NCBI RefSeq assembly: GCF_036226405.1
Contig: NZ_CP108464.1
Coordinates: 6,572,001 to 6,636,000 of the forward strand
Direction of reading: 5' to 3'
Source of the DNA: Streptomyces sp. NBC_01260
GTDB lineage: Bacteria; Actinomycetota; Actinomycetes; Streptomycetales; Streptomycetaceae
DNA: 64,000 nucleotides
A program made the translations under genes and the position numbers. Below, piece by piece: positions 1 through 64,000 of this stretch (within the stretch, counting starts at the first letter, position 1; every line of letters starts with the position of its first letter). A model generated the notes under the pieces. That model made no database searches, was not told the origin of the DNA, and saw only the letters and a program-made list of their open reading frames with translations.

Positions 1-642
1 GATCTGGACGATCTGCTGTCCAACCGGGAGAAACTGAACGAGGGCCTGGAGCTGATGATCGACAGCCCCGCGGTCGGCTGGGGCGTACAGATCGACCGGG
101 TGGAGATCAAGGACGTCTCGCTGCCGGAGACGATGAAACGCTCCATGGCGCGTCAGGCCGAGGCGGACCGTGAGAGGCGCGCCCGGGTCATCAACGCGGA
201 CGCGGAGCTGCAGGCATCGAAGAAGCTGTCCCAGGCGGCCGCGGAGATGTCCTCCCAGCCCGCGGCACTGCAGCTGAGGCTGCTCCAGACCGTGGTGGCG
301 GTGGCCGCGGAGAAGAACTCCACACTGGTGCTGCCGTTCCCGGTGGAGCTGCTCCGCTTCCTGGAGCGGGCACAGCAGCCGACAGCGCCGCAGCAGGCCG
401 TGCAGGCCGCGCCGCAGATGCCGAAGGCCCCGGCCGGGACAGCGCCGCCGGTGGCGCCCGCGCCGGCGTCCTCACCGGCCGAGACGCAGTCCGCGGCGCC
501 CGCGCCTTCGCCCGCACCGCCGTCACCGGGTGCGTCCGCGACGCCGGGTCCGGCGCGAACGGCTCCCGCGCCCAAGCCCACCCCGTCTGCCGTGAGGCCC
601 CGGCCCCGCCCCACCGGCTCGAAGCCGCTCGCCAGGCACTGA
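1..642 (+). CDS. SPFH/band-7 (slipin-type) protein, C-terminal part
   Basis: The open frame runs in from the left edge and stops at 642, so the N-terminus and any membrane anchor lie outside. The visible start (VGWGVQIDRVEIKDVSLPE, then MARQAEADRERRARVINADAE) is the typical end of a slipin/prohibitin SPFH domain with its charged coiled-coil helix. After the PFPVELLRFLE segment comes an Ala/Pro-rich, probably disordered tail of about 85 residues. Slipins are oligomeric membrane-microdomain scaffolds on the inner face of the membrane. A strong hairpin follows the stop. The family call is firm; the specific role is unknown. Confidence 0.85.
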   Translation, partial: DLDDLLSNREKLNEGLELMIDSPAVGWGVQIDRVEIKDVSLPETMKRSMARQAEADRERRARVINADAELQASKKLSQAAAEMSSQPAALQLRLLQTVVAVAAEKNSTLVLPFPVELLRFLERAQQPTAPQQAVQAAPQMPKAPAGTAPPVAPAPASSPAETQSAAPAPSPAPPSPGASATPGPARTAPAPKPTPSAVRPRPRPTGSKPLARH

Positions 643-654
643 TGCCACCGGCCC

Positions 655-706
655 ACGGGCCCGCCGCCGTACCCCGTCCGAACCGAGGGGGCGGCGGCGG
701 GCCCGT
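655..706 (+). terminator. Hairpin terminator behind the slipin gene
   Basis: A 15-bp perfect GC-rich stem (655-669 with 692-706) starts 13 bases after the slipin stop. CCCC/GGGG can also pair inside the loop. There is no long T-run, which is common for actinobacterial terminators. Confidence 0.7.
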
Positions 707-734
707 TGTGGTCCGCTGTCAGACCCCCCGCCTA

Positions 735-746
735 GACTCGCGAGTC
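735..746. promoter_or_regulatory. 12-bp palindrome upstream of the helicase gene
   Basis: GACTCGCGAGTC is a perfect palindrome about 85 bases before the GTG start of the SNF2 gene. It lies in the only space available for that operon's promoter, so it could be an operator. No regulator can be named. Confidence 0.3.
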
Positions 747-830
747 AGAAGGGATCCGGTGCCGGTCAGGCGCCGGGGACAGCGCACTCGGAGCCCGCGA
801 CCAGGGCCTTGGACATGAGGGGAGGGGCCG

Positions 831-3832
<3,002 letters not shown>

Positions 3833-3836
<4 letters not shown>

Positions 3837-5146
3837 GCCCCCGCGCGCAGCCCGCCCCCTCCGCCCGCGCTCCCCGGCCCGTCGCCCGGTCCCGGCCGGG
3901 CCCCGACGACCTGCGGCGGACCTTCGAGGCGGTACCCGCGCGGACGTCCGGCGACGACGAGCCGTTCGCGGACAGCTGGTGGGGCCGGTCCTGGGTGGCG
4001 GCGCTGGAAGCCCTCTCGATGGACGCGGCGAGACTCGCCCGCGGCCGTGCGTACGCGGACGGCGGGCATGTCGCCGCGGTCACCGTCACCCCCGGCCGCG
4101 TCGTCGCCTACGTGCACGGCAGCCGCCCCCGGCCCTACCGCGCCGAACTGCGGCTGCGCACCCTCACCGACGCCGACTGGGACACCTTCCTCGACGCGGT
4201 CGCCGCCCGCCCCGGCCACCTTGCCGCGCTGCTCACCAAGGAGATGCCGCACTCCCTGGCCGACACGGCGGCCGCCTCCGGGGTCGCGCTGCTCCCTGCG
4301 GCGAACGACCTGGACCCCAGCTGCTCCTGCCCCGACCACGGCTGGCCCTGCAAGCACGTGTCGGCGCTCTGCTACCAGATGGCCCGGCTCCTGGACGCCG
4401 ATCCGTTCGTCCTGCTGCTCCTGCGCGGCCGGGGCGAGCGCGAACTCCTGGAGGACCTGGGCCACCGCAACGCCGCGCACTCCGCACGGGAGCGGCCCGA
4501 GGCCCCCGCCGCCCCCTCCGTACCGGCGCAGGACGCGCTCGCCGACCGCTTCCTGCCTCCGCTGCCCGCCCCGTTCCCGGTGGAGCCGCACCCCGGGCAG
4601 CCGCCGTCGTACCCGAGCCTGCCCGGCAGCCGGGACCCGCTCGCCCTCGACCAGCTCGCCACGGACGCGGCCGCCCGCGCCCATGCCCTGCTCACCACCG
4701 GCCTCGACCCGCTCGCCGGGCTCACCCCCTGGCAGGACGCGGTCCGGCTGGCAGCCGCCCGCCCCACCGCGGGGCTCACCGCCACCACCCGCGCCCTCTA
4801 CCGCGAACTGGCGTCCGCCACCGGCCGCAACACCACCGACCTGGCCCGCGCCGTCGCCGCCTGGCGCCAGGGCGGGGCCGAGGGGCTGGACGTCCTGGAA
4901 ACGCCGTGGGACCCCCCGGCGGGCCCGTTCGACCGGGCCCGCCCGGCTCTCGCAGCCGCCGGATTCCCCCGCTTCCAGCCCTGGCGCAACCAGCTCACCC
5001 ACCCCGGCGGCACGCTCCAGCTCCGCTTCGGCCACGACGGCCGCTGGTACGGCTACGAGTCCGACCCGGGCCAGGACGAGTGGTGGCCGCGCGCCGCACC
5101 GGACTTTGACCCGGTGGGCGCACTCCTGGAGCTCAGCGGGGGCTGA
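3833..5146 (+). CDS. SWIM zinc-finger protein, partner of the SNF2 helicase
   Basis: A 437-aa protein with the SWIM signature CSCPDHGWPCKH at about residues 163-174 (CxCxnCxH zinc ligands), a fold associated with DNA or protein binding. An N-terminal conserved block (FADSWWGRSWVAALE) precedes it, and the C-terminal 200 residues are Ala/Pro-rich. The frame continues upstream, but the ATG at 3833 overlaps the helicase stop and is the natural start. Its coupling to the Snf2 gene suggests it targets or regulates that motor. Family assignment is strong; the function is inferred from context. Confidence 0.9.
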
Positions 5147-5157
5147 CCGGTCAGCCC
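5140..5157. terminator. 18-bp palindrome spanning two convergent stop codons
   Basis: GGGCTGACC/GGTCAGCCC is a perfect palindrome containing the stop of the SWIM gene (TGA 5144-5146) and, on the other strand, the stop of the small membrane protein (5151-5153). The genes converge with 4 bases between them, so it may act as a minimal two-way transcription brake. Confidence 0.4.
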
Positions 5158-5459
5158 TTCAGCAGGAACAGTAGACCGATCAGCACGAGGGCGACGATCG
5201 GCAGCACGATCAGCCGCCCCTTGCGGAACGACTCGTTCTCCTGCTGCGTCAGTCCGCGGCCGGCCCCGTGCACGGACGCCAGGTGCTCCCCGGCCATGTC
5301 GATGATCCGCTCCGTGGTCAGGAGCGACGGACACCACTCGCAGTGTGCGCAGACCAGGAAGTCGCGGTACGGGTCGTACCGGAAGTCCCGCTCGATGTTG
5401 ACCGTGAAGACCTGCCCCTGCTCGGTCGTGGCGGTGAAGTGACGTATCGCGGCGCCCAT
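5151..5459 (-). CDS. Small C-terminally anchored membrane protein with Cys pair
   Basis: A 102-aa protein of unrecognised family. The soluble N-terminal two thirds carries CAHCEWC (possible metal site or redox pair) and a later HLASVH. The C-terminus is a single membrane helix (about 80-100) ending LLFLLKG, so the bulk should face the cytoplasm as a tail-anchored protein. The ATG at 5459 is chosen because the upstream frame becomes low-complexity. However, the frame stays open to a GTG at 5699 and beyond (with a GPSGCGRCCG segment), so a longer form cannot be excluded. Confidence 0.6.
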   Translation of the reverse strand: MGAAIRHFTATTEQGQVFTVNIERDFRYDPYRDFLVCAHCEWCPSLLTTERIIDMAGEHLASVHGAGRGLTQQENESFRKGRLIVLPIVALVLIGLLFLLKG

Positions 5460-6055
5460 GCGGCCTGCCCCCTGCTGATCGGTGTCCGGTGCTCCGGTAC
5501 CCGGCCGCGGCACAGTACCCGACTGTTCAGGGCCGGTGCGGGGCGGGCGGTACAGCGTCGACGGGGGCCGCGGCGGAACCCGGCGGAACCGGTTCATGCC
5601 GCAGCAGCGCCCGCATCCGGACGGCCCGGCGATCAGGTCGAGCAGCAGCATCGGGTCCCCATCTTTGTCGATGAAGGCGAGGAACTGGCGGTCGGTCACA
5701 TCCGGCCCACCGCCGGGCCGTTCGGTCCCGAAGAGCAGCCGGGTCCCGGCCGGGTTCCTCTCGCCGTTGGAGTGGGAGAGGCGGGAGAGGCGGGAGAGGC
5801 GGGAGAGGCGAGGGAGCCGGGGCATGGGGAAAGGCGTGGGGAAACCCTTCGTTCCAGGTGCGGGGGAGAGGGCGCGGACGCGCGGGACTCACTGTGGCAA
5901 CTGGCCCCCGCCGGACGGCGGCCGAACAGGGGCGCCGCCGGGAAGCCACCCGAACGGACCGCCGCGCACAGGCGCACCGGACGGCGCGCCTGTGCGCATC
6001 CGGTGCGGCAAAAACCGCTGGTGCAGGGCGCGTTGCTGTTGCTAGCTTCCTGGAC
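5460..6055. other. Intergenic region with no supported gene
   Basis: About 600 bases between divergent genes. It holds the extended reverse frame of the small membrane protein, a 9-bp tandem repeat at 5774-5809 and, close to 6056, a possible -10 box TAGCTT (6043-6048) for the next gene. I see no RNA gene or convincing further ORF. Confidence 0.5.
5774..5809. repeat. 9-bp tandem repeat, four perfect copies
   Basis: GGGAGAGGC repeated four times without a mismatch. Read on the reverse strand in the open frame it would encode an Ser-Arg-Leu repeat, but this part is probably not translated. Confidence 0.85.
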
Positions 6056-6787
6056 GTGGCGAAACTCAATCAGATCATCGCAGTGGAGAAGGGCGTCAAG
6101 TCCAAGGCTCATCAGGACCTGACGGCGGCGCATCACGGCCTCCAGAAGGCCGGTCTGCTGGCCGGGATCTCCCGGACCTACCAGCCGAAGGACGAGGAGG
6201 GCGAGCAGTTGCCGCCCGAGTCGACGCCGGTGCAGATCAAGGCCGAGGATGTGCTGCGCGACACGGCGGTGACCCTCACCCGGCTCTTCGACGTGACCGC
6301 CACCAAGGACTGGGCGAACTGCGCGGCCCGTGCCGACATCTCGGTCGACGGCCGGGTGCTGGTGGCCGGCGTTCCGGTGTCGTATCTGCTCTTCCTGGAG
6401 AAGCAGCTCACGGACATCACCACCTTCATCCGCAAGCTGCCGGTGCTCGAAGCCTCGGAGGCCTGGGCACAGGACCCGTCCACCGACTCCTGGAAGACCG
6501 AGCCGGTGCGGACCCTGCGCACCAAGAAGGTGCCCCGCAACCACGTGAAGGCGGAGGCCACCGAGAAGCACCCGGCCCAGGTCGAGGTGTACTACGAGGA
6601 CGTTCCGATCGGCTACTGGACGACCGTGAAGTTCTCCGGGGCGCTGCCCGCACGGCGGATCAACGAACTGACCGACCGCGTCGAGAAGCTCCAGCAGGCT
6701 GTCAAGTTCGCCCGCGAGGAGGCCAACGGCGTGGACGTCACGGACCAGCGGGTGGGTGATGCGGTCTTCGGTTACCTCTTCGGGTGA
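6056..6787 (+). CDS. Conserved protein of unknown function next to tRNA-like RNAs
   Basis: 243 aa, start GTG at 6056 (VAKLNQIIAVEKGVKSKAH). No ribosome binding site is visible. A TAGCTT box ends 7 bases before the GTG, so the mRNA is probably leaderless. The protein is soluble, without signal or membrane segments. It has conserved-looking blocks FDVTATKDWANCAARADI, VPVSYLLFLEKQLTD and KFSGALPARRINEL, then a helical end rich in Lys/Glu (EKLQQAVKFAREEAN). From memory, similar proteins occur in actinobacteria and their phages, but I cannot check this. It is followed by a 10-bp hairpin and two permuted tRNA-like elements, so a role in handling RNA is possible; that is inference only. Confidence 0.75.
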   Translation: MAKLNQIIAVEKGVKSKAHQDLTAAHHGLQKAGLLAGISRTYQPKDEEGEQLPPESTPVQIKAEDVLRDTAVTLTRLFDVTATKDWANCAARADISVDGRVLVAGVPVSYLLFLEKQLTDITTFIRKLPVLEASEAWAQDPSTDSWKTEPVRTLRTKKVPRNHVKAEATEKHPAQVEVYYEDVPIGYWTTVKFSGALPARRINELTDRVEKLQQAVKFAREEANGVDVTDQRVGDAVFGYLFG

Positions 6788-6800
6788 CCGGCCATGGAAT

Positions 6801-6827
6801 CCCCGGCGGCGGTCGAAGCCGCCGGGG
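6801..6827 (+). terminator. Perfect 10-bp hairpin after the 243-aa protein gene
   Basis: CCCCGGCGGC (6801-6810) pairs perfectly with 6818-6827 around a 7-base loop, 13 bases after the stop codon. It separates the protein gene from the RNA elements. Its 3' strand ends GCCGGGG, by coincidence or descent identical to the acceptor strand of the first tRNA-like element. Confidence 0.7.
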
Positions 6828-6851
6828 TGCGCGAGGAGCGCAAAGCTGAAA

Positions 6852-6977
6852 CTGAAGTTTGTCGTGACGACGCGGTTCCGGTGGAGGTTCGAGTCCTCCC
6901 CCCGGCACTTCCGTACCTTCTTACGGATGCGGGCCGGGGTGGCCCAACTGGCAGAGGCAGGCCGCGATCAATCTCAG
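6852..6977 (+). ncRNA. Circularly permuted tRNA-like RNA, element 1
   Basis: A complete tRNA cloverleaf is present with its halves in reverse order. First come anticodon-stem 3' strand CGGTT (6873-6877), variable loop CCGGT, T-stem GGAGG/CCTCC around TTCGAGT (6883-6899), acceptor strand CCCCGGC (6900-6906) and A73. A 25-base linker with its own hairpin (6910-6927) follows. Then acceptor strand GCCGGGG (6933-6939), TG, D-arm GCC..GGC with the GG pair (6942-6958), A26 and GGCCG (6960-6964). Acceptor pairing is 7/7. Outside the anticodon stem, CTGAAGTT (6852-6859) pairs with AATCTCAG (6970-6977). The T-loop fits TTCRANY. It may be a permuted tRNA precursor or a Y-RNA-like tRNA mimic. There is no clear anticodon loop. 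Confidence 0.72.
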
Positions 6978-7032
6978 ACTCTTGCTCCAGACTCAGCATG
7001 CGCCGCCTATCGCCGAATCGACCGGGCCCGTG

Positions 7033-7128
7033 CCCGTGTGCGTCGAGATGCCGGTTCGACTCCGGCCCGTGGAGCTTCGGTCCGCGGTCGTCTAAAGGCA
7101 GGACGCGACGACATAAAACTGACACGGG
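7033..7128 (+). ncRNA. Circularly permuted tRNA-like RNA, element 2 (Y-RNA-like)
   Basis: Same permuted order as element 1. Anticodon-stem strand CGTCG (7041-7045), AGAT, T-arm GCCGG/CCGGC around TTCGACT (7050-7066), acceptor strand CCGTGGA (7067-7073). A cap follows in which C7075-G7080 closes a UUCG tetraloop. Then acceptor TCCGCGG (7081-7087; 7 bp with one G-U), TC, D-arm GTCT/GGAC with a GG-containing loop (7090-7104), G26 and CGACG (7106-7110), which pairs 5/5 with 7041-7045. CCCGTGT (7033-7039) pairs with ACACGGG (7122-7128) to close the RNA. The D-arm resembles that of tRNA-Glu. A tRNA fold whose acceptor end is capped and whose ends leave from the anticodon position is the known plan of bacterial YrlA-type Y RNAs. 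Confidence 0.72.
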
Positions 7129-7168
7129 ACCTTAAAAGTGTCGGCGTGCCGTACAGGTGGCAATCACA

Positions 7169-7199
7169 GGGCTCGGGGGCCGGCTACGCCCCCGGGCCC
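7169..7199. terminator. 12-bp hairpin behind the tRNA-like elements
   Basis: GGGCTCGGGGGC (7169-7180) pairs with 7188-7199 (one G-U) around a 7-base loop. It lies between tRNA-like element 2 and the end of the reverse-strand gene at 7222, so it could end transcription from both sides. Confidence 0.6.
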
Positions 7200-7221
7200 G
7201 CTCCCGTTCGGGGCCGCTGTG

Positions 7222-7857
7222 TCATGCCCGCACGCGCAGCGAGACCCCGCGCCCGGCGAAGAAGCGCTCGAACTCGGCCAGCGGGAGCTCCGCCGACCGG
7301 GTCGCGGCCGTCGTCCCGGACGGGTTGTGGAAGTGGACGCCCGTGCCGTCGGCCGTACGGGCGGTCAGGAGCACCAGGTGCCCGCCCCGTCCCGGTGCGG
7401 GCTGCCGCGGGCGGCGGATCGCGTAGTGCACGGAGGCCATGACGGACCGGCCCTCGTCCAGCAGGGGCGGGATCTCCTCCGGCGAGAGGTGCCGGTGGAC
7501 GGTGGCGTCGAGGCCGTGCCTCTCCTGTACGTACGCGGCGAAGGGGGCGTAGACCAGGCCCCGGATCGCGCCGTCGGGGTCCTCGGTGTACGCGCCGTAC
7601 CCGAGCGCCCCGTCGCGCAGCGCGAAGAGGGGCGGGGCGCCGGCGCCGAGTGCCATGCGCAGACAGGTCATCCCGCACAGATGGCCCGCCCAGCGCGCGT
7701 ACTCCGCGGGCGACTTCGCGCCCGACTCGGCCCACGCGGGGTCGGCGGCCGGGTCGAGCCCGTCCTCGACGATCGGCCCGACGAGCTCGAACGAGGCGAA
7801 CTGGGTGTGGACCGGCACCTGGCAGGTGGGGCAGCTGGGGCAGTTCACGATCGGCAT
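7222..7857 (-). CDS. C39-like cysteine peptidase-fold protein
   Basis: 211 aa, no signal peptide. The layout fits a papain-like/C39 fold: LCGMTCLRMAL near residue 60 (candidate nucleophile Cys), GGHLVLLTA near 160 (His) and HNPSG near 178 (Asn). The N-terminus MPIVNCPSCPTC is Cys-rich and may bind metal. There is no ABC transporter domain, so it is not a bacteriocin exporter. It lies about 20 bases downstream of the aminotransferase gene on the same strand, probably in one transcript. Substrate unknown; it may be a non-proteolytic member of the fold. Confidence 0.7.
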   Translation of the reverse strand: MPIVNCPSCPTCQVPVHTQFASFELVGPIVEDGLDPAADPAWAESGAKSPAEYARWAGHLCGMTCLRMALGAGAPPLFALRDGALGYGAYTEDPDGAIRGLVYAPFAAYVQERHGLDATVHRHLSPEEIPPLLDEGRSVMASVHYAIRRPRQPAPGRGGHLVLLTARTADGTGVHFHNPSGTTAATRSAELPLAEFERFFAGRGVSLRVRA

Positions 7858-7878
7858 CCGTTCATCCCCGGCATCCGG

Positions 7879-9090
7879 TCACTGCCGGTACCCGGTCAGG
7901 AAGCGGCCGATCCGGCTGATGGCCGCGTCAAGATCGTCAGCGTACGGGAGGGTCAGGATGCGGAAGTGGTCGGGCCGCGGCCAGTTGAAACCGGTGCCCT
8001 GCACGACCTGGATCTTCTCGCGCAGCAGCAGGTCGAGGACGAACCTCTCGTCGTCGACGAGGGGATGCACCTTCGGGTCGATGCGCGGGAAGGCGTACAG
8101 CGCGCCCCTGGGCTTCACGCACGACACCCCGGGGATCTCGTTCAGCTTCTCCCAGGCGCGGTTGCGCTGCTCGTACAGCCTGCCCCCGGGCACCACCAGC
8201 TCCCGGATCGACTGTCGGCCACCGAGCGCGGCCTGGATCGCGTACTGCGCCGGGGCGTTGGGGCAGAGCCGCATGGAGGCGAGCATGGTCAGCCCCTCCA
8301 GATAGCTGCGCGCGTGCTGCTTCGGGCCGGACACCACCATCCAGCCCGAACGGAAGCCGGCCACGCGGTACGTCTTGGAGAGACCGCTGAAGGTGAGGCA
8401 GACCAGGTCCGGGGCGAGGACCGCCACGCTGTGGTGCTCGGCGTCGTCGTAGAGGATCTGGTCGTAGATCTCGTCGGCGAACACCATCAGGCCGTGCCTG
8501 CGGGCCAGGCCGAGGATGGATTCGAGGACCTCGCGGGGGTAGACGGCGCCGGTCGGATTGTTCGGGTTGATGATCACGACGGCCCTGGTGCGGTCGGTGA
8601 TCTTCGATGCCATGTCGGCCAGGTCGGGGTTCCAGTCCGAGGCCTCGTCGCACATGTAGTGCACGGCCTTCCCGCCGGCCAGCGTCGTCACCGCGGTCCA
8701 CAGCGGGTAGTCCGGGGACGGGATCAGCACCTCGTCACCGTCCTCCAGCAGCCCCTGCACGGCCATGGAGATCAGCTCGGAGACACCGTTGCCGAGGAAG
8801 ATGTCGTCCACGCCGACCTCGGTGAGCCCCATCGCCTGGTAGCGCTGCGCCACGGACCGGCGGGCGGAGAGGATGCCCCGTGAATCGGTGTAGCCGTGGG
8901 CCTGCGGGAGCATCCGGATCATGTCCTGGACGATCTCCTCGGGCGCCTCGAACCCGAACAGCGCCGGGTTGCCCGTGTTGAGGCGGAGCACGCTGTGACC
9001 CGCCTCCTCCAGGGCGTTGGCGTGCTCGATGACCGGTCCCCGGATCTCGTAACAGACCTCGTTGAGCTTGCTGGACTGGCGGAACTCCAT
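7879..9090 (-). CDS. alaA: PLP-dependent aminotransferase, alanine aminotransferase type
   Basis: 403 aa, fold-type I aminotransferase close to AlaA, converting pyruvate and glutamate to alanine and 2-oxoglutarate. Visible markers are RLNTGNPALFGFEAPEE, YTDSRGILSAR, NPNNPTGAVYP (Asn contacting PLP), DEIYDQILYDD, and SGLSKTYRVAGFRSGW containing the Schiff-base Lys. The ATG at 9090 has GGGGAGG just upstream; the frame runs on to 9159 without support. It is divergent from an HxlR regulator, with two palindromes in the shared promoter region, so it is a likely target of that regulator. The exact amino acid specificity is inferred. Confidence 0.88.
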   Translation of the reverse strand: MEFRQSSKLNEVCYEIRGPVIEHANALEEAGHSVLRLNTGNPALFGFEAPEEIVQDMIRMLPQAHGYTDSRGILSARRSVAQRYQAMGLTEVGVDDIFLGNGVSELISMAVQGLLEDGDEVLIPSPDYPLWTAVTTLAGGKAVHYMCDEASDWNPDLADMASKITDRTRAVVIINPNNPTGAVYPREVLESILGLARRHGLMVFADEIYDQILYDDAEHHSVAVLAPDLVCLTFSGLSKTYRVAGFRSGWMVVSGPKQHARSYLEGLTMLASMRLCPNAPAQYAIQAALGGRQSIRELVVPGGRLYEQRNRAWEKLNEIPGVSCVKPRGALYAFPRIDPKVHPLVDDERFVLDLLLREKIQVVQGTGFNWPRPDHFRILTLPYADDLDAAISRIGRFLTGYRQ

Positions 9091-9118
9091 GCGGTGCCTC
9101 CCCGACCCGACTGTGATA

Positions 9119-9133
9119 CTTGGTTTTACCAAG
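9119..9133. promoter_or_regulatory. Inverted repeat CTTGG-N5-CCAAG (operator candidate)
   Basis: A perfect 5-bp inverted repeat in the 85-base divergent region between the aminotransferase and HxlR genes. A related repeat lies 8 bases away (9141-9153). HxlR proteins bind as dimers to such sites. Confidence 0.5.
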
Positions 9134-9140
9134 CTTGAGC

Positions 9141-9168
9141 TTGGAAAGTCCAACAACATGTCTAGACT
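9141..9168 (+). promoter_or_regulatory. Promoter of the HxlR gene with overlapping palindrome
   Basis: A -35 box TTGGAA (9141-9146), 16-base spacer and -10 box TAGACT (9163-9168). The start point would fall at the ATG at 9176, giving a leaderless mRNA. TTGGA-AAG-TCCAA (9141-9153) is a palindrome over the -35 box, well placed for autorepression. Confidence 0.6.
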
Positions 9169-9175
9169 GCGTCGT

Positions 9176-9853
9176 ATGCCACGTCAGCAACAGCACGCGA
9201 CCCGACCGGCCCGCCGCCGGAGTTACGACCAGTTCTGTGCCGGCGCGCGTGCGCTGGACGCCGTCGGCGACCGGTGGACCCTGCTGATCGTCCGTGAACT
9301 GCTGGCCGGTCCACGCCGGTACACCGATCTGCACGCCGACCTTCCCGGCGTCAGCACGGATGTCCTCGCCTCCCGGCTCAAGGACATGGAGCAGGGCGGA
9401 CTGGCCACCCGCCGCAAACTGCCGCCGCCCGCCGCCGCCTCGGTGTACGAACTCACCGAGCGGGGTCATGGACTGCTGCCCGTCCTCGCCGCACTCGCCG
9501 AATGGGGGGCGCCCGCGCTCACTGAGCGGCGGCCCACGGACGCGGTCCGGGCGCACTGGTTCGCGCTCCCGCTGCTGCGCGCGCTGGACGGGCCCGGGGG
9601 GCCGGCCGGCGACGGAGTGCTCGACGTACACCTCGACGAGGGCGAATTCCATGTCCGTACGGGGGCGCGGGCGCCGGGCAGCGCGGTCTACGGAGACGGT
9701 CCGGCCGCCCACGCCGATGCGCGCATCGCGCTCGACGCCGAGCTCTGCCTGGCACTGGGCCGCGGTGAGACGACGTTCGCCGAGGCGGTCGGGGACGGGC
9801 GGATCGAGGTGTCCGGCGAGGGGCCGCTGGCCGCAATGCTGCGTGGCGCATGA
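9176..9853 (+). CDS. HxlR-family winged-helix regulator
   Basis: 225 aa. The N-terminal half is an HxlR/MarR-like winged helix: YDQFCAGARALDAVGDRWTLLIVRELLAGPRRYTDL is the signature region, then the recognition helix (STDVLASRLKDMEQGG) and wing. A C-terminal domain of about 100 residues (SCP2-like in outline) may bind a ligand. The ATG at 9176 is preferred over 9158 because the promoter boxes place the transcript start there and no ribosome binding site exists for either. Probably controls itself and the divergent aminotransferase. Confidence 0.85.
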   Translation: MPRQQQHATRPARRRSYDQFCAGARALDAVGDRWTLLIVRELLAGPRRYTDLHADLPGVSTDVLASRLKDMEQGGLATRRKLPPPAAASVYELTERGHGLLPVLAALAEWGAPALTERRPTDAVRAHWFALPLLRALDGPGGPAGDGVLDVHLDEGEFHVRTGARAPGSAVYGDGPAAHADARIALDAELCLALGRGETTFAEAVGDGRIEVSGEGPLAAMLRGA

Positions 9854-9960
9854 CGGCGGCGCCGGGATGGTTCGCCCGGCCGACTCCTGGGTAGCGTCGG
9901 GGCATTTGGGATGTCGGGGACACCGATGATGCCCGGGACACTGATGCAGAGGAGTTGCCC

Positions 9961-10452
9961 ATGAGATTCGGCAGACAGCAGGGGCGGCCGGGCAAGGTGC
10001 TTGTCATCGGGGGCTGTGTGGCAGCGCTCGGCTTCGTGCCGTCGGCGGCCGTCGCCACCCCCGGCAGCGGTGTGAGCGCCACCGTCGTCGCGGAGGGCAC
10101 ATCGCCGGGCAAGCTGAAGGTGAAGACGCCGAAGGGCCGTACCGACGTCACCTTCCGGACGATCACCATCGAGCCCGGCGGCTCCACCGGCTGGCACACC
10201 CATCGCGGTCAGCTGATCGCGGTCGTCAAGCAGGGGACGCTCACGCGCACCCTGGACGACTGCTCGGTCGAGGTGACACCCGCCGGAACGTCCTTCATCG
10301 AGCCGTCCGGGGCGAAGCACCGCCATATCGGCCGCAATCTGGGGACCGAGCCCGTCGTCCTCTGGGTGACCTACCTGCTGCCCAAGGGCAGCGAACTCTC
10401 CGACGACGCCGACGCCGTGGACTGCGGCGGGAAGAGCGGCGGGAAGAACTGA
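9961..10452 (+). CDS. Secreted cupin-domain protein
   Basis: 163 aa with an N-terminal signal sequence (LVIGGCVAALGFVPSAAVA, cleavage expected after about residue 33). A single cupin barrel follows: TIEPGGSTGWHTHRGQ carries the two metal-binding His, and PSGAKHRHIGRNLG the second cupin motif. AGAGGAG lies 6 bases before the ATG. No enzyme domain other than the cupin; ligand unknown. Transcribed alone. Confidence 0.85.
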   Translation: MRFGRQQGRPGKVLVIGGCVAALGFVPSAAVATPGSGVSATVVAEGTSPGKLKVKTPKGRTDVTFRTITIEPGGSTGWHTHRGQLIAVVKQGTLTRTLDDCSVEVTPAGTSFIEPSGAKHRHIGRNLGTEPVVLWVTYLLPKGSELSDDADAVDCGGKSGGKN

Positions 10453-10516
10453 AGCAGGGCTGAGGCGCGCCCCCTGCCGTCCCGGCCGGCCACCGCGCCG
10501 CCGCGGACGCCGGCCG

Positions 10517-10882
10517 TCAGCGGGCCAGCGTCTCCCCGTACGCGCCGAGGCCGGCGACCACCAGGCCGTCCCGGAACGTCAGCACCTCGTACACCCGGCC
10601 GCCGATCTGGTTGCGGTAGTCGATCACCAGGGTGCCGACGCTCACCCGGACGTCCATCACCTCGAACTTCAGGTCGGGGATGAGCTCGAGCCCGCGGGCC
10701 CAGTACGCACGCAGCTCGTCCTTGCCGCGCACGGTGCCGGAGGGGTCGCCGGTGAACCGGGCGATCATGGGCGAGCTGAAGGTCACCTCGTCGTGATAGT
10801 GCGTCAGGACGCGTTCCAGGTCGTGGGAGTTCCAGTCGTCCTGCCATTGCGCGGCGAACGTGCGGGCGAATGCGAGGTCCAT
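10517..10882 (-). CDS. NTF2-like (SnoaL-type) protein
   Basis: 121 aa, the full length of a single nuclear-transport-factor-2 fold. The pattern WQDDWNSHDLERVLTHYHDEVTFSSP, then RGKDELRAYWARGLELIPDLKFEV, is typical of SnoaL-like proteins. These include ketosteroid-isomerase-type enzymes and many binding proteins, so no reaction can be named. Start ATG at 10882. Its 5' end is 40 bases from the divergent nucleotidyltransferase gene, so the two share a promoter region. Confidence 0.8.
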   Translation of the reverse strand: MDLAFARTFAAQWQDDWNSHDLERVLTHYHDEVTFSSPMIARFTGDPSGTVRGKDELRAYWARGLELIPDLKFEVMDVRVSVGTLVIDYRNQIGGRVYEVLTFRDGLVVAGLGAYGETLAR

Positions 10883-10922
10883 GAGGAAGAGCGTACGAGG
10901 CGGGGCGGAGGGGTGGCAGGCC

Positions 10923-11585
10923 GTGAGCGAAGAGGGCCCCGAGGACCTCGACCCCGCGCGCCGGGCCGCGTTGGCGCGGGAGGTCCTGTGTGCGCTGCGT
11001 ACCCACTGTGCCGGGTCGCGTGCGGAACCGAGAGGTTCGCTCGCCCGGGGGACCGCCGACGCGTACAGCGATATCGACCTCCTCTGGATCGTGCCCGACG
11101 GCCGGTTCGAGGACTGTGTCGCCGCCGTCCCGGACCTGCTCGGCACGGTCCGCGGCGTCGCCTCCCTGCGGGTCGACCCCGGTCTGGGGAACTCCCGCAA
11201 GAGGCGGCTCCTCTTCGTCGACTTCGACCGCCTGCCCCTCTTCTGGCGCCTGGACCTGGAGATCGTCGCCCTGTCCGTCGCCGGCCGGCCCGGCTACGAC
11301 CAGGACAATCCGGCGGCGCGCCGTGACGACTGGTCGAGGCCCGCCAGCGCGCTCGCCAACGCGGTCTCCGCGGTGAAGGCGGTGCTGCGCGGACAGCCGC
11401 AGACCGCCCGGGGCCTGCTGGAGCGCGGCTTCGCCCGCATCGGGGCGGTGGACACCGTCTCCGGTGACTGGTTCGCCGACATCACCCGCCTCGCCGAAGC
11501 CGCCGCGGCGATCGAACCGGCCCGGGGGCCGCTCGCCGAGCGCGTCGTGCGGCTGGCGGCGGACCATCGGGCGGAACTTTGCTGA
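10923..11585 (+). CDS. Nucleotidyltransferase-fold protein
   Basis: 220 aa. GSLARGTADAYSDIDLLW (about residues 38-55) is the polymerase-beta-type nucleotidyltransferase signature: Gly-Ser, then D-x-D for two metal ions. A third acidic residue may be in LFVDFDRL. The C-terminal half is helical. The family includes aminoglycoside adenylyltransferases and MNT-type antitoxins. I see no features that decide the substrate, and no toxin partner. The GTG start has GGAGGGG upstream. Confidence 0.78.
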   Translation: MSEEGPEDLDPARRAALAREVLCALRTHCAGSRAEPRGSLARGTADAYSDIDLLWIVPDGRFEDCVAAVPDLLGTVRGVASLRVDPGLGNSRKRRLLFVDFDRLPLFWRLDLEIVALSVAGRPGYDQDNPAARRDDWSRPASALANAVSAVKAVLRGQPQTARGLLERGFARIGAVDTVSGDWFADITRLAEAAAAIEPARGPLAERVVRLAADHRAELC

Positions 11586-11670
11586 CGGGCCCGGCCGGGC
11601 GCCGGCCGGGGGTCCGCCAACGCCCCGGGTGATGCGGACAGCCCCGCCGCGACGGGGCGATGATGGATGC

Positions 11671-12318
11671 GTGCGATATGAAGCGATCACCTGGGAACGG
11701 CTGGCGGACGCCCTTGCCTCGCACGCCGACGCGCTGAAACCGTCCGACGGCGGGCCCTGGCTCAAGGTTGCCGTCGACGGGGCTCCGGCCGCCCGGACCG
11801 GCGAGCTGGCCGAGTCGGTCGCACAGGCGCTGCGGCTCCGCGGCCGGGCCGTGCTCCCCGTGTCCACGGCGGGATTCCTGCGGCCCGCCAGCCTGCGGTA
11901 CGAGTACGGCAAGCGGGACCCCGACTCGTACTACGGCAGCTGGTTCGACACCGGGGCGCTGTGGCGTGAGGTGTTCGGGCCGCTGGAGGCGGGCGGCAGC
12001 GGGCGGGTGCTGCCCGATCTCTGGGACCCGGCGACGGACCGGGCCACCAGGAGCCCGTACCGGCTCCTGCCGGAGGGCGGGGTGCTGGTGGTGCACGGGC
12101 CGTTGCTGCTGGGGCACTGGTTCCCGTTCGACCTGAGCGTCCACCTGCGGCTGTCGCCGGGTGCGCTGCGGCGGCGCACCGAGGAGGACGAGCGGTGGAC
12201 ACTGCCCGCCTTCGCGCGGTACGAGGACGAGGTGGCGCCCGCCGGGAGCGCGGACGCGGTCGTCCGGGCCGACGACCCGCGCCATCCCGCCTGGACGGGG
12301 CTGCGGCGGGACGGGTAG
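11671..12318 (+). CDS. Uridine kinase-like protein with degenerate P-loop
   Basis: 215 aa resembling the uridine kinase/nucleoside-P-loop fold: LKVAVDG strand and turn, FLRPASLRYEYGKRDPDSYYGSWFD (substrate-loop region), then LLPEGGVLVVHGPLL. The P-loop position reads DGAPAARTGELAE, without the GxxxxGKS/T lysine, so ATP binding is doubtful. It may be a pseudo-kinase. Start GTG at 11671 without a ribosome binding site, possibly leaderless. Similar proteins in streptomycetes are annotated as uridine kinases; the label should be treated with care. Confidence 0.7.
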   Translation: MRYEAITWERLADALASHADALKPSDGGPWLKVAVDGAPAARTGELAESVAQALRLRGRAVLPVSTAGFLRPASLRYEYGKRDPDSYYGSWFDTGALWREVFGPLEAGGSGRVLPDLWDPATDRATRSPYRLLPEGGVLVVHGPLLLGHWFPFDLSVHLRLSPGALRRRTEEDERWTLPAFARYEDEVAPAGSADAVVRADDPRHPAWTGLRRDG

Positions 12319-12326
12319 CTCTGAGG

Positions 12327-12374
12327 CGTAAGGGCGTAAGGGCGTAAGGGCGTAAGGGCGTAAGGGCGTAAGGG
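12327..12374. repeat. 8-bp tandem repeat, six perfect copies
   Basis: CGTAAGGG repeated six times, then a seventh degenerate copy (CGCACGGG, 12375-12382). It begins 9 bases after the stop of the uridine-kinase-like gene and lies outside any coding frame. Confidence 0.9.
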
Positions 12375-12826
12375 CGCACGGGTGAACGCTGCGGAGTCCG
12401 CAGGTCGGGACGAGCGGAACCTCGACCCCGATGACGCGCAGCCCGCCAGGGATTGCGGGACAGCCTTGGGTGATTCGTGCCGAGGGATGTGCCGAGAACG
12501 ACCTGCCCGCCATGCCGACACGGGCATATGAGTTCCGCCCCGGCTGTATCAGGCCCCTTGCCGACGCCGTCCCGAAAGGCCGAGGCCCGCAATTCGCTGT
12601 GACATTGCCGTGCAACGCGATGATCGGCCGTGCGCGCACATCCCCGGTGGGTCCGTCGGCGCGTGTGAAAGTACCAATGGGCCTTGAGGAATTCGGCCTT
12701 GAGCCCTTTCGGGTTCACGGCCTGCTCCTTTGCTCACGCGGCGGCCGGGCCGAATGAACATGCGGAACGACAGTGCGGGACAGCCCTTGGGCCGTTGCCT
12801 GCCCCGAACTATCACTCCTCCCGCTT

Positions 12827-12863
12827 ACGTCTCACTCACGTTTCACTAACGTTTCGCTGACGT
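12827..12863. repeat. Four ACGT motifs at 11-bp spacing
   Basis: ACGT at 12827, 12838, 12849 and 12860, with the spacers CTCACTC, TTCACTA and TTCGCTG, i.e. an 11-bp direct repeat ACGTYTCRCTN. The spacing puts all copies on nearly one face of the helix, as in iteron or multi-site operator arrays. Confidence 0.6.
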
Positions 12864-13010
12864 GGCGTCCCTGGGCTGCGGGCTTGCGGAATTGGGTGCC
12901 GATCGGGCTTGCCCGGTCCCGGGCATTCGGTACAGCATGGCCGCCTCGCGTGACGTCACGACCGGACGTCCCCCGGGGAAGGGAGCCTTGGCGGCAGTGC
13001 CTGGGCGGCG

Positions 13011-14021
13011 TCAGGCCAGAGAAGCGGCCCGGGCGGGGTCGATGGCATGCCGGAGCGGCAGGTCCTGTGTGAACCGGCGCAGTTCGTCGAGCACGAGCTG
13101 TCCGAGACGGTGGCGTTCGGCGCCCAGGGCGCCGCCGAGGTGCGGCGTCAGAACAACGTTGGGAAGGGTGAAGAGTGGCGAATCATGGGCCGGGGGCTCG
13201 GGATGCGTTACGTCGAGCACGGCGGTGAGGTCGGGCCTGGCACGCAGGACCTGAGCGGCGGCCGTCTCGTCGATCAGCGCGCCCCGCGCGGTGTTGATCA
13301 GCGTCGCGCCGGGCCCCAGGGAGTTCAGCAGCGGTGCCCCGATCGTGCCGCGGGTCTCGGGCAGGAGCGGTGCGTGGAGGCTGACGACATGACAGGTGGC
13401 GAAGAGTTCCTCGACGGGGACCAGCCGGACGCCCGCCTGCCGGGCGGCATCCGGGGAAGCGACGGGATCGGTGGCGAGGATCTCGACGTCGAAGCGGGTG
13501 AGGTGGCCGGCGACGAGCCGGCCGATGTGCCCGAGTCCCAACAGGCCCACCCGTGACCGGTAGGCGCCCGGGACGTCGGGATTGTGCGGGAAGCGGCGGC
13601 TGCTCGCGACCTCCCGCGTGATGCGGTGTGCCTGCTTCAGTCCGAGGAGGACCTGGGCGAGGGTGAACTCCGCGACCGGGACGGCATTGGCCGCGGCGGC
13701 GGAGACGATCGGGATGCCGCGCTCCCAGAAGGCGGGCGTGGTCAGGTGCCGGACGGACCCTGCCGCGACGAGAACCGCCCGCAGCCCGGCGGCGTGCGAC
13801 AGGAAGGCGGTATCGAGGACGGGCGCACCCCAGCCCGTGAGCAGGATGTCGACGTTCCTCAGCACCTCGGGGTTCTCGTCGAGCTCCTGCTTGGTGAGGG
13901 GCGGTCTCTGCCAGTGCACGAGCCGGCCGATCCCGGCCAGCACCTCGGGCGGGTAGACGTCCGCCCGGCGTTCTTCCTCCATGACCAGCAGGGCTGTCGG
14001 TGCGGTGGCCGGTTCGCTCAT
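13011..14021 (-). CDS. D-isomer-specific 2-hydroxyacid dehydrogenase
   Basis: 336 aa, two-domain NAD(P)-dependent oxidoreductase. Rossmann motif GLLGLGHIGRLVAGHL (about 157-172), catalytic Arg in NTARGALIDE (about 242), a Glu in VLDVTHPEPP and His in LTPHLGGALG (about 293). The family reduces or oxidises 2-oxo/2-hydroxyacids, here plausibly an acid from sugar breakdown. It is divergent from the ABC transporter genes across a 480-base regulatory region, so it probably belongs to the glycan-use island. Specificity unknown. Confidence 0.87.
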   Translation of the reverse strand: MSEPATAPTALLVMEEERRADVYPPEVLAGIGRLVHWQRPPLTKQELDENPEVLRNVDILLTGWGAPVLDTAFLSHAAGLRAVLVAAGSVRHLTTPAFWERGIPIVSAAAANAVPVAEFTLAQVLLGLKQAHRITREVASSRRFPHNPDVPGAYRSRVGLLGLGHIGRLVAGHLTRFDVEILATDPVASPDAARQAGVRLVPVEELFATCHVVSLHAPLLPETRGTIGAPLLNSLGPGATLINTARGALIDETAAAQVLRARPDLTAVLDVTHPEPPAHDSPLFTLPNVVLTPHLGGALGAERHRLGQLVLDELRRFTQDLPLRHAIDPARAASLA

Positions 14022-14299
14022 GTCGGGTCTGTCTCCTCGGCCCGTCCGGTGCTGGACCGGCAGCCGGGCGGCCGTCGGTCCCTGCTCGGGTCTGTGGGCA
14101 AGTGTCTGACTGAATGTCGTGGATTGGTGTGGCCTGTGTACTTCTCAGGCTGGATGGCTTGCAGGGACGATACATCGGATCACTGGAATGTCCTCGCGTG
14201 CGGCTCGGATGTCCAGTCCTCGCTGTTCGGGTGGTTGTTGTCGCGGTCCGTACCGTGCCGGATCGGAGTGGTTGTTGGCATGGATGGTTGAACTGGCCT

Positions 14300-14328
14300 G
14301 CTATCAGGCGATATCTGGCGGCGATAGC
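14300..14328. promoter_or_regulatory. Inverted repeat GCTATC-N17-GATAGC
   Basis: Perfect 6-bp arms (14300-14305 and 14323-14328) with GATATC inside the spacer, about 100 bases upstream of the transporter promoter. Possible second operator or regulator site. Confidence 0.3.
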
Positions 14329-14423
14329 GCCCTCGCGCGTTCCGGGTTGCCGGGGGCGTGCCCGGGAGGGTGTCCGGCGGGGGCCGTGCCAGCCGGTGGA
14401 AACTTTTTGTATTCATCGGACTA

Positions 14424-14452
14424 TTGACCACTGATTCCGACCCCGTTACCGT
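14424..14452 (+). promoter_or_regulatory. Sigma70-type promoter of the sugar transporter operon
   Basis: -35 TTGACC (14424-14429), 17-base spacer, -10 TACCGT (14447-14452). The expected start point falls inside the LacI-type palindrome that follows, so repressor binding would block initiation. Confidence 0.65.
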
Positions 14453-14456
14453 CCCA

Positions 14457-14468
14457 GAAAGCGCTTTC
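14457..14468. promoter_or_regulatory. LacI-family operator palindrome
   Basis: GAAAGCGCTTTC is a perfect 12-bp palindrome with the central CG typical of LacI/GalR operators. It sits just after the -10 box of the transporter promoter. No lacI-type gene is present in the window, so the repressor is encoded elsewhere. Confidence 0.75.
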
Positions 14469-14504
14469 CAGGCCAACTGTGACGCGTCGAAAACGGGAGT
14501 TGTG

Positions 14505-15833
14505 ATGCAGAGATCGCGTTGGATCGGTGCGGGTGTCCTCGCCTCGACACTGGTCCTCACCAGCTGTTCATCCGGGCCTGCGGGAGTGGATGCCAAGCAG
14601 AACCCCAAGGCGCCTCTGGAGCTCTGGACCAGGACGACACCGGGCGGACCGGGGGAGCAGGGCGCGCTCAAGCTCGCCACCGCCTTCGAGAAGGCCACGG
14701 GCTACAAGGTCGAGGTCACGGCCATCTTCGACGACTTCGAGACCAAGCTGCAGCAGCGGGCCGCCCAGAAGAATCTCCCCGACATCGTCATGAACGACGT
14801 GACACAGCTCGGGGCCATGCACAGCCAGGGTCTGCTCCGGGAGATCGACCTGGACAAGATCAAGGACAGCGAGCAGATCATCGGCCAGGGGCTGGACTCC
14901 GGGAAGACCGTGGACGGCAAGCAGTACGGACTGCCGTACTCGGCGCAGGCGTCCGCGCTGCTCATCCGCAAGGACTGGCGGCAGAAGCTCAAGCTCGACG
15001 TCCCGCAGAACTGGGACGACTTCGCCGCGATGGCCAAGGCCTTCACCACCCAGGACCCCGACGGCGACGGCAAGAAGAACACCGCCGGTCTCGCCGCCCC
15101 GCTGTCCACCAAGCGCGGCTACGCCTCCTGGTACTTCTCCAACTTCCTCTGGGCCGCGGGCGGCGACTTCATTACCGAGGCCGGTAAGGGCACGTACAAG
15201 CCGGCGGTGACCACGAAGGCATCGGTCGAGGCCATGCAGTGGTTCCGCGACCTGGGCTGCAAGGCCAAGGCCATCCAGCCCGGCGCCGTCACCATGGACA
15301 CCCCGCCGACGAACGAGACGTTCGAGGCGGGCCGGACCGGCATGTTCGTCGTCGGCCCGTACCTGCTGCCCCGCTTCGACGAGACCCTCGGCAAGGACAA
15401 GTACGAGGTCGTGCCGATGCCCAAGGGCCCCAAGGACGCCACCGTTCTCGCCGAGGGCGGCTCCGTCTATCTGATGGCCGGCTCCGAAAACCGGGCCGGC
15501 CAGGACGCCTTCGCCGGCTTCGCCGTCTCCGCCGAGGGCCAGAAGACGGCGATGGCGGGCGACACCGGCTACATCGTGCAGCTTCCCGTCAACAAGACCG
15601 TGGACATCTCCCAGGTGCGTCCCGACCCGCGCTGGAAGACCTACGCCCAGGCGTACCAGGATTCCGGCCGGTACGCGCCGTCCATCCCGAACTGGACCCC
15701 GGTGCGGCAGGCGACGGCGGACACCGTGAACGCGCTCATGGCGGACTGCGGTCTCGACACCGAGGCCAAGCTGGGTGAGCTCGACAAGCAGCTCGCCGAC
15801 ATCCTCAAGGAGCAGGGGATCGCCGCGTCATGA
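14505..15833 (+). CDS. Sugar ABC transporter substrate-binding lipoprotein
   Basis: 442 aa, family-1 extracellular solute-binding protein. Signal peptide with lipobox LTSC (lipidated Cys at about residue 23), then ELWTRTTPGGPGEQGALKLATAFEKATG, the usual start of carbohydrate-binding members. It captures an oligosaccharide outside the cell and delivers it to the two permeases encoded next. GGGAG lies 5 bases before the ATG. First gene behind the LacI-controlled promoter. No ATPase gene is in the island; a shared MsiK-type ATPase is usual in Streptomyces. Confidence 0.92.
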   Translation: MQRSRWIGAGVLASTLVLTSCSSGPAGVDAKQNPKAPLELWTRTTPGGPGEQGALKLATAFEKATGYKVEVTAIFDDFETKLQQRAAQKNLPDIVMNDVTQLGAMHSQGLLREIDLDKIKDSEQIIGQGLDSGKTVDGKQYGLPYSAQASALLIRKDWRQKLKLDVPQNWDDFAAMAKAFTTQDPDGDGKKNTAGLAAPLSTKRGYASWYFSNFLWAAGGDFITEAGKGTYKPAVTTKASVEAMQWFRDLGCKAKAIQPGAVTMDTPPTNETFEAGRTGMFVVGPYLLPRFDETLGKDKYEVVPMPKGPKDATVLAEGGSVYLMAGSENRAGQDAFAGFAVSAEGQKTAMAGDTGYIVQLPVNKTVDISQVRPDPRWKTYAQAYQDSGRYAPSIPNWTPVRQATADTVNALMADCGLDTEAKLGELDKQLADILKEQGIAAS

Positions 15834-16801
15834 GTCTCGACCAGGCGGAACCGGCCGCCCCTCCGTCAGCCGGGCCCGCCCCCCGGAAAGCGGGGCGCCG
15901 GGACGGCGGGGCCACCGGCCTCCTGGGGCGCAGCCGCAGATCGGGCCGGTGGTGGACGCCCTGGCTGTTCCTCGCCCCCGCTCTGCTTCTTTTCCTGTAC
16001 TTCAAGTTCATCCCCATGGCCAACGCGCTGACCATGTCCTTCCAGGAGGTTCAGCCCTACCTGGGGAACAAGTGGGTCGGCACCGAGAACTACGCCACGG
16101 TTCTGCAGTCCCACGGATTCCGCGAGGCCGCGTGGCACACGGTCGTCCTCGCCGCCGGGCAGACGGCCGGCTCGATGGCACTCGGCCTCGCCCTCGCCCT
16201 GCTGATGGAAGGGCAGAGCCGCCGGCTGAAGTTCGTGCGCTCCGCGGCGTTCCTCCCGGTGGTGGTGCCGATCGCGGTCGTCGCCGAACTGTGGCGGATC
16301 ATGTACCACCCGACCGGGGACGGCATGCTCAACTCCCTCCTCGGCCTGGTGGGGATGGGCCCGTCGGGGTTCATCAACGACCCCGACACGTCGATGGCCT
16401 CCATCATGCTCACCGGCATCTGGCGGGGCGCCCCCTACGACATGATGATCATCCTCGCCGGTCTGACGAGCGTGGACCGCGGTCTGTACGAGGCCGCCAA
16501 GGTCGACGGCGCGTCGAGGCGGCAGCGGGTCTGGCACGTGACCGTGCCCGGACTGCGGTCGGTGTTCTCGATCCTGTTCATCCTCGCCGCGATCCGCGGA
16601 CTACGGGTGTTCACCGAGGTGTTCCTGCTCACCAACGGTGGACCCGACGGTTCCACCGAGGTCGTCATGACCCTCATCTACAAGCTCGGGCTTGAACAGA
16701 ACCGGCTCGGTGTCGGAGCGGCGGGAGCGGTCCTGCTGTTCGTCGCGACGCTGCTCCTGACCGTCGTCGTCCAACTGCTGCGGCGGAGGGAAAGCAAGTG
16801 A
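15830..16801 (+). CDS. Sugar ABC transporter permease (MalF-type)
   Basis: 323 aa. A charged N-terminal stretch, then six predicted membrane helices beginning WTPWLFLAPALLLFLYFKF. The EAA loop that docks the ATPase reads YEAAKVDGASRRQRVWHVTVP (about 222-242). ATGA overlap with the binding-protein stop, and its own stop overlaps the next GTG, so all three subunits are co-translated. Family 1 carbohydrate uptake (CUT1) type. Confidence 0.93.
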   Translation: MSLDQAEPAAPPSAGPAPRKAGRRDGGATGLLGRSRRSGRWWTPWLFLAPALLLFLYFKFIPMANALTMSFQEVQPYLGNKWVGTENYATVLQSHGFREAAWHTVVLAAGQTAGSMALGLALALLMEGQSRRLKFVRSAAFLPVVVPIAVVAELWRIMYHPTGDGMLNSLLGLVGMGPSGFINDPDTSMASIMLTGIWRGAPYDMMIILAGLTSVDRGLYEAAKVDGASRRQRVWHVTVPGLRSVFSILFILAAIRGLRVFTEVFLLTNGGPDGSTEVVMTLIYKLGLEQNRLGVGAAGAVLLFVATLLLTVVVQLLRRRESK

Positions 16802-17664
16802 GTGCGCAGACCGAGACCGCGCTGGGCCTGACCGAGAGCCGGAGTGCCGGCGGACGGATTCTGCGGGCCGTCGTCTACCTGCTGGTCCTGATCGTCTTCG
16901 CGGGGCCCCTGCTGGCCCTGCTCGTCAGCGCCTTCGGCCACGTCAAGGACCCGACCCAGCTGAGCGTCATCCCCTCGGGCATCACGCTGGACAACTTCAG
17001 GATCGCCTTCGACCAGGGGGTGCTCACGTACCTGCTGAACTCGTTCTTCGTGGTCGGCGGCGGGCTGCTGCTCCAGGTGGCCGTCTCCGTCCTGGCCGGG
17101 TACGCGCTGGCCAGGAAGGTCTTCCCCGGGATGACGCTGGTGCTCGTCGCCGTCCTGGCGACGCTGATGCTGCCCGAGGAGATCCTGGCCCTCCCGCTGT
17201 CCCTGATCCTCGCCGATCTGCCGGTCGTCCACTTCAACCTCATCGGCACCCTGGCCGGAATGATCGTTCCGCTGGGCGCCTGGGGATTCTCCATCCTGGT
17301 GATGACCGAGTTCATGAAGGACGTGCCCCGCGAACTGGAGGAGGCCGCCCGCATCGACGGCGCCGGAGATCTGCGGATCTTCGCCCAGATCATCCTGCCG
17401 ATGTGCAAGCCCGCCCTCGGTGTCATCGGGGTCTTCGGCTTCACCATGATCTGGGACCAGTACCTGCTGCCCCTCCTCGTCTCCACCAACTCCTCCTCGT
17501 ACACGCTCCCGCTGGCGCTGCGGACCCTGCGGATCGACCCCTCCGTCACCCCCGGAGTGGTGATGGCCGCCTCCCTGCTGGCCCTGCTGCCCTCCGTGAT
17601 CGTCTTCCTGTTCTTCCAGCGGTCCTTCGTCAGCGGTCTGTCCTCCGGCGCGCTCAAGGGCTGA
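16798..17664 (+). CDS. Sugar ABC transporter permease (MalG-type)
   Basis: 288 aa, GTG start overlapping the previous stop. Six membrane helices. EAA motif LEEAARIDGAGDLRIFAQIILP (about 180-201), followed by the C-terminal helices and QRSFVSGLSSGALKG, the standard end of CUT1 MalG-like permeases. Forms the channel with the preceding permease. Confidence 0.93.
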   Translation: MSAQTETALGLTESRSAGGRILRAVVYLLVLIVFAGPLLALLVSAFGHVKDPTQLSVIPSGITLDNFRIAFDQGVLTYLLNSFFVVGGGLLLQVAVSVLAGYALARKVFPGMTLVLVAVLATLMLPEEILALPLSLILADLPVVHFNLIGTLAGMIVPLGAWGFSILVMTEFMKDVPRELEEAARIDGAGDLRIFAQIILPMCKPALGVIGVFGFTMIWDQYLLPLLVSTNSSSYTLPLALRTLRIDPSVTPGVVMAASLLALLPSVIVFLFFQRSFVSGLSSGALKG

Positions 17665-17798
17665 CCCCGCAGCCCGCGCCCTGCCCCCGCCCCGCGTACG
17701 GCACCGTGACGCACCCGCCCGTCGGCCGCCGTCCCCCTACGAACAGCCCCGACGCACCTCCGACACCCCCCGCCGCCGACGAGAAGGAGCGATTCCGC

Positions 17799-19145
17799 AT
17801 GACCCCGAGCGCCGACACCCCGCAGGCGTACCCGTCCGAGGACCGTGCTCCCGAAGGAACCCCGGAGACGACCTGGTTCACCACCGCCCGGTTCGGCATG
17901 TTCGTCCACTGGGGCCTGTACTCCCTCGCCGCGCGGCACGAGTGGGTCAAGAACCGGGAGGAGCTGACCGACGAGCAGTACCAGGTCTACTTCGACCACT
18001 TCGACCCCGACCGCTACGACCCGGTCCAGTGGGCCAGGGCGGCCAGGGCGGCGGGTATGCGGTACGTCGTCCTGACCGCCAAGCACCACGACGGCTTCTG
18101 CCTGTGGGACAGCGCCCTCACCGAGTACAAGGTCACCAACACCCCGCACGGCCGCGACCTCGTCGGCCCGTTCGTCGAGGCGTGCCGCGCCGAAGGGCTC
18201 AAGGTCGGCCTCTACTACTCGCTGATCGACTGGCACCACCCGTCCTTCCCCGTGGACGGCACCCACCCGCAGCGCGACGACGAGGAGTTCAAGGCCGCCA
18301 ACGCCGACCGGGACATCCGCGACTACCAGCGCTATCTGCACGGTCAGGTGCGTGAACTGCTCACGTCGTTCGGGCGCGTCGACTACCTGTTCTTCGACTT
18401 CTCGTACGCCGGGCGCACCTGGTGGGGTGGCAAGGGGCCCGACGACTGGGATTCCCCGAAGCTCCTGGAGATGATCCGGGAACTCCAGCCGCACGTCCTC
18501 GTCAACGACCGGACCGGCCTTCCCGGGGACTTCGTCACCCCCGAGCAGTACCAGCCCTCCGGCCCGATGACCGAGAACGGGCGCCCCGTGCTCTGGGAGG
18601 CCTGCCAGACGCTCAACGGGAGCTGGGGCTACGACCGCGACAACCTCGACCACAAGAGCGCCGACCTGCTGATCCGCATGCTCGTCGACGGAGTGTCCAA
18701 GGGCGGCAACCTGCTGCTCAACGTGGGCCCCACCGGCCGCGGCGATCTCGACCCGCGCGATTGCGCGATCCTCGGCGAGATCGGCCGGTGGACGGAGCTG
18801 CACGAGCGGGCGATCCGCGGCTGCGGCCCGTCGCCGTACACCGCCCCGGCCGAATGCCGCTACACCCAGCGCGGCGACCGGCTCTACGTCCACCTGTTCG
18901 CCTGGCCGTTGCGCCACCTGCACCTGCCGGGTCTCGCCGGCCGGGTGCGCTACGCCCAACTGCTGAACGACGCGTCCGAGATCATCCCGGTCCACATCGA
19001 CCCGGACCGGCCCGCGGTCAACACCGAGATGGGCGGACAGCCCGCCGGAACGCTCACGCTCCAGATCCCGGTCCGCCGCCCCGACACCGCCGTCCCCGTC
19101 ATCGAACTGTTCCTGGACACCACGGCCGACCCGGCCGACGGCTGA
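17799..19145 (+). CDS. Alpha-L-fucosidase, GH29 family
   Basis: 448 aa, retaining glycoside hydrolase. N-terminal catalytic TIM barrel: WFTTARFGMFVHWGLYS, YVVLTAKHHDGFCLW, KVGLYYSLIDWHHP and DYLFFDFSYAG (candidate nucleophile Asp), then NLLLNVGPTGRGDLD and a C-terminal beta domain. No signal peptide, so it should act inside the cell on oligosaccharides brought in by the transporter. GAGAAGGAG precedes the ATG. The open frame upstream (to 17403) overlaps the permease and is not used. Bond specificity within GH29 cannot be read from sequence. Confidence 0.9.
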   Translation: MTPSADTPQAYPSEDRAPEGTPETTWFTTARFGMFVHWGLYSLAARHEWVKNREELTDEQYQVYFDHFDPDRYDPVQWARAARAAGMRYVVLTAKHHDGFCLWDSALTEYKVTNTPHGRDLVGPFVEACRAEGLKVGLYYSLIDWHHPSFPVDGTHPQRDDEEFKAANADRDIRDYQRYLHGQVRELLTSFGRVDYLFFDFSYAGRTWWGGKGPDDWDSPKLLEMIRELQPHVLVNDRTGLPGDFVTPEQYQPSGPMTENGRPVLWEACQTLNGSWGYDRDNLDHKSADLLIRMLVDGVSKGGNLLLNVGPTGRGDLDPRDCAILGEIGRWTELHERAIRGCGPSPYTAPAECRYTQRGDRLYVHLFAWPLRHLHLPGLAGRVRYAQLLNDASEIIPVHIDPDRPAVNTEMGGQPAGTLTLQIPVRRPDTAVPVIELFLDTTADPADG

Positions 19146-19190
19146 CCCGAAGCCGGAACAGGTTCCGTCCACCGCACTCACGGAGGCACC

Positions 19191-20624
19191 ATGCAACGCC
19201 GCACGTTCCTCATGAGCACCGCAGCAGGGGTGGCGCTGGCCGCCGCCCCCGTCGGCGGACCGCTGACCGCAAGCGCGACAACGGCCCCGGCGACCGTCCG
19301 CACGCCGGCCGAACTCCAGGCGGCGATCGACCGGGCGCGACCCGGTGACCGGATCGTCGTGGCCGACGGGACCTACACCGTCCCGCCGGACAGCCCCCTC
19401 ACCATCCGGAACAAGCGGGGCACCGAGCGCGCACCCGTGACGATCGTCGCCCGGACCCGGGGCGGCGTCGTCCTGGAGGGCGAGCACAGCTTCGTCTTCG
19501 AGGCGTCCAGCCACATCACCCTCAGCGGCTTCTCCTTCCGCCAGAGCAGCACCCTGGACATCCCCCCGGACTGCTCGCACATCAGGCTCACCCGCAACGA
19601 CTTCCAGCTGGCCGACATCGAGGGCCTGCACTGGGTGATGGTGCGCGCGGACGACAGCACGGTCGACCACAACCACTTCCACGGCAAGAGCACGCTCGGC
19701 ATCTACCTCGGCATCGAGGGCGCGGGCACGGACGAGATGGCCCAGCGCGTCCACGTGTACCGCAACTACTTCTCCGACCACACCTTCGCCGGCTCCAACG
19801 GCGGCGAGCCGATCCGGCTCGGCGTCAGCCCCCGGGCGCTGTCCGCCGCCCACGCGGTCGTGGAGTACAACCTGTTCGAGCGCGCCGACGGGGACCCCGA
19901 GGCGATCTCGGTGAAGAGCTCGGACAACACCATCCGGTACAACACCATCCGCGACAGCCTGGGCGGCATCGTCCTGCGGCACGGCAACCGCAACCGGGTG
20001 GAGGGCAACCACCTCGTCGACGGCCAGGAAGGTGTGCGGATCTACGGCAACGACCATGTGATCGTCAACAACTACCTCGCCGGCCTGTCAGGGCGCGCCC
20101 TGGTGATCGGCAGCGGTTCCGAGCGCGACCACCTGCCCGGCGAGACGCCCGAGGCGCGCCGCGGCAACGACGCCCCCGACCGGATCCTCGTCGCGTACAA
20201 CACCCTGGTCGACAACAACGGCACGCTGTCCGGCGAGAGTCAGCGCCCGCACGAGCCGCGGGACGTCACCGTCGCCGACAACCTGTTCGTCGCGGACACG
20301 GGCCGACTCGTCGAGATGGCGAACACCGTGCGCTTCACCTGGTCGGGCAACCTCCTGTGGGGCGCCGCCGCCGACGGCAACATTCCCGCCGGTGGCGGCA
20401 CCCGTGTCGACCCGAGGCTGGTGAAGGACCCGCACGGCATCGCGCGGCCGGCCGCCGACAGCCCGGCGATCGACGCGGGCACACTCCGCTGGCCGCCCGT
20501 CACCCATGACATCGACGGGCAGCCGCGCGGCCGGGCCCGGGACGTGGGCGCGGACGAGCACTCCCGCCGGCCACCGAGGCGCGGACCCCTGACCCCGGCC
20601 GACGTCGGTCCCCACGCCGGCTGA
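19191..20624 (+). CDS. Polysaccharide lyase family 6-like protein (first copy)
   Basis: 477 aa. Tat-type signal (RRTFLMS then a hydrophobic stretch ending about residue 32), so it is exported folded. The rest is a right-handed parallel beta-helix: repeated turns such as ITLSGFSFRQSS, NDFQLAD, SDNTIRYNTIRDS, NRVEGNHLVDG. PL6 hallmarks are NGGEPIRLG (about 203) and DPEAISVKS (about 239), which carry the calcium and catalytic base region. Known members are alginate lyases and chondroitinase B. GGAGG precedes the ATG. Clear paralogue of the next gene. Confidence 0.88.
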   Translation: MQRRTFLMSTAAGVALAAAPVGGPLTASATTAPATVRTPAELQAAIDRARPGDRIVVADGTYTVPPDSPLTIRNKRGTERAPVTIVARTRGGVVLEGEHSFVFEASSHITLSGFSFRQSSTLDIPPDCSHIRLTRNDFQLADIEGLHWVMVRADDSTVDHNHFHGKSTLGIYLGIEGAGTDEMAQRVHVYRNYFSDHTFAGSNGGEPIRLGVSPRALSAAHAVVEYNLFERADGDPEAISVKSSDNTIRYNTIRDSLGGIVLRHGNRNRVEGNHLVDGQEGVRIYGNDHVIVNNYLAGLSGRALVIGSGSERDHLPGETPEARRGNDAPDRILVAYNTLVDNNGTLSGESQRPHEPRDVTVADNLFVADTGRLVEMANTVRFTWSGNLLWGAAADGNIPAGGGTRVDPRLVKDPHGIARPAADSPAIDAGTLRWPPVTHDIDGQPRGRARDVGADEHSRRPPRRGPLTPADVGPHAG

Positions 20625-20656
20625 GCGCACCCATCCGCTTCGACGCAGGAGGCACC

Positions 20657-22081
20657 ATGCAACGACGCACGTTTCTCAGAAGCACCGCGGTGGCCGCCCT
20701 CGCCGCCGTACCGCTCACCACCTCGCTGTCGGGGAGCGCATCGGCGGCCGACATCCCGGTCGCCTCCCTGGCCCAGCTCCAGAGCGCGATCAACGGCGCC
20801 GCGCCCGGTGACCGCATCGTCGTCGCCGACGGCACCTACACGGTTCCGTCGGGGAGTGCGATCAACATCTCCGGCAAGAACGGCACCGCGGCGCAGATCA
20901 CCATCGTCTCGAAGACCCGCGGCGGCGCCGTGCTGCGCGGCGAACGCGGCTTCGTGCTCAGTAATTCGAGCAACATCACCATCAGCGGCTTCTCCTTCCG
21001 GCAGAGCACCACGATGGAGATCCCGGCGGACTGCTCGGCGATCCGGCTGACCCGCAACGACTTCCAGCTCGCGGACGCCGGCGATCCGTACTGGCTCGTC
21101 GTGCGCGCGGATGACTCGAAGATCGACCGGAACCACTTCCACGACAAGACCACCGCGGGCATCTTCATCGTCGTCGATGGCACGGGCAAGACCGCCATGG
21201 CCCAGAACCTTCACATCTTCCGGAACCACTTCTCCGATCACAGCTTCACCGGGGCCAACGGAGGCGAGCCCATCCGCCTCGGCGTCAGCGGCCGGGCACT
21301 GTCCGAGGCCAACGCGATCGTCGAGTACAACCTGTTCGAGCGCTGCAACGGCGACCCCGAGGCCATCTCGGTGAAGTCGTCGAAGAACACCATCCGGTAC
21401 AACACCATCCGGAACAGCCGGGGCGGCATCGTGCTGCGCCACGGCAACCGTTCCCTGGTGGAGGGCAACCACCTGATCGGTGGCATTGACGGGGTGCGCA
21501 TCTATGGCAACGACCACAGAATCGTCAACAACTACCTGAGCGGGCTGTCCGGCCGGGCCCTGGTGATCGGCAGCGGCACCACCCGTGACCACAACAGCGG
21601 CGAGACGCCGGACGAGCGGACGGGGAACGACGCCTGCGACCGCGCGGTGATCGTGCACAACTCCCTGATCAACAACACCGGCATGCTCTCGGGCGAGACT
21701 CGGACGTACGAGCCGCAGGACGTGACCGTCGCCGACAACCTGCTGGTCGGCGACTCGGGCAGCCTCGTCGCGATGGGAGCCACCTCCGGCTTCACCTGGC
21801 AGACCAACCTGTTGTGGGGTGCGGCCACGAACGGCAACATCCCCTCCGGGGGCTTCACCCGGGCCGACCCGCTGCTCAGCCAGGGCACGGACGGTGTTCT
21901 GCGGCTGTCGTCGGGCAGCCCGGCGATCGGCGCCGCCACACTGGGCAGCGCCGCCGTCGCCGATGACATCGACGGGGACCAGCGCGGCAGCGTACGGGAC
22001 ATCGGTGCCGACGAGTACTCGACGGCGCCCGCGCTCCGGCACCCCCTCACGGCCGCGGACGTGGGTCCGAACGCCGCCTGA
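20657..22081 (+). CDS. Polysaccharide lyase family 6-like protein (second copy)
   Basis: 474 aa, Tat signal (QRRTFLRSTAVAALAAVPL). Same beta-helix and PL6 motifs as its neighbour: NGGEPIRLGVSGRAL, GDPEAISVKSSKNTIRYNT, GGIVLRHGNRSLVEGNHLIGG. The pair shares most motifs in line but differs across the N-terminal turns and the C-terminal quarter, as expected after an old tandem duplication followed by change of substrate or mode (endo/exo). GGAGG ribosome binding site. Separated from the first copy by only 32 bases, so both are probably in one transcript. Confidence 0.88.
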   Translation: MQRRTFLRSTAVAALAAVPLTTSLSGSASAADIPVASLAQLQSAINGAAPGDRIVVADGTYTVPSGSAINISGKNGTAAQITIVSKTRGGAVLRGERGFVLSNSSNITISGFSFRQSTTMEIPADCSAIRLTRNDFQLADAGDPYWLVVRADDSKIDRNHFHDKTTAGIFIVVDGTGKTAMAQNLHIFRNHFSDHSFTGANGGEPIRLGVSGRALSEANAIVEYNLFERCNGDPEAISVKSSKNTIRYNTIRNSRGGIVLRHGNRSLVEGNHLIGGIDGVRIYGNDHRIVNNYLSGLSGRALVIGSGTTRDHNSGETPDERTGNDACDRAVIVHNSLINNTGMLSGETRTYEPQDVTVADNLLVGDSGSLVAMGATSGFTWQTNLLWGAATNGNIPSGGFTRADPLLSQGTDGVLRLSSGSPAIGAATLGSAAVADDIDGDQRGSVRDIGADEYSTAPALRHPLTAADVGPNAA

Positions 22082-22189
22082 GTGACCACGGTGCCGGGGC
22101 ACCGCCCAGCCTGCCCGGTCCGCCCGCCCCGTCCGGGCGGACCGCCCGAGAGCGCCTGAAAGACCGGACAACCGCAGGAAGGCAGTGTC

Positions 22190-23029
22190 ATGACCGAGGA
22201 GAGCAGCCGGAGTGCGCAGGGCCGCGCCCCGCTCCGCCCGCAGGCCGGGCCGGAAGCGGGAAGGGCCAGGCTGGGCCTGTGCTCGGTCACGTTCCGCCGG
22301 CTGCCGGCCGCCGAGGTCGCGCGACGCGCCGCGGACGCTGGCCTGGAGGTGATCGAGTGGGGGGCGGACGTGCACGCGCCCGCGGGGGAGCCCGACACCG
22401 TCCGCGCGGTCCGTGAGGCCACCGACCGGTACGGGATGGCCTGTTGTTCGTACGGCTCGTACTTCCGCGCCACCCCGGGCGAACTGGCCGGATTCCCCGC
22501 CGTCGCCCGCGCCGCGGTGCTTCTCGGGGCGCCGCGGATACGGGTGTGGGCGGGCGCGGCCGGATCGCGGTCCGCCCGGCCCGAGGAGCGGCGCGAGACC
22601 GTGAGCTGTCTGCGGGAGGCGGCGCGGATCGCTGCGGACCACGGACTCGGGCTCGCACCCGAGTTCCACGGGGGAACGCTCACCGACACCGTCGCCTCGA
22701 CCGCTCGGCTGCTGGACGAGGTGGGCGCGGACAACGTCCGCACGTACTGGCAGCCGCCGCTCGACACGCCCGGCGAGGAGGCACTGGCGGGACTCGCGTC
22801 GCTCGCCGACCGGGTCTGCGCCGTGCACGCCTTCTCGTGGTGGCCGGGCAACAACCGGCTGCCGCTGGCGGACCGTTCGGACCTGTGGACGGCCGCCCTC
22901 GGCCTGCTGGACGGCCGGGGTGTCGAGGCGCTCCTGGAGTTCGTGCCCGGCGACGATTCCGCGGTGCTGGACAGGGAAGCCGCGACACTGAGGGGATTCG
23001 CAGGCCAGACCCCCTCCGGCCGAACGTAG
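22190..23029 (+). CDS. Sugar phosphate isomerase/epimerase-like TIM barrel
   Basis: 279 aa, xylose-isomerase-like/AP-endonuclease-2 fold: RLGLCSVTFRRLPAAEVARRAADAGLEVIEWGADVHAP at the start, GLAPEFHGGTLTDT (metal-binding Glu and His) in the middle, VHAFSWWPGNNRLPL and LLEFVPGDD near the end. Cytoplasmic. AGGAAGG precedes the ATG. In this island it may isomerise a monosaccharide released by the lyases or fucosidase; the reaction is not determined. Confidence 0.82.
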   Translation: MTEESSRSAQGRAPLRPQAGPEAGRARLGLCSVTFRRLPAAEVARRAADAGLEVIEWGADVHAPAGEPDTVRAVREATDRYGMACCSYGSYFRATPGELAGFPAVARAAVLLGAPRIRVWAGAAGSRSARPEERRETVSCLREAARIAADHGLGLAPEFHGGTLTDTVASTARLLDEVGADNVRTYWQPPLDTPGEEALAGLASLADRVCAVHAFSWWPGNNRLPLADRSDLWTAALGLLDGRGVEALLEFVPGDDSAVLDREAATLRGFAGQTPSGRT

Positions 23030-23090
23030 TCGACCGTACTCCCGCAGGTCACGAGGGATGCTCCATCGCCCCGACATCAGGACGGCATAC

Positions 23091-23738
23091 ATGCGCATCA
23101 AGAACGACGACACGCTTGTGTTCATCGGTGACTCCATCACCGACGCGGGCCGCGACCGTGCGGATTCCGCTTCGCTCGGCGGGGGTTACGTCCACGAGAT
23201 CGCGCAGACCCTGCGCGACCGGGCGGACGACGGACCCGGACCCCGTGTCATCAACAGGGGGATCAACGGCGATCGTGTGTACGACCTCGAAAGCCGCTGG
23301 ACCACCGATGTCATCGACCACCGGCCCACCGTGGTCACTGTCAAGATCGGCATCAACGACACCTGGCGGTGCTACGACCAGGGACTGCCCAGCCCGCTCG
23401 ACGTGTTCGAGGAGTGCCTCGACCGGCTGCTCGCGGGCGCGGCGCGCGAGCTGTCCGCACGGCTGGTCGTCATCACCCCGTTCCTGCTCCCGGTCGGGCC
23501 GGACCAGGAGAGCTGGTTCGAGGACCTGTCTCCCCGCACCGACGCCGTTCTGCGGGCAGCCGTGAACAACGGGGCCCAGGTGGTCCGCGCAGACCTCGTC
23601 ATGATCCGCGCGGCACAGGACCGGGAGCCGGCGGCGCTGGCCCCGGACGGCGTCCACCCGAGCCGTCTCGGGCACCGGCTGATCGCCGATGCCTGGCTCG
23701 CCGCGGTCGACTCCGCTGCCGCGGACCCGCGGAGGTAG
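23091..23738 (+). CDS. SGNH/GDSL hydrolase (carbohydrate esterase type)
   Basis: 215 aa. All SGNH blocks are visible: FIGDSITDAGR (nucleophile Ser near residue 15), INRGINGDR (Gly), VKIGINDTWR (Asn) and APDGVHPSRLGH (catalytic Asp and His). No signal peptide. The ATG at 23091 is chosen since the family normally starts a few residues before GDS and AGGA lies 8 bases upstream; an in-frame ATG at 23058 would add 11 residues. Likely removes acyl (for example acetyl) groups from imported sugars. Last gene of the island. Confidence 0.85.
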   Translation: MRIKNDDTLVFIGDSITDAGRDRADSASLGGGYVHEIAQTLRDRADDGPGPRVINRGINGDRVYDLESRWTTDVIDHRPTVVTVKIGINDTWRCYDQGLPSPLDVFEECLDRLLAGAARELSARLVVITPFLLPVGPDQESWFEDLSPRTDAVLRAAVNNGAQVVRADLVMIRAAQDREPAALAPDGVHPSRLGHRLIADAWLAAVDSAAADPRR

Positions 23739-23848
23739 CGCCCCGTCCTCACGCGGGCCGACCCGTCGCCGTGCGTGCCCGTGCCCGAATTCCGCGCCGG
23801 CCCGGGGCCCTGCGGGACACTCCGGGCCGGTCGCTAGAGTGACCGCTC

Positions 23849-24211
23849 ATGACCACAATTGATCAAGCTCCCGCCTCTTTCGCCGTGCACATCCCGGACG
23901 CCGTACTCGAACCGGAACCGCTCGATCCCGCACAGGTCGTGTCGGGCGATCCGCAGGTCACCGGCAAGGTGCTGTGGGAGTCGGCCGACGGCAAGCAGCT
24001 GCGCGGGATCTGGCAGATCACGCCCGGCGTGGTCACCGACACCGAGGCCAACGAGCTGTTCGTGGTCGTCAGCGGGCGCGCCACCGTGGCGGTCGAGGGC
24101 GGCGCGACGCTGGAGATCGGACCGGGCGACGCCTGCGTGCTGCGCGAGGGTGACCGTACGACGTGGACCGTGCACGAGACGCTGCGCAAGGCGTACCACA
24201 TCAGCCTCTGA
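23849..24211 (+). CDS. Small cupin protein (DUF861-type)
   Basis: 120 aa, one cupin barrel: GKVLWESADGKQLRGIWQITPG, ETDEANELF-like core read here as TEANELFVVVSGRATV, then GPGDACVLREGDRTTWTVHE. This matches the short (S)-ureidoglycine-aminohydrolase-like cupins, whose members mostly have no known reaction. Single gene with its own promoter region; followed by an MFS gene on the opposite strand. Confidence 0.8.
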   Translation: MTTIDQAPASFAVHIPDAVLEPEPLDPAQVVSGDPQVTGKVLWESADGKQLRGIWQITPGVVTDTEANELFVVVSGRATVAVEGGATLEIGPGDACVLREGDRTTWTVHETLRKAYHISL

Positions 24212-24277
24212 GGTCTCCGAAGTCTCCGGAGCCTCTGACGCCCTCGGCGCCTGAACCCGCTTTCCGCCCCGCCGGGC

Positions 24278-25576
24278 TCAGGCCCCGGCGGGGCGGGTGA
24301 GGGACCGGCGCAGCGCCAGCGCGGCCATCGGCAGCAGCAGACATGCGCCGGTGAGGTTCAGCCAGCCGTAGCTCGCCCGGGAGACGATGACACCGGCGAC
24401 CGCGCCGCCGATGCCCGCCGACGCGTTCATGGTCAGGTCCGACAGACCCTGTACGGCGGCGCGGGCGGGCTGCGGCACGGAGTCGGTGAGCAGCGCCGAA
24501 CCGGCTACCAGTCCCGCGGACCAGCCGAGCCCGAGCACGAACAGGCCGGCCGCGGTCCTGCCGTGAGCGGCGCCCGCGGTCCCCGCCAGCAGTGCGGCCA
24601 GGGAGAGCAGCCCGACCGCCAGGCCGATGACGGTGAGCCGGCCGAAGCGGTCCGACAGCCAGCCCATCACCGGCGAGAACGCGTACATCCCCGCGATGTG
24701 GCCGCTGATCACCAGGCCGATCAGCTGGAGGTCCGCGCCGTGGTGGCCGAGGTCGACCGGGGTCATCACCATGATCGAGACCATCGCGGTGTGCGAGACG
24801 GTCACGGTCACCAGCGCCAGCCGGGCCATCGGCGACGCCCGCACGGCCGCGATGCCCGCACGCAGCGAACGGTTCCCGGCCGACCCGCTCTCCTGCGGGG
24901 CCAGCGCGCGCGCCGTGAGCAGCGGATCGGGCCGCAGCAGCGCCGCGACCACGAGCGCGGCCAGAAGGAAGATGCCGGCCGCCCAGACGAACGGCCCGGC
25001 CGTCTCGGACACGGCGGTGCCGCGGAAGACCCGGCCCGCCGGTGCCGCGATATTGGGCCCCAGCACCGAGCCGATGGTGGTGGCCCAGATGACCGTCGAG
25101 ATCGCCCGGCCGCGCCGCTCGGGCTCGGCCAGATCCGCCGCGGCGAACCTCGCCTGCAGATTGGCGGAGGAGCCCGCGCCGAACGCGGCCATGCCGAGGA
25201 GCAGCAGCGGGAAGTTCTCCACCGCGGTGGCCAGCACCACGAGGCCGGCGCCGAGCGCGCCGATCAGATACGCCAGTACGAGACCGGGGCGGCGGCCGCG
25301 CGAGGTCATCAGCGCGGCCAGCGGCAGCGACAGCAGGGCCGTGCCGGTCACCGACGCGGTGGGCGCGAGGCCCGACAGCGCCTCGGAGCCGCTGACCTGT
25401 GTCGCCAGTACGGGGGCCAGGGCGATGCCGACGGGCACGCCGAGGCCGCCGAGTATCTGGCCGGCGATGAGGACGGCGGTCGTTCTGCGCCGGAGTGCGG
25501 GCAGGTCGGCCGCCGTGACCCGCCCGGCGGTTCGTGGCCTGCCGGGGGTGTCGGATGCGTCGCGGGTGTTGGTCAC
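24278..25576 (-). CDS. MFS transporter
   Basis: 432 aa with 12 predicted membrane helices. The A-like loop RGRRPGLVLAYLIGALGAG between helices 2 and 3 and WLSDRFGRLTVIGLAVG in the second half mark a major facilitator family drug/metabolite exporter. Start set at GTG 25576 (VTNTRDASD); no ribosome binding site is seen, so the start is uncertain. The frame further upstream overlaps the ogt gene's end and is not used. Substrate unknown. Confidence 0.85.
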   Translation of the reverse strand: MTNTRDASDTPGRPRTAGRVTAADLPALRRRTTAVLIAGQILGGLGVPVGIALAPVLATQVSGSEALSGLAPTASVTGTALLSLPLAALMTSRGRRPGLVLAYLIGALGAGLVVLATAVENFPLLLLGMAAFGAGSSANLQARFAAADLAEPERRGRAISTVIWATTIGSVLGPNIAAPAGRVFRGTAVSETAGPFVWAAGIFLLAALVVAALLRPDPLLTARALAPQESGSAGNRSLRAGIAAVRASPMARLALVTVTVSHTAMVSIMVMTPVDLGHHGADLQLIGLVISGHIAGMYAFSPVMGWLSDRFGRLTVIGLAVGLLSLAALLAGTAGAAHGRTAAGLFVLGLGWSAGLVAGSALLTDSVPQPARAAVQGLSDLTMNASAGIGGAVAGVIVSRASYGWLNLTGACLLLPMAALALRRSLTRPAGA

Positions 25577-25652
25577 CGAGGAAGTGTGCCAGCTCGTGCG
25601 TACGTGCGGAACGAGGGCTCCGGCCGGCCCGGGGCGGCACCACGGGCCGGGG

Positions 25653-26195
25653 TCAGAACAGCGGCTCGGGCAGCACGCCCTCCAGCGCCAGCAGCCGCCG
25701 TTTCGTCTCCAGGCCGCCGCCGAAGCCGCCGAGCCCGCCGTCGCGCTCCACCACCCGGTGGCAGGGCACCACGACCGGCAGCGGATTGGACCCCATGGCC
25801 GCCCCGACCGCCTGGGCCGCTCCGGGCTGCCCGACCCGCTCGGCGAGCTCCCCGTAACCGGCGACGGCGCCGTACGGCACGCCCGCCGACAGCTCACGGA
25901 GCACCTGGCGGTTGAAACCGCTCGTCAGCGACCAGTCCAGATCGAGGGAGAAATCCCGCAGCGTGCCCGCGAAGTACGCCGCGAACTGGCGTATCGGCTT
26001 GGCCAGCCGCGCGGAGCCCGGTGATTCGACCGGCTCCGCGCCGAGCCGGGTGCGCAACTGGGCCAGTGCCCTGTCCCGTACCGCCGGACGCGCGTGGAAG
26101 ACCACGCTCACCAGCCCGGCGTCGGTCGCGGCCAGCAGCAGCGGGCCGATGCCGCTCTCCACGACGGCCCACTCGACAACCCCGTTGCTGTTCAT
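25653..26195 (-). CDS. ogt: Methylated-DNA-protein cysteine methyltransferase
   Basis: 180 aa, suicide repair protein that transfers the methyl group from O6-methylguanine (or O4-methylthymine) to its own Cys in PCHRVV (about residue 147). Helix-turn-helix LRELSAGVPYGAVAGYGELAERVG and GSNPLPVVVPCHR are standard. The C-terminal GLGGFGGGLETKRRLLALEG is the family end. GGTGG precedes the ATG. It lies about 2 kb upstream of uvrB. Confidence 0.93.
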   Translation of the reverse strand: MNSNGVVEWAVVESGIGPLLLAATDAGLVSVVFHARPAVRDRALAQLRTRLGAEPVESPGSARLAKPIRQFAAYFAGTLRDFSLDLDWSLTSGFNRQVLRELSAGVPYGAVAGYGELAERVGQPGAAQAVGAAMGSNPLPVVVPCHRVVERDGGLGGFGGGLETKRRLLALEGVLPEPLF

Positions 26196-26284
26196 GGCAA
26201 CCACCGTACGGCCGGCCACTGACAACGGTCGGCGGCCGGCCACGACAGCGGTCCGGGGTCGGCCGGCCCGCGGTCCCGGGGCGG

Positions 26285-27286
26285 TCAGCCCGCGGTCTCA
26301 CGCACCCCGGTGGCCGCCCGCACCACGTCCGGCGCGTTGGTGATGATGCCGTCCACGCCGTAGCCGGTCACCCGGAGCGCGTGCGCCGCGTCGTTGACCG
26401 TCCACGTGTTGACCCGGAGCCTCTTGTGGTGCGGCCCCTTCAGCGCGTGCACCGCCGCCACGTACTCGCCCGAGACCGAGGTGTACGCCGGGTTGATCTG
26501 GTCGGTGAACTCGGCGTACGAGGGCAGCTGGGCGACGGCCGGGGCACCCAGGAAGCCCGTGATCACGTCCGGACGCTGCTCGTGCACCTTGCGCAGGCTG
26601 TCCGCGCCGAAGCTCTGGATCACGAGGCGGTCGCGGACATGGCTGTCGTCGAGCCACCCCTCCTGGCGCAGCGCCCGCAGGGCCGCCCGCTCGATTCCCG
26701 GGTAGATCTCGGGGCTCTTGATCTCCATGAGCAGGTTCTGGTGGTGATGCCCGATCCGGTCCAGGTACTGCCGGAGGGTGGGTACCCGGGTACCGGCGTA
26801 CCGCGCCCCGAACCAGCTGCCCGCGTCCAGCCGGGCGATCTCGGCGGCCGTGAAGTCCTTGACCGCCCACGGTGCGCGGCCCGGGAAGACCTTCTCGGCA
26901 TCGGTGGTCCGCTTCAGATCGGTGTCGTGGATGACGACGAGGACGCCGTCCTTGGTGAACTGGATGTCGTTCTCCACCCAGTCGAAGCCGAGTTCGGCGG
27001 CCTTGTCCACGGCCGCGAGGGTGTTCTCGGGAGCGTAGGCCGACGCGCCCCGGTGGGAGATGACGAGCGGGGCGCCGGTACGGGCCGGAGCGCGGCCGCT
27101 CGCCGTCCCCACTCCGGTACCGGTGGTCGCTGTCGTGTGCCGGGCGGTGACGGAGCGGGTCGCCGTCACGGTGTGCCCGGCCGCGGTGGTGTCCGTGACC
27201 GGTGCACCGGTGTTCGACATCAGGAACGTGCCGGCGCCCAGCAGTGCGGCGGCAGCGACGGAGGCAGTTGCGGTGCCTGCGTACAC
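26285..27286 (-). CDS. glpQ: Secreted glycerophosphodiester phosphodiesterase
   Basis: 333 aa. Signal-like N-terminus (VAAAALLGAGTFLM), Thr-rich linker, then a GDPD TIM barrel: ISHRGASAYAPENTL (catalytic His and Arg), DWVENDIQFTKDGVLVVIHD (Glu, Asp and second His), LLMEIKSPEIYPG (metal Glu) and the closing NTWTVNDAAHALRVTGYGVDGIITN. Splits deacylated phospholipids to glycerol-3-phosphate and an alcohol. The GTG at 27286 has AAGGAG 5 bases upstream. Divergent from the MHYT gene. Confidence 0.92.
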   Translation of the reverse strand: MYAGTATASVAAAALLGAGTFLMSNTGAPVTDTTAAGHTVTATRSVTARHTTATTGTGVGTASGRAPARTGAPLVISHRGASAYAPENTLAAVDKAAELGFDWVENDIQFTKDGVLVVIHDTDLKRTTDAEKVFPGRAPWAVKDFTAAEIARLDAGSWFGARYAGTRVPTLRQYLDRIGHHHQNLLMEIKSPEIYPGIERAALRALRQEGWLDDSHVRDRLVIQSFGADSLRKVHEQRPDVITGFLGAPAVAQLPSYAEFTDQINPAYTSVSGEYVAAVHALKGPHHKRLRVNTWTVNDAAHALRVTGYGVDGIITNAPDVVRAATGVRETAG

Positions 27287-27496
27287 GTTGACTCCTTGCG
27301 TCAGAGTTGCGGACGGCCCGAGGCTCGCAGCCGCCGCCGAACAAGGGACAGGCGAGGGATGGCCGCCATGTGAACGCACCCCGGGGACCGCGTCATGGGC
27401 CGGTGCCGCTGTCGATAAAATGCAGTTCTTCTGTTTGTTTGCCGGGCCTCGCGCCTTAGGGTCGTCCGCACCCGGGCTTCTGCGAAGGGCGTGTGT

Positions 27497-28372
27497 ATGC
27501 AGGGCACAATCGACGGTTTCAGCTATGGGGCGGTGACCCCCGTCGCGGCGTTCCTCATGGCCTGTCTCGGCGCCGCGCTGGGGCTGCGCTGCACCACTCG
27601 GTCCCTGCGCACGGAACGTTCCTTCAAAGCCGGCTGGCTGGCTCTCGGCGCGACCTCCATAGGCTCGGGCATCTGGACGATGCACTTCATCGCGATGACG
27701 GGTTTCTCCGTCGAGGAGGTACCGATCGGCTACGACAAGCCGGTCACGTTCGCCAGCCTCGCCGTCGCGATCGTCATGGTCGGTGTCGGGATCTTCCTTG
27801 TCGGGTACCGGGGCGCCACCCCGATGGCGCTGGTGACGGGCGGCACGATCACCGGACTCGGCGTGGCCACCATGCATTACCTCGGCATGACAGGTATGCG
27901 ACTTGATGGGCAGTTCGAGTACGACACGATCACCGTGACGCTCTCCGTGGTCATCGCCGTGGTGGCCTCGACCGCCGCGCTCTGGGCCGCTGTCTCGATC
28001 CACGGCTTCCTGCCCAGCCTCGGTGCCGCCGTCGTGATGGGCGTCGCGGTCAGCGGAATGCACTACACGGGCATGGCGGCGCTCCGGGTCCACCTGCACC
28101 CCGCCACGCTCACCGGCACCACCACCGGCGACGCCCCGACCGGCCTCCTCGTGCCCATGCTGATCGGTCCGGCCTGCTTCCTGCTGCTCGCCGGGGTCGT
28201 CGTGATGTTCGACCCGCTGGTGGTGATGGGGACCCCGGACTGGGACGACGCCGCGGCCGGACGGGCCCTCGGTATCCCCGCCCAGCGCCAGGTACCCCGG
28301 TTCGGCACGCACGCCGACCCGGCGTCCTTCCACTCGCAGCGGCGCGACCCCGTGGAGCACCACGACCGCTGA
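27497..28372 (+). CDS. MHYT-domain integral membrane sensor
   Basis: 291 aa, about seven membrane helices with three MHYT repeats: WTMHFIAMTG, ATMHYLGMTG and SGMHYTGMAA. The Met/His residues are proposed in the family to bind copper and sense oxygen, CO or NO. No GGDEF/EAL or kinase domain follows, only a short cytoplasmic tail, so it must act through a partner. The ATG at 27497 has GAAGGG upstream; GTG at 27491 is an alternative. Confidence 0.88.
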   Translation: MQGTIDGFSYGAVTPVAAFLMACLGAALGLRCTTRSLRTERSFKAGWLALGATSIGSGIWTMHFIAMTGFSVEEVPIGYDKPVTFASLAVAIVMVGVGIFLVGYRGATPMALVTGGTITGLGVATMHYLGMTGMRLDGQFEYDTITVTLSVVIAVVASTAALWAAVSIHGFLPSLGAAVVMGVAVSGMHYTGMAALRVHLHPATLTGTTTGDAPTGLLVPMLIGPACFLLLAGVVVMFDPLVVMGTPDWDDAAAGRALGIPAQRQVPRFGTHADPASFHSQRRDPVEHHDR

Positions 28373-28411
28373 CCCGGCCCCGTTGTCAGTGGGGGGTCGT
28401 ACGGTGGATGC

Positions 28412-30529
28412 ATGCGGCCCGTTTCGAAGATCGAACGTTCGGTGGCGCCTTTCGAGGTCGTCAGTCCCTACCAGCCCAGCGGCGACCAGCCGACGGCCAT
28501 CGCCGAGCTGGAGCGGCGCGTCAGGGCAGGTGAGAAGGATGTCGTGCTCCTCGGCGCGACCGGCACCGGAAAGTCGGCGACCACCGCCTGGATGATCGAG
28601 AAGCTGCAGCGCCCCACCCTGGTGATGGCGCCGAACAAGACCCTCGCCGCCCAGCTGGCCAACGAGTTCCGCGAGCTCCTGCCCAACAACGCCGTCGAGT
28701 ACTTCGTCTCGTACTACGACTACTACCAGCCCGAGGCGTACGTCCCGCAGTCGGACACCTACATCGAGAAGGACTCCTCGATCAACGAGGAGGTCGAGCG
28801 GCTGCGCCACTCCGCGACGAACTCACTGCTCACCCGGCGTGACGTCATCGTGGTCGCCTCCGTCTCCTGCATCTACGGCCTCGGCACACCGCAGGAATAC
28901 GTGGACCGGATGGTCCAGCTCAAGGTGGGCGACGAGATCGACCGCGACCAGCTGCTGCGCCGCTTCGTCGAGATCCAGTACAGCCGCAACGACCTGGCGT
29001 TCGCCCGCGGCACCTTCCGGGTGCGGGGCGACACCATCGAGATCTTCCCGGTCTACGAGGAGCTCGCCGTCCGCATCGAGATGTTCGGTGACGAGATCGA
29101 GGCGCTCTCCACCCTCCACCCGCTCACCGGCGAGGTCATCAGCGAGGACCAGTCCCTCCACGTCTTCCCCGCCAGCCACTACGTGGCGGGACCGGAGCGC
29201 CTGGAGAAGGCCGTCGGCGGCATCGAGAGCGAGCTGGAGCAGCGGCTGGCCGAGCTGGAGAAGCAGGGCAAGATGCTGGAGGCCCAGCGGCTGCGGATGC
29301 GCACCACGTACGACATCGAGATGCTGCGCCAGATCGGCACCTGCTCAGGTGTCGAGAACTACTCGATGCACTTCGACGACCGCACCCCCGGCACCGCGCC
29401 CAACACCCTCCTCGACTACTTCCCCGAGGACTTCCTCCTCGTGCTCGACGAATCGCATGTCACCGTGCCGCAGATCGGCGCGATGTACGAGGGCGACGCC
29501 TCCCGCAAGCGGACCCTCGTCGACCACGGCTTCCGGCTGCCGTCCGCCCTGGACAACCGCCCGCTGAAGTGGGAGGAGTTCCTCGGACGGATCAACCAGA
29601 CGGTCTACCTCTCCGCCACCCCCGGCAAGTACGAGCTCTCCCGGGGCGACGGCTTCGTGGAGCAGATCATCCGCCCCACCGGCCTCGTCGACCCGGAGAT
29701 CGTCGTCAAGCCCACCGAGGGCCAGATCGACGACCTGGTGCACGAGATCCGCAAGCGCACCGAGAAGGACGAGCGGGTCCTGGTCACCACCCTCACCAAG
29801 AAGATGTCGGAGGACCTCACCGACTACTTCCTGGAGCTCGGCATCCAGGTCCGCTACCTGCACAGCGACGTCGACACCCTGCGCCGCATCGAGCTGCTGC
29901 GCGAACTGCGCTCGGGCGAGTACGACGTCCTGGTCGGCATCAACCTCCTGCGCGAGGGCCTCGACCTGCCCGAGGTGTCACTCGTGGCGATCCTCGACGC
30001 CGACAAGCAGGGCTTCCTGCGCTCGGGCACCTCGCTGATCCAGACCATCGGCCGCGCGGCTCGCAACGTGTCCGGGCAGGTCCATATGTACGCGGACAAG
30101 ATCACCCCGGCGATGGCGCAGGCCATCGACGAGACCAACCGGCGCCGCGAGAAGCAGATCGCCTACAACACCGAGCGCGGGCTCGACCCGCAGCCACTGC
30201 GCAAGAAGATCAACGACATCGTCGCGACGATCGCCCGCGAGGAGGTCGACACCGAGCAGCTGCTGGGCACCGGATACCGCCAGGCGAAGGGCACCAAGGC
30301 GGCCGTGCCCACGCTGGGCATCAAGGCCGGTTCCGCGAAGGCCAAGAGGGACGGGGCGGTGGTCACCGACCGCCCGGCCACCGAGCTCGCCGGGATCATC
30401 GAGGAGATGACCGACCGGATGCGTGCGGCCGCCGCGGACCTGCAGTTCGAGGTGGCCGCCCGACTGCGGGACGAGGTGGGGGAGTTGAAGAAGGAGTTGC
30501 GCCAGATGCGGGAGGCGGGCCTGGCCTGA
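28412..30529 (+). CDS. uvrB: Excinuclease ABC subunit B
   Basis: 705 aa, damage-verifying helicase of nucleotide excision repair. [12 protein letters not shown] is Walker A (about residue 48). The beta-hairpin [22 protein letters not shown] follows (about 99-120), then DESH box, SATP, and motif [11 protein letters not shown]. The C-terminal UVR domain (about 655-690, [17 protein letters not shown]) binds UvrC. Between them is a Lys/Ala-rich linker. Start ATG at 28412 agrees with family length; no ribosome binding site is visible, so a leaderless transcript is possible. uvrA and uvrC lie within 15 kb on the same strand. Confidence 0.97.
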
Positions 30530-30660
30530 CCCCGTGGTGCGGGGTGTGTTGCAAGACCGACACAAAACGGCCCGGACCCGATGCGCCGGTGGCGCGACTG
30601 CGTAGGGTGCTGGAATCCGCGCAAGGACGGTTTGCGGGGAAAGCGGAGAGGGGACAGCGC

Positions 30661-31239
30661 GTGACGGTCAATATGACCAAGGGCCAGGCCATCAGCCTGC
30701 AGAAGAGCGACGGGGGGACCCTGACCGCGGTTCGGATGGGGCTCGGCTGGCAGGCGGCGCCGCGTCGCGGTCTGTTCGGTTCGCGCACCCGGGAGATCGA
30801 CCTGGACGCCTCGGCGGTCCTGTTCGCCGACAAGCAGCCGGTCGACGTCGTCTTCTTCCGGCACCTCGTCAGCGACGACGGCTCGGTCAAGCACACCGGG
30901 GACAACCTGGTCGGCGGCGCCGGCTCGGGCGGCGACGACGAGGCCATCCTGGTCGACCTCCAGCGGGTGCCGGTCCACATCGACCAGATCGTCTTCACGG
31001 TGAACTCCTTCACCGGCCAGACGTTCCAGGAGGTACAGAACGCCTTCTGCCGCATCGTCGACGAGACCAACGGCCAGGAGCTCGCCCGCTACACGCTGGA
31101 CGGCGGCGGGCAGTACACCGCCCAGATCATGGCGAAGGTGCACCGCGCGGGGAACGGGTGGCAGATGACCGCCATCGGCACCCCGGCCAACGGCCGCACC
31201 TTCCAGGACCTCATGCCGGCGATCCTGCCGCACCTGTAG
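30661..31239 (+). CDS. TerD-family (tellurite/stress) protein
   Basis: 192 aa, one TerD domain: MTKGQAISLQKSDGGTLTAVRMGLGW, EIDLDASAVLFAD, GDDEAILVDLQRVP (Asp/Glu for calcium) and RYTLDGGGQYTAQIMAKVHR. TerD proteins bind Ca2+ and work in a membrane-linked stress complex with TerC. Start GTG at 30661 (GGAGAGGGGACA upstream), ATG 30673 possible. Together with the next TerD-like protein and terC it makes a small ter group. Confidence 0.92.
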   Translation: MTVNMTKGQAISLQKSDGGTLTAVRMGLGWQAAPRRGLFGSRTREIDLDASAVLFADKQPVDVVFFRHLVSDDGSVKHTGDNLVGGAGSGGDDEAILVDLQRVPVHIDQIVFTVNSFTGQTFQEVQNAFCRIVDETNGQELARYTLDGGGQYTAQIMAKVHRAGNGWQMTAIGTPANGRTFQDLMPAILPHL

Positions 31240-31324
31240 GCAGAGCCGGACCAGCCGGTCCGTATCGGTACGCGCAGCTCCCGGAGGCATCGGCCGCCGG
31301 GAGCTGCACCGCATCGAGGCCCCG

Positions 31325-31407
31325 GCAGTACGTACGACCGGCGGCAAGCAAGTCCCTGCGGTACGCACGGCATGGCAGTACGCACGACATGCAGTACGCA
31401 CGACAAT
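31325..31407. repeat. Imperfect 16-bp repeats before the long TerD gene
   Basis: Four related copies of GCAGTACGCACGACAT: 31325-31339 (degenerate), 31358-31373, 31375-31390 and 31391-31407. They fill the spacer between the two TerD genes, where a promoter or operator for the second would lie. Confidence 0.6.
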
Positions 31408-31477
31408 GGCACCGGACGGTGCCGCACCGCACGCGGCACCGCGCCGCGCGGCAGCAACTCGTCGAGGGGACAGGGCA

Positions 31478-33403
31478 ATGACGGCCGAGCTGGTCCGGGG
31501 GCAGAACCACACCTTGCCCCAGACCCGTCTGGAGATCCGGATATCGGCAGGTGCGCCCGTCGTGGCCGGGGCCACGCTCGGCGACGAGCACGGCACCGTG
31601 CACGGCGTCGAGCGGATCGCCCACCCCGGCTCGCCGCAACTGCCGGGGCTCGAAGTGTCCAGGCAGGCCGCGGCCGACCACCGGCTCGCCGTCGACCTCG
31701 ACGCCCTGCCCGACGGGGTGCACCGGGTCACGGTGCTGCTGGCCCTGCCGCTGGAGGCGGGCGGCCCGATCAGGTTCGGAGCCGTGGCCGCGCCCTTCGT
31801 CGCCGTCACCGGACTCGACGGCGACGAGATCGCCACCTTCACCCTGACCGGCCTGGACACCGAGTCCGCGGTCGCCGCCCTGGAGCTCTACCGCCGGCAG
31901 GGCGGCTGGAAGGTCCGCGCGGTCGGCCAGGGCTATGCGGGCGGTCTCGCCGCGATGCTCGCCGATCAGGGCGTGGACCGGGCGGCCGAACTGGCCGGGT
32001 CGATCCAGGCGGCGGTCGCCCGGGGCATGGCCCGCTCCGTGTCGCCGCCCCCGCCCCGCACCCCGGAGGGCGACCGGGTCAGGCACGCGGCGGGCCCCGC
32101 ACCTGCCCCGGGCGGCGGTCAGCCCCCCGTCCGGCCCCCGGCCGCCCAGCAGCCCGAGCCCCCGGCCGCCGTCCCGTCCGGCCCCATCGACTACGCGCAC
32201 CCGCGCCGCCAGTCAGCAGCGCCCCCGCCGCCCCCTCCCGCCGCGCCGCCCGCCGCGCCCGGACAGCCGGCGCAGCCCGTCGCCGGGGACGCGACCGGAT
32301 GGTCCATGGACGAGCGCCTCTACAACCAGATCTGGGGGATGTTCGAGGACCTGGCCAGGGCCACCGCCGCGTACCGCAGCGCCGTCGACTTCGCCGAGTC
32401 CCGGATGGACCAGGAGCTGGCGCAGACCCTGTCCGACCCGCGCAGCCGGATCGGCGGTGCGGGCGACCGGGCCCGTGAGCAGGCCCGTGCCAAACGCGAC
32501 GAGCTGACCGGCCGGGCCCGTGAGGCGCTGGACCGCGACCTCGCCCAGCTGGCCGCCGAGTCCGCCGTGGTGGAACCGGCGCTCCCCGCCCCGTACGCGG
32601 GCTGGGACAACCCCGTCTGGCACGCCTACCGGGTTCCGATGGAGATCCCGATGGCGCTGCGGATCGGCGACCTGCACCTGCCGGAGAGCACCGCCCTGCG
32701 TATCCCGCTGCTCGTACGGCTGCCGCTGGAGCGCGGGATCTGGATCGACAGCGGGCGTACGGCCTCCGAGGCCGCCGCCCCGACGGACAGCGACCAGTTG
32801 CACCGGCTGGCCATGGAGAGCGCGGTCCTGCACGCCGCCCGGCTGCTCGCCGTCTACCCGGCGGACGAGTTCTCGGTCCATGTCATCGACCCGGCGGGCT
32901 CTGCCGCGGCCGCGCTCGCCCCGCTGGTCCGCTCCGGGGTGCTCGCGGGCCCGCCCGCGTCCGGTCCCGGGGGAGTGTCCTCGGTCCTCGCCCAGCTCAC
33001 CCGGCGGGTCGATCTGGTGCAGATGGCGATCCGGGCCGGTGCCGCGGATTCGCTGCCGCCCGATCTGGACCCGGCCGAGCAGCTGCTGATCGTCAACGAC
33101 TTCCCGCACGGCTTCGACGACCGGGCCGTCACCCAGCTGCGCTACCTCGCCGACGAGGGGCCGTCCGTCGGCGTCCATCTCCTGATGGTCGCGGACCGGG
33201 AGGACGCCTCCGCGTTCGGGCCGGTGCTCGATCCGCTGTGGCGGTCGCTGCTCCGGATCACCCCGGTCGCCGACGACCATCTGGCCGACCCCTGGGTCGG
33301 CCACGCCTGGACGTACGAGCCGTTGAGGACGCCTCCCGGCAGCGGCGTTCTTGAGCTGGTGCTCGCCCAGGTGGCGGCCGCCCGCCGCACCGGACCCCGC
33401 TGA
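31478..33403 (+). CDS. TerD-domain protein with long C-terminal extension
   Basis: 641 aa. Residues 1-190 form a TerD-like domain (LDTESAVAALELYRRQGGWKVRAVGQGYAGGL). A Pro/Ala-rich linker follows (about 190-280), then a helical region and a C-terminal part (about 400-635) whose layout (PLLVRLPLERGIWIDSG, FSVHVIDPAGSA, EQLLIVNDFPHGFDDRAV) recalls an FtsK/HerA-like ATPase core but lacks any GxxxxGKS/T loop. No membrane segments. GAGGGG precedes the ATG. Such fusions occur in actinobacterial ter clusters; a scaffold role is possible. Confidence 0.75.
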   Translation: MTAELVRGQNHTLPQTRLEIRISAGAPVVAGATLGDEHGTVHGVERIAHPGSPQLPGLEVSRQAAADHRLAVDLDALPDGVHRVTVLLALPLEAGGPIRFGAVAAPFVAVTGLDGDEIATFTLTGLDTESAVAALELYRRQGGWKVRAVGQGYAGGLAAMLADQGVDRAAELAGSIQAAVARGMARSVSPPPPRTPEGDRVRHAAGPAPAPGGGQPPVRPPAAQQPEPPAAVPSGPIDYAHPRRQSAAPPPPPPAAPPAAPGQPAQPVAGDATGWSMDERLYNQIWGMFEDLARATAAYRSAVDFAESRMDQELAQTLSDPRSRIGGAGDRAREQARAKRDELTGRAREALDRDLAQLAAESAVVEPALPAPYAGWDNPVWHAYRVPMEIPMALRIGDLHLPESTALRIPLLVRLPLERGIWIDSGRTASEAAAPTDSDQLHRLAMESAVLHAARLLAVYPADEFSVHVIDPAGSAAAALAPLVRSGVLAGPPASGPGGVSSVLAQLTRRVDLVQMAIRAGAADSLPPDLDPAEQLLIVNDFPHGFDDRAVTQLRYLADEGPSVGVHLLMVADREDASAFGPVLDPLWRSLLRITPVADDHLADPWVGHAWTYEPLRTPPGSGVLELVLAQVAAARRTGPR

Positions 33404-33507
33404 CCTGCTCCGTCCCGGTTCGGCTACTACCACTCTGACCTGGGGTTTTGAGACTCCTTTAGTCTTCTCTTTACCTTTACTTGGTAATTCCTGTACTGTT
33501 CTTCGAG

Positions 33508-33662
33508 CGGAGGGGAGTACTCCCGATCGCGGCGTTCCCGTCAGTACGGACTGTGACCGGTCCCGGGGCGCCGGCCAGGCGCGCAGCCCGCGCGCCCAGG
33601 TGGAAGAGACCTCCGGCAGCGACGACGCTGATCAGTAGCCGTAGCGAACTGCCGGAGGCGCA
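33508..33662 (+). promoter_or_regulatory. yybP-ykoY (Mn2+) riboswitch with SD-sequestering switch
   Basis: Conserved GGGGAGTA (33512-33519) and GAGACC (33606-33611) lie at the two loops expected for the manganese-sensing yybP-ykoY aptamer. Helix P1 is CGGAGG (33508-33513) with CCTCCG (33610-33615). The 3' P1 strand can instead pair, 10/10, with CTGCCGGAGG (33649-33658), which holds the ribosome binding site of terC. Binding of Mn2+ would hold P1, free the GGAGG and turn translation on. An A/T-rich stretch at 33440-33500 probably holds the promoter. Confidence 0.72.
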
Positions 33663-34655
33663 GTGGACGTTTCATGGACCCTCTGGGCGCTGACCATTCT
33701 TGGTCTGAGCGCCCTCATCGCCGTCGACTTCTTCATCGGGCGCAAGCCCCATGACGTGTCGACCAAGGAAGCCGGAATCTGGACGATCGTCTGGATCGCG
33801 CTGGCCGCCCTCTTCGGACTCGGCCTGCTCGCCTTCGGCGAGACCCAGGCCTCGGGCGAGTTCTTCGCCGGCTTCATCACCGAGAAGTCGCTGAGCGTCG
33901 ACAACCTCTTCGTCTTCGTGCTGATCATGGCGAAGTTCTCGGTGCCCTCCCACCTCCAGCAGCGGGTGCTGCTCTTCGGCGTACTGATCGCACTGGTGCT
34001 GCGGGCGGTCTTCATCGCCGCGGGCGCCGCGGTCATCGCCAACTTCTCGTGGGTCTTCTACATCTTCGGCGCGTTCCTGATCTTCACCGCCTGGAAGCTC
34101 ATCCAGGAGGCGCGGGCCGACGACGAGGAGGAGGAGTTCGAGGAGAACCGCCTCCTGAAGACGATCGAGCGCCGCTTCGGAGTCGCCGACAGGTACCACG
34201 GCACCAAGCTCTTCATCCGCAACAACGGCAAGCGCGTCATGACGCCCCTGATGGTCGTCATGCTCGCCATCGGCACCACCGATGTGCTGTTCGCGCTGGA
34301 CTCGATCCCGGCGATCTTCGGGCTGACCCAGGACCCGTACATCGTCTTCACCGCCAACGCCTTCGCCCTGATGGGGCTGCGGCAGCTGTACTTCCTGATC
34401 GGCGGTCTGCTGAAGAAGCTGGTCCACCTCAGCTACGGGCTCTCGGTGATCCTCGGCTTCATCGGCGTCAAGCTGGTGCTGCACGCCCTGCACGAGTCCG
34501 GGGTGAACGTCCCCGAGATCTCCATCCCGGTCTCGCTCGGCGTCATCTGCGGCGTGCTGGTGATCACCACGATCACCAGCCTCCTCGCCAACAAGAAGCA
34601 GGCCGCCGCGGAGGCCGAGGACAGCGCGGACAAGGGCGCCGGAATCGACGCCTGA
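33663..34655 (+). CDS. TerC-family membrane protein, probable metal exporter
   Basis: 330 aa, about nine membrane helices. Family acidic motifs are in the membrane: SLSVDNLFVFVLIM (Asp), LIFTAWKLIQEA and IGTTDVLFALDSIPAIFG (two Asp). The loop at about 155-180 is acidic (ADDEEEEFEENR). TerC/Alx/MntP-type proteins export Mn2+ or support exoenzyme metallation; the riboswitch in front supports a manganese role. The GTG start lies 4 bases after GGAGG, the sequence masked by the riboswitch. Confidence 0.92.
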   Translation: MDVSWTLWALTILGLSALIAVDFFIGRKPHDVSTKEAGIWTIVWIALAALFGLGLLAFGETQASGEFFAGFITEKSLSVDNLFVFVLIMAKFSVPSHLQQRVLLFGVLIALVLRAVFIAAGAAVIANFSWVFYIFGAFLIFTAWKLIQEARADDEEEEFEENRLLKTIERRFGVADRYHGTKLFIRNNGKRVMTPLMVVMLAIGTTDVLFALDSIPAIFGLTQDPYIVFTANAFALMGLRQLYFLIGGLLKKLVHLSYGLSVILGFIGVKLVLHALHESGVNVPEISIPVSLGVICGVLVITTITSLLANKKQAAAEAEDSADKGAGIDA

Positions 34656-34688
34656 CCGGCCGCGAGGCCCGGTGGCGCACACGGTGCG

Positions 34689-34736
34689 GCCCCGGTGGCG
34701 TCCGCTCCACGGAGCGGACGCCACCGGGGCTTTTTT
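34689..34736. terminator. Intrinsic terminator between terC and the MBL gene
   Basis: A 20-bp perfect stem (34689-34708 with 34711-34730) followed by T6 (34731-34736). It ends 33 bases past terC and meets the stop of the convergent gene. Confidence 0.92.
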
Positions 34737-35392
34737 CACCAGCCGCGGGCGCGCCACTCGGGCAGCTGCGGACGCTCGTCGCCGAGCGTGGTGTCGTGGC
34801 CGTGGCCCGGGTAGACCCAGGTCTCGTCCGGCAGCGGGGCGAAGAGCTTGGTCTCCACATCGTGCAGCAGGCTCACGAACGCCTCGGGGTCCTTGAACGT
34901 GTTGCCGACCCCGCCCGGGAAGAGGCAGTCCCCGGTGAACAGGTGCGGAGCGCCGTGCGGGTCGTCGTAGAGGAGCGCGATCGACCCCGGCGTGTGCCCG
35001 CGCAGATGGCGGGCGGTCAGGGCGACCTGCCCGACCCGGATCGTGTCGTTGTCGTCGACGAGCACATCGGTGGGGACCGGGATTCCCTCGGCGTCGTGGC
35101 GCCCGGCGTACGTACGCGCACCGGTGGCCGCCACGACCTCGCCCAGCGCCTGCCAGTGGTCGCCGTGCCGATGGGTGGTGACGACCGAGGCGATCGAGTC
35201 GTCACCGATCAGCCGCAGCAGGGTCCCGGCCTCGTTGGCCGCGTCGATCAGGAGCTGCTCGCCGGTGGCCCGGCAGCGCAGCAGGTAGGCGTTGTTGTTC
35301 ATCGGGCCGACGGCGACCTTGGAGATCATGAGATCCGTCAGCTCGTGCACGTCCGCCCGCCCGCCGACCTTGACCGCTCCGCTGTACGTCAT
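34736..35392 (-). CDS. Metallo-beta-lactamase-fold hydrolase
   Basis: 218 aa. THRHGDH (about residues 72-78) is the HxHxDH metal motif; GHTPGSIALL, FTGDCLFPGG and YPGHGHDT complete the two-zinc site of a glyoxalase-II-like hydrolase. Probably cleaves a thioester, in actinomycetes perhaps a mycothiol conjugate, which would fit the mycothiol-type gene next to it. No signal peptide. Confidence 0.87.
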   Translation of the reverse strand: MTYSGAVKVGGRADVHELTDLMISKVAVGPMNNNAYLLRCRATGEQLLIDAANEAGTLLRLIGDDSIASVVTTHRHGDHWQALGEVVAATGARTYAGRHDAEGIPVPTDVLVDDNDTIRVGQVALTARHLRGHTPGSIALLYDDPHGAPHLFTGDCLFPGGVGNTFKDPEAFVSLLHDVETKLFAPLPDETWVYPGHGHDTTLGDERPQLPEWRARGW

Positions 35393-35402
35393 GCGTCTCA
35401 GC

Positions 35403-36095
35403 CTATAGCGGGGGCAGTACGGGCAGGGGCAGTCCGCCCTCGACGGTCAGCGCCGACCCGTCGCGGCGCCCGCTGAGCCAGCCGAGCAGCTCGGGGGCCG
35501 TGCCGCGGACCACGACGGGGCCGCCCTCCGCTCCGCCGCCCGTCGTCCAGGACCGGCCCTTGTCGTCGGCCATGCCCGTGGACACCACATCCGGGTGTCC
35601 GCCGAACCGCTCGGCGAGGAAGTCGATCTCGCGGGCGGCGAACTCGTCGGGCAGATCATCCAGCTCGTATCCCAGCCCCAGGTCGACATGGTGCAGCTCG
35701 ACCTCGACGCGGCGGCGGAAGGGGATCCGGGAGGCCGAGTCCGTCACGCCGTTGCGCAGCGTGACGGTGCGTGACCAGTCGGCCGGGGCCGCGGCGGCCG
35801 CCGCGAAGCGGGCCGCGCTCGCCGCCAGGTCGGCCAGCTGTTCGGCCTGTGGCCGGGGCGCGTCGCGCTCGATGTCACCGTCGCGGGTTTCGCTGTCTGC
35901 GTACATCGGCCGGCCCTGGAGAACATTTACCAGCGCGTCGGCGTTACGTGAGAGGTGCGCGACGACATGACCCCGGCTCCAGCCGGGCAGCCGCGACGGC
36001 CGGGCGAGCTCGGAGTCGTCCAATTTCTCCGTGGCGCTGAGCAGCCGTTCGGTCGCTTCACGTAGGGCGTCCAGGTCGTGCGCGTGATCAATCAT
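35403..36095 (-). CDS. Mycothiol-dependent maleylpyruvate isomerase-family protein
   Basis: 230 aa, DinB-like four-helix bundle ([47 protein letters not shown]) with the metal-binding His at GHVVAHL (about 43-49) and [15 protein letters not shown] (about 143). The C-terminal part ([18 protein letters not shown]) is the SCP2-like end of the mycothiol-dependent isomerase family. The gene starts 10 bases downstream of the MBL gene's 5' end on the same strand. Reaction not assigned. Confidence 0.85.
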
Positions 36096-36270
36096 GGGGC
36101 CGAGCGTAGCCCCGCCACTCATTCGGGTGAAGGAGTCATCAGCCGTCCGTAAATCGAATGCGCGTGCTATACGCTCGGAGTCGAAAGCTCCGTACATCGC
36201 TGTGGCACCCCCCATACCCTGGGGCAGGGGCTCAGTTCCCCCGCTTCTCTCTAGAAAGGTGCGGACCGGC

Positions 36271-39200
36271 GTGGCCGACCGTCTCATCGTCCGTGGCGCT
36301 CGCGAGCACAACCTCAAGAACGTCTCGCTCGACCTTCCCCGCGACTCCCTCATCGTCTTCACCGGGCTCTCCGGGTCGGGCAAGTCGTCGCTCGCGTTCG
36401 ACACGATCTTCGCCGAGGGGCAGCGCCGTTACGTGGAGTCCCTCTCCTCGTACGCCCGGCAGTTCCTCGGCCAGATGGACAAGCCGGACGTCGACTTCAT
36501 CGAGGGTCTGTCGCCCGCCGTCTCCATCGACCAGAAGTCGACCTCGCGCAACCCGCGCTCGACGGTCGGCACCATCACCGAGGTCTACGACTACCTCCGG
36601 CTGCTCTTCGCCAGGATCGGCAAGCCGCACTGTCCCGAGTGCCGTCGGCCGATCTCGCGCCAGTCGCCGCAGGCGATCGTGGACAAGGTGCTCGGCCTGC
36701 CCGAGGGCAGCCGTTTCCAGGTGCTCTCGCCGCTGGTGCGCGAGCGCAAGGGCGAGTTCGTCGACCTCTTCGCGGATCTGCAGACCAAGGGGTACAGCAG
36801 GGCCAGGGTCGACGGCGAGACCATCCAGCTCTCCGAGCCGCCCGCGCTCAAGAAGCAGGAGAAGCACACCATCGAGGTGGTCATCGACCGCCTCACCGTC
36901 AAGGACAGCGCCAAGCGCCGGCTGACCGACTCGGTCGAGACCGCGCTGGGCCTCTCCGGCGGCATGGTCGTGCTCGACTTCGTCGACCTTCCCGAGGACG
37001 ACCCCGAGCGTGAGCGGATGTACTCCGAGCACCTCTACTGCCCGTACGACGACCTCTCCTTCGAGGAGCTGGAGCCGCGCTCCTTCTCCTTCAACTCGCC
37101 CTTCGGTGCCTGCCCCGACTGCACGGGCATCGGTACGAGGATGGAGGTCGACCCGGAGCTGATCGTCCCGGACGAGGAGAAGTCCCTCGACGAGGGTGCG
37201 ATCCACCCCTGGTCGCACGGTCACACCAAGGAGTACTTCGGGCGGCAGATCAACGCGCTCGCCGAAGCCCTCGGATTCCGTACGGACATCCCCTGGGCCG
37301 GGCTCCCGCAGCGCGCCAGGAAGGCCCTGCTGCACGGCCACAAGATCCAGACCGAGGTCCGCTACCGCAACCGGTACGGGCGCGAGCGCGCCTACACCAC
37401 CCCCTCTTTCGAGGGCGCGGTGCAGTTCGTCAAGAGGCGGCACTCCGAGGCGGAGAGCGACTCCAGCCGGGAGCGCTTCGAGGGCTACATGCGCGAGGTG
37501 CCCTGCCCGACCTGCGAGGGCACCAGGCTCAAGCCGATCGTCCTCGCGGTGACGGTGATGGAGAAGTCCATCGCCGAGGTCTCCGCGATGTCGATCAGCG
37601 AGTGCGCCGAGTTCCTCGGCCGGATGAAGCTGAACGCCCGCGACAAGAAGATCGCCGAGCGAGTGCTCAAGGAGGTCAACGAGCGGCTGAAGTTCCTGGT
37701 CGACGTGGGCCTGGACTACCTCTCGCTGAACCGTGCGGCCGGCACCCTGTCCGGCGGCGAGGCGCAGCGCATCCGGCTCGCCACCCAGATCGGCTCCGGC
37801 CTGGTCGGCGTGCTCTACGTGCTGGACGAGCCGTCCATCGGCCTGCACCAGCGCGACAACCACCGGCTGATCGAGACCCTGGTCCGGCTCCGCGACATGG
37901 GCAACACGCTCATCGTCGTCGAGCACGACGAGGACACCATCAAGGTCGCCGACTGGATCGTCGACATCGGCCCCGGCGCCGGCGAGCACGGCGGCAAGGT
38001 GGTCCACTCCGGATCGCTCAAGGAACTGCTGGCCAACGACAAGTCGATCACCGGTCAGTACCTGACCGGCAAGAGGTCGATCGCGATGCCCGACATCCGG
38101 CGTCCCGTCGACCCCTCGCGCCTGCTCACGGTGCACGGCGCCCGGGAGAACAACCTCCAGGACATCGACGTCTCCTTCCCGCTCGGGGTGCTGACCGCCG
38201 TGACCGGTGTCTCCGGCTCGGGCAAGTCGACGCTGGTCAACGACATCCTCTACACCCACCTGGCGCGCGAGCTGAACGGCGCCAAGTCGGTCCCCGGCCG
38301 GCACACCCGGGTCGACGGGGACGATCTCGTCGACAAGGTGGTGCACGTCGACCAGTCGCCCATCGGCCGTACGCCCCGGTCCAACCCGGCCACGTACACC
38401 GGTGTCTTCGACCACGTCCGCAGGCTGTTCGCGGAAACGATGGAGGCCAAGGTCCGCGGCTATCTGCCGGGCCGGTTCTCCTTCAACGTCAAGGGCGGCC
38501 GCTGCGAGAACTGCTCCGGCGACGGCACCATCAAGATCGAGATGAACTTCCTGCCGGATGTGTACGTCCCGTGCGAGGTCTGCCACGGAGCGCGCTACAA
38601 CCGGGAGACCCTGGAGGTCCACTACAAGGGCAAGTCCATCGCCGAGGTGCTGGACATGCCGATCGAGGAGGGCCTGGAGTTCTTCGAGGCCGTGCCGACC
38701 ATCGCGCGGCATCTGCGGACGCTCAACGAGGTCGGCCTCGGATACGTCAGGCTCGGCCAGTCCGCGCCGACGCTCTCCGGCGGTGAGGCACAGCGGGTGA
38801 AGCTGGCCAGCGAGCTCCAGAAGCGCTCGACCGGCCGCACGGTCTACGTGCTGGACGAGCCGACCACCGGTCTGCACTTCGAGGACATCTCCAAGCTCAT
38901 CAAGGTGCTCTCCGGCCTGGTCGACAAGGGCAACACGGTGATCGTCATCGAGCACAACCTCGATGTCGTCAAGACCGCCGACTGGGTCATCGACATGGGT
39001 CCCGAGGGGGGCAACGGCGGCGGTCTGGTCATCGCCGAGGGAACCCCGGAGTACGTGGCCGGGGTCCCCGCCAGCCACACCGGAAAGTTCCTCCAGGGCA
39101 TCCTGGACGCGGACCGGGTCAGCGAGGCGGCGGTTCCCGCGGCCCGTAAGCCGGTCGGCAGGACAGCCGCGAAGAAGGCGGTCGCCGCGAAATCCGGCCC

Positions 39201-39330
39201 CGCCAGGAAGACGGCGACGGCGAAGACGGACCGGAGCACCACGGCGAAGGCCACCGGGGCGGCTGCGGGTAAGAAGCCGGCGGCGAAGAAGCCCGCGGCG
39301 AAGAAGGCGGCCGGCGCGCGCAAGGCCTGA
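36271..39330 (+). CDS. uvrA: Excinuclease ABC subunit A
   Basis: 1019 aa, damage-sensing ATPase dimer of nucleotide excision repair. Two ABC modules: Walker [10 protein letters not shown] (about 31) and GVSGSGKST (about 645), each with LSGGEAQR and LDEPS/LDEPT. Zinc-finger Cys sets are at CPEC, CPDC and CENC...CEVC. The last about 65 residues are an unusual Lys/Ala/Thr repeat tail ([20 protein letters not shown]), probably a DNA-binding or charge tail common in Streptomyces. Start GTG at 36271 gives the family N-terminus; ribosome binding site weak (AGAAAGG). Confidence 0.97.
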
Positions 39331-39338
39331 CGGCCGGA

Positions 39339-39374
39339 CGAGGCGGCGGTTCCCGACCGGGGACCGCCGCCTCG
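39339..39374. terminator. Terminator hairpin of uvrA
   Basis: A 16-bp stem with one T-G pair (39339-39354 with 39359-39374) and a 4-base loop, 9 bases after the uvrA stop. Confidence 0.75.
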
Positions 39375-39588
39375 CGCACGACCGGCGTCGGGGCCCCGTC
39401 TCGGCGCCGTCGCCTCCCCGGCGCCACCACCACGGCTCTGACCAGGCGCGATCGGGTGCGACCGGGCCGGGCGCAGCGGCGTCCGCATCCGCCGGTATCG
39501 TCGGATACGTCACCGATGCCTCCGCTGCCACTGTGGTCCCAGGCACCTCTGGCACCGCACCTCATTCCCTCCGACCAGTGGAGACCGC

Positions 39589-40017
39589 ATGTCCGGCCAG
39601 CCCGCCGCCCGCCGTACCGTGCTGAAGGGCGCCGCTCTCGCAGGCGTCGCCGGGCTGGGAGTGGCCGCCTGCTCGACCGATTCGAAGCTCGGGCACGCCC
39701 AGACGCCGACCCCCACCGCACCCGTCGAGCTCGGCGCCCCGGACGAGGTCCCGGTCGGCGAGTCCAAGCTCTACCGCGAGCAGCGCGTCATCGTCACCTG
39801 CCCGGCCAAGGGCCAGTACAAGGCATTCAGCGCCCAGTGCACCCACGCGGGCTGCCTGCTGGACAAGGTCGAGGACAACGAGGGGCACTGCCCCTGCCAC
39901 GGCAGCCTCTTCGACACCACCACCGGCAAGGCCGTGCACGGTCCGGCGACCGTGCCGCTGCCCTCCGTCCCGGTCAGGGTCGAGGGCGGCCGGCTGGTCG
40001 TCGGCCCCGACGCCTGA
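39589..40017 (+). CDS. Rieske 2Fe-2S lipoprotein with Tat signal
   Basis: 142 aa. RRTVLKGAALAGVAGLGVAAC is a Tat signal ending in a lipobox Cys, so it is exported folded and tethered outside. The cluster ligands are in CTHAGC (about 84-89) and CPCHGS (about 103-108), a complete Rieske pair. It lacks the membrane helices of cytochrome bc1 Rieske proteins and stands alone, so its electron partner is unknown. Confidence 0.92.
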   Translation: MSGQPAARRTVLKGAALAGVAGLGVAACSTDSKLGHAQTPTPTAPVELGAPDEVPVGESKLYREQRVIVTCPAKGQYKAFSAQCTHAGCLLDKVEDNEGHCPCHGSLFDTTTGKAVHGPATVPLPSVPVRVEGGRLVVGPDA

Positions 40018-40117
40018 ACCGGCCGGTCCGAGATCTGAACCGGCCGGTCCGGCACACGGCCGGTCCGGCGTCCGGCCCGTCCGGACACCGCGGCCGGCCC
40101 CGCCTCCGCGGCCCGGC

Positions 40118-41044
40118 TCACTCCCAGTCCCAGTCGATGCCGACCAGACCGGGCCGCACCCCCTGCTCCACCAGATGGACCGTCCGGTGGCGGCCGGTGA
40201 GGGTGAGGTCGGTCCGGGCGCCGCGCGGCGCACCCGTGGAAACCTGGGCGAAGCGCCGGCACCGCACCGGCAGCGCCTCCTCGTCGAACCGGACCTGGAG
40301 CACGTACTGCCCGCCGCCGAAGCTGAAACCGCGCACGTACTCGCCGCACGGCCCTCCCGTACCGTCCTCGAAGCCGTAGCCGAAGAGGTACGTCTCGCCC
40401 GCCCGCAACCGGGTGTCGAAGAGCAGCTCGGCGACCAGCACCCCCGTCTCCGCGTCCCAGCGGACCCGCCCCGTCCGGCAGTTCTCCCGGGCACTCACCC
40501 CGACCCGGGCCGGATCACAGCCCGGATCGCCGCGGTACACGGCGAGATAGCGGTCGATCCCGTCGCGGTGGGCGCGCACCACATGCTGGGAGTCGCGGCG
40601 CTGCATCCGGCGGCCGGGCCCGATCCGTACCCGCTCCTGGTGCCCCACCGTGTGCAGCCCGCCGTCCGCGGGTGACTCCATCGCGGTGAGCAGCCGCTCG
40701 ACCGCGCCGGACCCGTCCATCAGGGAACGGTACGAACGGGCGGGCGGTCGGTCGGCCTCCGTGCGGCACTCCCCGGCTCCCAGCAGCCCGAGCAGCGAGT
40801 TCCCCGGCAGCTCCAGTACCTCCTCCAGCGCCTTCACCGCCCGCAGGGACTCCGGGCGCTGCGGACGCCTGGCCCCCTGCTGCCAGTAACTCAGGCTGGT
40901 CACGCCGACCTTGACCCCGCGGTGCGCCAGATGGTGCTGCACCCGCTGGAGCGGCAGCCCGCGCACCGAGAGCGCGGTGCGCAGCGCCAGATGGAACGGG
41001 CCGGTGTGCAGCACTTGCGCCAGTTCGGCCTCGGTGCGCTGCAT
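40118..41044 (-). CDS. HTH (XRE-like) transcriptional regulator
   Basis: 308 aa. Residues about 15-65 form a helix-turn-helix: LALRTALSVRGLPLQRVQHHLAHRGVKVGVTSLSYWQQGARRP. The rest has no named domain; IDRYLAVYRGDPGCDP and FDTRLRAGETYLFGYGFED look like a beta-rich sensor part. The 227-base gap to the divergent C70-type peptidase gene has a GTGAACGTTCAC palindrome 12 bases from its start codon and two further GTTCAC copies, so autoregulation and control of the neighbour are likely. Confidence 0.75.
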   Translation of the reverse strand: MQRTEAELAQVLHTGPFHLALRTALSVRGLPLQRVQHHLAHRGVKVGVTSLSYWQQGARRPQRPESLRAVKALEEVLELPGNSLLGLLGAGECRTEADRPPARSYRSLMDGSGAVERLLTAMESPADGGLHTVGHQERVRIGPGRRMQRRDSQHVVRAHRDGIDRYLAVYRGDPGCDPARVGVSARENCRTGRVRWDAETGVLVAELLFDTRLRAGETYLFGYGFEDGTGGPCGEYVRGFSFGGGQYVLQVRFDEEALPVRCRRFAQVSTGAPRGARTDLTLTGRHRTVHLVEQGVRPGLVGIDWDWE

Positions 41045-41055
41045 GGGTCCTCCAG

Positions 41056-41153
41056 GTGAACGTTCACGTCGTGCGGGAGCGGGGCCGCGCCGACGGGTGC
41101 CGGTCCGCAGGTGGCCAGGGGGATGCGTTCACGTGTCCGCCCCTGGCGTTCAC
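41056..41153. promoter_or_regulatory. GTTCAC repeat operators in a divergent promoter
   Basis: Perfect palindrome GTGAACGTTCAC at 41056-41067, then GTTCAC at 41127-41132 and again at 41148-41153 (21 bases apart, two helical turns). All lie between the HTH regulator and the secreted peptidase gene. Confidence 0.5.
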
Positions 41154-41271
41154 ACCGCGATGTTCCCCCGCATTGAAGCGTGTTGACCCGTTCCCGACAA
41201 CGGTTGATGCTCCTCGACAGCGTCCGGACGCGCTCCTTGGAACCCCCACCCCCCGCCCCGGGAGGAACGCC

Positions 41272-41889
41272 ATGCGCAACCGAAGAGTCAGGCCCCGACG
41301 GCTGTCCGTCACGGCCGTACTCGCCGCCCTGCTGCTCGCCGTACCGACGGCGACCGCCGCCGCGGCGGACCAGAACCGCTCCGCAGCCTCCGCCGCCGGC
41401 ACCCTCGCCGCGGCCCAGCGGCTGAACATCACCATGCAGGCCCAGCAGAAGACCAACTGGTGCTGGGCCGCCGCGGGTAACACCGTCTCCGCCTGGTTCG
41501 GCCGGAACCACACCCAGAACGAGTTCTGCAACGCCGCGTTCGGCCGGGCCCAGGGCTATGAGTGCCCCAACTCGCAGGCCTCGCTCGGCAACGTCCAGGA
41601 CGGTCTGTCCTGGGCCGGCATCAGCCCCGGTTCGTACGTCACCGGCTGGCTGCGCTACCCCACCGTGCAGGCCGAGATCTCCGCCGGGAGGCCGGTGGAG
41701 ACCCGCATCCAGTGGTCCTCGGGCGGCGGCCACATGCACGTCCTGTACGGCTACGACGACGCGAACAGCTGGGTCTACTGGGGCGATCCCTGGCCCTCCA
41801 ACAACCGCTACAACTGGGCCTCGCACGCCTGGTACGTGAACAACAGCGAGTTCTCCTGGACCCATTCGCTCTACCGGATCGGGGCGTGA
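41272..41889 (+). CDS. Secreted papain-like cysteine peptidase (C70/C39-like)
   Basis: 205 aa. Sec signal (RRLSVTAVLAALLLAVPTATAAAA, cleavage about residue 33). The mature part has QQKTNWCWAAAGNTVSAWF (Gln and nucleophile Cys), GGHMHVLYGYDD (His) and WGDPWPSNN (Asp), in line with AvrRpt2-type papain-like peptidases. GGAGGAAC precedes the ATG. Four bases separate its stop from the next gene, its probable partner. Extracellular target unknown. Confidence 0.85.
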   Translation: MRNRRVRPRRLSVTAVLAALLLAVPTATAAAADQNRSAASAAGTLAAAQRLNITMQAQQKTNWCWAAAGNTVSAWFGRNHTQNEFCNAAFGRAQGYECPNSQASLGNVQDGLSWAGISPGSYVTGWLRYPTVQAEISAGRPVETRIQWSSGGGHMHVLYGYDDANSWVYWGDPWPSNNRYNWASHAWYVNNSEFSWTHSLYRIGA

Positions 41890-41893
41890 CGGC

Positions 41894-42793
41894 ATGAACT
41901 CCACCGGTTCCCCGGCCCACCCCGCCGCGCGTACCGCGCGCTCCGCCGCCGCGGCCCTCGCCGCGGCCGGCGTGCTGGCCGGGTCCGCACTGCTCACCGT
42001 CGGCGCCCCGCAGGCGGTTGCCGCCACCGGACCCGCGGCCACTCCGGCGGCCCTGGCGGCGGCCCATGAGGCGGCCACCGGCGCCGCCACCCTGGACACG
42101 CTGTCCCGGTTCTTCGCCCGGGAGGGGGCGGTCACCAGGGCGGCGGCCGCCCCACGGATCGAGGGCGCTGCCGTGCCCGTACGCACACTGGCCGCGGACT
42201 TCGTCGCCGGTGAACCGGGGGCCGAGGTAGCCCACCTCGACTACCTCGCCAGCACCGCCGTCTCCTCGGACGGGCAGAAGGCGTCCCTGTGGACGCTGCC
42301 CGAGCCGGGGAAGGACGGGCGGTGGCAGGTGGTGAACATCGCCACCGGCGACGACGAGGTCCGGTACACGGCCGCGGGCGCCCGCAAGCTGCCCGGCGGC
42401 ACCGTGTTCCGGGAGCCGCAGATCGACGCCTGGTACGTCCAGAAGGGCAGCCGGGTGCTCCCGCTGGACCGGGACGCGGTGGGCGCGGTCGGGGCGGACG
42501 GCACCACTCTGGCCGCCTACCGCACCCGGGTGCGGGCCGCGTACGCGGACAAGCTCCCCGGCTCCGGATACGCCCGCTCCGGCCGGGCGGGCGGCTACGG
42601 ACCCGCCGGAGCGGAACCGGCCGCAGGACGGCCGGGGTCCGGCGCCGGACGGTCCGGGCCGGCCATCGCGGCGCACACGGGCGCGGACACCGCACTGACC
42701 GCGGCCTCCGGCGCCGCGGCGGCGGGCGCCCTCGCCGTACTCGGCCTCTGCGGCGCGACGGCCCTGCGCCGCCACCGCCGCCGGGCCCGCTGA
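41894..42793 (+). CDS. Exported, C-terminally anchored protein of unknown function
   Basis: 299 aa. Signal peptide (AAAALAAAGVLAGSALLTVG), an unrecognised extracellular domain (about 55-210, with VVNIATGDDEVRYT and FREPQIDAWYVQKG), a Gly/Ala-rich linker and a C-terminal membrane helix followed by RRHRRRAR. There is no LPXTG-type sorting motif, so it should stay anchored by that helix. Directly behind the secreted peptidase gene; it may be an anchor, inhibitor or substrate of it. Confidence 0.72.
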   Translation: MNSTGSPAHPAARTARSAAAALAAAGVLAGSALLTVGAPQAVAATGPAATPAALAAAHEAATGAATLDTLSRFFAREGAVTRAAAAPRIEGAAVPVRTLAADFVAGEPGAEVAHLDYLASTAVSSDGQKASLWTLPEPGKDGRWQVVNIATGDDEVRYTAAGARKLPGGTVFREPQIDAWYVQKGSRVLPLDRDAVGAVGADGTTLAAYRTRVRAAYADKLPGSGYARSGRAGGYGPAGAEPAAGRPGSGAGRSGPAIAAHTGADTALTAASGAAAAGALAVLGLCGATALRRHRRRAR

Positions 42794-42947
42794 CCGTCCC
42801 GGCGAAGCCTCGGCGCGGCTGACCGCGGTGGCCGCCCGCTCCCGCTGACCCCGTGCTCCGGGCCGCGTACCCCCAACGCGCGTTCCGGAGCACGGCGCCT
42901 TCCACGAGCACGCCGCGCTGTCACTGCCCGCAAGTAGGGTGGGAGAC

Positions 42948-45023
42948 ATGGCAGACCCCTCCAGCTACCGCCCCAAGCCGGGACAGATCCCCGACTCCCC
43001 GGGGGTCTACAAATTCCGCGACGAGCACCGCCGGGTGATCTACGTCGGGAAGGCGAAGAACCTGCGCCAGCGCCTGGCCAACTACTTCCAGGACCTGGCG
43101 GGCCTCCATCCGCGTACGCGCACGATGGTGACCACCGCCGCGTCCGTGGAGTGGACCGTCGTCTCCACGGAGGTCGAGGCGCTCCAGCTGGAGTACTCCT
43201 GGATCAAGGAGTACGACCCCCGGTTCAACGTCAAGTACCGCGACGACAAGAGCTATCCGTACCTCGCGGTCACGCTCAACGAGGAGTTCCCGCGCGTGCA
43301 GGTGATGCGCGGGGCCAAGAAGAAGGGCGTGCGCTACTTCGGTCCGTACGGCCACGCCTGGGCGATCCGCGAGACGGTCGATCTGATGCTGCGGGTCTTC
43401 CCCGTCCGTACGTGCTCCGCCGGTGTCTTCAAGAACGCCGCCAGGACCGGCCGCCCCTGCCTCCTCGGTTACATCGGCAAGTGCTCGGCCCCCTGCGTCG
43501 GCCGGGTGACGCCCGAGGAGCACCGCGAACTCGCGGACGACTTCTGCGACTTCATGGCCGGCCGCACCGGCGCGTACATCCGCCGCCTGGAGAAGGACAT
43601 GATGGCGGCGGCCGAGGAGATGGAGTACGAGCGGGCGGCCCGCCTCCGCGACGACGCCGAGGCGCTCAAGCGCGCGATGGAGAAGAGCGCCGTCGTGCTC
43701 GCCGACGCCACCGACGCCGACCTCATCGCGGTCGCCGAGGACGAGCTGGAGGCCGCGGTCCAGATCTTCCACGTCCGGGGCGGCCGGGTGCGCGGCCAGC
43801 GCGGCTGGGTCACCGACAAGGTGGAGAACGTCGACACCTCCGGACTGGTCGAGCACGCGCTCCGGCAGCTGTACGGCGAGGAGGCCGGGGACGCCGTCCC
43901 CAAGGAGGTCCTCGTCCCGGCCCTCCCCGAGGACCCGGACGCGGTCTCCCAGTGGCTGGCCGATCGCCGGGGCTCCCAGGTCAGTCTGCGCATCCCGCAG
44001 CGCGGCGACAAGAAGGACCTGATGACCACGGTCCAGCGCAACGCCCAGCAGGCCCTGGGGCTGCACAAGACCAAGCGCGCCTCCGACCTGACCACCCGCT
44101 CGCGGGCCCTGGAGGAGATCGCCGAGGCGCTCGGCCTGGACACGGCACCGCTGCGCATCGAGTGCTTCGACATCTCCCACCTCCAGGGCGACGACGTGGT
44201 GGCGTCGATGGTGGTCTTCGAGGACGGCCTGGCCCGCAAGGGGGAGTACCGCCGCTTCCAGATCAAGAGCTTCGAGGGACAGGACGACGTCCGCTCGATG
44301 CACGAGGTGATCGGTCGGCGCTTCCGCCGCTACCTGCACGAGAAGGAGCGCACGGGGGAGTGGGAGGAGACCCCCGCACCCACGGGCCCCGCACCCACGG
44401 GCCCCGCACCCACCGGCCCCGCACCCACCGGCCCCGCAGGCCCCGCGCCCACCGGCTCCGCACCTGACTCCGCCGCCGAGCCCCGTGAGGACGACGGCCG
44501 GCCCAAGCGGTTCGCCTACCCGCCCCAGCTCCTCGTGGTCGACGGCGGGCAGCCCCAGGTCGCCGCGGCCAAGCGGGCGCTGGACGAGCTGGGGATCGAC
44601 GACATCGCCGTCTGCGGCCTCGCCAAGCGCCTCGAAGAGGTCTGGCTGCCCGATGACGATGACCCGGTGGTCCTGCCCCGCTCCAGCGAGGGCCTCTACC
44701 TCCTGCAGCGCATCCGCGACGAGGCGCACCGTTTCGCCATCACCTACCAGCGCGCCAAACGGGCCAAGCGCATCCGTTCCAGCCCCCTGGACGCCGTCGC
44801 CGGTCTCGGCGAGACCCGCAAGCAGGCCCTGATCAAGCATTTCGGCTCCGTGAAGAAGCTGAGGCAGGCGACAATCGAAGAGATCTGCGAGGTTCCGGGG
44901 ATAGGCCGCACGACGGCGGAATCAGTGGCCGTCGCGCTCGCCTCGACCACCCCGGCCGCGCCCGCCGTGAACACGGCCACAGGAGAGATCATTGAAGAGG
45001 ACGACGGGGGCAGTACGACATGA
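42948..45023 (+). CDS. uvrC: Excinuclease ABC subunit C
   Basis: 691 aa, makes both incisions in nucleotide excision repair. GIY-YIG domain at the start ([27 protein letters not shown]), a UVR motif (about 205-240), the RNase H-like nuclease with [11 protein letters not shown] and VVDGGQPQ, and the tandem HhH end ([16 protein letters not shown]). A Pro/Thr/Gly/Ala repeat insert lies inside the nuclease half (see 44372-44464). ATG 42948 has GGGAG upstream; its stop overlaps the rapZ start. Confidence 0.96.
44372..44464 (+). repeat. 15-bp repeat coding for APTGP in uvrC
   Basis: Five near-identical in-frame copies of a 15-base unit (CGCACCCACSGGCCC), giving repeated Ala-Pro-Thr-Gly-Pro at about residues 475-505 of UvrC. 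A flexible surface loop is likely. Confidence 0.85.
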
Positions 45024-45985
45024 CTGAGCGCGAATATGAACAAGGGCACGACCGCACAGACCGAGCAGACGGAGCAGGACACGTGAGTACGGGCACCCCG
45101 GCCGAGACGGGCGACAGCACGGCTGCCATCCCCGAGCTGGTGATCATCTCCGGTATGTCGGGCGCCGGGCGCAGCACGGCGGCCAAGTGCCTGGAGGACC
45201 TCGGCTGGTTCGTCGTGGACAACCTGCCGCCCGCGCTGATCCCCACCATGGTGGAGCTCGGCGCCAGGTCCCAGGGCAATGTGGCCCGGATCGCCGTCGT
45301 CGTCGACGTACGGGGCCGCCGCTTCTTCGACAATCTGCGGGAGTCCCTCGCGGACCTGGAGGCCAAGGGCGTCACCAGGCGGATCGTCTTCCTGGAGTCC
45401 TCCGACGACGCGCTGGTCCGCCGCTTCGAGTCGGTCCGGCGCCCGCACCCCCTCCAGGGCGACGGCCGCATCGTCGACGGCATTGCCGCCGAGCGCGATC
45501 TGCTGCGCGAGCTGCGCGGCGACGCCGACCTGGTGATCGACACCTCCAGCCTGAACGTGCACGAACTGCGCGCCAAGATGGACGCCCAGTTCGCGGGCGA
45601 CGAGGAGCCGGAGCTCCGCGCCACGGTGATGTCCTTCGGCTACAAGTACGGACTGCCGGTCGACGCCGACCTGGTGGTGGACTGCCGGTTCCTGCCCAAC
45701 CCGCACTGGGTCCCCGAACTGCGCCCCTTCACCGGGCTCAACGAGGAGGTCTCCGCGTACGTCTTCGACCAGCCGGGCGCCAAGGAGTTCCTCAACCAGT
45801 ACACGGAGCTGCTCCAGCTCATCGCCGCGGGATACCGCCGCGAGGGCAAGCGCTACGTGACCATCGCCGTGGGCTGCACGGGCGGCAAGCACCGCTCCGT
45901 GGCCATGTCGGAGAAGCTTTCGGCCCGGCTGGCCAGCGAAGGGATCGAGACGGTGCTCGTACACCGGGACATGGGGCGCGAGTGA
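45020..45985 (+). CDS. rapZ: RNase adapter / P-loop nucleotide-binding protein RapZ
   Basis: 321 aa. P-loop GMSGAGRST (about residues 44-52; Arg replaces the usual Lys, a feature shared by actinobacterial members), [11 protein letters not shown], the central RRPHPL and the C-terminal [17 protein letters not shown] (phosphate-binding, ligand of GlcN6P in enterobacteria). It directs small-RNA decay in E. coli; its role in actinomycetes is unclear. The first 35 residues are a poorly conserved, acidic tail. Start overlaps the uvrC stop and its own stop overlaps yvcK. Confidence 0.93.
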
Positions 45986-47016
45986 CCAGTCGCACCCTGC
46001 GTCTGCGCCGGCTGCGCAGAGCCACCTCTGCACTGTCCGGCCGCAAGCGCGGCGCACAGCCCAAGGTCGTCGCGCTCGGCGGCGGCATGGGGCTGTCCGC
46101 CTCGCTGGCCGCGCTGCGGCGGATCACCGGTGATCTGACCGCCGTGGTCACCGTCGCCGACGACGGCGGCTCCAGCGGCCGGCTCCGCGAGGAGCTGGGC
46201 GTCCTGCCGCCCGGTGATCTGCGCAAGGCGCTGGCCGCCCTGTGCGGTGACGACGACTGGGGCCAGACCTGGGCCCAGGTCATCCAGCACCGCTTCCAGT
46301 CCAAGGGCGATCTGCATGAGCACGCCGTCGGCAATCTGCTGATCGTCGCCCTGTGGGAGCAGCTCGGCGACCATGTCCAGGCCCTCGACCTGGTCGGCAA
46401 GCTCCTCGGGGCGCACGGCCGGGTGCTCCCGATGTCCGCCGTGCCCCTGGAGCTCCAGGCGCTGGTACGGGGACACGACCCGCAACGCCCGGACGACGTG
46501 GACACGGTGCGCGGCCAGGCCACCGTGGCGCTCACCCCGGGCGAGGTCCAGTCCGTGCACGTCGTCCCGCACGACCCGCCGGCCGTCCCGGAGGCGGTCG
46601 CCGCGGTTCTGGACGCGGACTGGGTGGTACTCGGTCCGGGGTCCTGGTTCTCCTCGGTCATTCCGCATCTGCTCGTCCCCGATCTGCTGGACGCGCTGAT
46701 CGAGACGAAGGCCCGAAAGGTCCTCTCGCTGAACCTCGCGCCGCAACCCGGTGAAACAGATGGGTTCTCTCCGCAGCGTCATTTGGAGGTTTTGGGACGA
46801 CACGCCCCTAAACTCGCCTTGGACGTGGTGCTGGCCGACGAGGCCGCCGTGCCCGACCGCGAGTCCCTCGCCGACGCCGCAAAACGGCTCGGTGCCGCGG
46901 TCGAGCTGGCGCCGGTGGCCTCACCCGACGGCGTTCCGATTCATGATCCGGAGCTGTTGGCCGCCGCGTACGACCGTATTTTTCGGATGCATGGAAGGAT
47001 CGGCCCATGGCGATGA
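45982..47016 (+). CDS. yvcK: Gluconeogenesis factor YvcK (CofD-like)
   Basis: 344 aa. [19 protein letters not shown] (nucleotide-binding loop), [26 protein letters not shown] and [16 protein letters not shown] are the CofD/YvcK signature. It binds UDP-sugars in Bacillus and Mycobacterium and links carbon supply to cell-wall building. GTG start overlaps the rapZ stop, and its end overlaps whiA by 10 bases, the conserved rapZ-yvcK-whiA order. Confidence 0.94.
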
Positions 47017-47996
47017 CGCCAGCGGTGAAGGACGAAATCTCTCGGCTTCCCGTAACCCGGACCTGCTGCAGGAAGGCAGAAGTCTCGGCGATTCTTCGGT
47101 TCGCGGGTGGGCTGCACCTGGTGAGCGGCCGGATTGTGATCGAGGCGGAGCTGGACACCGCGATGGCGGCGCGCCGGCTGAAGCGGGACATTCTCGAGAT
47201 CTTCGGGCACAGCTCGGAGCTGATCGTGATGGCCCCCGGCGGGCTGCGGCGCGGCTCCCGCTACGTCGTACGGGTGGTGGCGGGCGGCGACCAGCTGGCC
47301 CGGCAGACGGGTCTGGTGGACGGCCGCGGCCGTCCCATCCGCGGACTTCCCCCGCAGGTGGTCTCGGGGGCCACCTGCGATGCCGAGGCCGCCTGGCGCG
47401 GGGCCTTCCTGGCCCACGGCTCGCTCACCGAGCCGGGGCGCTCCTCCTCACTGGAGGTGACCTGCCCGGGTCCGGAGGCGGCGCTCGCGCTGGTCGGCGC
47501 CGCCCGCCGGCTCTCCATCTCGGCGAAGGCCCGTGAGGTGCGCGGCGTGGACCGGGTCGTCGTCCGCGACGGCGACGCGATCGGCGCCCTGCTCACCCGG
47601 CTGGGCGCCCATGAGTCGGTGCTGGCCTGGGAGGAGCGGCGGATGCGGCGCGAGGTCCGCGCCACCGCCAACCGCCTCGCCAACTTCGACGACGCGAACC
47701 TGCGCCGTTCGGCCAGGGCCGCGGTGGCCGCGGGTGCCCGTGTGGGGCGCGCGCTGGAGATCCTGGGCGAGGAGGTGCCCGAGCACCTCGCGGCGGCCGG
47801 ACGGCTGCGCATGGAGCACAAGCAGGCCTCCCTGGAGGAGCTGGGCGCCCTCGCCGATCCGCCGCTGACCAAGGACGCCGTCGCGGGCCGTATCCGCCGG
47901 CTGCTGGCGATGGCCGACAAGCGGGCCCAGGACCTGGGTATCCCGAGCACGGAGTCCACCCTCAGCGAAGAGCTGGCCGACGGCCTGGTCGGCTGA
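47007..47996 (+). CDS. whiA: Sporulation regulator WhiA
   Basis: 329 aa. An N-terminal LAGLIDADG homing-nuclease-like fold without catalytic residues ([35 protein letters not shown]) plus a C-terminal helix-turn-helix ([32 protein letters not shown]). With WhiB it controls aerial hypha septation in Streptomyces. Length and start match the family. Last gene of the uvrC-rapZ-yvcK-whiA transcript. Confidence 0.96.
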
Positions 47997-48092
47997 TCCC
48001 GGCCCCGTCGGCGGGCCGGAGCAGGAACGCGCCACGTTCCCGGGGGCGTTGACACTGCGTAATCGTGGCAGGGGGCGGGGGAGGGCAACCGG

Positions 48093-48124
48093 AGGCCCGT
48101 GCTCCTACTGAGGAGTACGGGCCT
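48093..48124. terminator. Hairpin between whiA and gap
   Basis: AGGCCCGT (48093-48100) pairs with 48117-48124; inside, CTCCT pairs with AGGAG around ACTG. It lies about 100 bases after whiA and before the gap promoter. Confidence 0.75.
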
Positions 48125-48238
48125 GCGCCGTTCTTCCCGCCCTGCTCGATGTCACTCCCAGGGCCTCGGAGGGGTAGTGTCGTAGGCGGTCGGGGACATC
48201 CCATACAACTCGCCGGCGTCGAAAACCGGCGTACCTAA

Positions 48239-49261
<1,023 letters not shown>

Positions 49262-49292
49262 CCCTCGAATCGGCAGGCACCTCGATGTGAGC

Positions 49293-49334
49293 ACGGGGCT
49301 CGAACAGCGCAACGAAGCGCCGTTCGAGCCCCGT
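49293..49334. terminator. Long hairpin between gap and pgk
   Basis: ACGGGGCTCGAAC (49293-49305) pairs 13/13 with 49322-49334, and GCGC/GCGC (49307-49310, 49317-49320) extends it. No T-run. It may partly terminate, or protect the 3' end of the gap message. Confidence 0.7.
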
Positions 49335-49369
49335 TGCATGCTCTCTCGTCCTTCCAAGGAGTCCAGAAG

Positions 49370-50581
49370 ATGAAGACCATCGACGAACTTCTCGCCGAAG
49401 GGGTCACCGGCAAGCGCGTATTCGTCCGCGCCGACCTCAACGTGCCGCTCAGCGGCACCACCATCACCGACGACGGCCGCATCCGTGCCGTCCAGCCGAC
49501 CGTGGAGAAGCTGGCTGCGGCCGGTGCCCGGGTCGTCGTCGCCTCGCACCTGGGCCGCCCCAAGGGTGCCCCGGACCCGGCGTTCTCGCTGGCTCCCGCG
49601 GCCGCCCGGCTCGGTGAACTGCTCGGGACCGGCGTGGCCTTCGCGACCGACACGGTCGGCGAGTCCGCCCGCGCCACGGTCGCCGCCCTCACCGACGGCA
49701 AGGTCGCCGTCATCGAGAACCTCCGCTTCAACGCCGGCGAGACGTCGAAGGACGACGCCGAGCGCGGCGCGTTCGCCGACCAGCTGGCCGAGCTCGCCGA
49801 CGTGTACGTGGGCGACGGCTTCGGCGCCGTGCACCGCAAGCACGCCTCGGTCTTCGACCTTCCGGCCCGGCTGCCGCACGCCGCGGGCGACCTGATCGCC
49901 ACCGAGGTCGGCGTCCTGAAGAAGCTCACCGACGACGTGCAGCGGCCCTACGCGGTCGTGCTCGGCGGCGCCAAGGTCTCCGACAAGCTCGGCGTCATCG
50001 ACCACCTCCTGGAGCGGGCCGACCGCATCCTCATCGGCGGCGGCATGGCGTACACCTTCCTCAAGGCCCAGGGCCACGAGGTCGGCAGCTCGCTGCTCCA
50101 GGAGGACCAGATCCCGGTGGTGCTGGAGTACCTCAGGCGCGCCGAGGAGAAGGGCGTGGAGTTCGTGCTCCCCGTCGACGTCGTGGTCGCCCCGGCGTTC
50201 CCCGACCTCAAGACCAAGGCCCCGGCCCACCCCGCCACCGTCGCCGCCGACGCCATGCCGGCCGGCCAGATGGGGCTGGACAACGGTCCGGAGACCAACA
50301 AGCTCTACGCATCGAAGCTCGCCGACGCGGCCACCGTCTTCTGGAACGGCCCCATGGGAGTCTTCGAGCACCCCGATTTCGCCGAGGGCACCAGGGCGGT
50401 CGCCCAGGCCCTCGTCGACTCGTCCGGCTTCAGCGTGGTCGGCGGTGGCGACTCCGCCGCGGCCGTCCGCATCCTGGGCTTCGACGAGAACGCGTTCGGA
50501 CACATCTCGACCGGTGGCGGCGCCAGCCTCGAATACCTCGAGGGCAAGACGCTTCCCGGCCTCGCCGCACTGGAGGACTGA
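49370..50581 (+). CDS. pgk: Phosphoglycerate kinase
   Basis: 403 aa. VFVRADLNVPL (substrate loop), SHLGRPKG, LGGAKVSDKLGV and the C-terminal VVGGGDSAAAVRILG (nucleotide site) are all present, as is SLEYLEGKTLPGL. It produces ATP and 3-phosphoglycerate. ATG 49370 has AAGGAG upstream; the frame to 49334 lies in the hairpin. Six bases separate it from tpiA. Confidence 0.97.
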   Translation: MKTIDELLAEGVTGKRVFVRADLNVPLSGTTITDDGRIRAVQPTVEKLAAAGARVVVASHLGRPKGAPDPAFSLAPAAARLGELLGTGVAFATDTVGESARATVAALTDGKVAVIENLRFNAGETSKDDAERGAFADQLAELADVYVGDGFGAVHRKHASVFDLPARLPHAAGDLIATEVGVLKKLTDDVQRPYAVVLGGAKVSDKLGVIDHLLERADRILIGGGMAYTFLKAQGHEVGSSLLQEDQIPVVLEYLRRAEEKGVEFVLPVDVVVAPAFPDLKTKAPAHPATVAADAMPAGQMGLDNGPETNKLYASKLADAATVFWNGPMGVFEHPDFAEGTRAVAQALVDSSGFSVVGGGDSAAAVRILGFDENAFGHISTGGGASLEYLEGKTLPGLAALED

Positions 50582-50587
50582 CCTTTC

Positions 50588-51364
50588 ATGACCACCCGCA
50601 CCCCGCTGATGGCGGGCAACTGGAAGATGAACCTCAACCACCTTGAGGCCATCGCACACGTCCAGAAGCTCTCCTTCGCCCTGGCCGACAAGGACTACGA
50701 CGCCGTCGAGGTCGCCGTCCTGCCGCCCTTCACCGACCTGCGCTCCGTGCAGACGCTGGTCGACGGCGACAAGCTGAAGATCAAGTACGGCGCCCAGGAC
50801 ATCTCGGCGCACGACTCCGGCGCGTACACCGGTGAGATCTCCGGCCCGATGCTCGCCAAGCTGAAGTGCACCTATGTCGCCGTCGGACACAGCGAGCGCC
50901 GCCAGTACCACGCCGAGACCGACGAGGTCTGCAACGCCAAGGTGAAGGCCGCGTACAAGCACGGCCTGACCCCGATCCTCTGCGTCGGCGAGGGCCTGGA
51001 CATCCGCAAGGCCGGCGAGCAGGTCGCCTACACGCTCGCCCAGCTGGACGGCGCGCTGAAGGACGTCCCGGCCGAGCAGGCCGAGTCCATCGTGATCGCC
51101 TACGAGCCGGTCTGGGCCATCGGCACCGGCGAGGTCGCCACCCCCGACGACGCGCAGGAGGTCTGCGGTGCGATCCGCGGCCGCCTCGCCGAGCTGTACT
51201 CGCAGGAGCTGGCCGACGCGGTCCGCATCCAGTACGGCGGCTCGGTCAAGTCCGGCAACGTCGCCGCGATCATGGCGCAGCCCGATGTGGACGGCGCGCT
51301 GATCGGTGGCGCCGCCCTGGACACCGACGAGTTCGTCAAGATCGTCCGCTTCCGCGACCAGTGA
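50588..51364 (+). CDS. tpiA: Triosephosphate isomerase
   Basis: 258 aa. AGNWKMNLN (catalytic Lys), [12 protein letters not shown] (catalytic His), [18 protein letters not shown] (catalytic Glu and the loop that closes on the substrate) and YGGSVKSGN. Interconverts glyceraldehyde-3-phosphate and dihydroxyacetone phosphate. Co-transcribed with pgk. Confidence 0.97.
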
Positions 51365-51397
51365 GTATGCGGTAGCGCGGATCCGTCGTACCCTTGC

Positions 51398-51430
51398 GGG
51401 GGCCGAGGAGGGCACAGCCTCCCGGCCCCC
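51398..51430. terminator. Hairpin between tpiA and secG
   Basis: GGGGGCCG (51398-51405) with CGGCCCCC (51423-51430), one bulged A, then GGAGG with CCTCC (51407-51411 and 51418-51422), followed by GTTGTT. Confidence 0.8.
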
Positions 51431-51478
51431 GTTGTTCGCATACGCAGTCCAGGAATTCCGGAAAGTAGGGACCAGCCC

Positions 51479-51715
51479 GTGATTTTGGCGTTCGAGATCG
51501 CCCTGATCGTCTTCAGCCTGCTGCTGATGCTGCTGGTGCTGATGCACAAGGGAAAGGGCGGCGGTCTCTCCGACATGTTCGGTGGCGGCATGCAGTCGTC
51601 CGTCGGTGGCTCCTCGGTCGCCGAGCGCAACCTCGACCGGATCACCGTCGTGGTCGGTCTGGGCTGGTTCGCATGCATTGTGGTGCTTGGTCTGCTCATC
51701 AAGCTGGACAACTGA
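51479..51715 (+). CDS. secG: Protein translocase subunit SecG
   Basis: 78 aa with two membrane helices (about 2-20 and 57-75) joined by a loop containing MHKGKGGGLSDMFGGG, the family hallmark. Part of the SecYEG channel. GTG start at 51479. Its place after tpiA is conserved in actinomycetes. Confidence 0.95.
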   Translation: MILAFEIALIVFSLLLMLLVLMHKGKGGGLSDMFGGGMQSSVGGSSVAERNLDRITVVVGLGWFACIVVLGLLIKLDN

Positions 51716-51756
51716 CCCGTCGTAAGCGATTCCTGTGAGGGTGTAACTCCAATCAC

Positions 51757-51784
51757 TGGACGCGCGTTGGGCCTTACGTAGACT
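51757..51784 (+). promoter_or_regulatory. Promoter of the rbpA-type gene
   Basis: -35 TGGACG (51757-51762), 16-base spacer, -10 TAGACT (51779-51784), a good vegetative match, about 40 bases before the GTG. Confidence 0.55.
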
Positions 51785-51823
51785 GGGGCATCTTCGAGCA
51801 CCATCACGCAGGGAGTTACGACC

Positions 51824-52159
51824 GTGGCAAGTGGCAACGCGATCCGGGGAAGCCGGGTCGGAGCGGGGCCGATGGGGGAGGCCGAGCGCGGCGAGTCCGC
51901 GCCACGCGCCCGCATCTCCTTCTGGTGCTCGAACGGGCACGAGACGCAGCCGAGCTTCGCCCATGACGCCCAGGTACCGGAGACCTGGGACTGCCCGCGC
52001 TGCGGTTTCCCGGCCGGCCAGGACCGTGACAGCCCGCCGGACCCGCCGCGTACCGAGCCGTACAAGACGCACCTCGCGTACGTCCGCGAGCGGCGCAGCG
52101 ACGAGGACGGCGAAGCCATTCTCGCCGAGGCCCTCGCGAAACTCCGCGGCGAGATCTAG
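51824..52159 (+). CDS. RNA polymerase-binding protein, RbpA family
   Basis: 111 aa. N-terminal RbpA tail (GNAIRGSRVGAGPMG), a core with FWCSNGHE and WDCPRCGFPA (four-Cys zinc site) and a C-terminal sigma-interacting part (THLAYVRERRSDEDGEAILAEALAKLR). RbpA proteins bind RNA polymerase next to the primary sigma factor and stabilise open complexes. The sequence departs from the main RbpA in several places and looks like the second paralogue found in streptomycetes. GTG start. Confidence 0.85.
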   Translation: MASGNAIRGSRVGAGPMGEAERGESAPRARISFWCSNGHETQPSFAHDAQVPETWDCPRCGFPAGQDRDSPPDPPRTEPYKTHLAYVRERRSDEDGEAILAEALAKLRGEI

Positions 52160-52169
52160 ACGTTGTTCA

Positions 52170-52200
52170 CCGGCCGGACACCCCCAGGGTGCCCGGCCGG
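52170..52200. terminator. Hairpin after the rbpA-type gene
   Basis: CCGGCCGG (52170-52177) with 52193-52200 and CACCC with GGGTG inside, one mismatch, 3-base loop, 10 bases after the stop. Confidence 0.75.
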
Positions 52201-52303
52201 AATGCTTCCGCCGTGCCGCAGCCCGCCGCCGTCCCGTCCGTCCACCTGATCAATTAGGTTGGAGGGGCAGCGGGGAACTGCGGTGACGAGGAGAAGTGGG
52301 CTG

Positions 52304-53965
52304 ATGTCCGGGATGAACGCACAAAGTCGAACCAGGCTCAACCAGACGCCGGAATGGACCGCGCTGGGAAAGCACCGTGAGCAGCTCGGGACGACCCATC
52401 TGCGCGAGCTGTTCGCGGACGATCCGGAGCGCGGCACCGGATACACGCTGCGGGTCGGCGACCTGTACGTCGACTACTCCAAGCAGCTGGTCACCGATGA
52501 GACGCTCCGGCTGCTGCGCGAACTCGCCGGGGCCACCGGGGTCGCCGGGCTGCGGGACGCGATGTTCCGCGGCGACAAGATCAACACCACCGAGGACCGC
52601 GCCGTCCTGCACACCGCGCTGCGCGCCCCGCGCGACGCCGTGATCGAGGTCGACGGCGAGAACGTGGTGCCCGCGGTGCACGCGGTGCTCGACAAGATGG
52701 CCGCCTTCTCGGAGCGCGTCAGGTCGGGCGAGTGGACCGGGCACACCGGCAAGCCGATCAGATGCATCGTCAACATCGGCATCGGCGGCTCCGACCTCGG
52801 CCCCGCGATGGCGTACGAGGCGCTGCGCTCCTTCACGGACCGCTCGCTCACCGTCCGCTTCGTCTCCAACGTCGACGGCGCCGATCTCCACGAGGCCGTG
52901 CACGACCTCGACCCGGCCGAGACGCTCTTCGTCATCGCGTCGAAGACCTTCACCACGATCGAGACGATCACCAACGCCACCTCTGCCCGCGACTGGCTGC
53001 TGACCGGACTGGGAGCCGGTCAGGACGCGGTTGCCAAGCACTTCGTGGCGCTGTCGACGAACGCCGAGAAGGTCGCGGACTTCGGCATCGACACCGCGAA
53101 CATGTTCGAGTTCTGGGACTGGGTCGGCGGCCGCTACTCGTACGACTCCGCCATCGGCCTCTCGCTGATGATCGCCATCGGCCCGGACCGGTTCCGCGAG
53201 ATGCTCGACGGCTTCCACCTCGTCGACGAGCACTTCCGCACCGCCCCGGCCGAGGAGAACGCCCCGCTGCTGCTGGGTCTGCTCGGTGTCTGGTACGGCG
53301 CGTTCTTCGACGCCCAGTCGCACGCCGTGCTGCCCTACAGCCACTACCTGTCCAAGTTCACCGCGTACCTCCAGCAGCTGGACATGGAGTCCAACGGCAA
53401 GTCGGTGGACCGGGACGGCAATCCGGTGGACTGGCAGACCGGACCGGTCGTCTGGGGCACTCCCGGCACCAACGGGCAGCACGCCTACTACCAGCTGATC
53501 CACCAGGGCACGAAGGTCATCCCGGCCGACTTCATCGGCTTCGCCGAGCCGGTCGAGGGTCTGCTGCCCGGCCTGGTCGCCCAGCACGATCTGCTGATGG
53601 CCAACTTCTTCGCCCAGACCCAGGCGCTGGCCTTCGGCAAGACACCGGAGGAGGTGCGCGCCGAGGGCGTCGCCGAGGAGCTGGTGCCGCACAAGACGTT
53701 CCGCGGCAACCACCCGACGACGACGATCCTGGCCGACCGGCTGACGCCTTCGGTGCTCGGCCAGCTGATCGCGCTGTACGAGCACAAGGTCTTCGTCCAG
53801 GGCGCGATCTGGAACATCGACTCCTTCGACCAGTGGGGTGTCGAACTCGGCAAGGTCCTCGCCAAGAAGATCGAGCCGGTGCTGACCCAGGGCGAGGGCG
53901 CCGAGCAGCTGGACAGCTCGACCGCCGCGCTCGTCGCCGCGTACCGCGAGCGCAGGGGGCGCTGA
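52304..53965 (+). CDS. pgi: Glucose-6-phosphate isomerase
   Basis: 553 aa. [20 protein letters not shown] (phosphate loop), [31 protein letters not shown], and [15 protein letters not shown] with the catalytic Glu/His region. Links glycolysis to the pentose-phosphate genes downstream. ATG at 52304 follows GAGGAGAAG; ATG 52313 is possible. Four bases from the next gene. Confidence 0.97.
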
Positions 53966-53969
53966 ACCC

Positions 53970-54473
53970 ATGCCCACGGGGGAGGGGGCGGTCCGGCTGC
54001 GGCCACCGGTCAACACGCTGGACCCCCGGGTCGTCGGCTGGTGGCGGACCCGGTGGCTGCTGCTGACCGCCGGTCCGGTGGTGGTCCTGGCCGTGCTGGG
54101 CGTGTTCCTCGCGTCCGCCCGGTTCTGGCTGCTGCTCTGCGCCGCGGTCCTGGCGGCCGTCGGCGCCGGCTGCGCCGTCCTTCTCCCCCTGTGGTGGTTC
54201 CGCACCCATCGCTGGGAGGTCACCGACGAGGCGGTGTACGTCCGTACGGGGGTGCTGTGGCAGGAGTGGCGGATCGCGCCGATGTCCCGGATCCAGACCG
54301 TGGACACCGTGCGCGGCCCCCTCGAACAGCTCTGCCGGCTCGCCACGGTCACCGTCACCACCGCCTCGGCCAAGGGCGCGGTCCGGATCGAGGGCCTCGA
54401 CCACGAGCTGGCTGCCGAGCTCGCCGAGCGGCTGACCCGGATCACCCAGGGCACCCCCGGGGACGCCACATGA
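53970..54473 (+). CDS. Membrane protein with bacterial PH domain (YdbS-like)
   Basis: 167 aa. Two membrane helices (about 30-75) and then a DUF304/bacterial PH domain: HRWEVTDEAVYVRTGVLWQEWRIAPMSRIQTVDTVRGPLEQLCRLATVTVTTAS. Its stop overlaps the start of the larger partner, the usual ydbS-ydbT arrangement. In Bacillus the pair protects against an amylocyclicin-type bacteriocin; function here unknown. Confidence 0.85.
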   Translation: MPTGEGAVRLRPPVNTLDPRVVGWWRTRWLLLTAGPVVVLAVLGVFLASARFWLLLCAAVLAAVGAGCAVLLPLWWFRTHRWEVTDEAVYVRTGVLWQEWRIAPMSRIQTVDTVRGPLEQLCRLATVTVTTASAKGAVRIEGLDHELAAELAERLTRITQGTPGDAT

Positions 54474-56038
54474 GCACGGCGAACACTGCCCCGGACGAAG
54501 CCTCGCTGGGCGAGGGGCGCGCTGACGGGCCCGCGCCTCCCGCCGACTGGCGGCGGCTCGACCGGCGCACGGTCCTGCTCGCCGCTCTTGTCACCGCGGG
54601 CGTGGCGGCCGGTGCCGCCGTGCCGACCGCACTCGGGCTCTCCGGGCGCCTCGGGTCCGGCCCCGCCGTCGCCTGGGTACTGACGGGCGCCGTCCTGCTG
54701 ATCGCCTCCGGCGCGGGCGGCGACTACGTACGCTGGCGCCGCACCCGGTACCGCGTCGGCGCCGACCGGGTCGAACTCCACACCGGCCTGCTGCTGGTCA
54801 AGAGGCGCTCCCTGGCCCGCGAACGCATCCGGAGCGTCGACCTCACCGCCCATCCGCTCCAGCGCGTACTCGGACTCGTCACCGTCCGGATCGGCACCGG
54901 TGAGCACACCGGCGGCGAATCCACCCTGGAGCTCGACCCGGTCCTGCGGGCCGAGGGCGAACGGCTGCGCCGCGCACTCCTGGCGCGGGGCCTCACCGCC
55001 ACCTCGGGCAGCCACCGCGAGGGCGAGCTGGTCTCCCTCGACCCGCACTGGATCCGCTACGCGCCGGTCTCGTTCGTCGCACCCGCGCTCGGCGGCGCGG
55101 CGGCCGGGGCCGTGCTGCAGGTCAGCGACTGGTTCGGGGCGCAGGGCCAGGTGATCGAATGGGTCGGCGACCGCTACCGGGACACCTCCCTGCTCTCGGT
55201 GATCGTGCTCCTCGCCGTCGCCGGGGTGCTCGCCGGGGTCGTCGGCGCGCTGGGCCTCTGGGTCGAGATGTGGTGGAACTACCGCCTCGAACGCGAACCC
55301 GGCGGCACCCTGCGCATCCGACGCGGCCTGCTCACCTCCCGGTCCGTCTCCATCGAGGAGCGCAGGCTGCGCGGGGTCGACCTCGTCGAGCCGCTCGGCG
55401 TCCGGCTGCTGGGCGCCGCCCGGGTCGACGCCATCACCACCGGACTGGCCAAGGACGACGAGGAGCAGCACGGCAACCACAACACCCTGCTGCCCGCCGC
55501 GCCCCGGCCGGTCGCCGGTGCCGTCGCCGCCGCCGTGCTGCGCGAGACCACGTCCCCGACCGGCGCCCCGCTGACCGCGCACCCCGCCACTGCCCGCGGC
55601 CGGCGGCTGCGCCGGGCGCTCTGGGCGGTCCTCGCCCCGGTCCTCGTCCTCGCGCTGCTCGGCGCCCTGCTGACGCCCGTCCTGCTCTGGATCGCGCTCG
55701 GCTGCGCGGTCGTGGGACTGCCCGCCGGGGTGCTGCTGGCCCGGGACGCCTACCGCGGTCTCGGACACGCGCTCAGCGGCGCGTACCTGGTGACCCGCTC
55801 GGGCGCCCTGCGCCGCTCCACCGCGGCGCTGGAACGGGCCGGGGTGATCGGCTGGACGGTGCGCCAGTCGTACTTCCAGCGGCGGGCCGGGCTGCTGAAC
55901 ATCACCGCCACGACCGCCGCCGGAGCGGGCGCCTACACGGTGTACGACGCGGACGCGGCCGAGGGGCTGGACTTCGCCTCCGAGGCCGTCCAGGGCCTGC
56001 TGGAGCCCTTTCTGGAGCGGGTCCCGCCGGGGGAGTGA
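54470..56038 (+). CDS. Membrane protein with repeated bacterial PH domains (YdbT-like)
   Basis: 522 aa. Helix pairs alternate with PH-type domains: first at about 85-170 (TRYRVGADRVELHTGLLLVKRRSLARERIRSVDL), second at about 262-320 (LRIRRGLLTSRSVSIEERRLRGVDLVEP), third near the end (VTRSGALRRSTAALERAGVIGWTVRQSYFQRRAGLL). ATGA overlap with the smaller partner. Probably one membrane complex. Confidence 0.87.
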   Translation: MSTANTAPDEASLGEGRADGPAPPADWRRLDRRTVLLAALVTAGVAAGAAVPTALGLSGRLGSGPAVAWVLTGAVLLIASGAGGDYVRWRRTRYRVGADRVELHTGLLLVKRRSLARERIRSVDLTAHPLQRVLGLVTVRIGTGEHTGGESTLELDPVLRAEGERLRRALLARGLTATSGSHREGELVSLDPHWIRYAPVSFVAPALGGAAAGAVLQVSDWFGAQGQVIEWVGDRYRDTSLLSVIVLLAVAGVLAGVVGALGLWVEMWWNYRLEREPGGTLRIRRGLLTSRSVSIEERRLRGVDLVEPLGVRLLGAARVDAITTGLAKDDEEQHGNHNTLLPAAPRPVAGAVAAAVLRETTSPTGAPLTAHPATARGRRLRRALWAVLAPVLVLALLGALLTPVLLWIALGCAVVGLPAGVLLARDAYRGLGHALSGAYLVTRSGALRRSTAALERAGVIGWTVRQSYFQRRAGLLNITATTAAGAGAYTVYDADAAEGLDFASEAVQGLLEPFLERVPPGE

Positions 56039-56154
56039 GCCAGGCCGGCCGGGCTCGGTGCTGACGGGCGCCGACTTCCGGAAGGCCGCTGCGCGCCGTA
56101 CGTCCGACGCGCCCGCCGCCACGGTCCCGCTGCGCAGGGGGCGAGCCGTTCACG

Positions 56155-56195
56155 CCGCAGGCCCGGCCGCTCCGAGGAGCGAACCGGGCCTGCGG
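56155..56195. terminator. Bidirectional terminator hairpin
   Basis: A 12-bp stem CCGCAGGCCCGG (56155-56166) with 56184-56195; GCTCC/GGAGC pairs in its loop. It sits between the convergent YdbT-like gene and pgl. Confidence 0.8.
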
Positions 56196-56215
56196 GTCAT
56201 GCCACTGACGGCCGA

Positions 56216-57001
56216 TCAGGCGGAAGCCGGCGGATAGAGGGCGCGCGGCAGCTGCGAGGCCGCCGCCGCGTCCAGCAGCCACAGCGTGCGACTGCGTCCG
56301 TACGCACCCGCCGCAGGGGCCTGGATCTCCCCGGCACCCGACAGGGCGATGGCCGCGGCCTCCGCCTTGTCCTCGCCCGCCGCGAGCAGCCACACCTCGC
56401 GGGCCGCCCGGATGGCGGGCAGCGTGAGCGTGACCCGGACGGGCGGCGGCTTGGGGGCCCCGTGCACACCGACGACGGTGCGCTCGGTCTCCCGTACCGC
56501 GGGCAGCTCGGGGAAGAGCGAGGCGACATGCGTGTCCGGGCCGACGCCCAGCATCAGCACGTCGAACACCGGCACCGGACCGTGGTCCTCCGGACCGGCC
56601 GCGGCGGCCAGCTCGGCGGCGTACGCGGCCGCGGCGGCCTCGACGTCCCGGCCGTGCGGGCCGTCCGACGCGGGCATCGCGTGCACCCGGGACGGGTCCA
56701 GCGGCACCGAGTCCAGCAGGGCCTTGCGGGCCTGCGTGACATTGCGCTCCGGATCGCCCTCCGGCAGGAACCGCTCGTCGCCCCACCACAGGTCGAGCCG
56801 CGACCAGTCGACCGCGTCCCGGGCGGGCGCCTCGGCGAGCGCGGCCAGCAGGCCGTTGCCGTTGCGTCCGCCGGTGAGCACGACCGATGCGTGACCGCGT
56901 GAGGCCTGGGCGTCCACGACCTTCGTGATCAGCCGGGCCGCGGCGGCCTGCGCCATCAGCTCCTTGTCGCGGTGCACGACGAGCTGGGGGACGACGCTCA
57001 C
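56216..57001 (-). CDS. pgl: 6-phosphogluconolactonase
   Basis: 261 aa, hydrolyses 6-phosphogluconolactone, the product of Zwf. LTGGRNGNGLLAAL (sugar-phosphate loop), WWGDERFLPEGDPERN, and VLMLGVGPDTHVASLFP (family motif, usually GMGxDGHTASLFP; here Pro-Asp-Thr, a small change at a normally Asp-Gly-His position). GTG start overlaps the opcA stop. Last gene of the pentose-phosphate operon. Confidence 0.93.
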   Translation of the reverse strand: MSVVPQLVVHRDKELMAQAAAARLITKVVDAQASRGHASVVLTGGRNGNGLLAALAEAPARDAVDWSRLDLWWGDERFLPEGDPERNVTQARKALLDSVPLDPSRVHAMPASDGPHGRDVEAAAAAYAAELAAAAGPEDHGPVPVFDVLMLGVGPDTHVASLFPELPAVRETERTVVGVHGAPKPPPVRVTLTLPAIRAAREVWLLAAGEDKAEAAAIALSGAGEIQAPAAGAYGRSRTLWLLDAAAASQLPRALYPPASA

Positions 57002-58035
57002 TTCGACGCCGCCTTCTTCGCCGCCGTCTTCTTGGCGGCGGGAGCGGCGGACGCGCCGTCCGGCTTCTCGGCCGCGGCGGCCTTGGGAGCGGCGGCCTTG
57101 GACGCGGCTGCCTCCCCGAGCCGTTGCACGCCGAACTTCACCGAGGACGCATAGGTGTTGTCCGGGTCGAGCCGGCGCAGTTCCTCGGCCAGCAGCTCCG
57201 CGGTCTCCCGCCGCTTGAGCGCCACCGCGCGGTCCGGCTGCCCCACCATGGAGAGCGTGGCCAGCGAACCGTCGGCCCGGTCCAGCACGATCGTGCCGTT
57301 CTTGGTCTCCATCTTGACGGCCGTCAGACCCGGGCCGCCCGACAGGGTGCGCTCCACCGGCACCTGGAGCCGGTCCGCGAGCCACATGGCCAGCAGCTCG
57401 CAGCTCGGGTTCTCGGACTCGCCCTCGACCGATGCCGAGACCACGTCCACGGACTGCTGGTCCAGCGCGGCCGCCAGCATCGAGCGCCACGGCGTGATCC
57501 GGGTCCAGGCCAGATCGGTGTCGCCGGGGGTGTACGACTTCGCGCGCACCGCCAGCTCGGCGCTCGGGTGCTCCGCCGAGTACGCGTCCGTGATCCGGCG
57601 CTGGGCGAGCGCGCCCAGCGGGTCCTTCGCCGGATCGGCGGGTGCCGCCTCCGGCCACCAGACCACGACCGGCGCGTCCGGCAGCAGCAGCGGCAGGACC
57701 ACCGACTGCGCGTGGTTGACCAGTTCGCCGTGGAGCCGCAGCACCACGGTCTCGCCGGTGCCCGCGTCGGAGCCGACCCGGACCTCGGCGTCCAGCCGCG
57801 CGTCGCGCCGGCTGCGCGGCGAACGGCTGACCCGCTTGATCACCGCGATGATCCGCGAGGGGTGCTCGCGCGAGGCGTCGCCCGCCGACTTGAGGGCGTC
57901 GTAGGCGTTTTCCTCGTCGGTGACGATGACCAGCGTGAGGACCATGCCGATCGCCGGGGTGCCGATGGCACGACGGGCCGACACGAGCGCCTGGTTGATC
58001 TTGCTGGAAGTGGTTTCCGTGAGATCGATCTTCAT
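56998..58035 (-). CDS. opcA: Glucose-6-phosphate dehydrogenase assembly protein OpcA
   Basis: 345 aa. MKIDLTETTSSKINQALV, VLTLVIVTDE and DAPVVVWWPEAAPADPAKDPLGALAQRRITDA are typical OpcA. It helps assemble or activates Zwf in actinomycetes and cyanobacteria. A Lys/Ala-rich tail (about 305-345) ends the protein, as in UvrA of the same window. Its start overlaps the zwf stop (ATGA). Confidence 0.95.
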   Translation of the reverse strand: MKIDLTETTSSKINQALVSARRAIGTPAIGMVLTLVIVTDEENAYDALKSAGDASREHPSRIIAVIKRVSRSPRSRRDARLDAEVRVGSDAGTGETVVLRLHGELVNHAQSVVLPLLLPDAPVVVWWPEAAPADPAKDPLGALAQRRITDAYSAEHPSAELAVRAKSYTPGDTDLAWTRITPWRSMLAAALDQQSVDVVSASVEGESENPSCELLAMWLADRLQVPVERTLSGGPGLTAVKMETKNGTIVLDRADGSLATLSMVGQPDRAVALKRRETAELLAEELRRLDPDNTYASSVKFGVQRLGEAAASKAAAPKAAAAEKPDGASAAPAAKKTAAKKAASK

Positions 58036-59564
58036 GGCCGGCGCCAGCTCCGTCCGTCTCGTGCGAGCATCTCGTCGGCCTCGGCCGGGCCCCAGGTGCC
58101 CGACGAGTACTGCGCGGGCTTGCCGTGCTTGTCCCAGTACTCCTCGATCGGGTCGAGGATGTCCCAGGAGAGTTCGACCTCCTGGTGGCGGGGGAAGAGG
58201 TTGGCGTCGCCGAGCAGCACATCGAGGATGAGCCGCTCGTACGCCTCCGGGCTGGACTCGGTGAAGGACTCGCCGTAGGCGAAGTCCATCGTGACGTCCC
58301 GGACCTCCATCGAGGTGCCGGGCACCTTGGAGCCGAACCGCACGGTCACGCCCTCGTCCGGCTGGACCCGGATGACCAGGGCGTTGCTGCCCAGCTCCTC
58401 GGTCGCCCCGGACTCGAAGGGCAGGTACGGGGCGCGCTTGAAGACGATCGCGATCTCGGTGACCCGGCGGCCGAGCCGCTTTCCGGTACGGAGATAGAAC
58501 GGCACACCCGCCCAGCGGCGGTTGTTGATCGTCAGCTTGATCGCGGCGAAGGTGTCGGTCTTCGACTTGGGGTCGATACCGTCCTCCTCCAGGTAGCCGA
58601 GGACTTCCTCGCCGCCCTGCCACGCGTGCGCGTACTGGCCGCGCACGGTGTGCTTGCCGAGGTCGTCCGGCAGCTCGACGGCCGTGAGGACCTTGAGCTT
58701 CTCGGCCACCAGCGCCTTCGGGTGGAAGGAGCCGGGCTCCTCCATCGCGGTCAGCGCCAGCAGCTGGAGCAGGTGGTTCTGGATGACGTCCCGGGCGGCG
58801 CCGATGCCGTCGTAGTAGCCGGCCCGGCCGCCGATGCCGATGTCCTCGGCCATCGTGATCTGGACGTGGTCGACGTAGCTCCGGTTCCAGATCGGCTCGA
58901 ACATGGTGTTGGCGAACCGCAGCGCCAGGATGTTCTGGACCGTCTCCTTGCCCAGGTAGTGGTCGATCCGGAAGACCTCGTTGGGCGGGAACACGTCGTG
59001 CACGAGATGGTTGAGCTCCTGCGCGCTCTTCAGGTCGTGGCCGAAGGGCTTCTCGATGACGGCACGCCGCCAGGAACCCTCCTTCTGGTCGGCCAGCCCG
59101 TGCTTCTTGAGCTGCTGGACGACCTTGGGGAAGAACTTCGGCGGCACGGAGAGGTAGAAGGCGAAGTTGCCGCCCGTCCCCTGTGCCTTGTCGAGTTCCT
59201 GGATGGTCGCCTTCAGGGTCTCGAAGGCGTCGTCGTCGTCGAAGTTGCCCTGGACGAAGCGCATCCCCTGGATGAGCTGCTGCCAGACCTCTTCACGGAA
59301 CGGAGTACGGGCGTGCTGCTTGACGGCGTCGTGGACCTCCTGGGCGAAGTCCTCGTCCTGCCATTCGCGGCGCGCGAAGCCGATGAGCGAGAAGCCCGGC
59401 GGCAGCAGGCCGCGATTGGCCAGGTCATAGACGGCGGGCATCAGCTTTTTACGGGACAAATCGCCCGTGACGCCAAAGATGACCAGGCCCGACGGCCCCG
59501 CGATGCGCGGGAGCCGTCGGTCCTGGGCGTCACGGAGCGGGTTGGCTCCGGGAACACCAGACAA
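58032..59564 (-). CDS. zwf: Glucose-6-phosphate dehydrogenase
   Basis: 510 aa, first step of the oxidative pentose-phosphate route. IFGVTGDLSRKKLMPAVYDL (NADP site), RIDHYLGKE with the catalytic region (about 199-207), and GVPFYLRTGKRL. The start is a rare TTG at 59564 with GGAGGG 8 bases upstream, placed right after the tal stop, so its translation is probably held low or tied to tal. Confidence 0.96.
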   Translation of the reverse strand: MSGVPGANPLRDAQDRRLPRIAGPSGLVIFGVTGDLSRKKLMPAVYDLANRGLLPPGFSLIGFARREWQDEDFAQEVHDAVKQHARTPFREEVWQQLIQGMRFVQGNFDDDDAFETLKATIQELDKAQGTGGNFAFYLSVPPKFFPKVVQQLKKHGLADQKEGSWRRAVIEKPFGHDLKSAQELNHLVHDVFPPNEVFRIDHYLGKETVQNILALRFANTMFEPIWNRSYVDHVQITMAEDIGIGGRAGYYDGIGAARDVIQNHLLQLLALTAMEEPGSFHPKALVAEKLKVLTAVELPDDLGKHTVRGQYAHAWQGGEEVLGYLEEDGIDPKSKTDTFAAIKLTINNRRWAGVPFYLRTGKRLGRRVTEIAIVFKRAPYLPFESGATEELGSNALVIRVQPDEGVTVRFGSKVPGTSMEVRDVTMDFAYGESFTESSPEAYERLILDVLLGDANLFPRHQEVELSWDILDPIEEYWDKHGKPAQYSSGTWGPAEADEMLARDGRSWRRP

Positions 59565-59569
59565 AGTGG

Positions 59570-60688
59570 TCAGCCCTCCGAAGGGGCGAGGCGCTTGAGT
59601 TCCGCCTCTGTCGAGTTGAGCAGGTCGATCCAGGACGCCTCGAACTTCTCGACACCCTCGTCCTCAAGGAGCTGGACGACGTCGTCGTACGAGACACCGA
59701 GCCCGTTGACGGCATCGAGCTCGGCGCGGGCCTGCTCGTAGGTGCCGGCGATGGTGTTGCCGGTGATCTGCCCGTGGTCCGCGGTGGCGTCCAGGGTGGC
59801 CTCGGGCATGGTGTTCACCGTGCCGGGGGCGACCAGGTCGTCCACGTACAGGGTGTCCTTGTACGCGGGGTCCTTCACACCGGTGGAGGCCCACAGCGGA
59901 CGCTGCTTGTTGGCGTGCGCCTTGTCCAGCGCCGCCCAGCGGTCCGAGGAGAAGACCTCCTCGAACGCCTGGTAGGCGAGCCGGGCGTTGGCGAGAGCGG
60001 CCTTGCCCTTCAGCGCCTTCGCCTCGTCGGTGCCGAGCGCGTCGAGGCGCTTGTCGATCTCGGAGTCGACACGCGAGACGAAGAACGAGGCCACCGAGTA
60101 GATCTTGGAGAGGTCCAGGCCCGTGGCCTTCGCCTTCTCCAGGCCCGCCAGGTAGGCGTCCATGACCTCGCGGTAACGCTCCAGCGAGAAGATCAGCGTG
60201 ACGTTGACGCTGATGCCCTTGCCGATGACCTCGGTGATCGCCGGCAGACCGGCCTTCGTCGCCGGGATCTTGATGAGCGTGTTCGGCCGGTCCACCAGCC
60301 AGGCCAGCTGCTTGGCCTCGGCGACGGTGGCATCCGTGTGGTGCGCCAGACGCGGGTCGACCTCGATGGAGACCCGGCCGTCCTGGCCGTCCGTGCTGTC
60401 GAAGACCGGACGCAGGATGTCGGCGGCGTCACGGACGTCCGCCGTCGTGATCATGCGGATGGCCTCGTCGACCGTGACCTTGCGGGTGGCGAGGTCGGTG
60501 AGCTGCTGCTCGTAACCGTCGCCGTGCGAAATCGCCTTCTGGAAGATCGACGGGTTGGTGGTGACACCCACCACGTGCTGCTGGTCGATCAGCTCGGCGA
60601 GGTTGCCCGAGGTGATCCGCTTGCGCGACAGGTCATCGAGCCAGATCGCCACGCCCTCGTCGGAGAGGCGCTTGAGTGCGTCTGTCAT
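59570..60688 (-). CDS. tal: Transaldolase
   Basis: 372 aa. [13 protein letters not shown] (motif 1), [16 protein letters not shown] with the Schiff-base Lys (about residue 133), and [17 protein letters not shown]. Moves a three-carbon unit between sugar phosphates. ATG 60688 has AGGAGAT upstream; the longer frame starts inside the space after tkt. Confidence 0.97.
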
Positions 60689-60722
60689 GAGAATTGCATC
60701 TCCTACTAGTCGTATAACGGCG

Positions 60723-62825
60723 TCAGCGCGCGGCGGCCGCGAGAGATTCCCGCGCGGCGGCGGCAACGTGCTCGGCGGTGAAGCCGAACTCGCGGAAGAG
60801 GACCTTCGCGTCGGCCGAGGCGCCGAAGTGCTCCAGCGAGACGATCCGGCCCGCGTCCCCGACGTACCGGTACCAGGTCAGCGCGATGCCCGCCTCGACG
60901 GCCACACGCGCCTTCACGGACGGCGGCAGGACGCTGTCCTTGTACGCCTGGTCCTGCTCCTCGAACCACTCGACACACGGCATCGAGACCACCCGGGTCG
61001 GGATGCCGGCCGCCTGCAGCTCCTCGCGCGCCCCGACGGCGAGCTGCACCTCGGAACCGGTAGCGATGAGGACGAGCTGGGGCGCCGCGCTCTGCCCGTC
61101 GGGCGTCTCCGCGTCGAAGATCACGTAGCCGCCCTTGGCCGCGTTCTCGTTCGCCTCGTACGTCGGCACGCCCTGACGGGTCAGTGCCAGGCCGTGCGGG
61201 GCGCCCTTGCCGAACACCTTGGTGTAGCGGCGCAGGATCTCGCGCCAGGCGATCGCGGTCTCGTTGGCGTCGGCCGGGCGGACGACGTTCAGGCCCGGGA
61301 TGGCGCGCAGCGAGGCCAGGTGCTCCACCGGCTGGTGGGTCGGGCCGTCCTCGCCGAGACCGACCGAGTCGTGCGTCCACACGTAGGTCACCGGCGCGTG
61401 CATCAGCGCGGACAGGCGCACGGCGTTGCGCATGTAGTCGGAGAACACCAGGAAGGTGCCGCCGTAGATGCGGGTGTTGCCGTGCAGCGCGATGCCGTTC
61501 ATGGCGGCGGCCATCGCGTGCTCGCGGATGCCGAAGTGGATTGTGCGCCCGTACGGGTCCGCGCCCGGCAGCGGATTGCCCGCCGGCAGGAACGACGACG
61601 TCTTGTCGATCGTGGTGTTGTTCGAGCCCGCGAGGTCGGCCGAGCCGCCCCACAGCTCGGGGACGATCTCGCCCAGCGCCTGGAGCACCTTGCCGGAGGC
61701 GGCGCGGGTGGCGACACCCTTGCCGGTCTCGAAGACCGGGAGCTTGTCCTCCCAGCCCTTGGGCAGCTCGCCCGCGCGGATGCGGTCGAACTCGGCGGCG
61801 CGCTGCGGGTTCGCGGTGCGCCAGGCGGCGAAGGCCTTCTCCCACTCGGCCTTGGTCTCACGACCGCGGTCCAGCGCCTCACGGGTGTGCGCGATGACCT
61901 CGTCGGCGACCTGGAAGGACTTCTCCGGGTCGAAGCCGAGGACCTTCTTGGTCGCGGCGACCTCGTCGGCGCCGAGGGCCGAGCCGTGCGCGGCCCCGGT
62001 GTTCTGGGCGTTCGGAGCGGGCCAGGCGATGATCGAGCGGGCCGCGATGAACGACGGGCGGGTGGTCTCGGCCTTCGCGGCCTGGAGCGCCTCGTACAGA
62101 CCCGCCGGGTCCAGGTCACCGCTGGGCAGCTGCGCGACACGCTGGACGTGCCAGCCGTAGGCCTCGTAGCGCTTCAGGGTGTCCTCGGAGACCGCGGTCT
62201 CCGTGTCGCCCTCGATGGAGATGTGGTTGTCGTCCCACAGGAGGACCAGGTTGCCCAGCTTCTGGTGCCCGGCCAGCGAGGACGCCTCCGCGGAGATGCC
62301 CTCCTGGAGGCAGCCGTCGCCGGCGACGGCCCAGATCATGTGGTCGAACGGCGAGGTGCCGGGGGCCGCCTCGGGGTCGAACAGGCCGCGCTCGTAGCGG
62401 GAGGCCATGGCCATGCCCACGGCGTTGGCGACACCCTGGCCCAGCGGGCCGGTGGTCGTCTCCACGCCCGTGGTGTGGCCGTACTCCGGGTGGCCCGGAG
62501 TCTTCGAGCCCCAGGTGCGGAAGGCTTCGAGGTCCTCCAGCTCCAGGCCGTACCCGGCCAGGTAGAGCTGGATGTACAGGGTCAGGCTGCTGTGGCCCAC
62601 CGAGAGCACGAACCGGTCACGACCGGTCCACTCCGCATCGGCGGGGTCGTGCCGCATCACCTTCTGGAAGAGGGTGTACGCGGCGGGAGCCAGGCTCATG
62701 GCCGTACCCGGGTGGCCGTTTCCGACCTTCTGTACGGCGTCCGCGGCGAGAACGCGGACAGTGTCCACGGCCCGCTGGTCCAATTCGGTCCACTGGAGGT
62801 CTGTGGTGGTCGGCTTGGTGCTCAC
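60723..62825 (-). CDS. tkt: Transketolase
   Basis: 700 aa, thiamine-diphosphate enzyme moving two-carbon units. [36 protein letters not shown] (TPP and metal motif), and the second-domain [20 protein letters not shown] with its catalytic His. GTG start at 62825. First gene of the tkt-tal-zwf-opcA-pgl operon, divergent from ctaB. Confidence 0.97.
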
Positions 62826-63266
62826 CCTGAGTCAGGGCTCCTCTCCACTGTTGTAAACCGGTGGCTGTGACCGCACCGGGCGTTGTCGAGCCTACCCCCG
62901 TCGCAACCCGCGATTTCCGGGTAATCCCAGGGTGCGGGCGGCCCGCCGGATTCGCCTCCCGTATGAGCGCGCGGGCTCACCGATGTGCCACTCCGATGAG
63001 CGCGGGGACCCACTCCTGAGGCACTGCGAAGAGCGTGCCGGAACACCCCTGCGCGAGTCCTCCGGGTGCCCGGGATTCCCGGTGTGTCACCCGGATGAGC
63101 CAAGCCCTCCACGCAGGTGCCGCAACGGTCCCCCGCGCCACATCAACACGACGCGACCCCCGCGAAGAGCGGCATGTCCCCAACGTCTACAGTGGACTGG
63201 TTCGCGCAAGTCTTTACCGGGCCCTCACGCCCGGAGCTTGCTGGGATTTCTCTGTCAGGGGTGTGC
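62826..63266. other. Divergent tkt/ctaB promoter region
   Basis: 440 bases without a supported gene. It holds a pair of 22-bp imperfect direct repeats (62980-63001 and 63079-63100, 18 of 22 identical). Promoters for both operons should lie here; I cannot choose clear -10/-35 boxes. Confidence 0.5.
62980..63100. repeat. Two 22-bp imperfect direct repeats 99 bp apart
   Basis: CCGATGTGCCACTCCGATGAG and its relative CCGGTGTGTCACCCGGATGAG, each ending in a shared final C. They could be two sites of one regulator. Confidence 0.45.
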
Positions 63267-64000
63267 GTGACGGCCGTCGAGTCCCGACCCGCAGGGGTCG
63301 CCTTGACTCCGAGCCCAGGGGGCCATCGCCCATTCGGGGCCCGTGTCAAGGCATTCGTGGCACTGACCAAGCCTCGGATCATCGAGCTGTTGCTGATCAC
63401 CACTGTTCCGGTGATGTTCCTGGCCGCTCAGGGTGTACCCGACCTGTGGCTCGTGCTCACTACCACCATCGGCGGCTACCTGTCCGCCGGCGGTGCCAAT
63501 GCACTGAACATGTACATCGACCGCGACATCGACGCGTTGATGGACCGTACGTCGCAGCGACCGCTGGTCACCGGCATGGTGAGCCCGCGCGAGTGCCTGG
63601 CCTTCGGTATCGCCCTCGCGGTGATCTCGACGGTCTGGTTCGGACTGCTGGTGAACTGGCTGTCGGCGGCGCTGTCGCTCGGCGCCCTGCTCTTCTACGT
63701 CGTCGTGTACACGATGCTGCTGAAGCGCCGCACCTCGCAGAACATCGTCTGGGGCGGTATCGCGGGCTGCATGCCGGTCCTCATCGGCTGGTCGGCCGTG
63801 ACGAATTCGATGTCCTGGGCCGCGGTGATCCTCTTCGCCGTCATCTTCTTCTGGACACCGCCGCACTACTGGCCGCTCTCCATGAAGGTGAGGGACGACT
63901 ACGCGCGAGTCGGCGTCCCGATGCTTCCGGTCGTTGCCACCAATCGGGTGGTTGCCCGCCAGATCGTGCTCTACAGCTGGGTCATGGTCATCGTCTCGCT
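63267..64000 (+). CDS. ctaB: Protohaem IX farnesyltransferase (haem O synthase), N-terminal part
   Basis: UbiA-family membrane prenyltransferase making haem O for cytochrome oxidase; cut by the right edge after about 244 codons. [24 protein letters not shown] is the first helix, then [22 protein letters not shown] holds the Asp-rich metal/diphosphate motif (about 85-106), and [14 protein letters not shown] the second conserved loop. The GTG at 63267 has AGGGG upstream; GTG 63261 is an alternative. Helices alternate as expected. Confidence 0.93.

What the first reader, a model, noticed from the sequence alone, without database searches (positions are those of the whole stretch)
6852..7128. Two tandem circularly permuted tRNA-like RNAs
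Read linearly, neither tRNA-like half fits its neighbour. Read with the 3' half first, both elements give full cloverleaves: 7-bp acceptor stems (6900-6906 with 6933-6939; 7067-7073 with 7081-7087), consensus T-loops TTCGAGT and TTCGACT, D-arms with GG, and 5-bp anticodon stems. Element 2 caps its acceptor stem with a C-UUCG-G tetraloop; element 1 uses a 25-base hairpin linker. In both, a further helix closes the RNA where the anticodon loop should be. Permuted tRNA genes are known from red algae and archaea, and bacterial YrlA Y RNAs have a capped, permuted tRNA module. A tandem pair of two different ones in a Streptomyces-like chromosome, with different cap types, is unusual. No Ro60 (TROVE) or RtcB gene is in the window.
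Basis: partly seen in the sequence, partly recalled or inferred. Interest (0 to 1): 0.92.

Follow-up and report, generated by a model that had tools for sequence, protein, structure and literature searches.

The report
Two-armed tRNA-mimic RNA with protein partner
Next to a gene of unknown function sits one conserved RNA that carries two 'inside-out' tRNA shapes; the same gene-RNA pair turns up in large phages and in several groups of bacteria, which suggests an undescribed RNA-protein machine that imitates tRNA.

Summary
Both permuted tRNA modules lie at the given coordinates, and their stems are kept by compensatory changes. They are not two RNAs but two arms of one RNA of about 400 nt (about 6797-7200) with a conserved core and no Rfam match at gathering score. 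The RNA is tied to the upstream gene, DUF7873 (PF25283). Of 61 related genomes, 32 have DUF7873; the RNA is full-length in 31 of these, cut by a contig end in one, and in none of the other 29. Of 198 genomes across the phylum, the same 6 have both and 192 neither. The pair also occurs in phages and in Myxococcota, Chloroflexi, Planctomycetota, Armatimonadota and Acidobacteria. In Herpetosiphon aurantiacus gene and RNA lie 1.8 Mb apart, so the RNA acts in trans. The closest known RNA is YrlA, but this genome has no Ro60 match. Best explanation: a Ro60-independent, Y-RNA-like ribonucleoprotein whose two tRNA-shaped arms dock onto a tRNA-binding enzyme as tether or decoy. The target is unknown.

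The parts
6056..6787 (+). DUF7873 protein gene (PF25283), likely start GTG 6056 (the ORF is open from 5858)
   Evidence: Pfam 389 bits over residues 68-308 of the ORF; phage relatives begin at the matching place, M-x-K-L-N-Q; the exact start is inferred
6797..7200 (+). the whole structured RNA (ends inferred)
   Evidence: conserved stretch in relatives; MFE -199.2 kcal/mol, z -2.62, 2 of 100 shuffles fold as well
6801..6827 (+). 5' hairpin P0 (10 bp)
   Evidence: fold; a hairpin stands there in relatives too (read by eye)
6836..6839 (+). core helix P1a, 5' strand (pairs with 6984-6987)
   Evidence: covariation of columns 22-25 with 154-157
6871..6966 (+). arm 1: permuted tRNA-like module (anticodon stem 6871-6877/6960-6966, T-arm 6883-6899, acceptor 6900-6906/6933-6939, linker 6907-6932, D-arm 6942-6958)
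6984..6987 (+). core helix P1a, 3' strand, in the conserved UUGCUCC/UCGCUCC stretch
7002..7007 (+). proposed closing helix P3, 5' strand (with 7156-7161)
   Evidence: complementary here; not supported by covariation, so inferred only
7011..7016 (+). core helix P4, 5' strand (with 7141-7146)
   Evidence: 6 of 6 pairs show changes on both sides (helix 1)
7017..7023 (+). conserved AUCGACC stretch of the core
   Evidence: alignments
7024..7032 (+). core helix P5, 5' strand (with 7123-7131; 8 of 9 pairs in the window)
   Evidence: 8 of 8 modelled pairs show changes on both sides (helix 2)
7041..7110 (+). arm 2: permuted tRNA-like module (anticodon stem 7041-7045/7106-7110, T-arm 7050-7066, acceptor 7067-7073/7081-7087, C-UUCG-G cap 7074-7080, D-arm 7090-7104)
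7123..7131 (+). core helix P5, 3' strand
7132..7138 (+). conserved UUAAA(C)G stretch of the core
   Evidence: alignments
7141..7146 (+). core helix P4, 3' strand
7156..7161 (+). proposed closing helix P3, 3' strand
   Evidence: inferred; not supported by covariation
7169..7199 (+). 3' terminal hairpin without a T run, possibly a terminator
   Evidence: fold; conserved hairpin in many relatives (by eye); the terminator scan found none

Best explanation
The locus encodes a two-part ribonucleoprotein: the DUF7873 protein and one structured RNA of about 400 nt. SHOWN by comparison: the RNA carries two tRNA-shaped arms, each attached through its anticodon stem; the chain enters at the anticodon end, runs through T-arm and acceptor, is closed over at the acceptor end and returns through the D-arm. 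There is no anticodon loop, so the arms cannot decode. SHOWN: the RNA is found where the protein is found, also where the two are unlinked, so it acts in trans. INFERRED: DUF7873 binds the conserved core. INFERRED: the arms, with consensus T- and D-loops, dock onto an enzyme that grips tRNA elbows or acceptor ends, so that the RNA works as tether or decoy, as YrlA Y RNAs are reported to do with Ro60/Rsr and PNPase. In phages this could shield or redirect tRNAs or turn a host nuclease to the phage's use. The target is not known.
For: Covariation of both arms and core helices: 28 of 30 pairs of domain 2 changed on both sides, 94.6% of cells paired against 68.4% shuffled and 39-46% when slid; anticodon stems 4.65 and 5.18 bp against 3.17 and 3.29 for strands swapped between loci. 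Co-occurrence with DUF7873: 32 genomes with, 29 without, RNA full-length in 31 plus one cut at a contig end against 0; 6 with and 192 without, 6 against 0. Of 15 DUF7873 loci without a module just downstream, 14 have the RNA elsewhere in the locus, genome or record. In trans in Herpetosiphon. Topology as in YrlA and match of the arm model to Ro60-linked RNAs of other Streptomyces. No anticodon loop.
Against: No transcript, binding or target data. No Ro60 in this genome, so the YrlA analogy rests on shape. DUF7873 has no known RNA-binding fold by the searches made and near-neutral net charge. C74 is conserved and many linkers start NCCA, which a pure scaffold does not need. Arm 1 is missing in 4 of 28 aligned loci. 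R1 was trained on some of the genomes searched and kinship is not corrected for.
Confidence: 0.55

Rival explanations
1. Processed multi-piece RNA, like the permuted two-piece tmRNA: RNase P and a 3' nuclease open the closed acceptor ends, leaving nicked tRNA-like arms with real 3'-NCCA ends that could be aminoacylated and enter the ribosome.
For: Linker begins NCCA in 57 of 164 (arm 1) and 41 of 164 (arm 2); C74 in 137 and 157 of 164; N73 and N-1 can pair in only 48 and 36 of 164. Part of the permuted beta-tmRNA model matches arm 1 (17.5 bits, E 0.0016). A review says permuted tmRNA transcripts are processed into two RNAs (PMC10085705, passages).
Against: 84 of 164 loci have NCCA in neither arm and only 18 in both; many linkers are 4-8 nt caps, some with UUCG. 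The genome has an ordinary tmRNA. No tag reading frame was identified, though none was searched for systematically across relatives.
Confidence: 0.2
2. Decoy for tRNA-attacking nucleases: the arms offer tRNA elbow and acceptor but no anticodon loop, and so occupy anticodon nucleases without being cut; phages carry it to protect tRNAs, bacteria have kept it. (A special case of the best explanation.)
For: No anticodon loop; tRNA genes near 48 of 90 viral loci against 5 of 73 chromosomal ones. A paper proposes that YrlA's tRNA-like domain could inhibit an anticodon nuclease competitively (PMC7790460, passages).
Against: Large phages often carry tRNA genes anyway; the core and DUF7873 are not explained; no constant nuclease neighbour.
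Confidence: 0.2
3. Genuine permuted tRNA genes whose transcripts are circularised and trimmed to working tRNAs, as in red algae and one archaeon.
For: Order of halves and short intervening sequence as in those genes (PMC3978253, passages); CCA in part of the linkers.
Against: Anticodon stems run on into further helices and no anticodon loop is formed; the arms sit in a conserved larger RNA; stable short caps in many.
Confidence: 0.03
4. A canonical Ro60-bound Y RNA.
For: Same module topology; sub-threshold YrlA match.
Against: No TROVE match in the window's genome; 10 of the 32 genomes with DUF7873 have none; score far below gathering; Ro60-linked YrlA-like RNAs of other Streptomyces are separate loci.
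Confidence: 0.03
5. Untranslated cis-regulatory tail of DUF7873, or remains of a tandem tRNA array.
For: Usually directly downstream of the gene; ordinary tandem tRNAs can imitate a permuted tRNA.
Against: Unlinked in Herpetosiphon and some phages; covariation kept across phyla; no linear tRNA called.
Confidence: 0.02

Closest known systems
YrlA bacterial Y RNA (Rfam RF02553) with Ro60/Rsr and PNPase
   Same: Permuted tRNA-like module (T-arm, closed acceptor, D-arm) standing on a stem where the anticodon loop would be; no decoding.
   Different: Two modules on one RNA instead of one; different conserved core; partner gene DUF7873 instead of Ro60, which is absent from this genome; score far below the YrlA gathering score.
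Permuted two-piece tmRNA (beta_tmRNA RF01850 and relatives)
   Same: 3' half of the tRNA-like part comes before the 5' half, joined at the acceptor end; CCA encoded in part of the linkers.
   Different: Two tRNA-like parts, no tag frame identified, often short stable caps; the genome has a normal tmRNA.
Circularly permuted tRNA genes of algae and an archaeon
   Same: Order of the halves and short intervening sequence.
   Different: No anticodon loop; the arms are parts of a larger conserved RNA; bacterial and phage distribution.

Membership tests
YrlA / bacterial Y RNA | Reaches the Rfam gathering score (69 bits) | tested here: not met
   No match at gathering; 19.4 bits, E 0.16
YrlA / bacterial Y RNA | Encoded with, or in a genome having, Ro60/Rsr (TROVE, PF05731) | tested here: not met
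   No match in the window's genome; of 32 genomes with DUF7873, 22 have a (partial) TROVE match and 10 have none
YrlA / bacterial Y RNA | Permuted tRNA-like module on a stem | tested here: met
   here two modules
YrlA / bacterial Y RNA | Binds Ro60 and PNPase; T- and D-loops modified by TruB and DusA | not testable with these tools
   Features taken from PMC8394870 (passages)
Two-piece tmRNA | Reaches a tmRNA model's gathering score | tested here: not met
   No match at gathering; partial 17.5 bits to beta_tmRNA (84 needed)
Two-piece tmRNA | Encodes a tag peptide | not tested
   No systematic search for a conserved tag frame was made
Two-piece tmRNA | Linker removed, mature CCA end charged | not testable with these tools
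   NCCA in 57 and 41 of 164 linkers keeps it possible
Permuted tRNA genes | Anticodon loop restored when the ends are joined | tested here: not met
   Anticodon-stem helices at least 6 bp long in 36 and 49 of 109 loci, continuing past the loop position; in the window arm 1 has 7 pairs, arm 2 has 5
DUF7873 (PF25283), the upstream protein | Reaches the Pfam gathering score (27 bits) | tested here: met
   389.2 bits
Known RNA-binding protein folds, for DUF7873 | Convincing structural match of the model | tested here: inconclusive

The most novel reading that the evidence does not exclude
DUF7873 and this RNA form a categorically new class of ribonucleoprotein, shared by phages and several bacterial phyla, in which two anticodon-less tRNA mimics on one RNA engage two tRNA sites at once (for instance neighbouring ribosomal sites or a dimeric tRNA enzyme) in order to seize or protect the translation machinery.
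Probability: 0.35. Interest if true: 0.96.

Novelty: new variant of a known kind. Interest (0 to 1): 0.88.

Why it matters
It turns one odd intergenic stretch into a widespread RNA family with a dedicated protein. 7306 relatives of the protein were found among the 7999 candidates scored; the family bears only a DUF name, and the RNA has no Rfam match at gathering score. If right, permuted tRNA mimicry is not limited to Ro60 Y RNAs and tmRNA, DUF7873 gets a likely role as partner of a tRNA-mimic RNA, and there are direct tests of how large phages and filamentous or otherwise complex bacteria handle tRNAs or tRNA-binding enzymes.

Tried and rejected
Chance and tRNA decay: rejected by covariation. 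Coding function of the stretch: disfavoured by single-base indels between close relatives. Strict Y RNA: rejected. Conserved neighbour genes besides DUF7873: none among 168 loci; the second-largest cluster (60 loci) looks like reading frames antisense to the locus and the next holds 13 loci. Families for DUF7873: no NCBIfam match for its ORF, no PHROGs match, no PADLOC match; PDB by sequence only E 0.09 and 0.17. Fold searches: no convincing relative; one BFVD row at E 3.3e-4 with TM-scores of about 0.2. Absence from those lists is no proof of a new fold. Sigma-70 promoter and terminator scan of 5800-7300: nothing. P3 and an inner P1b helix: not supported by covariation in my alignment. Literature, open-licence PMC only: 'DUF7873' in no paper; searches on permuted tRNA, tRNA-like RNAs, YrlA and Ro60 with phage gave listings and passages without this RNA; one listed paper (PMC10454642) had only a reference entry. 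A caution found on the way: a tandem tRNA-Asn pair scores 38.4 bits with YrlA and 49.7 with R1, so partial hits prove little.

Full report
The observation. A detector for the order 'T-arm, acceptor 3' strand, linker, acceptor 5' strand, D-arm' finds both elements with 7 of 7 acceptor pairs; elsewhere in the 64-kb window it gives two weaker hits on the + strand and two on the - strand. Rfam has no match at gathering score. ARAGORN reports only a '???' tRNA at 6821-6908. The element-2 linker is a C-UUCG-G cap after one unpaired base; the element-1 linker is 26 nt and can form a hairpin.

Relatives. DNA search found matches in 25 of 61 related genomes; one of them, G031, is a 35-base piece in a genome without DUF7873, and I do not count it as a relative. 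Four records of the plasmid collection match too. An alignment of 28 loci, anchored on the end of the upstream gene, shows the same two modules with changed stems, conserved stretches between and after them, and four loci (L010, L013, L017, L018) in which module 1 alone is missing. That upstream gene encodes DUF7873 (PF25283, 389 bits in the window).

The family is broad. tblastn with the protein hits 73 of 50,697 phage records, under the names Vibrio, Gordonia, Rhizobium, Klebsiella, Serratia, Arthrobacter, Pseudanabaena, Rhodococcus and Microcoleus. I opened seven of them. Six have two modules within 900 nt after the gene. In four of these (L064, L065, L068, L070) the stretch is an unannotated gap; in GodonK (L066) and Keelan (L067) it overlaps a short annotated hypothetical gene. 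The Microcoleus phage (L069) has only a doubtful module there but a full-length R1 match of 31.8 bits about 2 kb downstream. Over all 250 loci with DUF7873 (of 252 held), none were found in 15, one in 65, two in 166 and three in 4; reverse complements give one in 8 of 250 and shuffles one in 5 of 250, never two. These loci are not independent: L001-L029 and L034-L063 overlap within genomes, and some viral loci are duplicates. Of the 15 without a detected module, 8 have the RNA elsewhere in the fetched stretch, 4 elsewhere in the genome and 2 elsewhere in the phage record; L101, at the end of an 11-kb fragment, has none.

Structure. Of 164 loci with both modules in register I kept 109 after removing near-duplicates. 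The strongest covarying column pairs are nearly all in acceptor, T and D stems and in three core helices, P1a, P4 and P5. The detector itself required at least 6 of 7 acceptor pairs, 4 of 5 T pairs and a D stem, so for these the number of pair types is the evidence (77 and 119 distinct acceptor pairs in 167 and 214 modules), and the core helices and anticodon stems are the cleaner test. Anticodon stems average 4.65 and 5.18 contiguous pairs against 3.17 and 3.29 when strands are swapped between loci (sd 0.10 and 0.11, 200 rounds). On a 45-sequence alignment of domain 2 (45 of 63 eligible loci, chosen for diversity), 28 of 30 pairs show changes on both sides; none of 500 shuffles reaches the observed value of any of the five measures, and sliding partners drops the covariation score from 0.730 to 0.12-0.15. 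P3 and an inner P1b helix were not supported. Unconstrained folding of 6797-7205 gives both arms, P4, most of P5 and the terminal hairpins (z -2.62; 2 of 100 shuffles fold as well).

The acceptor end. NCCA follows the acceptor in 57 of 164 and 41 of 164 modules; C74 is present in 137 and 157 of 164; N73 and N-1 could pair in 48 and 36 of 164; a C74:G-2 pair is possible in 71 and 75 of 164 (a looser sorting gave NCCA in 54 of 167 and 60 of 214). Many ends are thus capped by a short loop while others read like a tRNA end. NCCA in both arms is commoner in phage or viral loci (16 of 64) than in chromosomal ones (2 of 100). This keeps the processing rival alive.

Partnership with DUF7873. A covariance model of domain 2 (R1) was searched in the same 61 genomes as PF25283. 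Full-length hits occur in 31 genomes and a hit cut by the contig end in one more (G051), together exactly the 32 genomes with PF25283; the other 29 have only partial hits, of at most 52.1 bits. In 198 genomes drawn over the phylum the same 6, all of the window's genus, have both and 192 have neither, at E 1e-12 for the RNA. The Fisher p-values ignore kinship, R1 was trained on some of these loci, and a few genomes are in both draws, so they are indicative only. More independent is: 14 genomes reached through loci not used to train R1; 14 of 14 have a full-length hit, the weakest 49.2 bits. Four of these (three Herpetosiphon, one Chloroflexi MAG) have no RNA beside the gene and yet have full-length hits elsewhere at 111-126 bits. 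In H. aurantiacus both lie on the 6.35-Mb chromosome, the gene near 3.008 Mb and the RNA at 1.172 Mb. The RNA therefore acts in trans.

Partial hits and a caution. A 49.7-bit partial R1 hit and a 38.4-bit YrlA hit in the window's own genome (G000:C1:5877.4 kb) are a tandem pair of ordinary tRNA-Asn genes. Other partial hits (model positions 65-121) lie about 0.9-1.2 kb from TROVE matches; three regions that I fetched (L284-L286) hold two permuted modules each, with YrlA scores of 31-41 bits, below gathering. By position they look like the Ro60-linked Y RNAs of those Streptomyces, but the score alone does not show it. The window's genome has no TROVE match, has RtcB about 1.9 Mb away and a normal tmRNA.

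The protein. 7306 relatives were found among the 7999 candidates scored. In 58 aligned sequences 15 positions are invariant. AlphaFold gives mean pLDDT 91.8 and pTM 0.67 without a convincing structural relative. Net charge is near zero in most. No other gene is constant nearby. tRNA genes stand near 48 of 90 viral loci against 5 of 73 chromosomal ones; tRNA-bearing large phages may simply be common among the carriers.

Interpretation. The module topology is that of YrlA, described as a tRNA-like domain that binds PNPase while the stem binds Rsr/Ro60, and as a substrate of DusA and TruB (PMC8394870, passages; PMC7790460, passages; the primary papers and reviews were not held). A paper on RNA permutations names hammerhead, twister, 5S rRNA, group II introns, tmRNA, rRNA, SRP RNA and tRNA genes as known circular permutations (PMC10085705, passages). 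A jumbo-phage survey mentions TROVE proteins with a tRNA-like partner (PMC7824862, passages), and a Vibrio jumbo-phage paper a Ro60-related protein (PMC7765460, passages). None of the passages that I saw describes a two-armed RNA or DUF7873. The tRNA-shaped arms and the pairing with DUF7873 are shown by comparison; binding, tethering and target are inferred. It works most like a Y RNA but is not filed as one, because the Rfam score and the presence of Ro60 were tested and not met.

Noticed in passing
L284, L285, L286 (minus strand; regions of genomes G033, G016, G013): Pairs of permuted tRNA modules about 0.9-1.2 kb from TROVE matches in other Streptomyces, with sub-gathering YrlA scores of 31-41 bits: probably unannotated Ro60-linked Y RNAs.
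   Followed up: partly
L283:359-510 (G000:C1:5877358-5877509): A tandem tRNA-Asn pair imitates a permuted tRNA and scores 38.4 bits with YrlA and 49.7 bits with R1: a source of false positives.
   Followed up: yes
window 831-5143: SNF2 helicase of the SCO1167/SCO6262 family (above its NCBIfam cut-off) overlapping a SWIM zinc-finger ORF, upstream of DUF7873.
   Followed up: no
L090 and L091, between DUF7873 and the RNA: The RNA lies further downstream than usual, behind a stretch that looks like an inserted HNH-type reading frame (the HNH label is by eye, not by a search).
   Followed up: no
L066:875-1403: Gordonia phage GodonK carries a full tmRNA gene (90.3 bits) near its tRNA cluster and this locus; it is not among the annotated features listed.
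   Followed up: no
L010, L013, L017, L018: Arm 1 is missing while the core and arm 2 stay, so arm 1 may be dispensable or lost.
   Followed up: partly
G038:C1 near 3.31 Mb and 6.40 Mb: One genome holds two copies of DUF7873, each with its own full-length RNA hit beside it.
   Followed up: no
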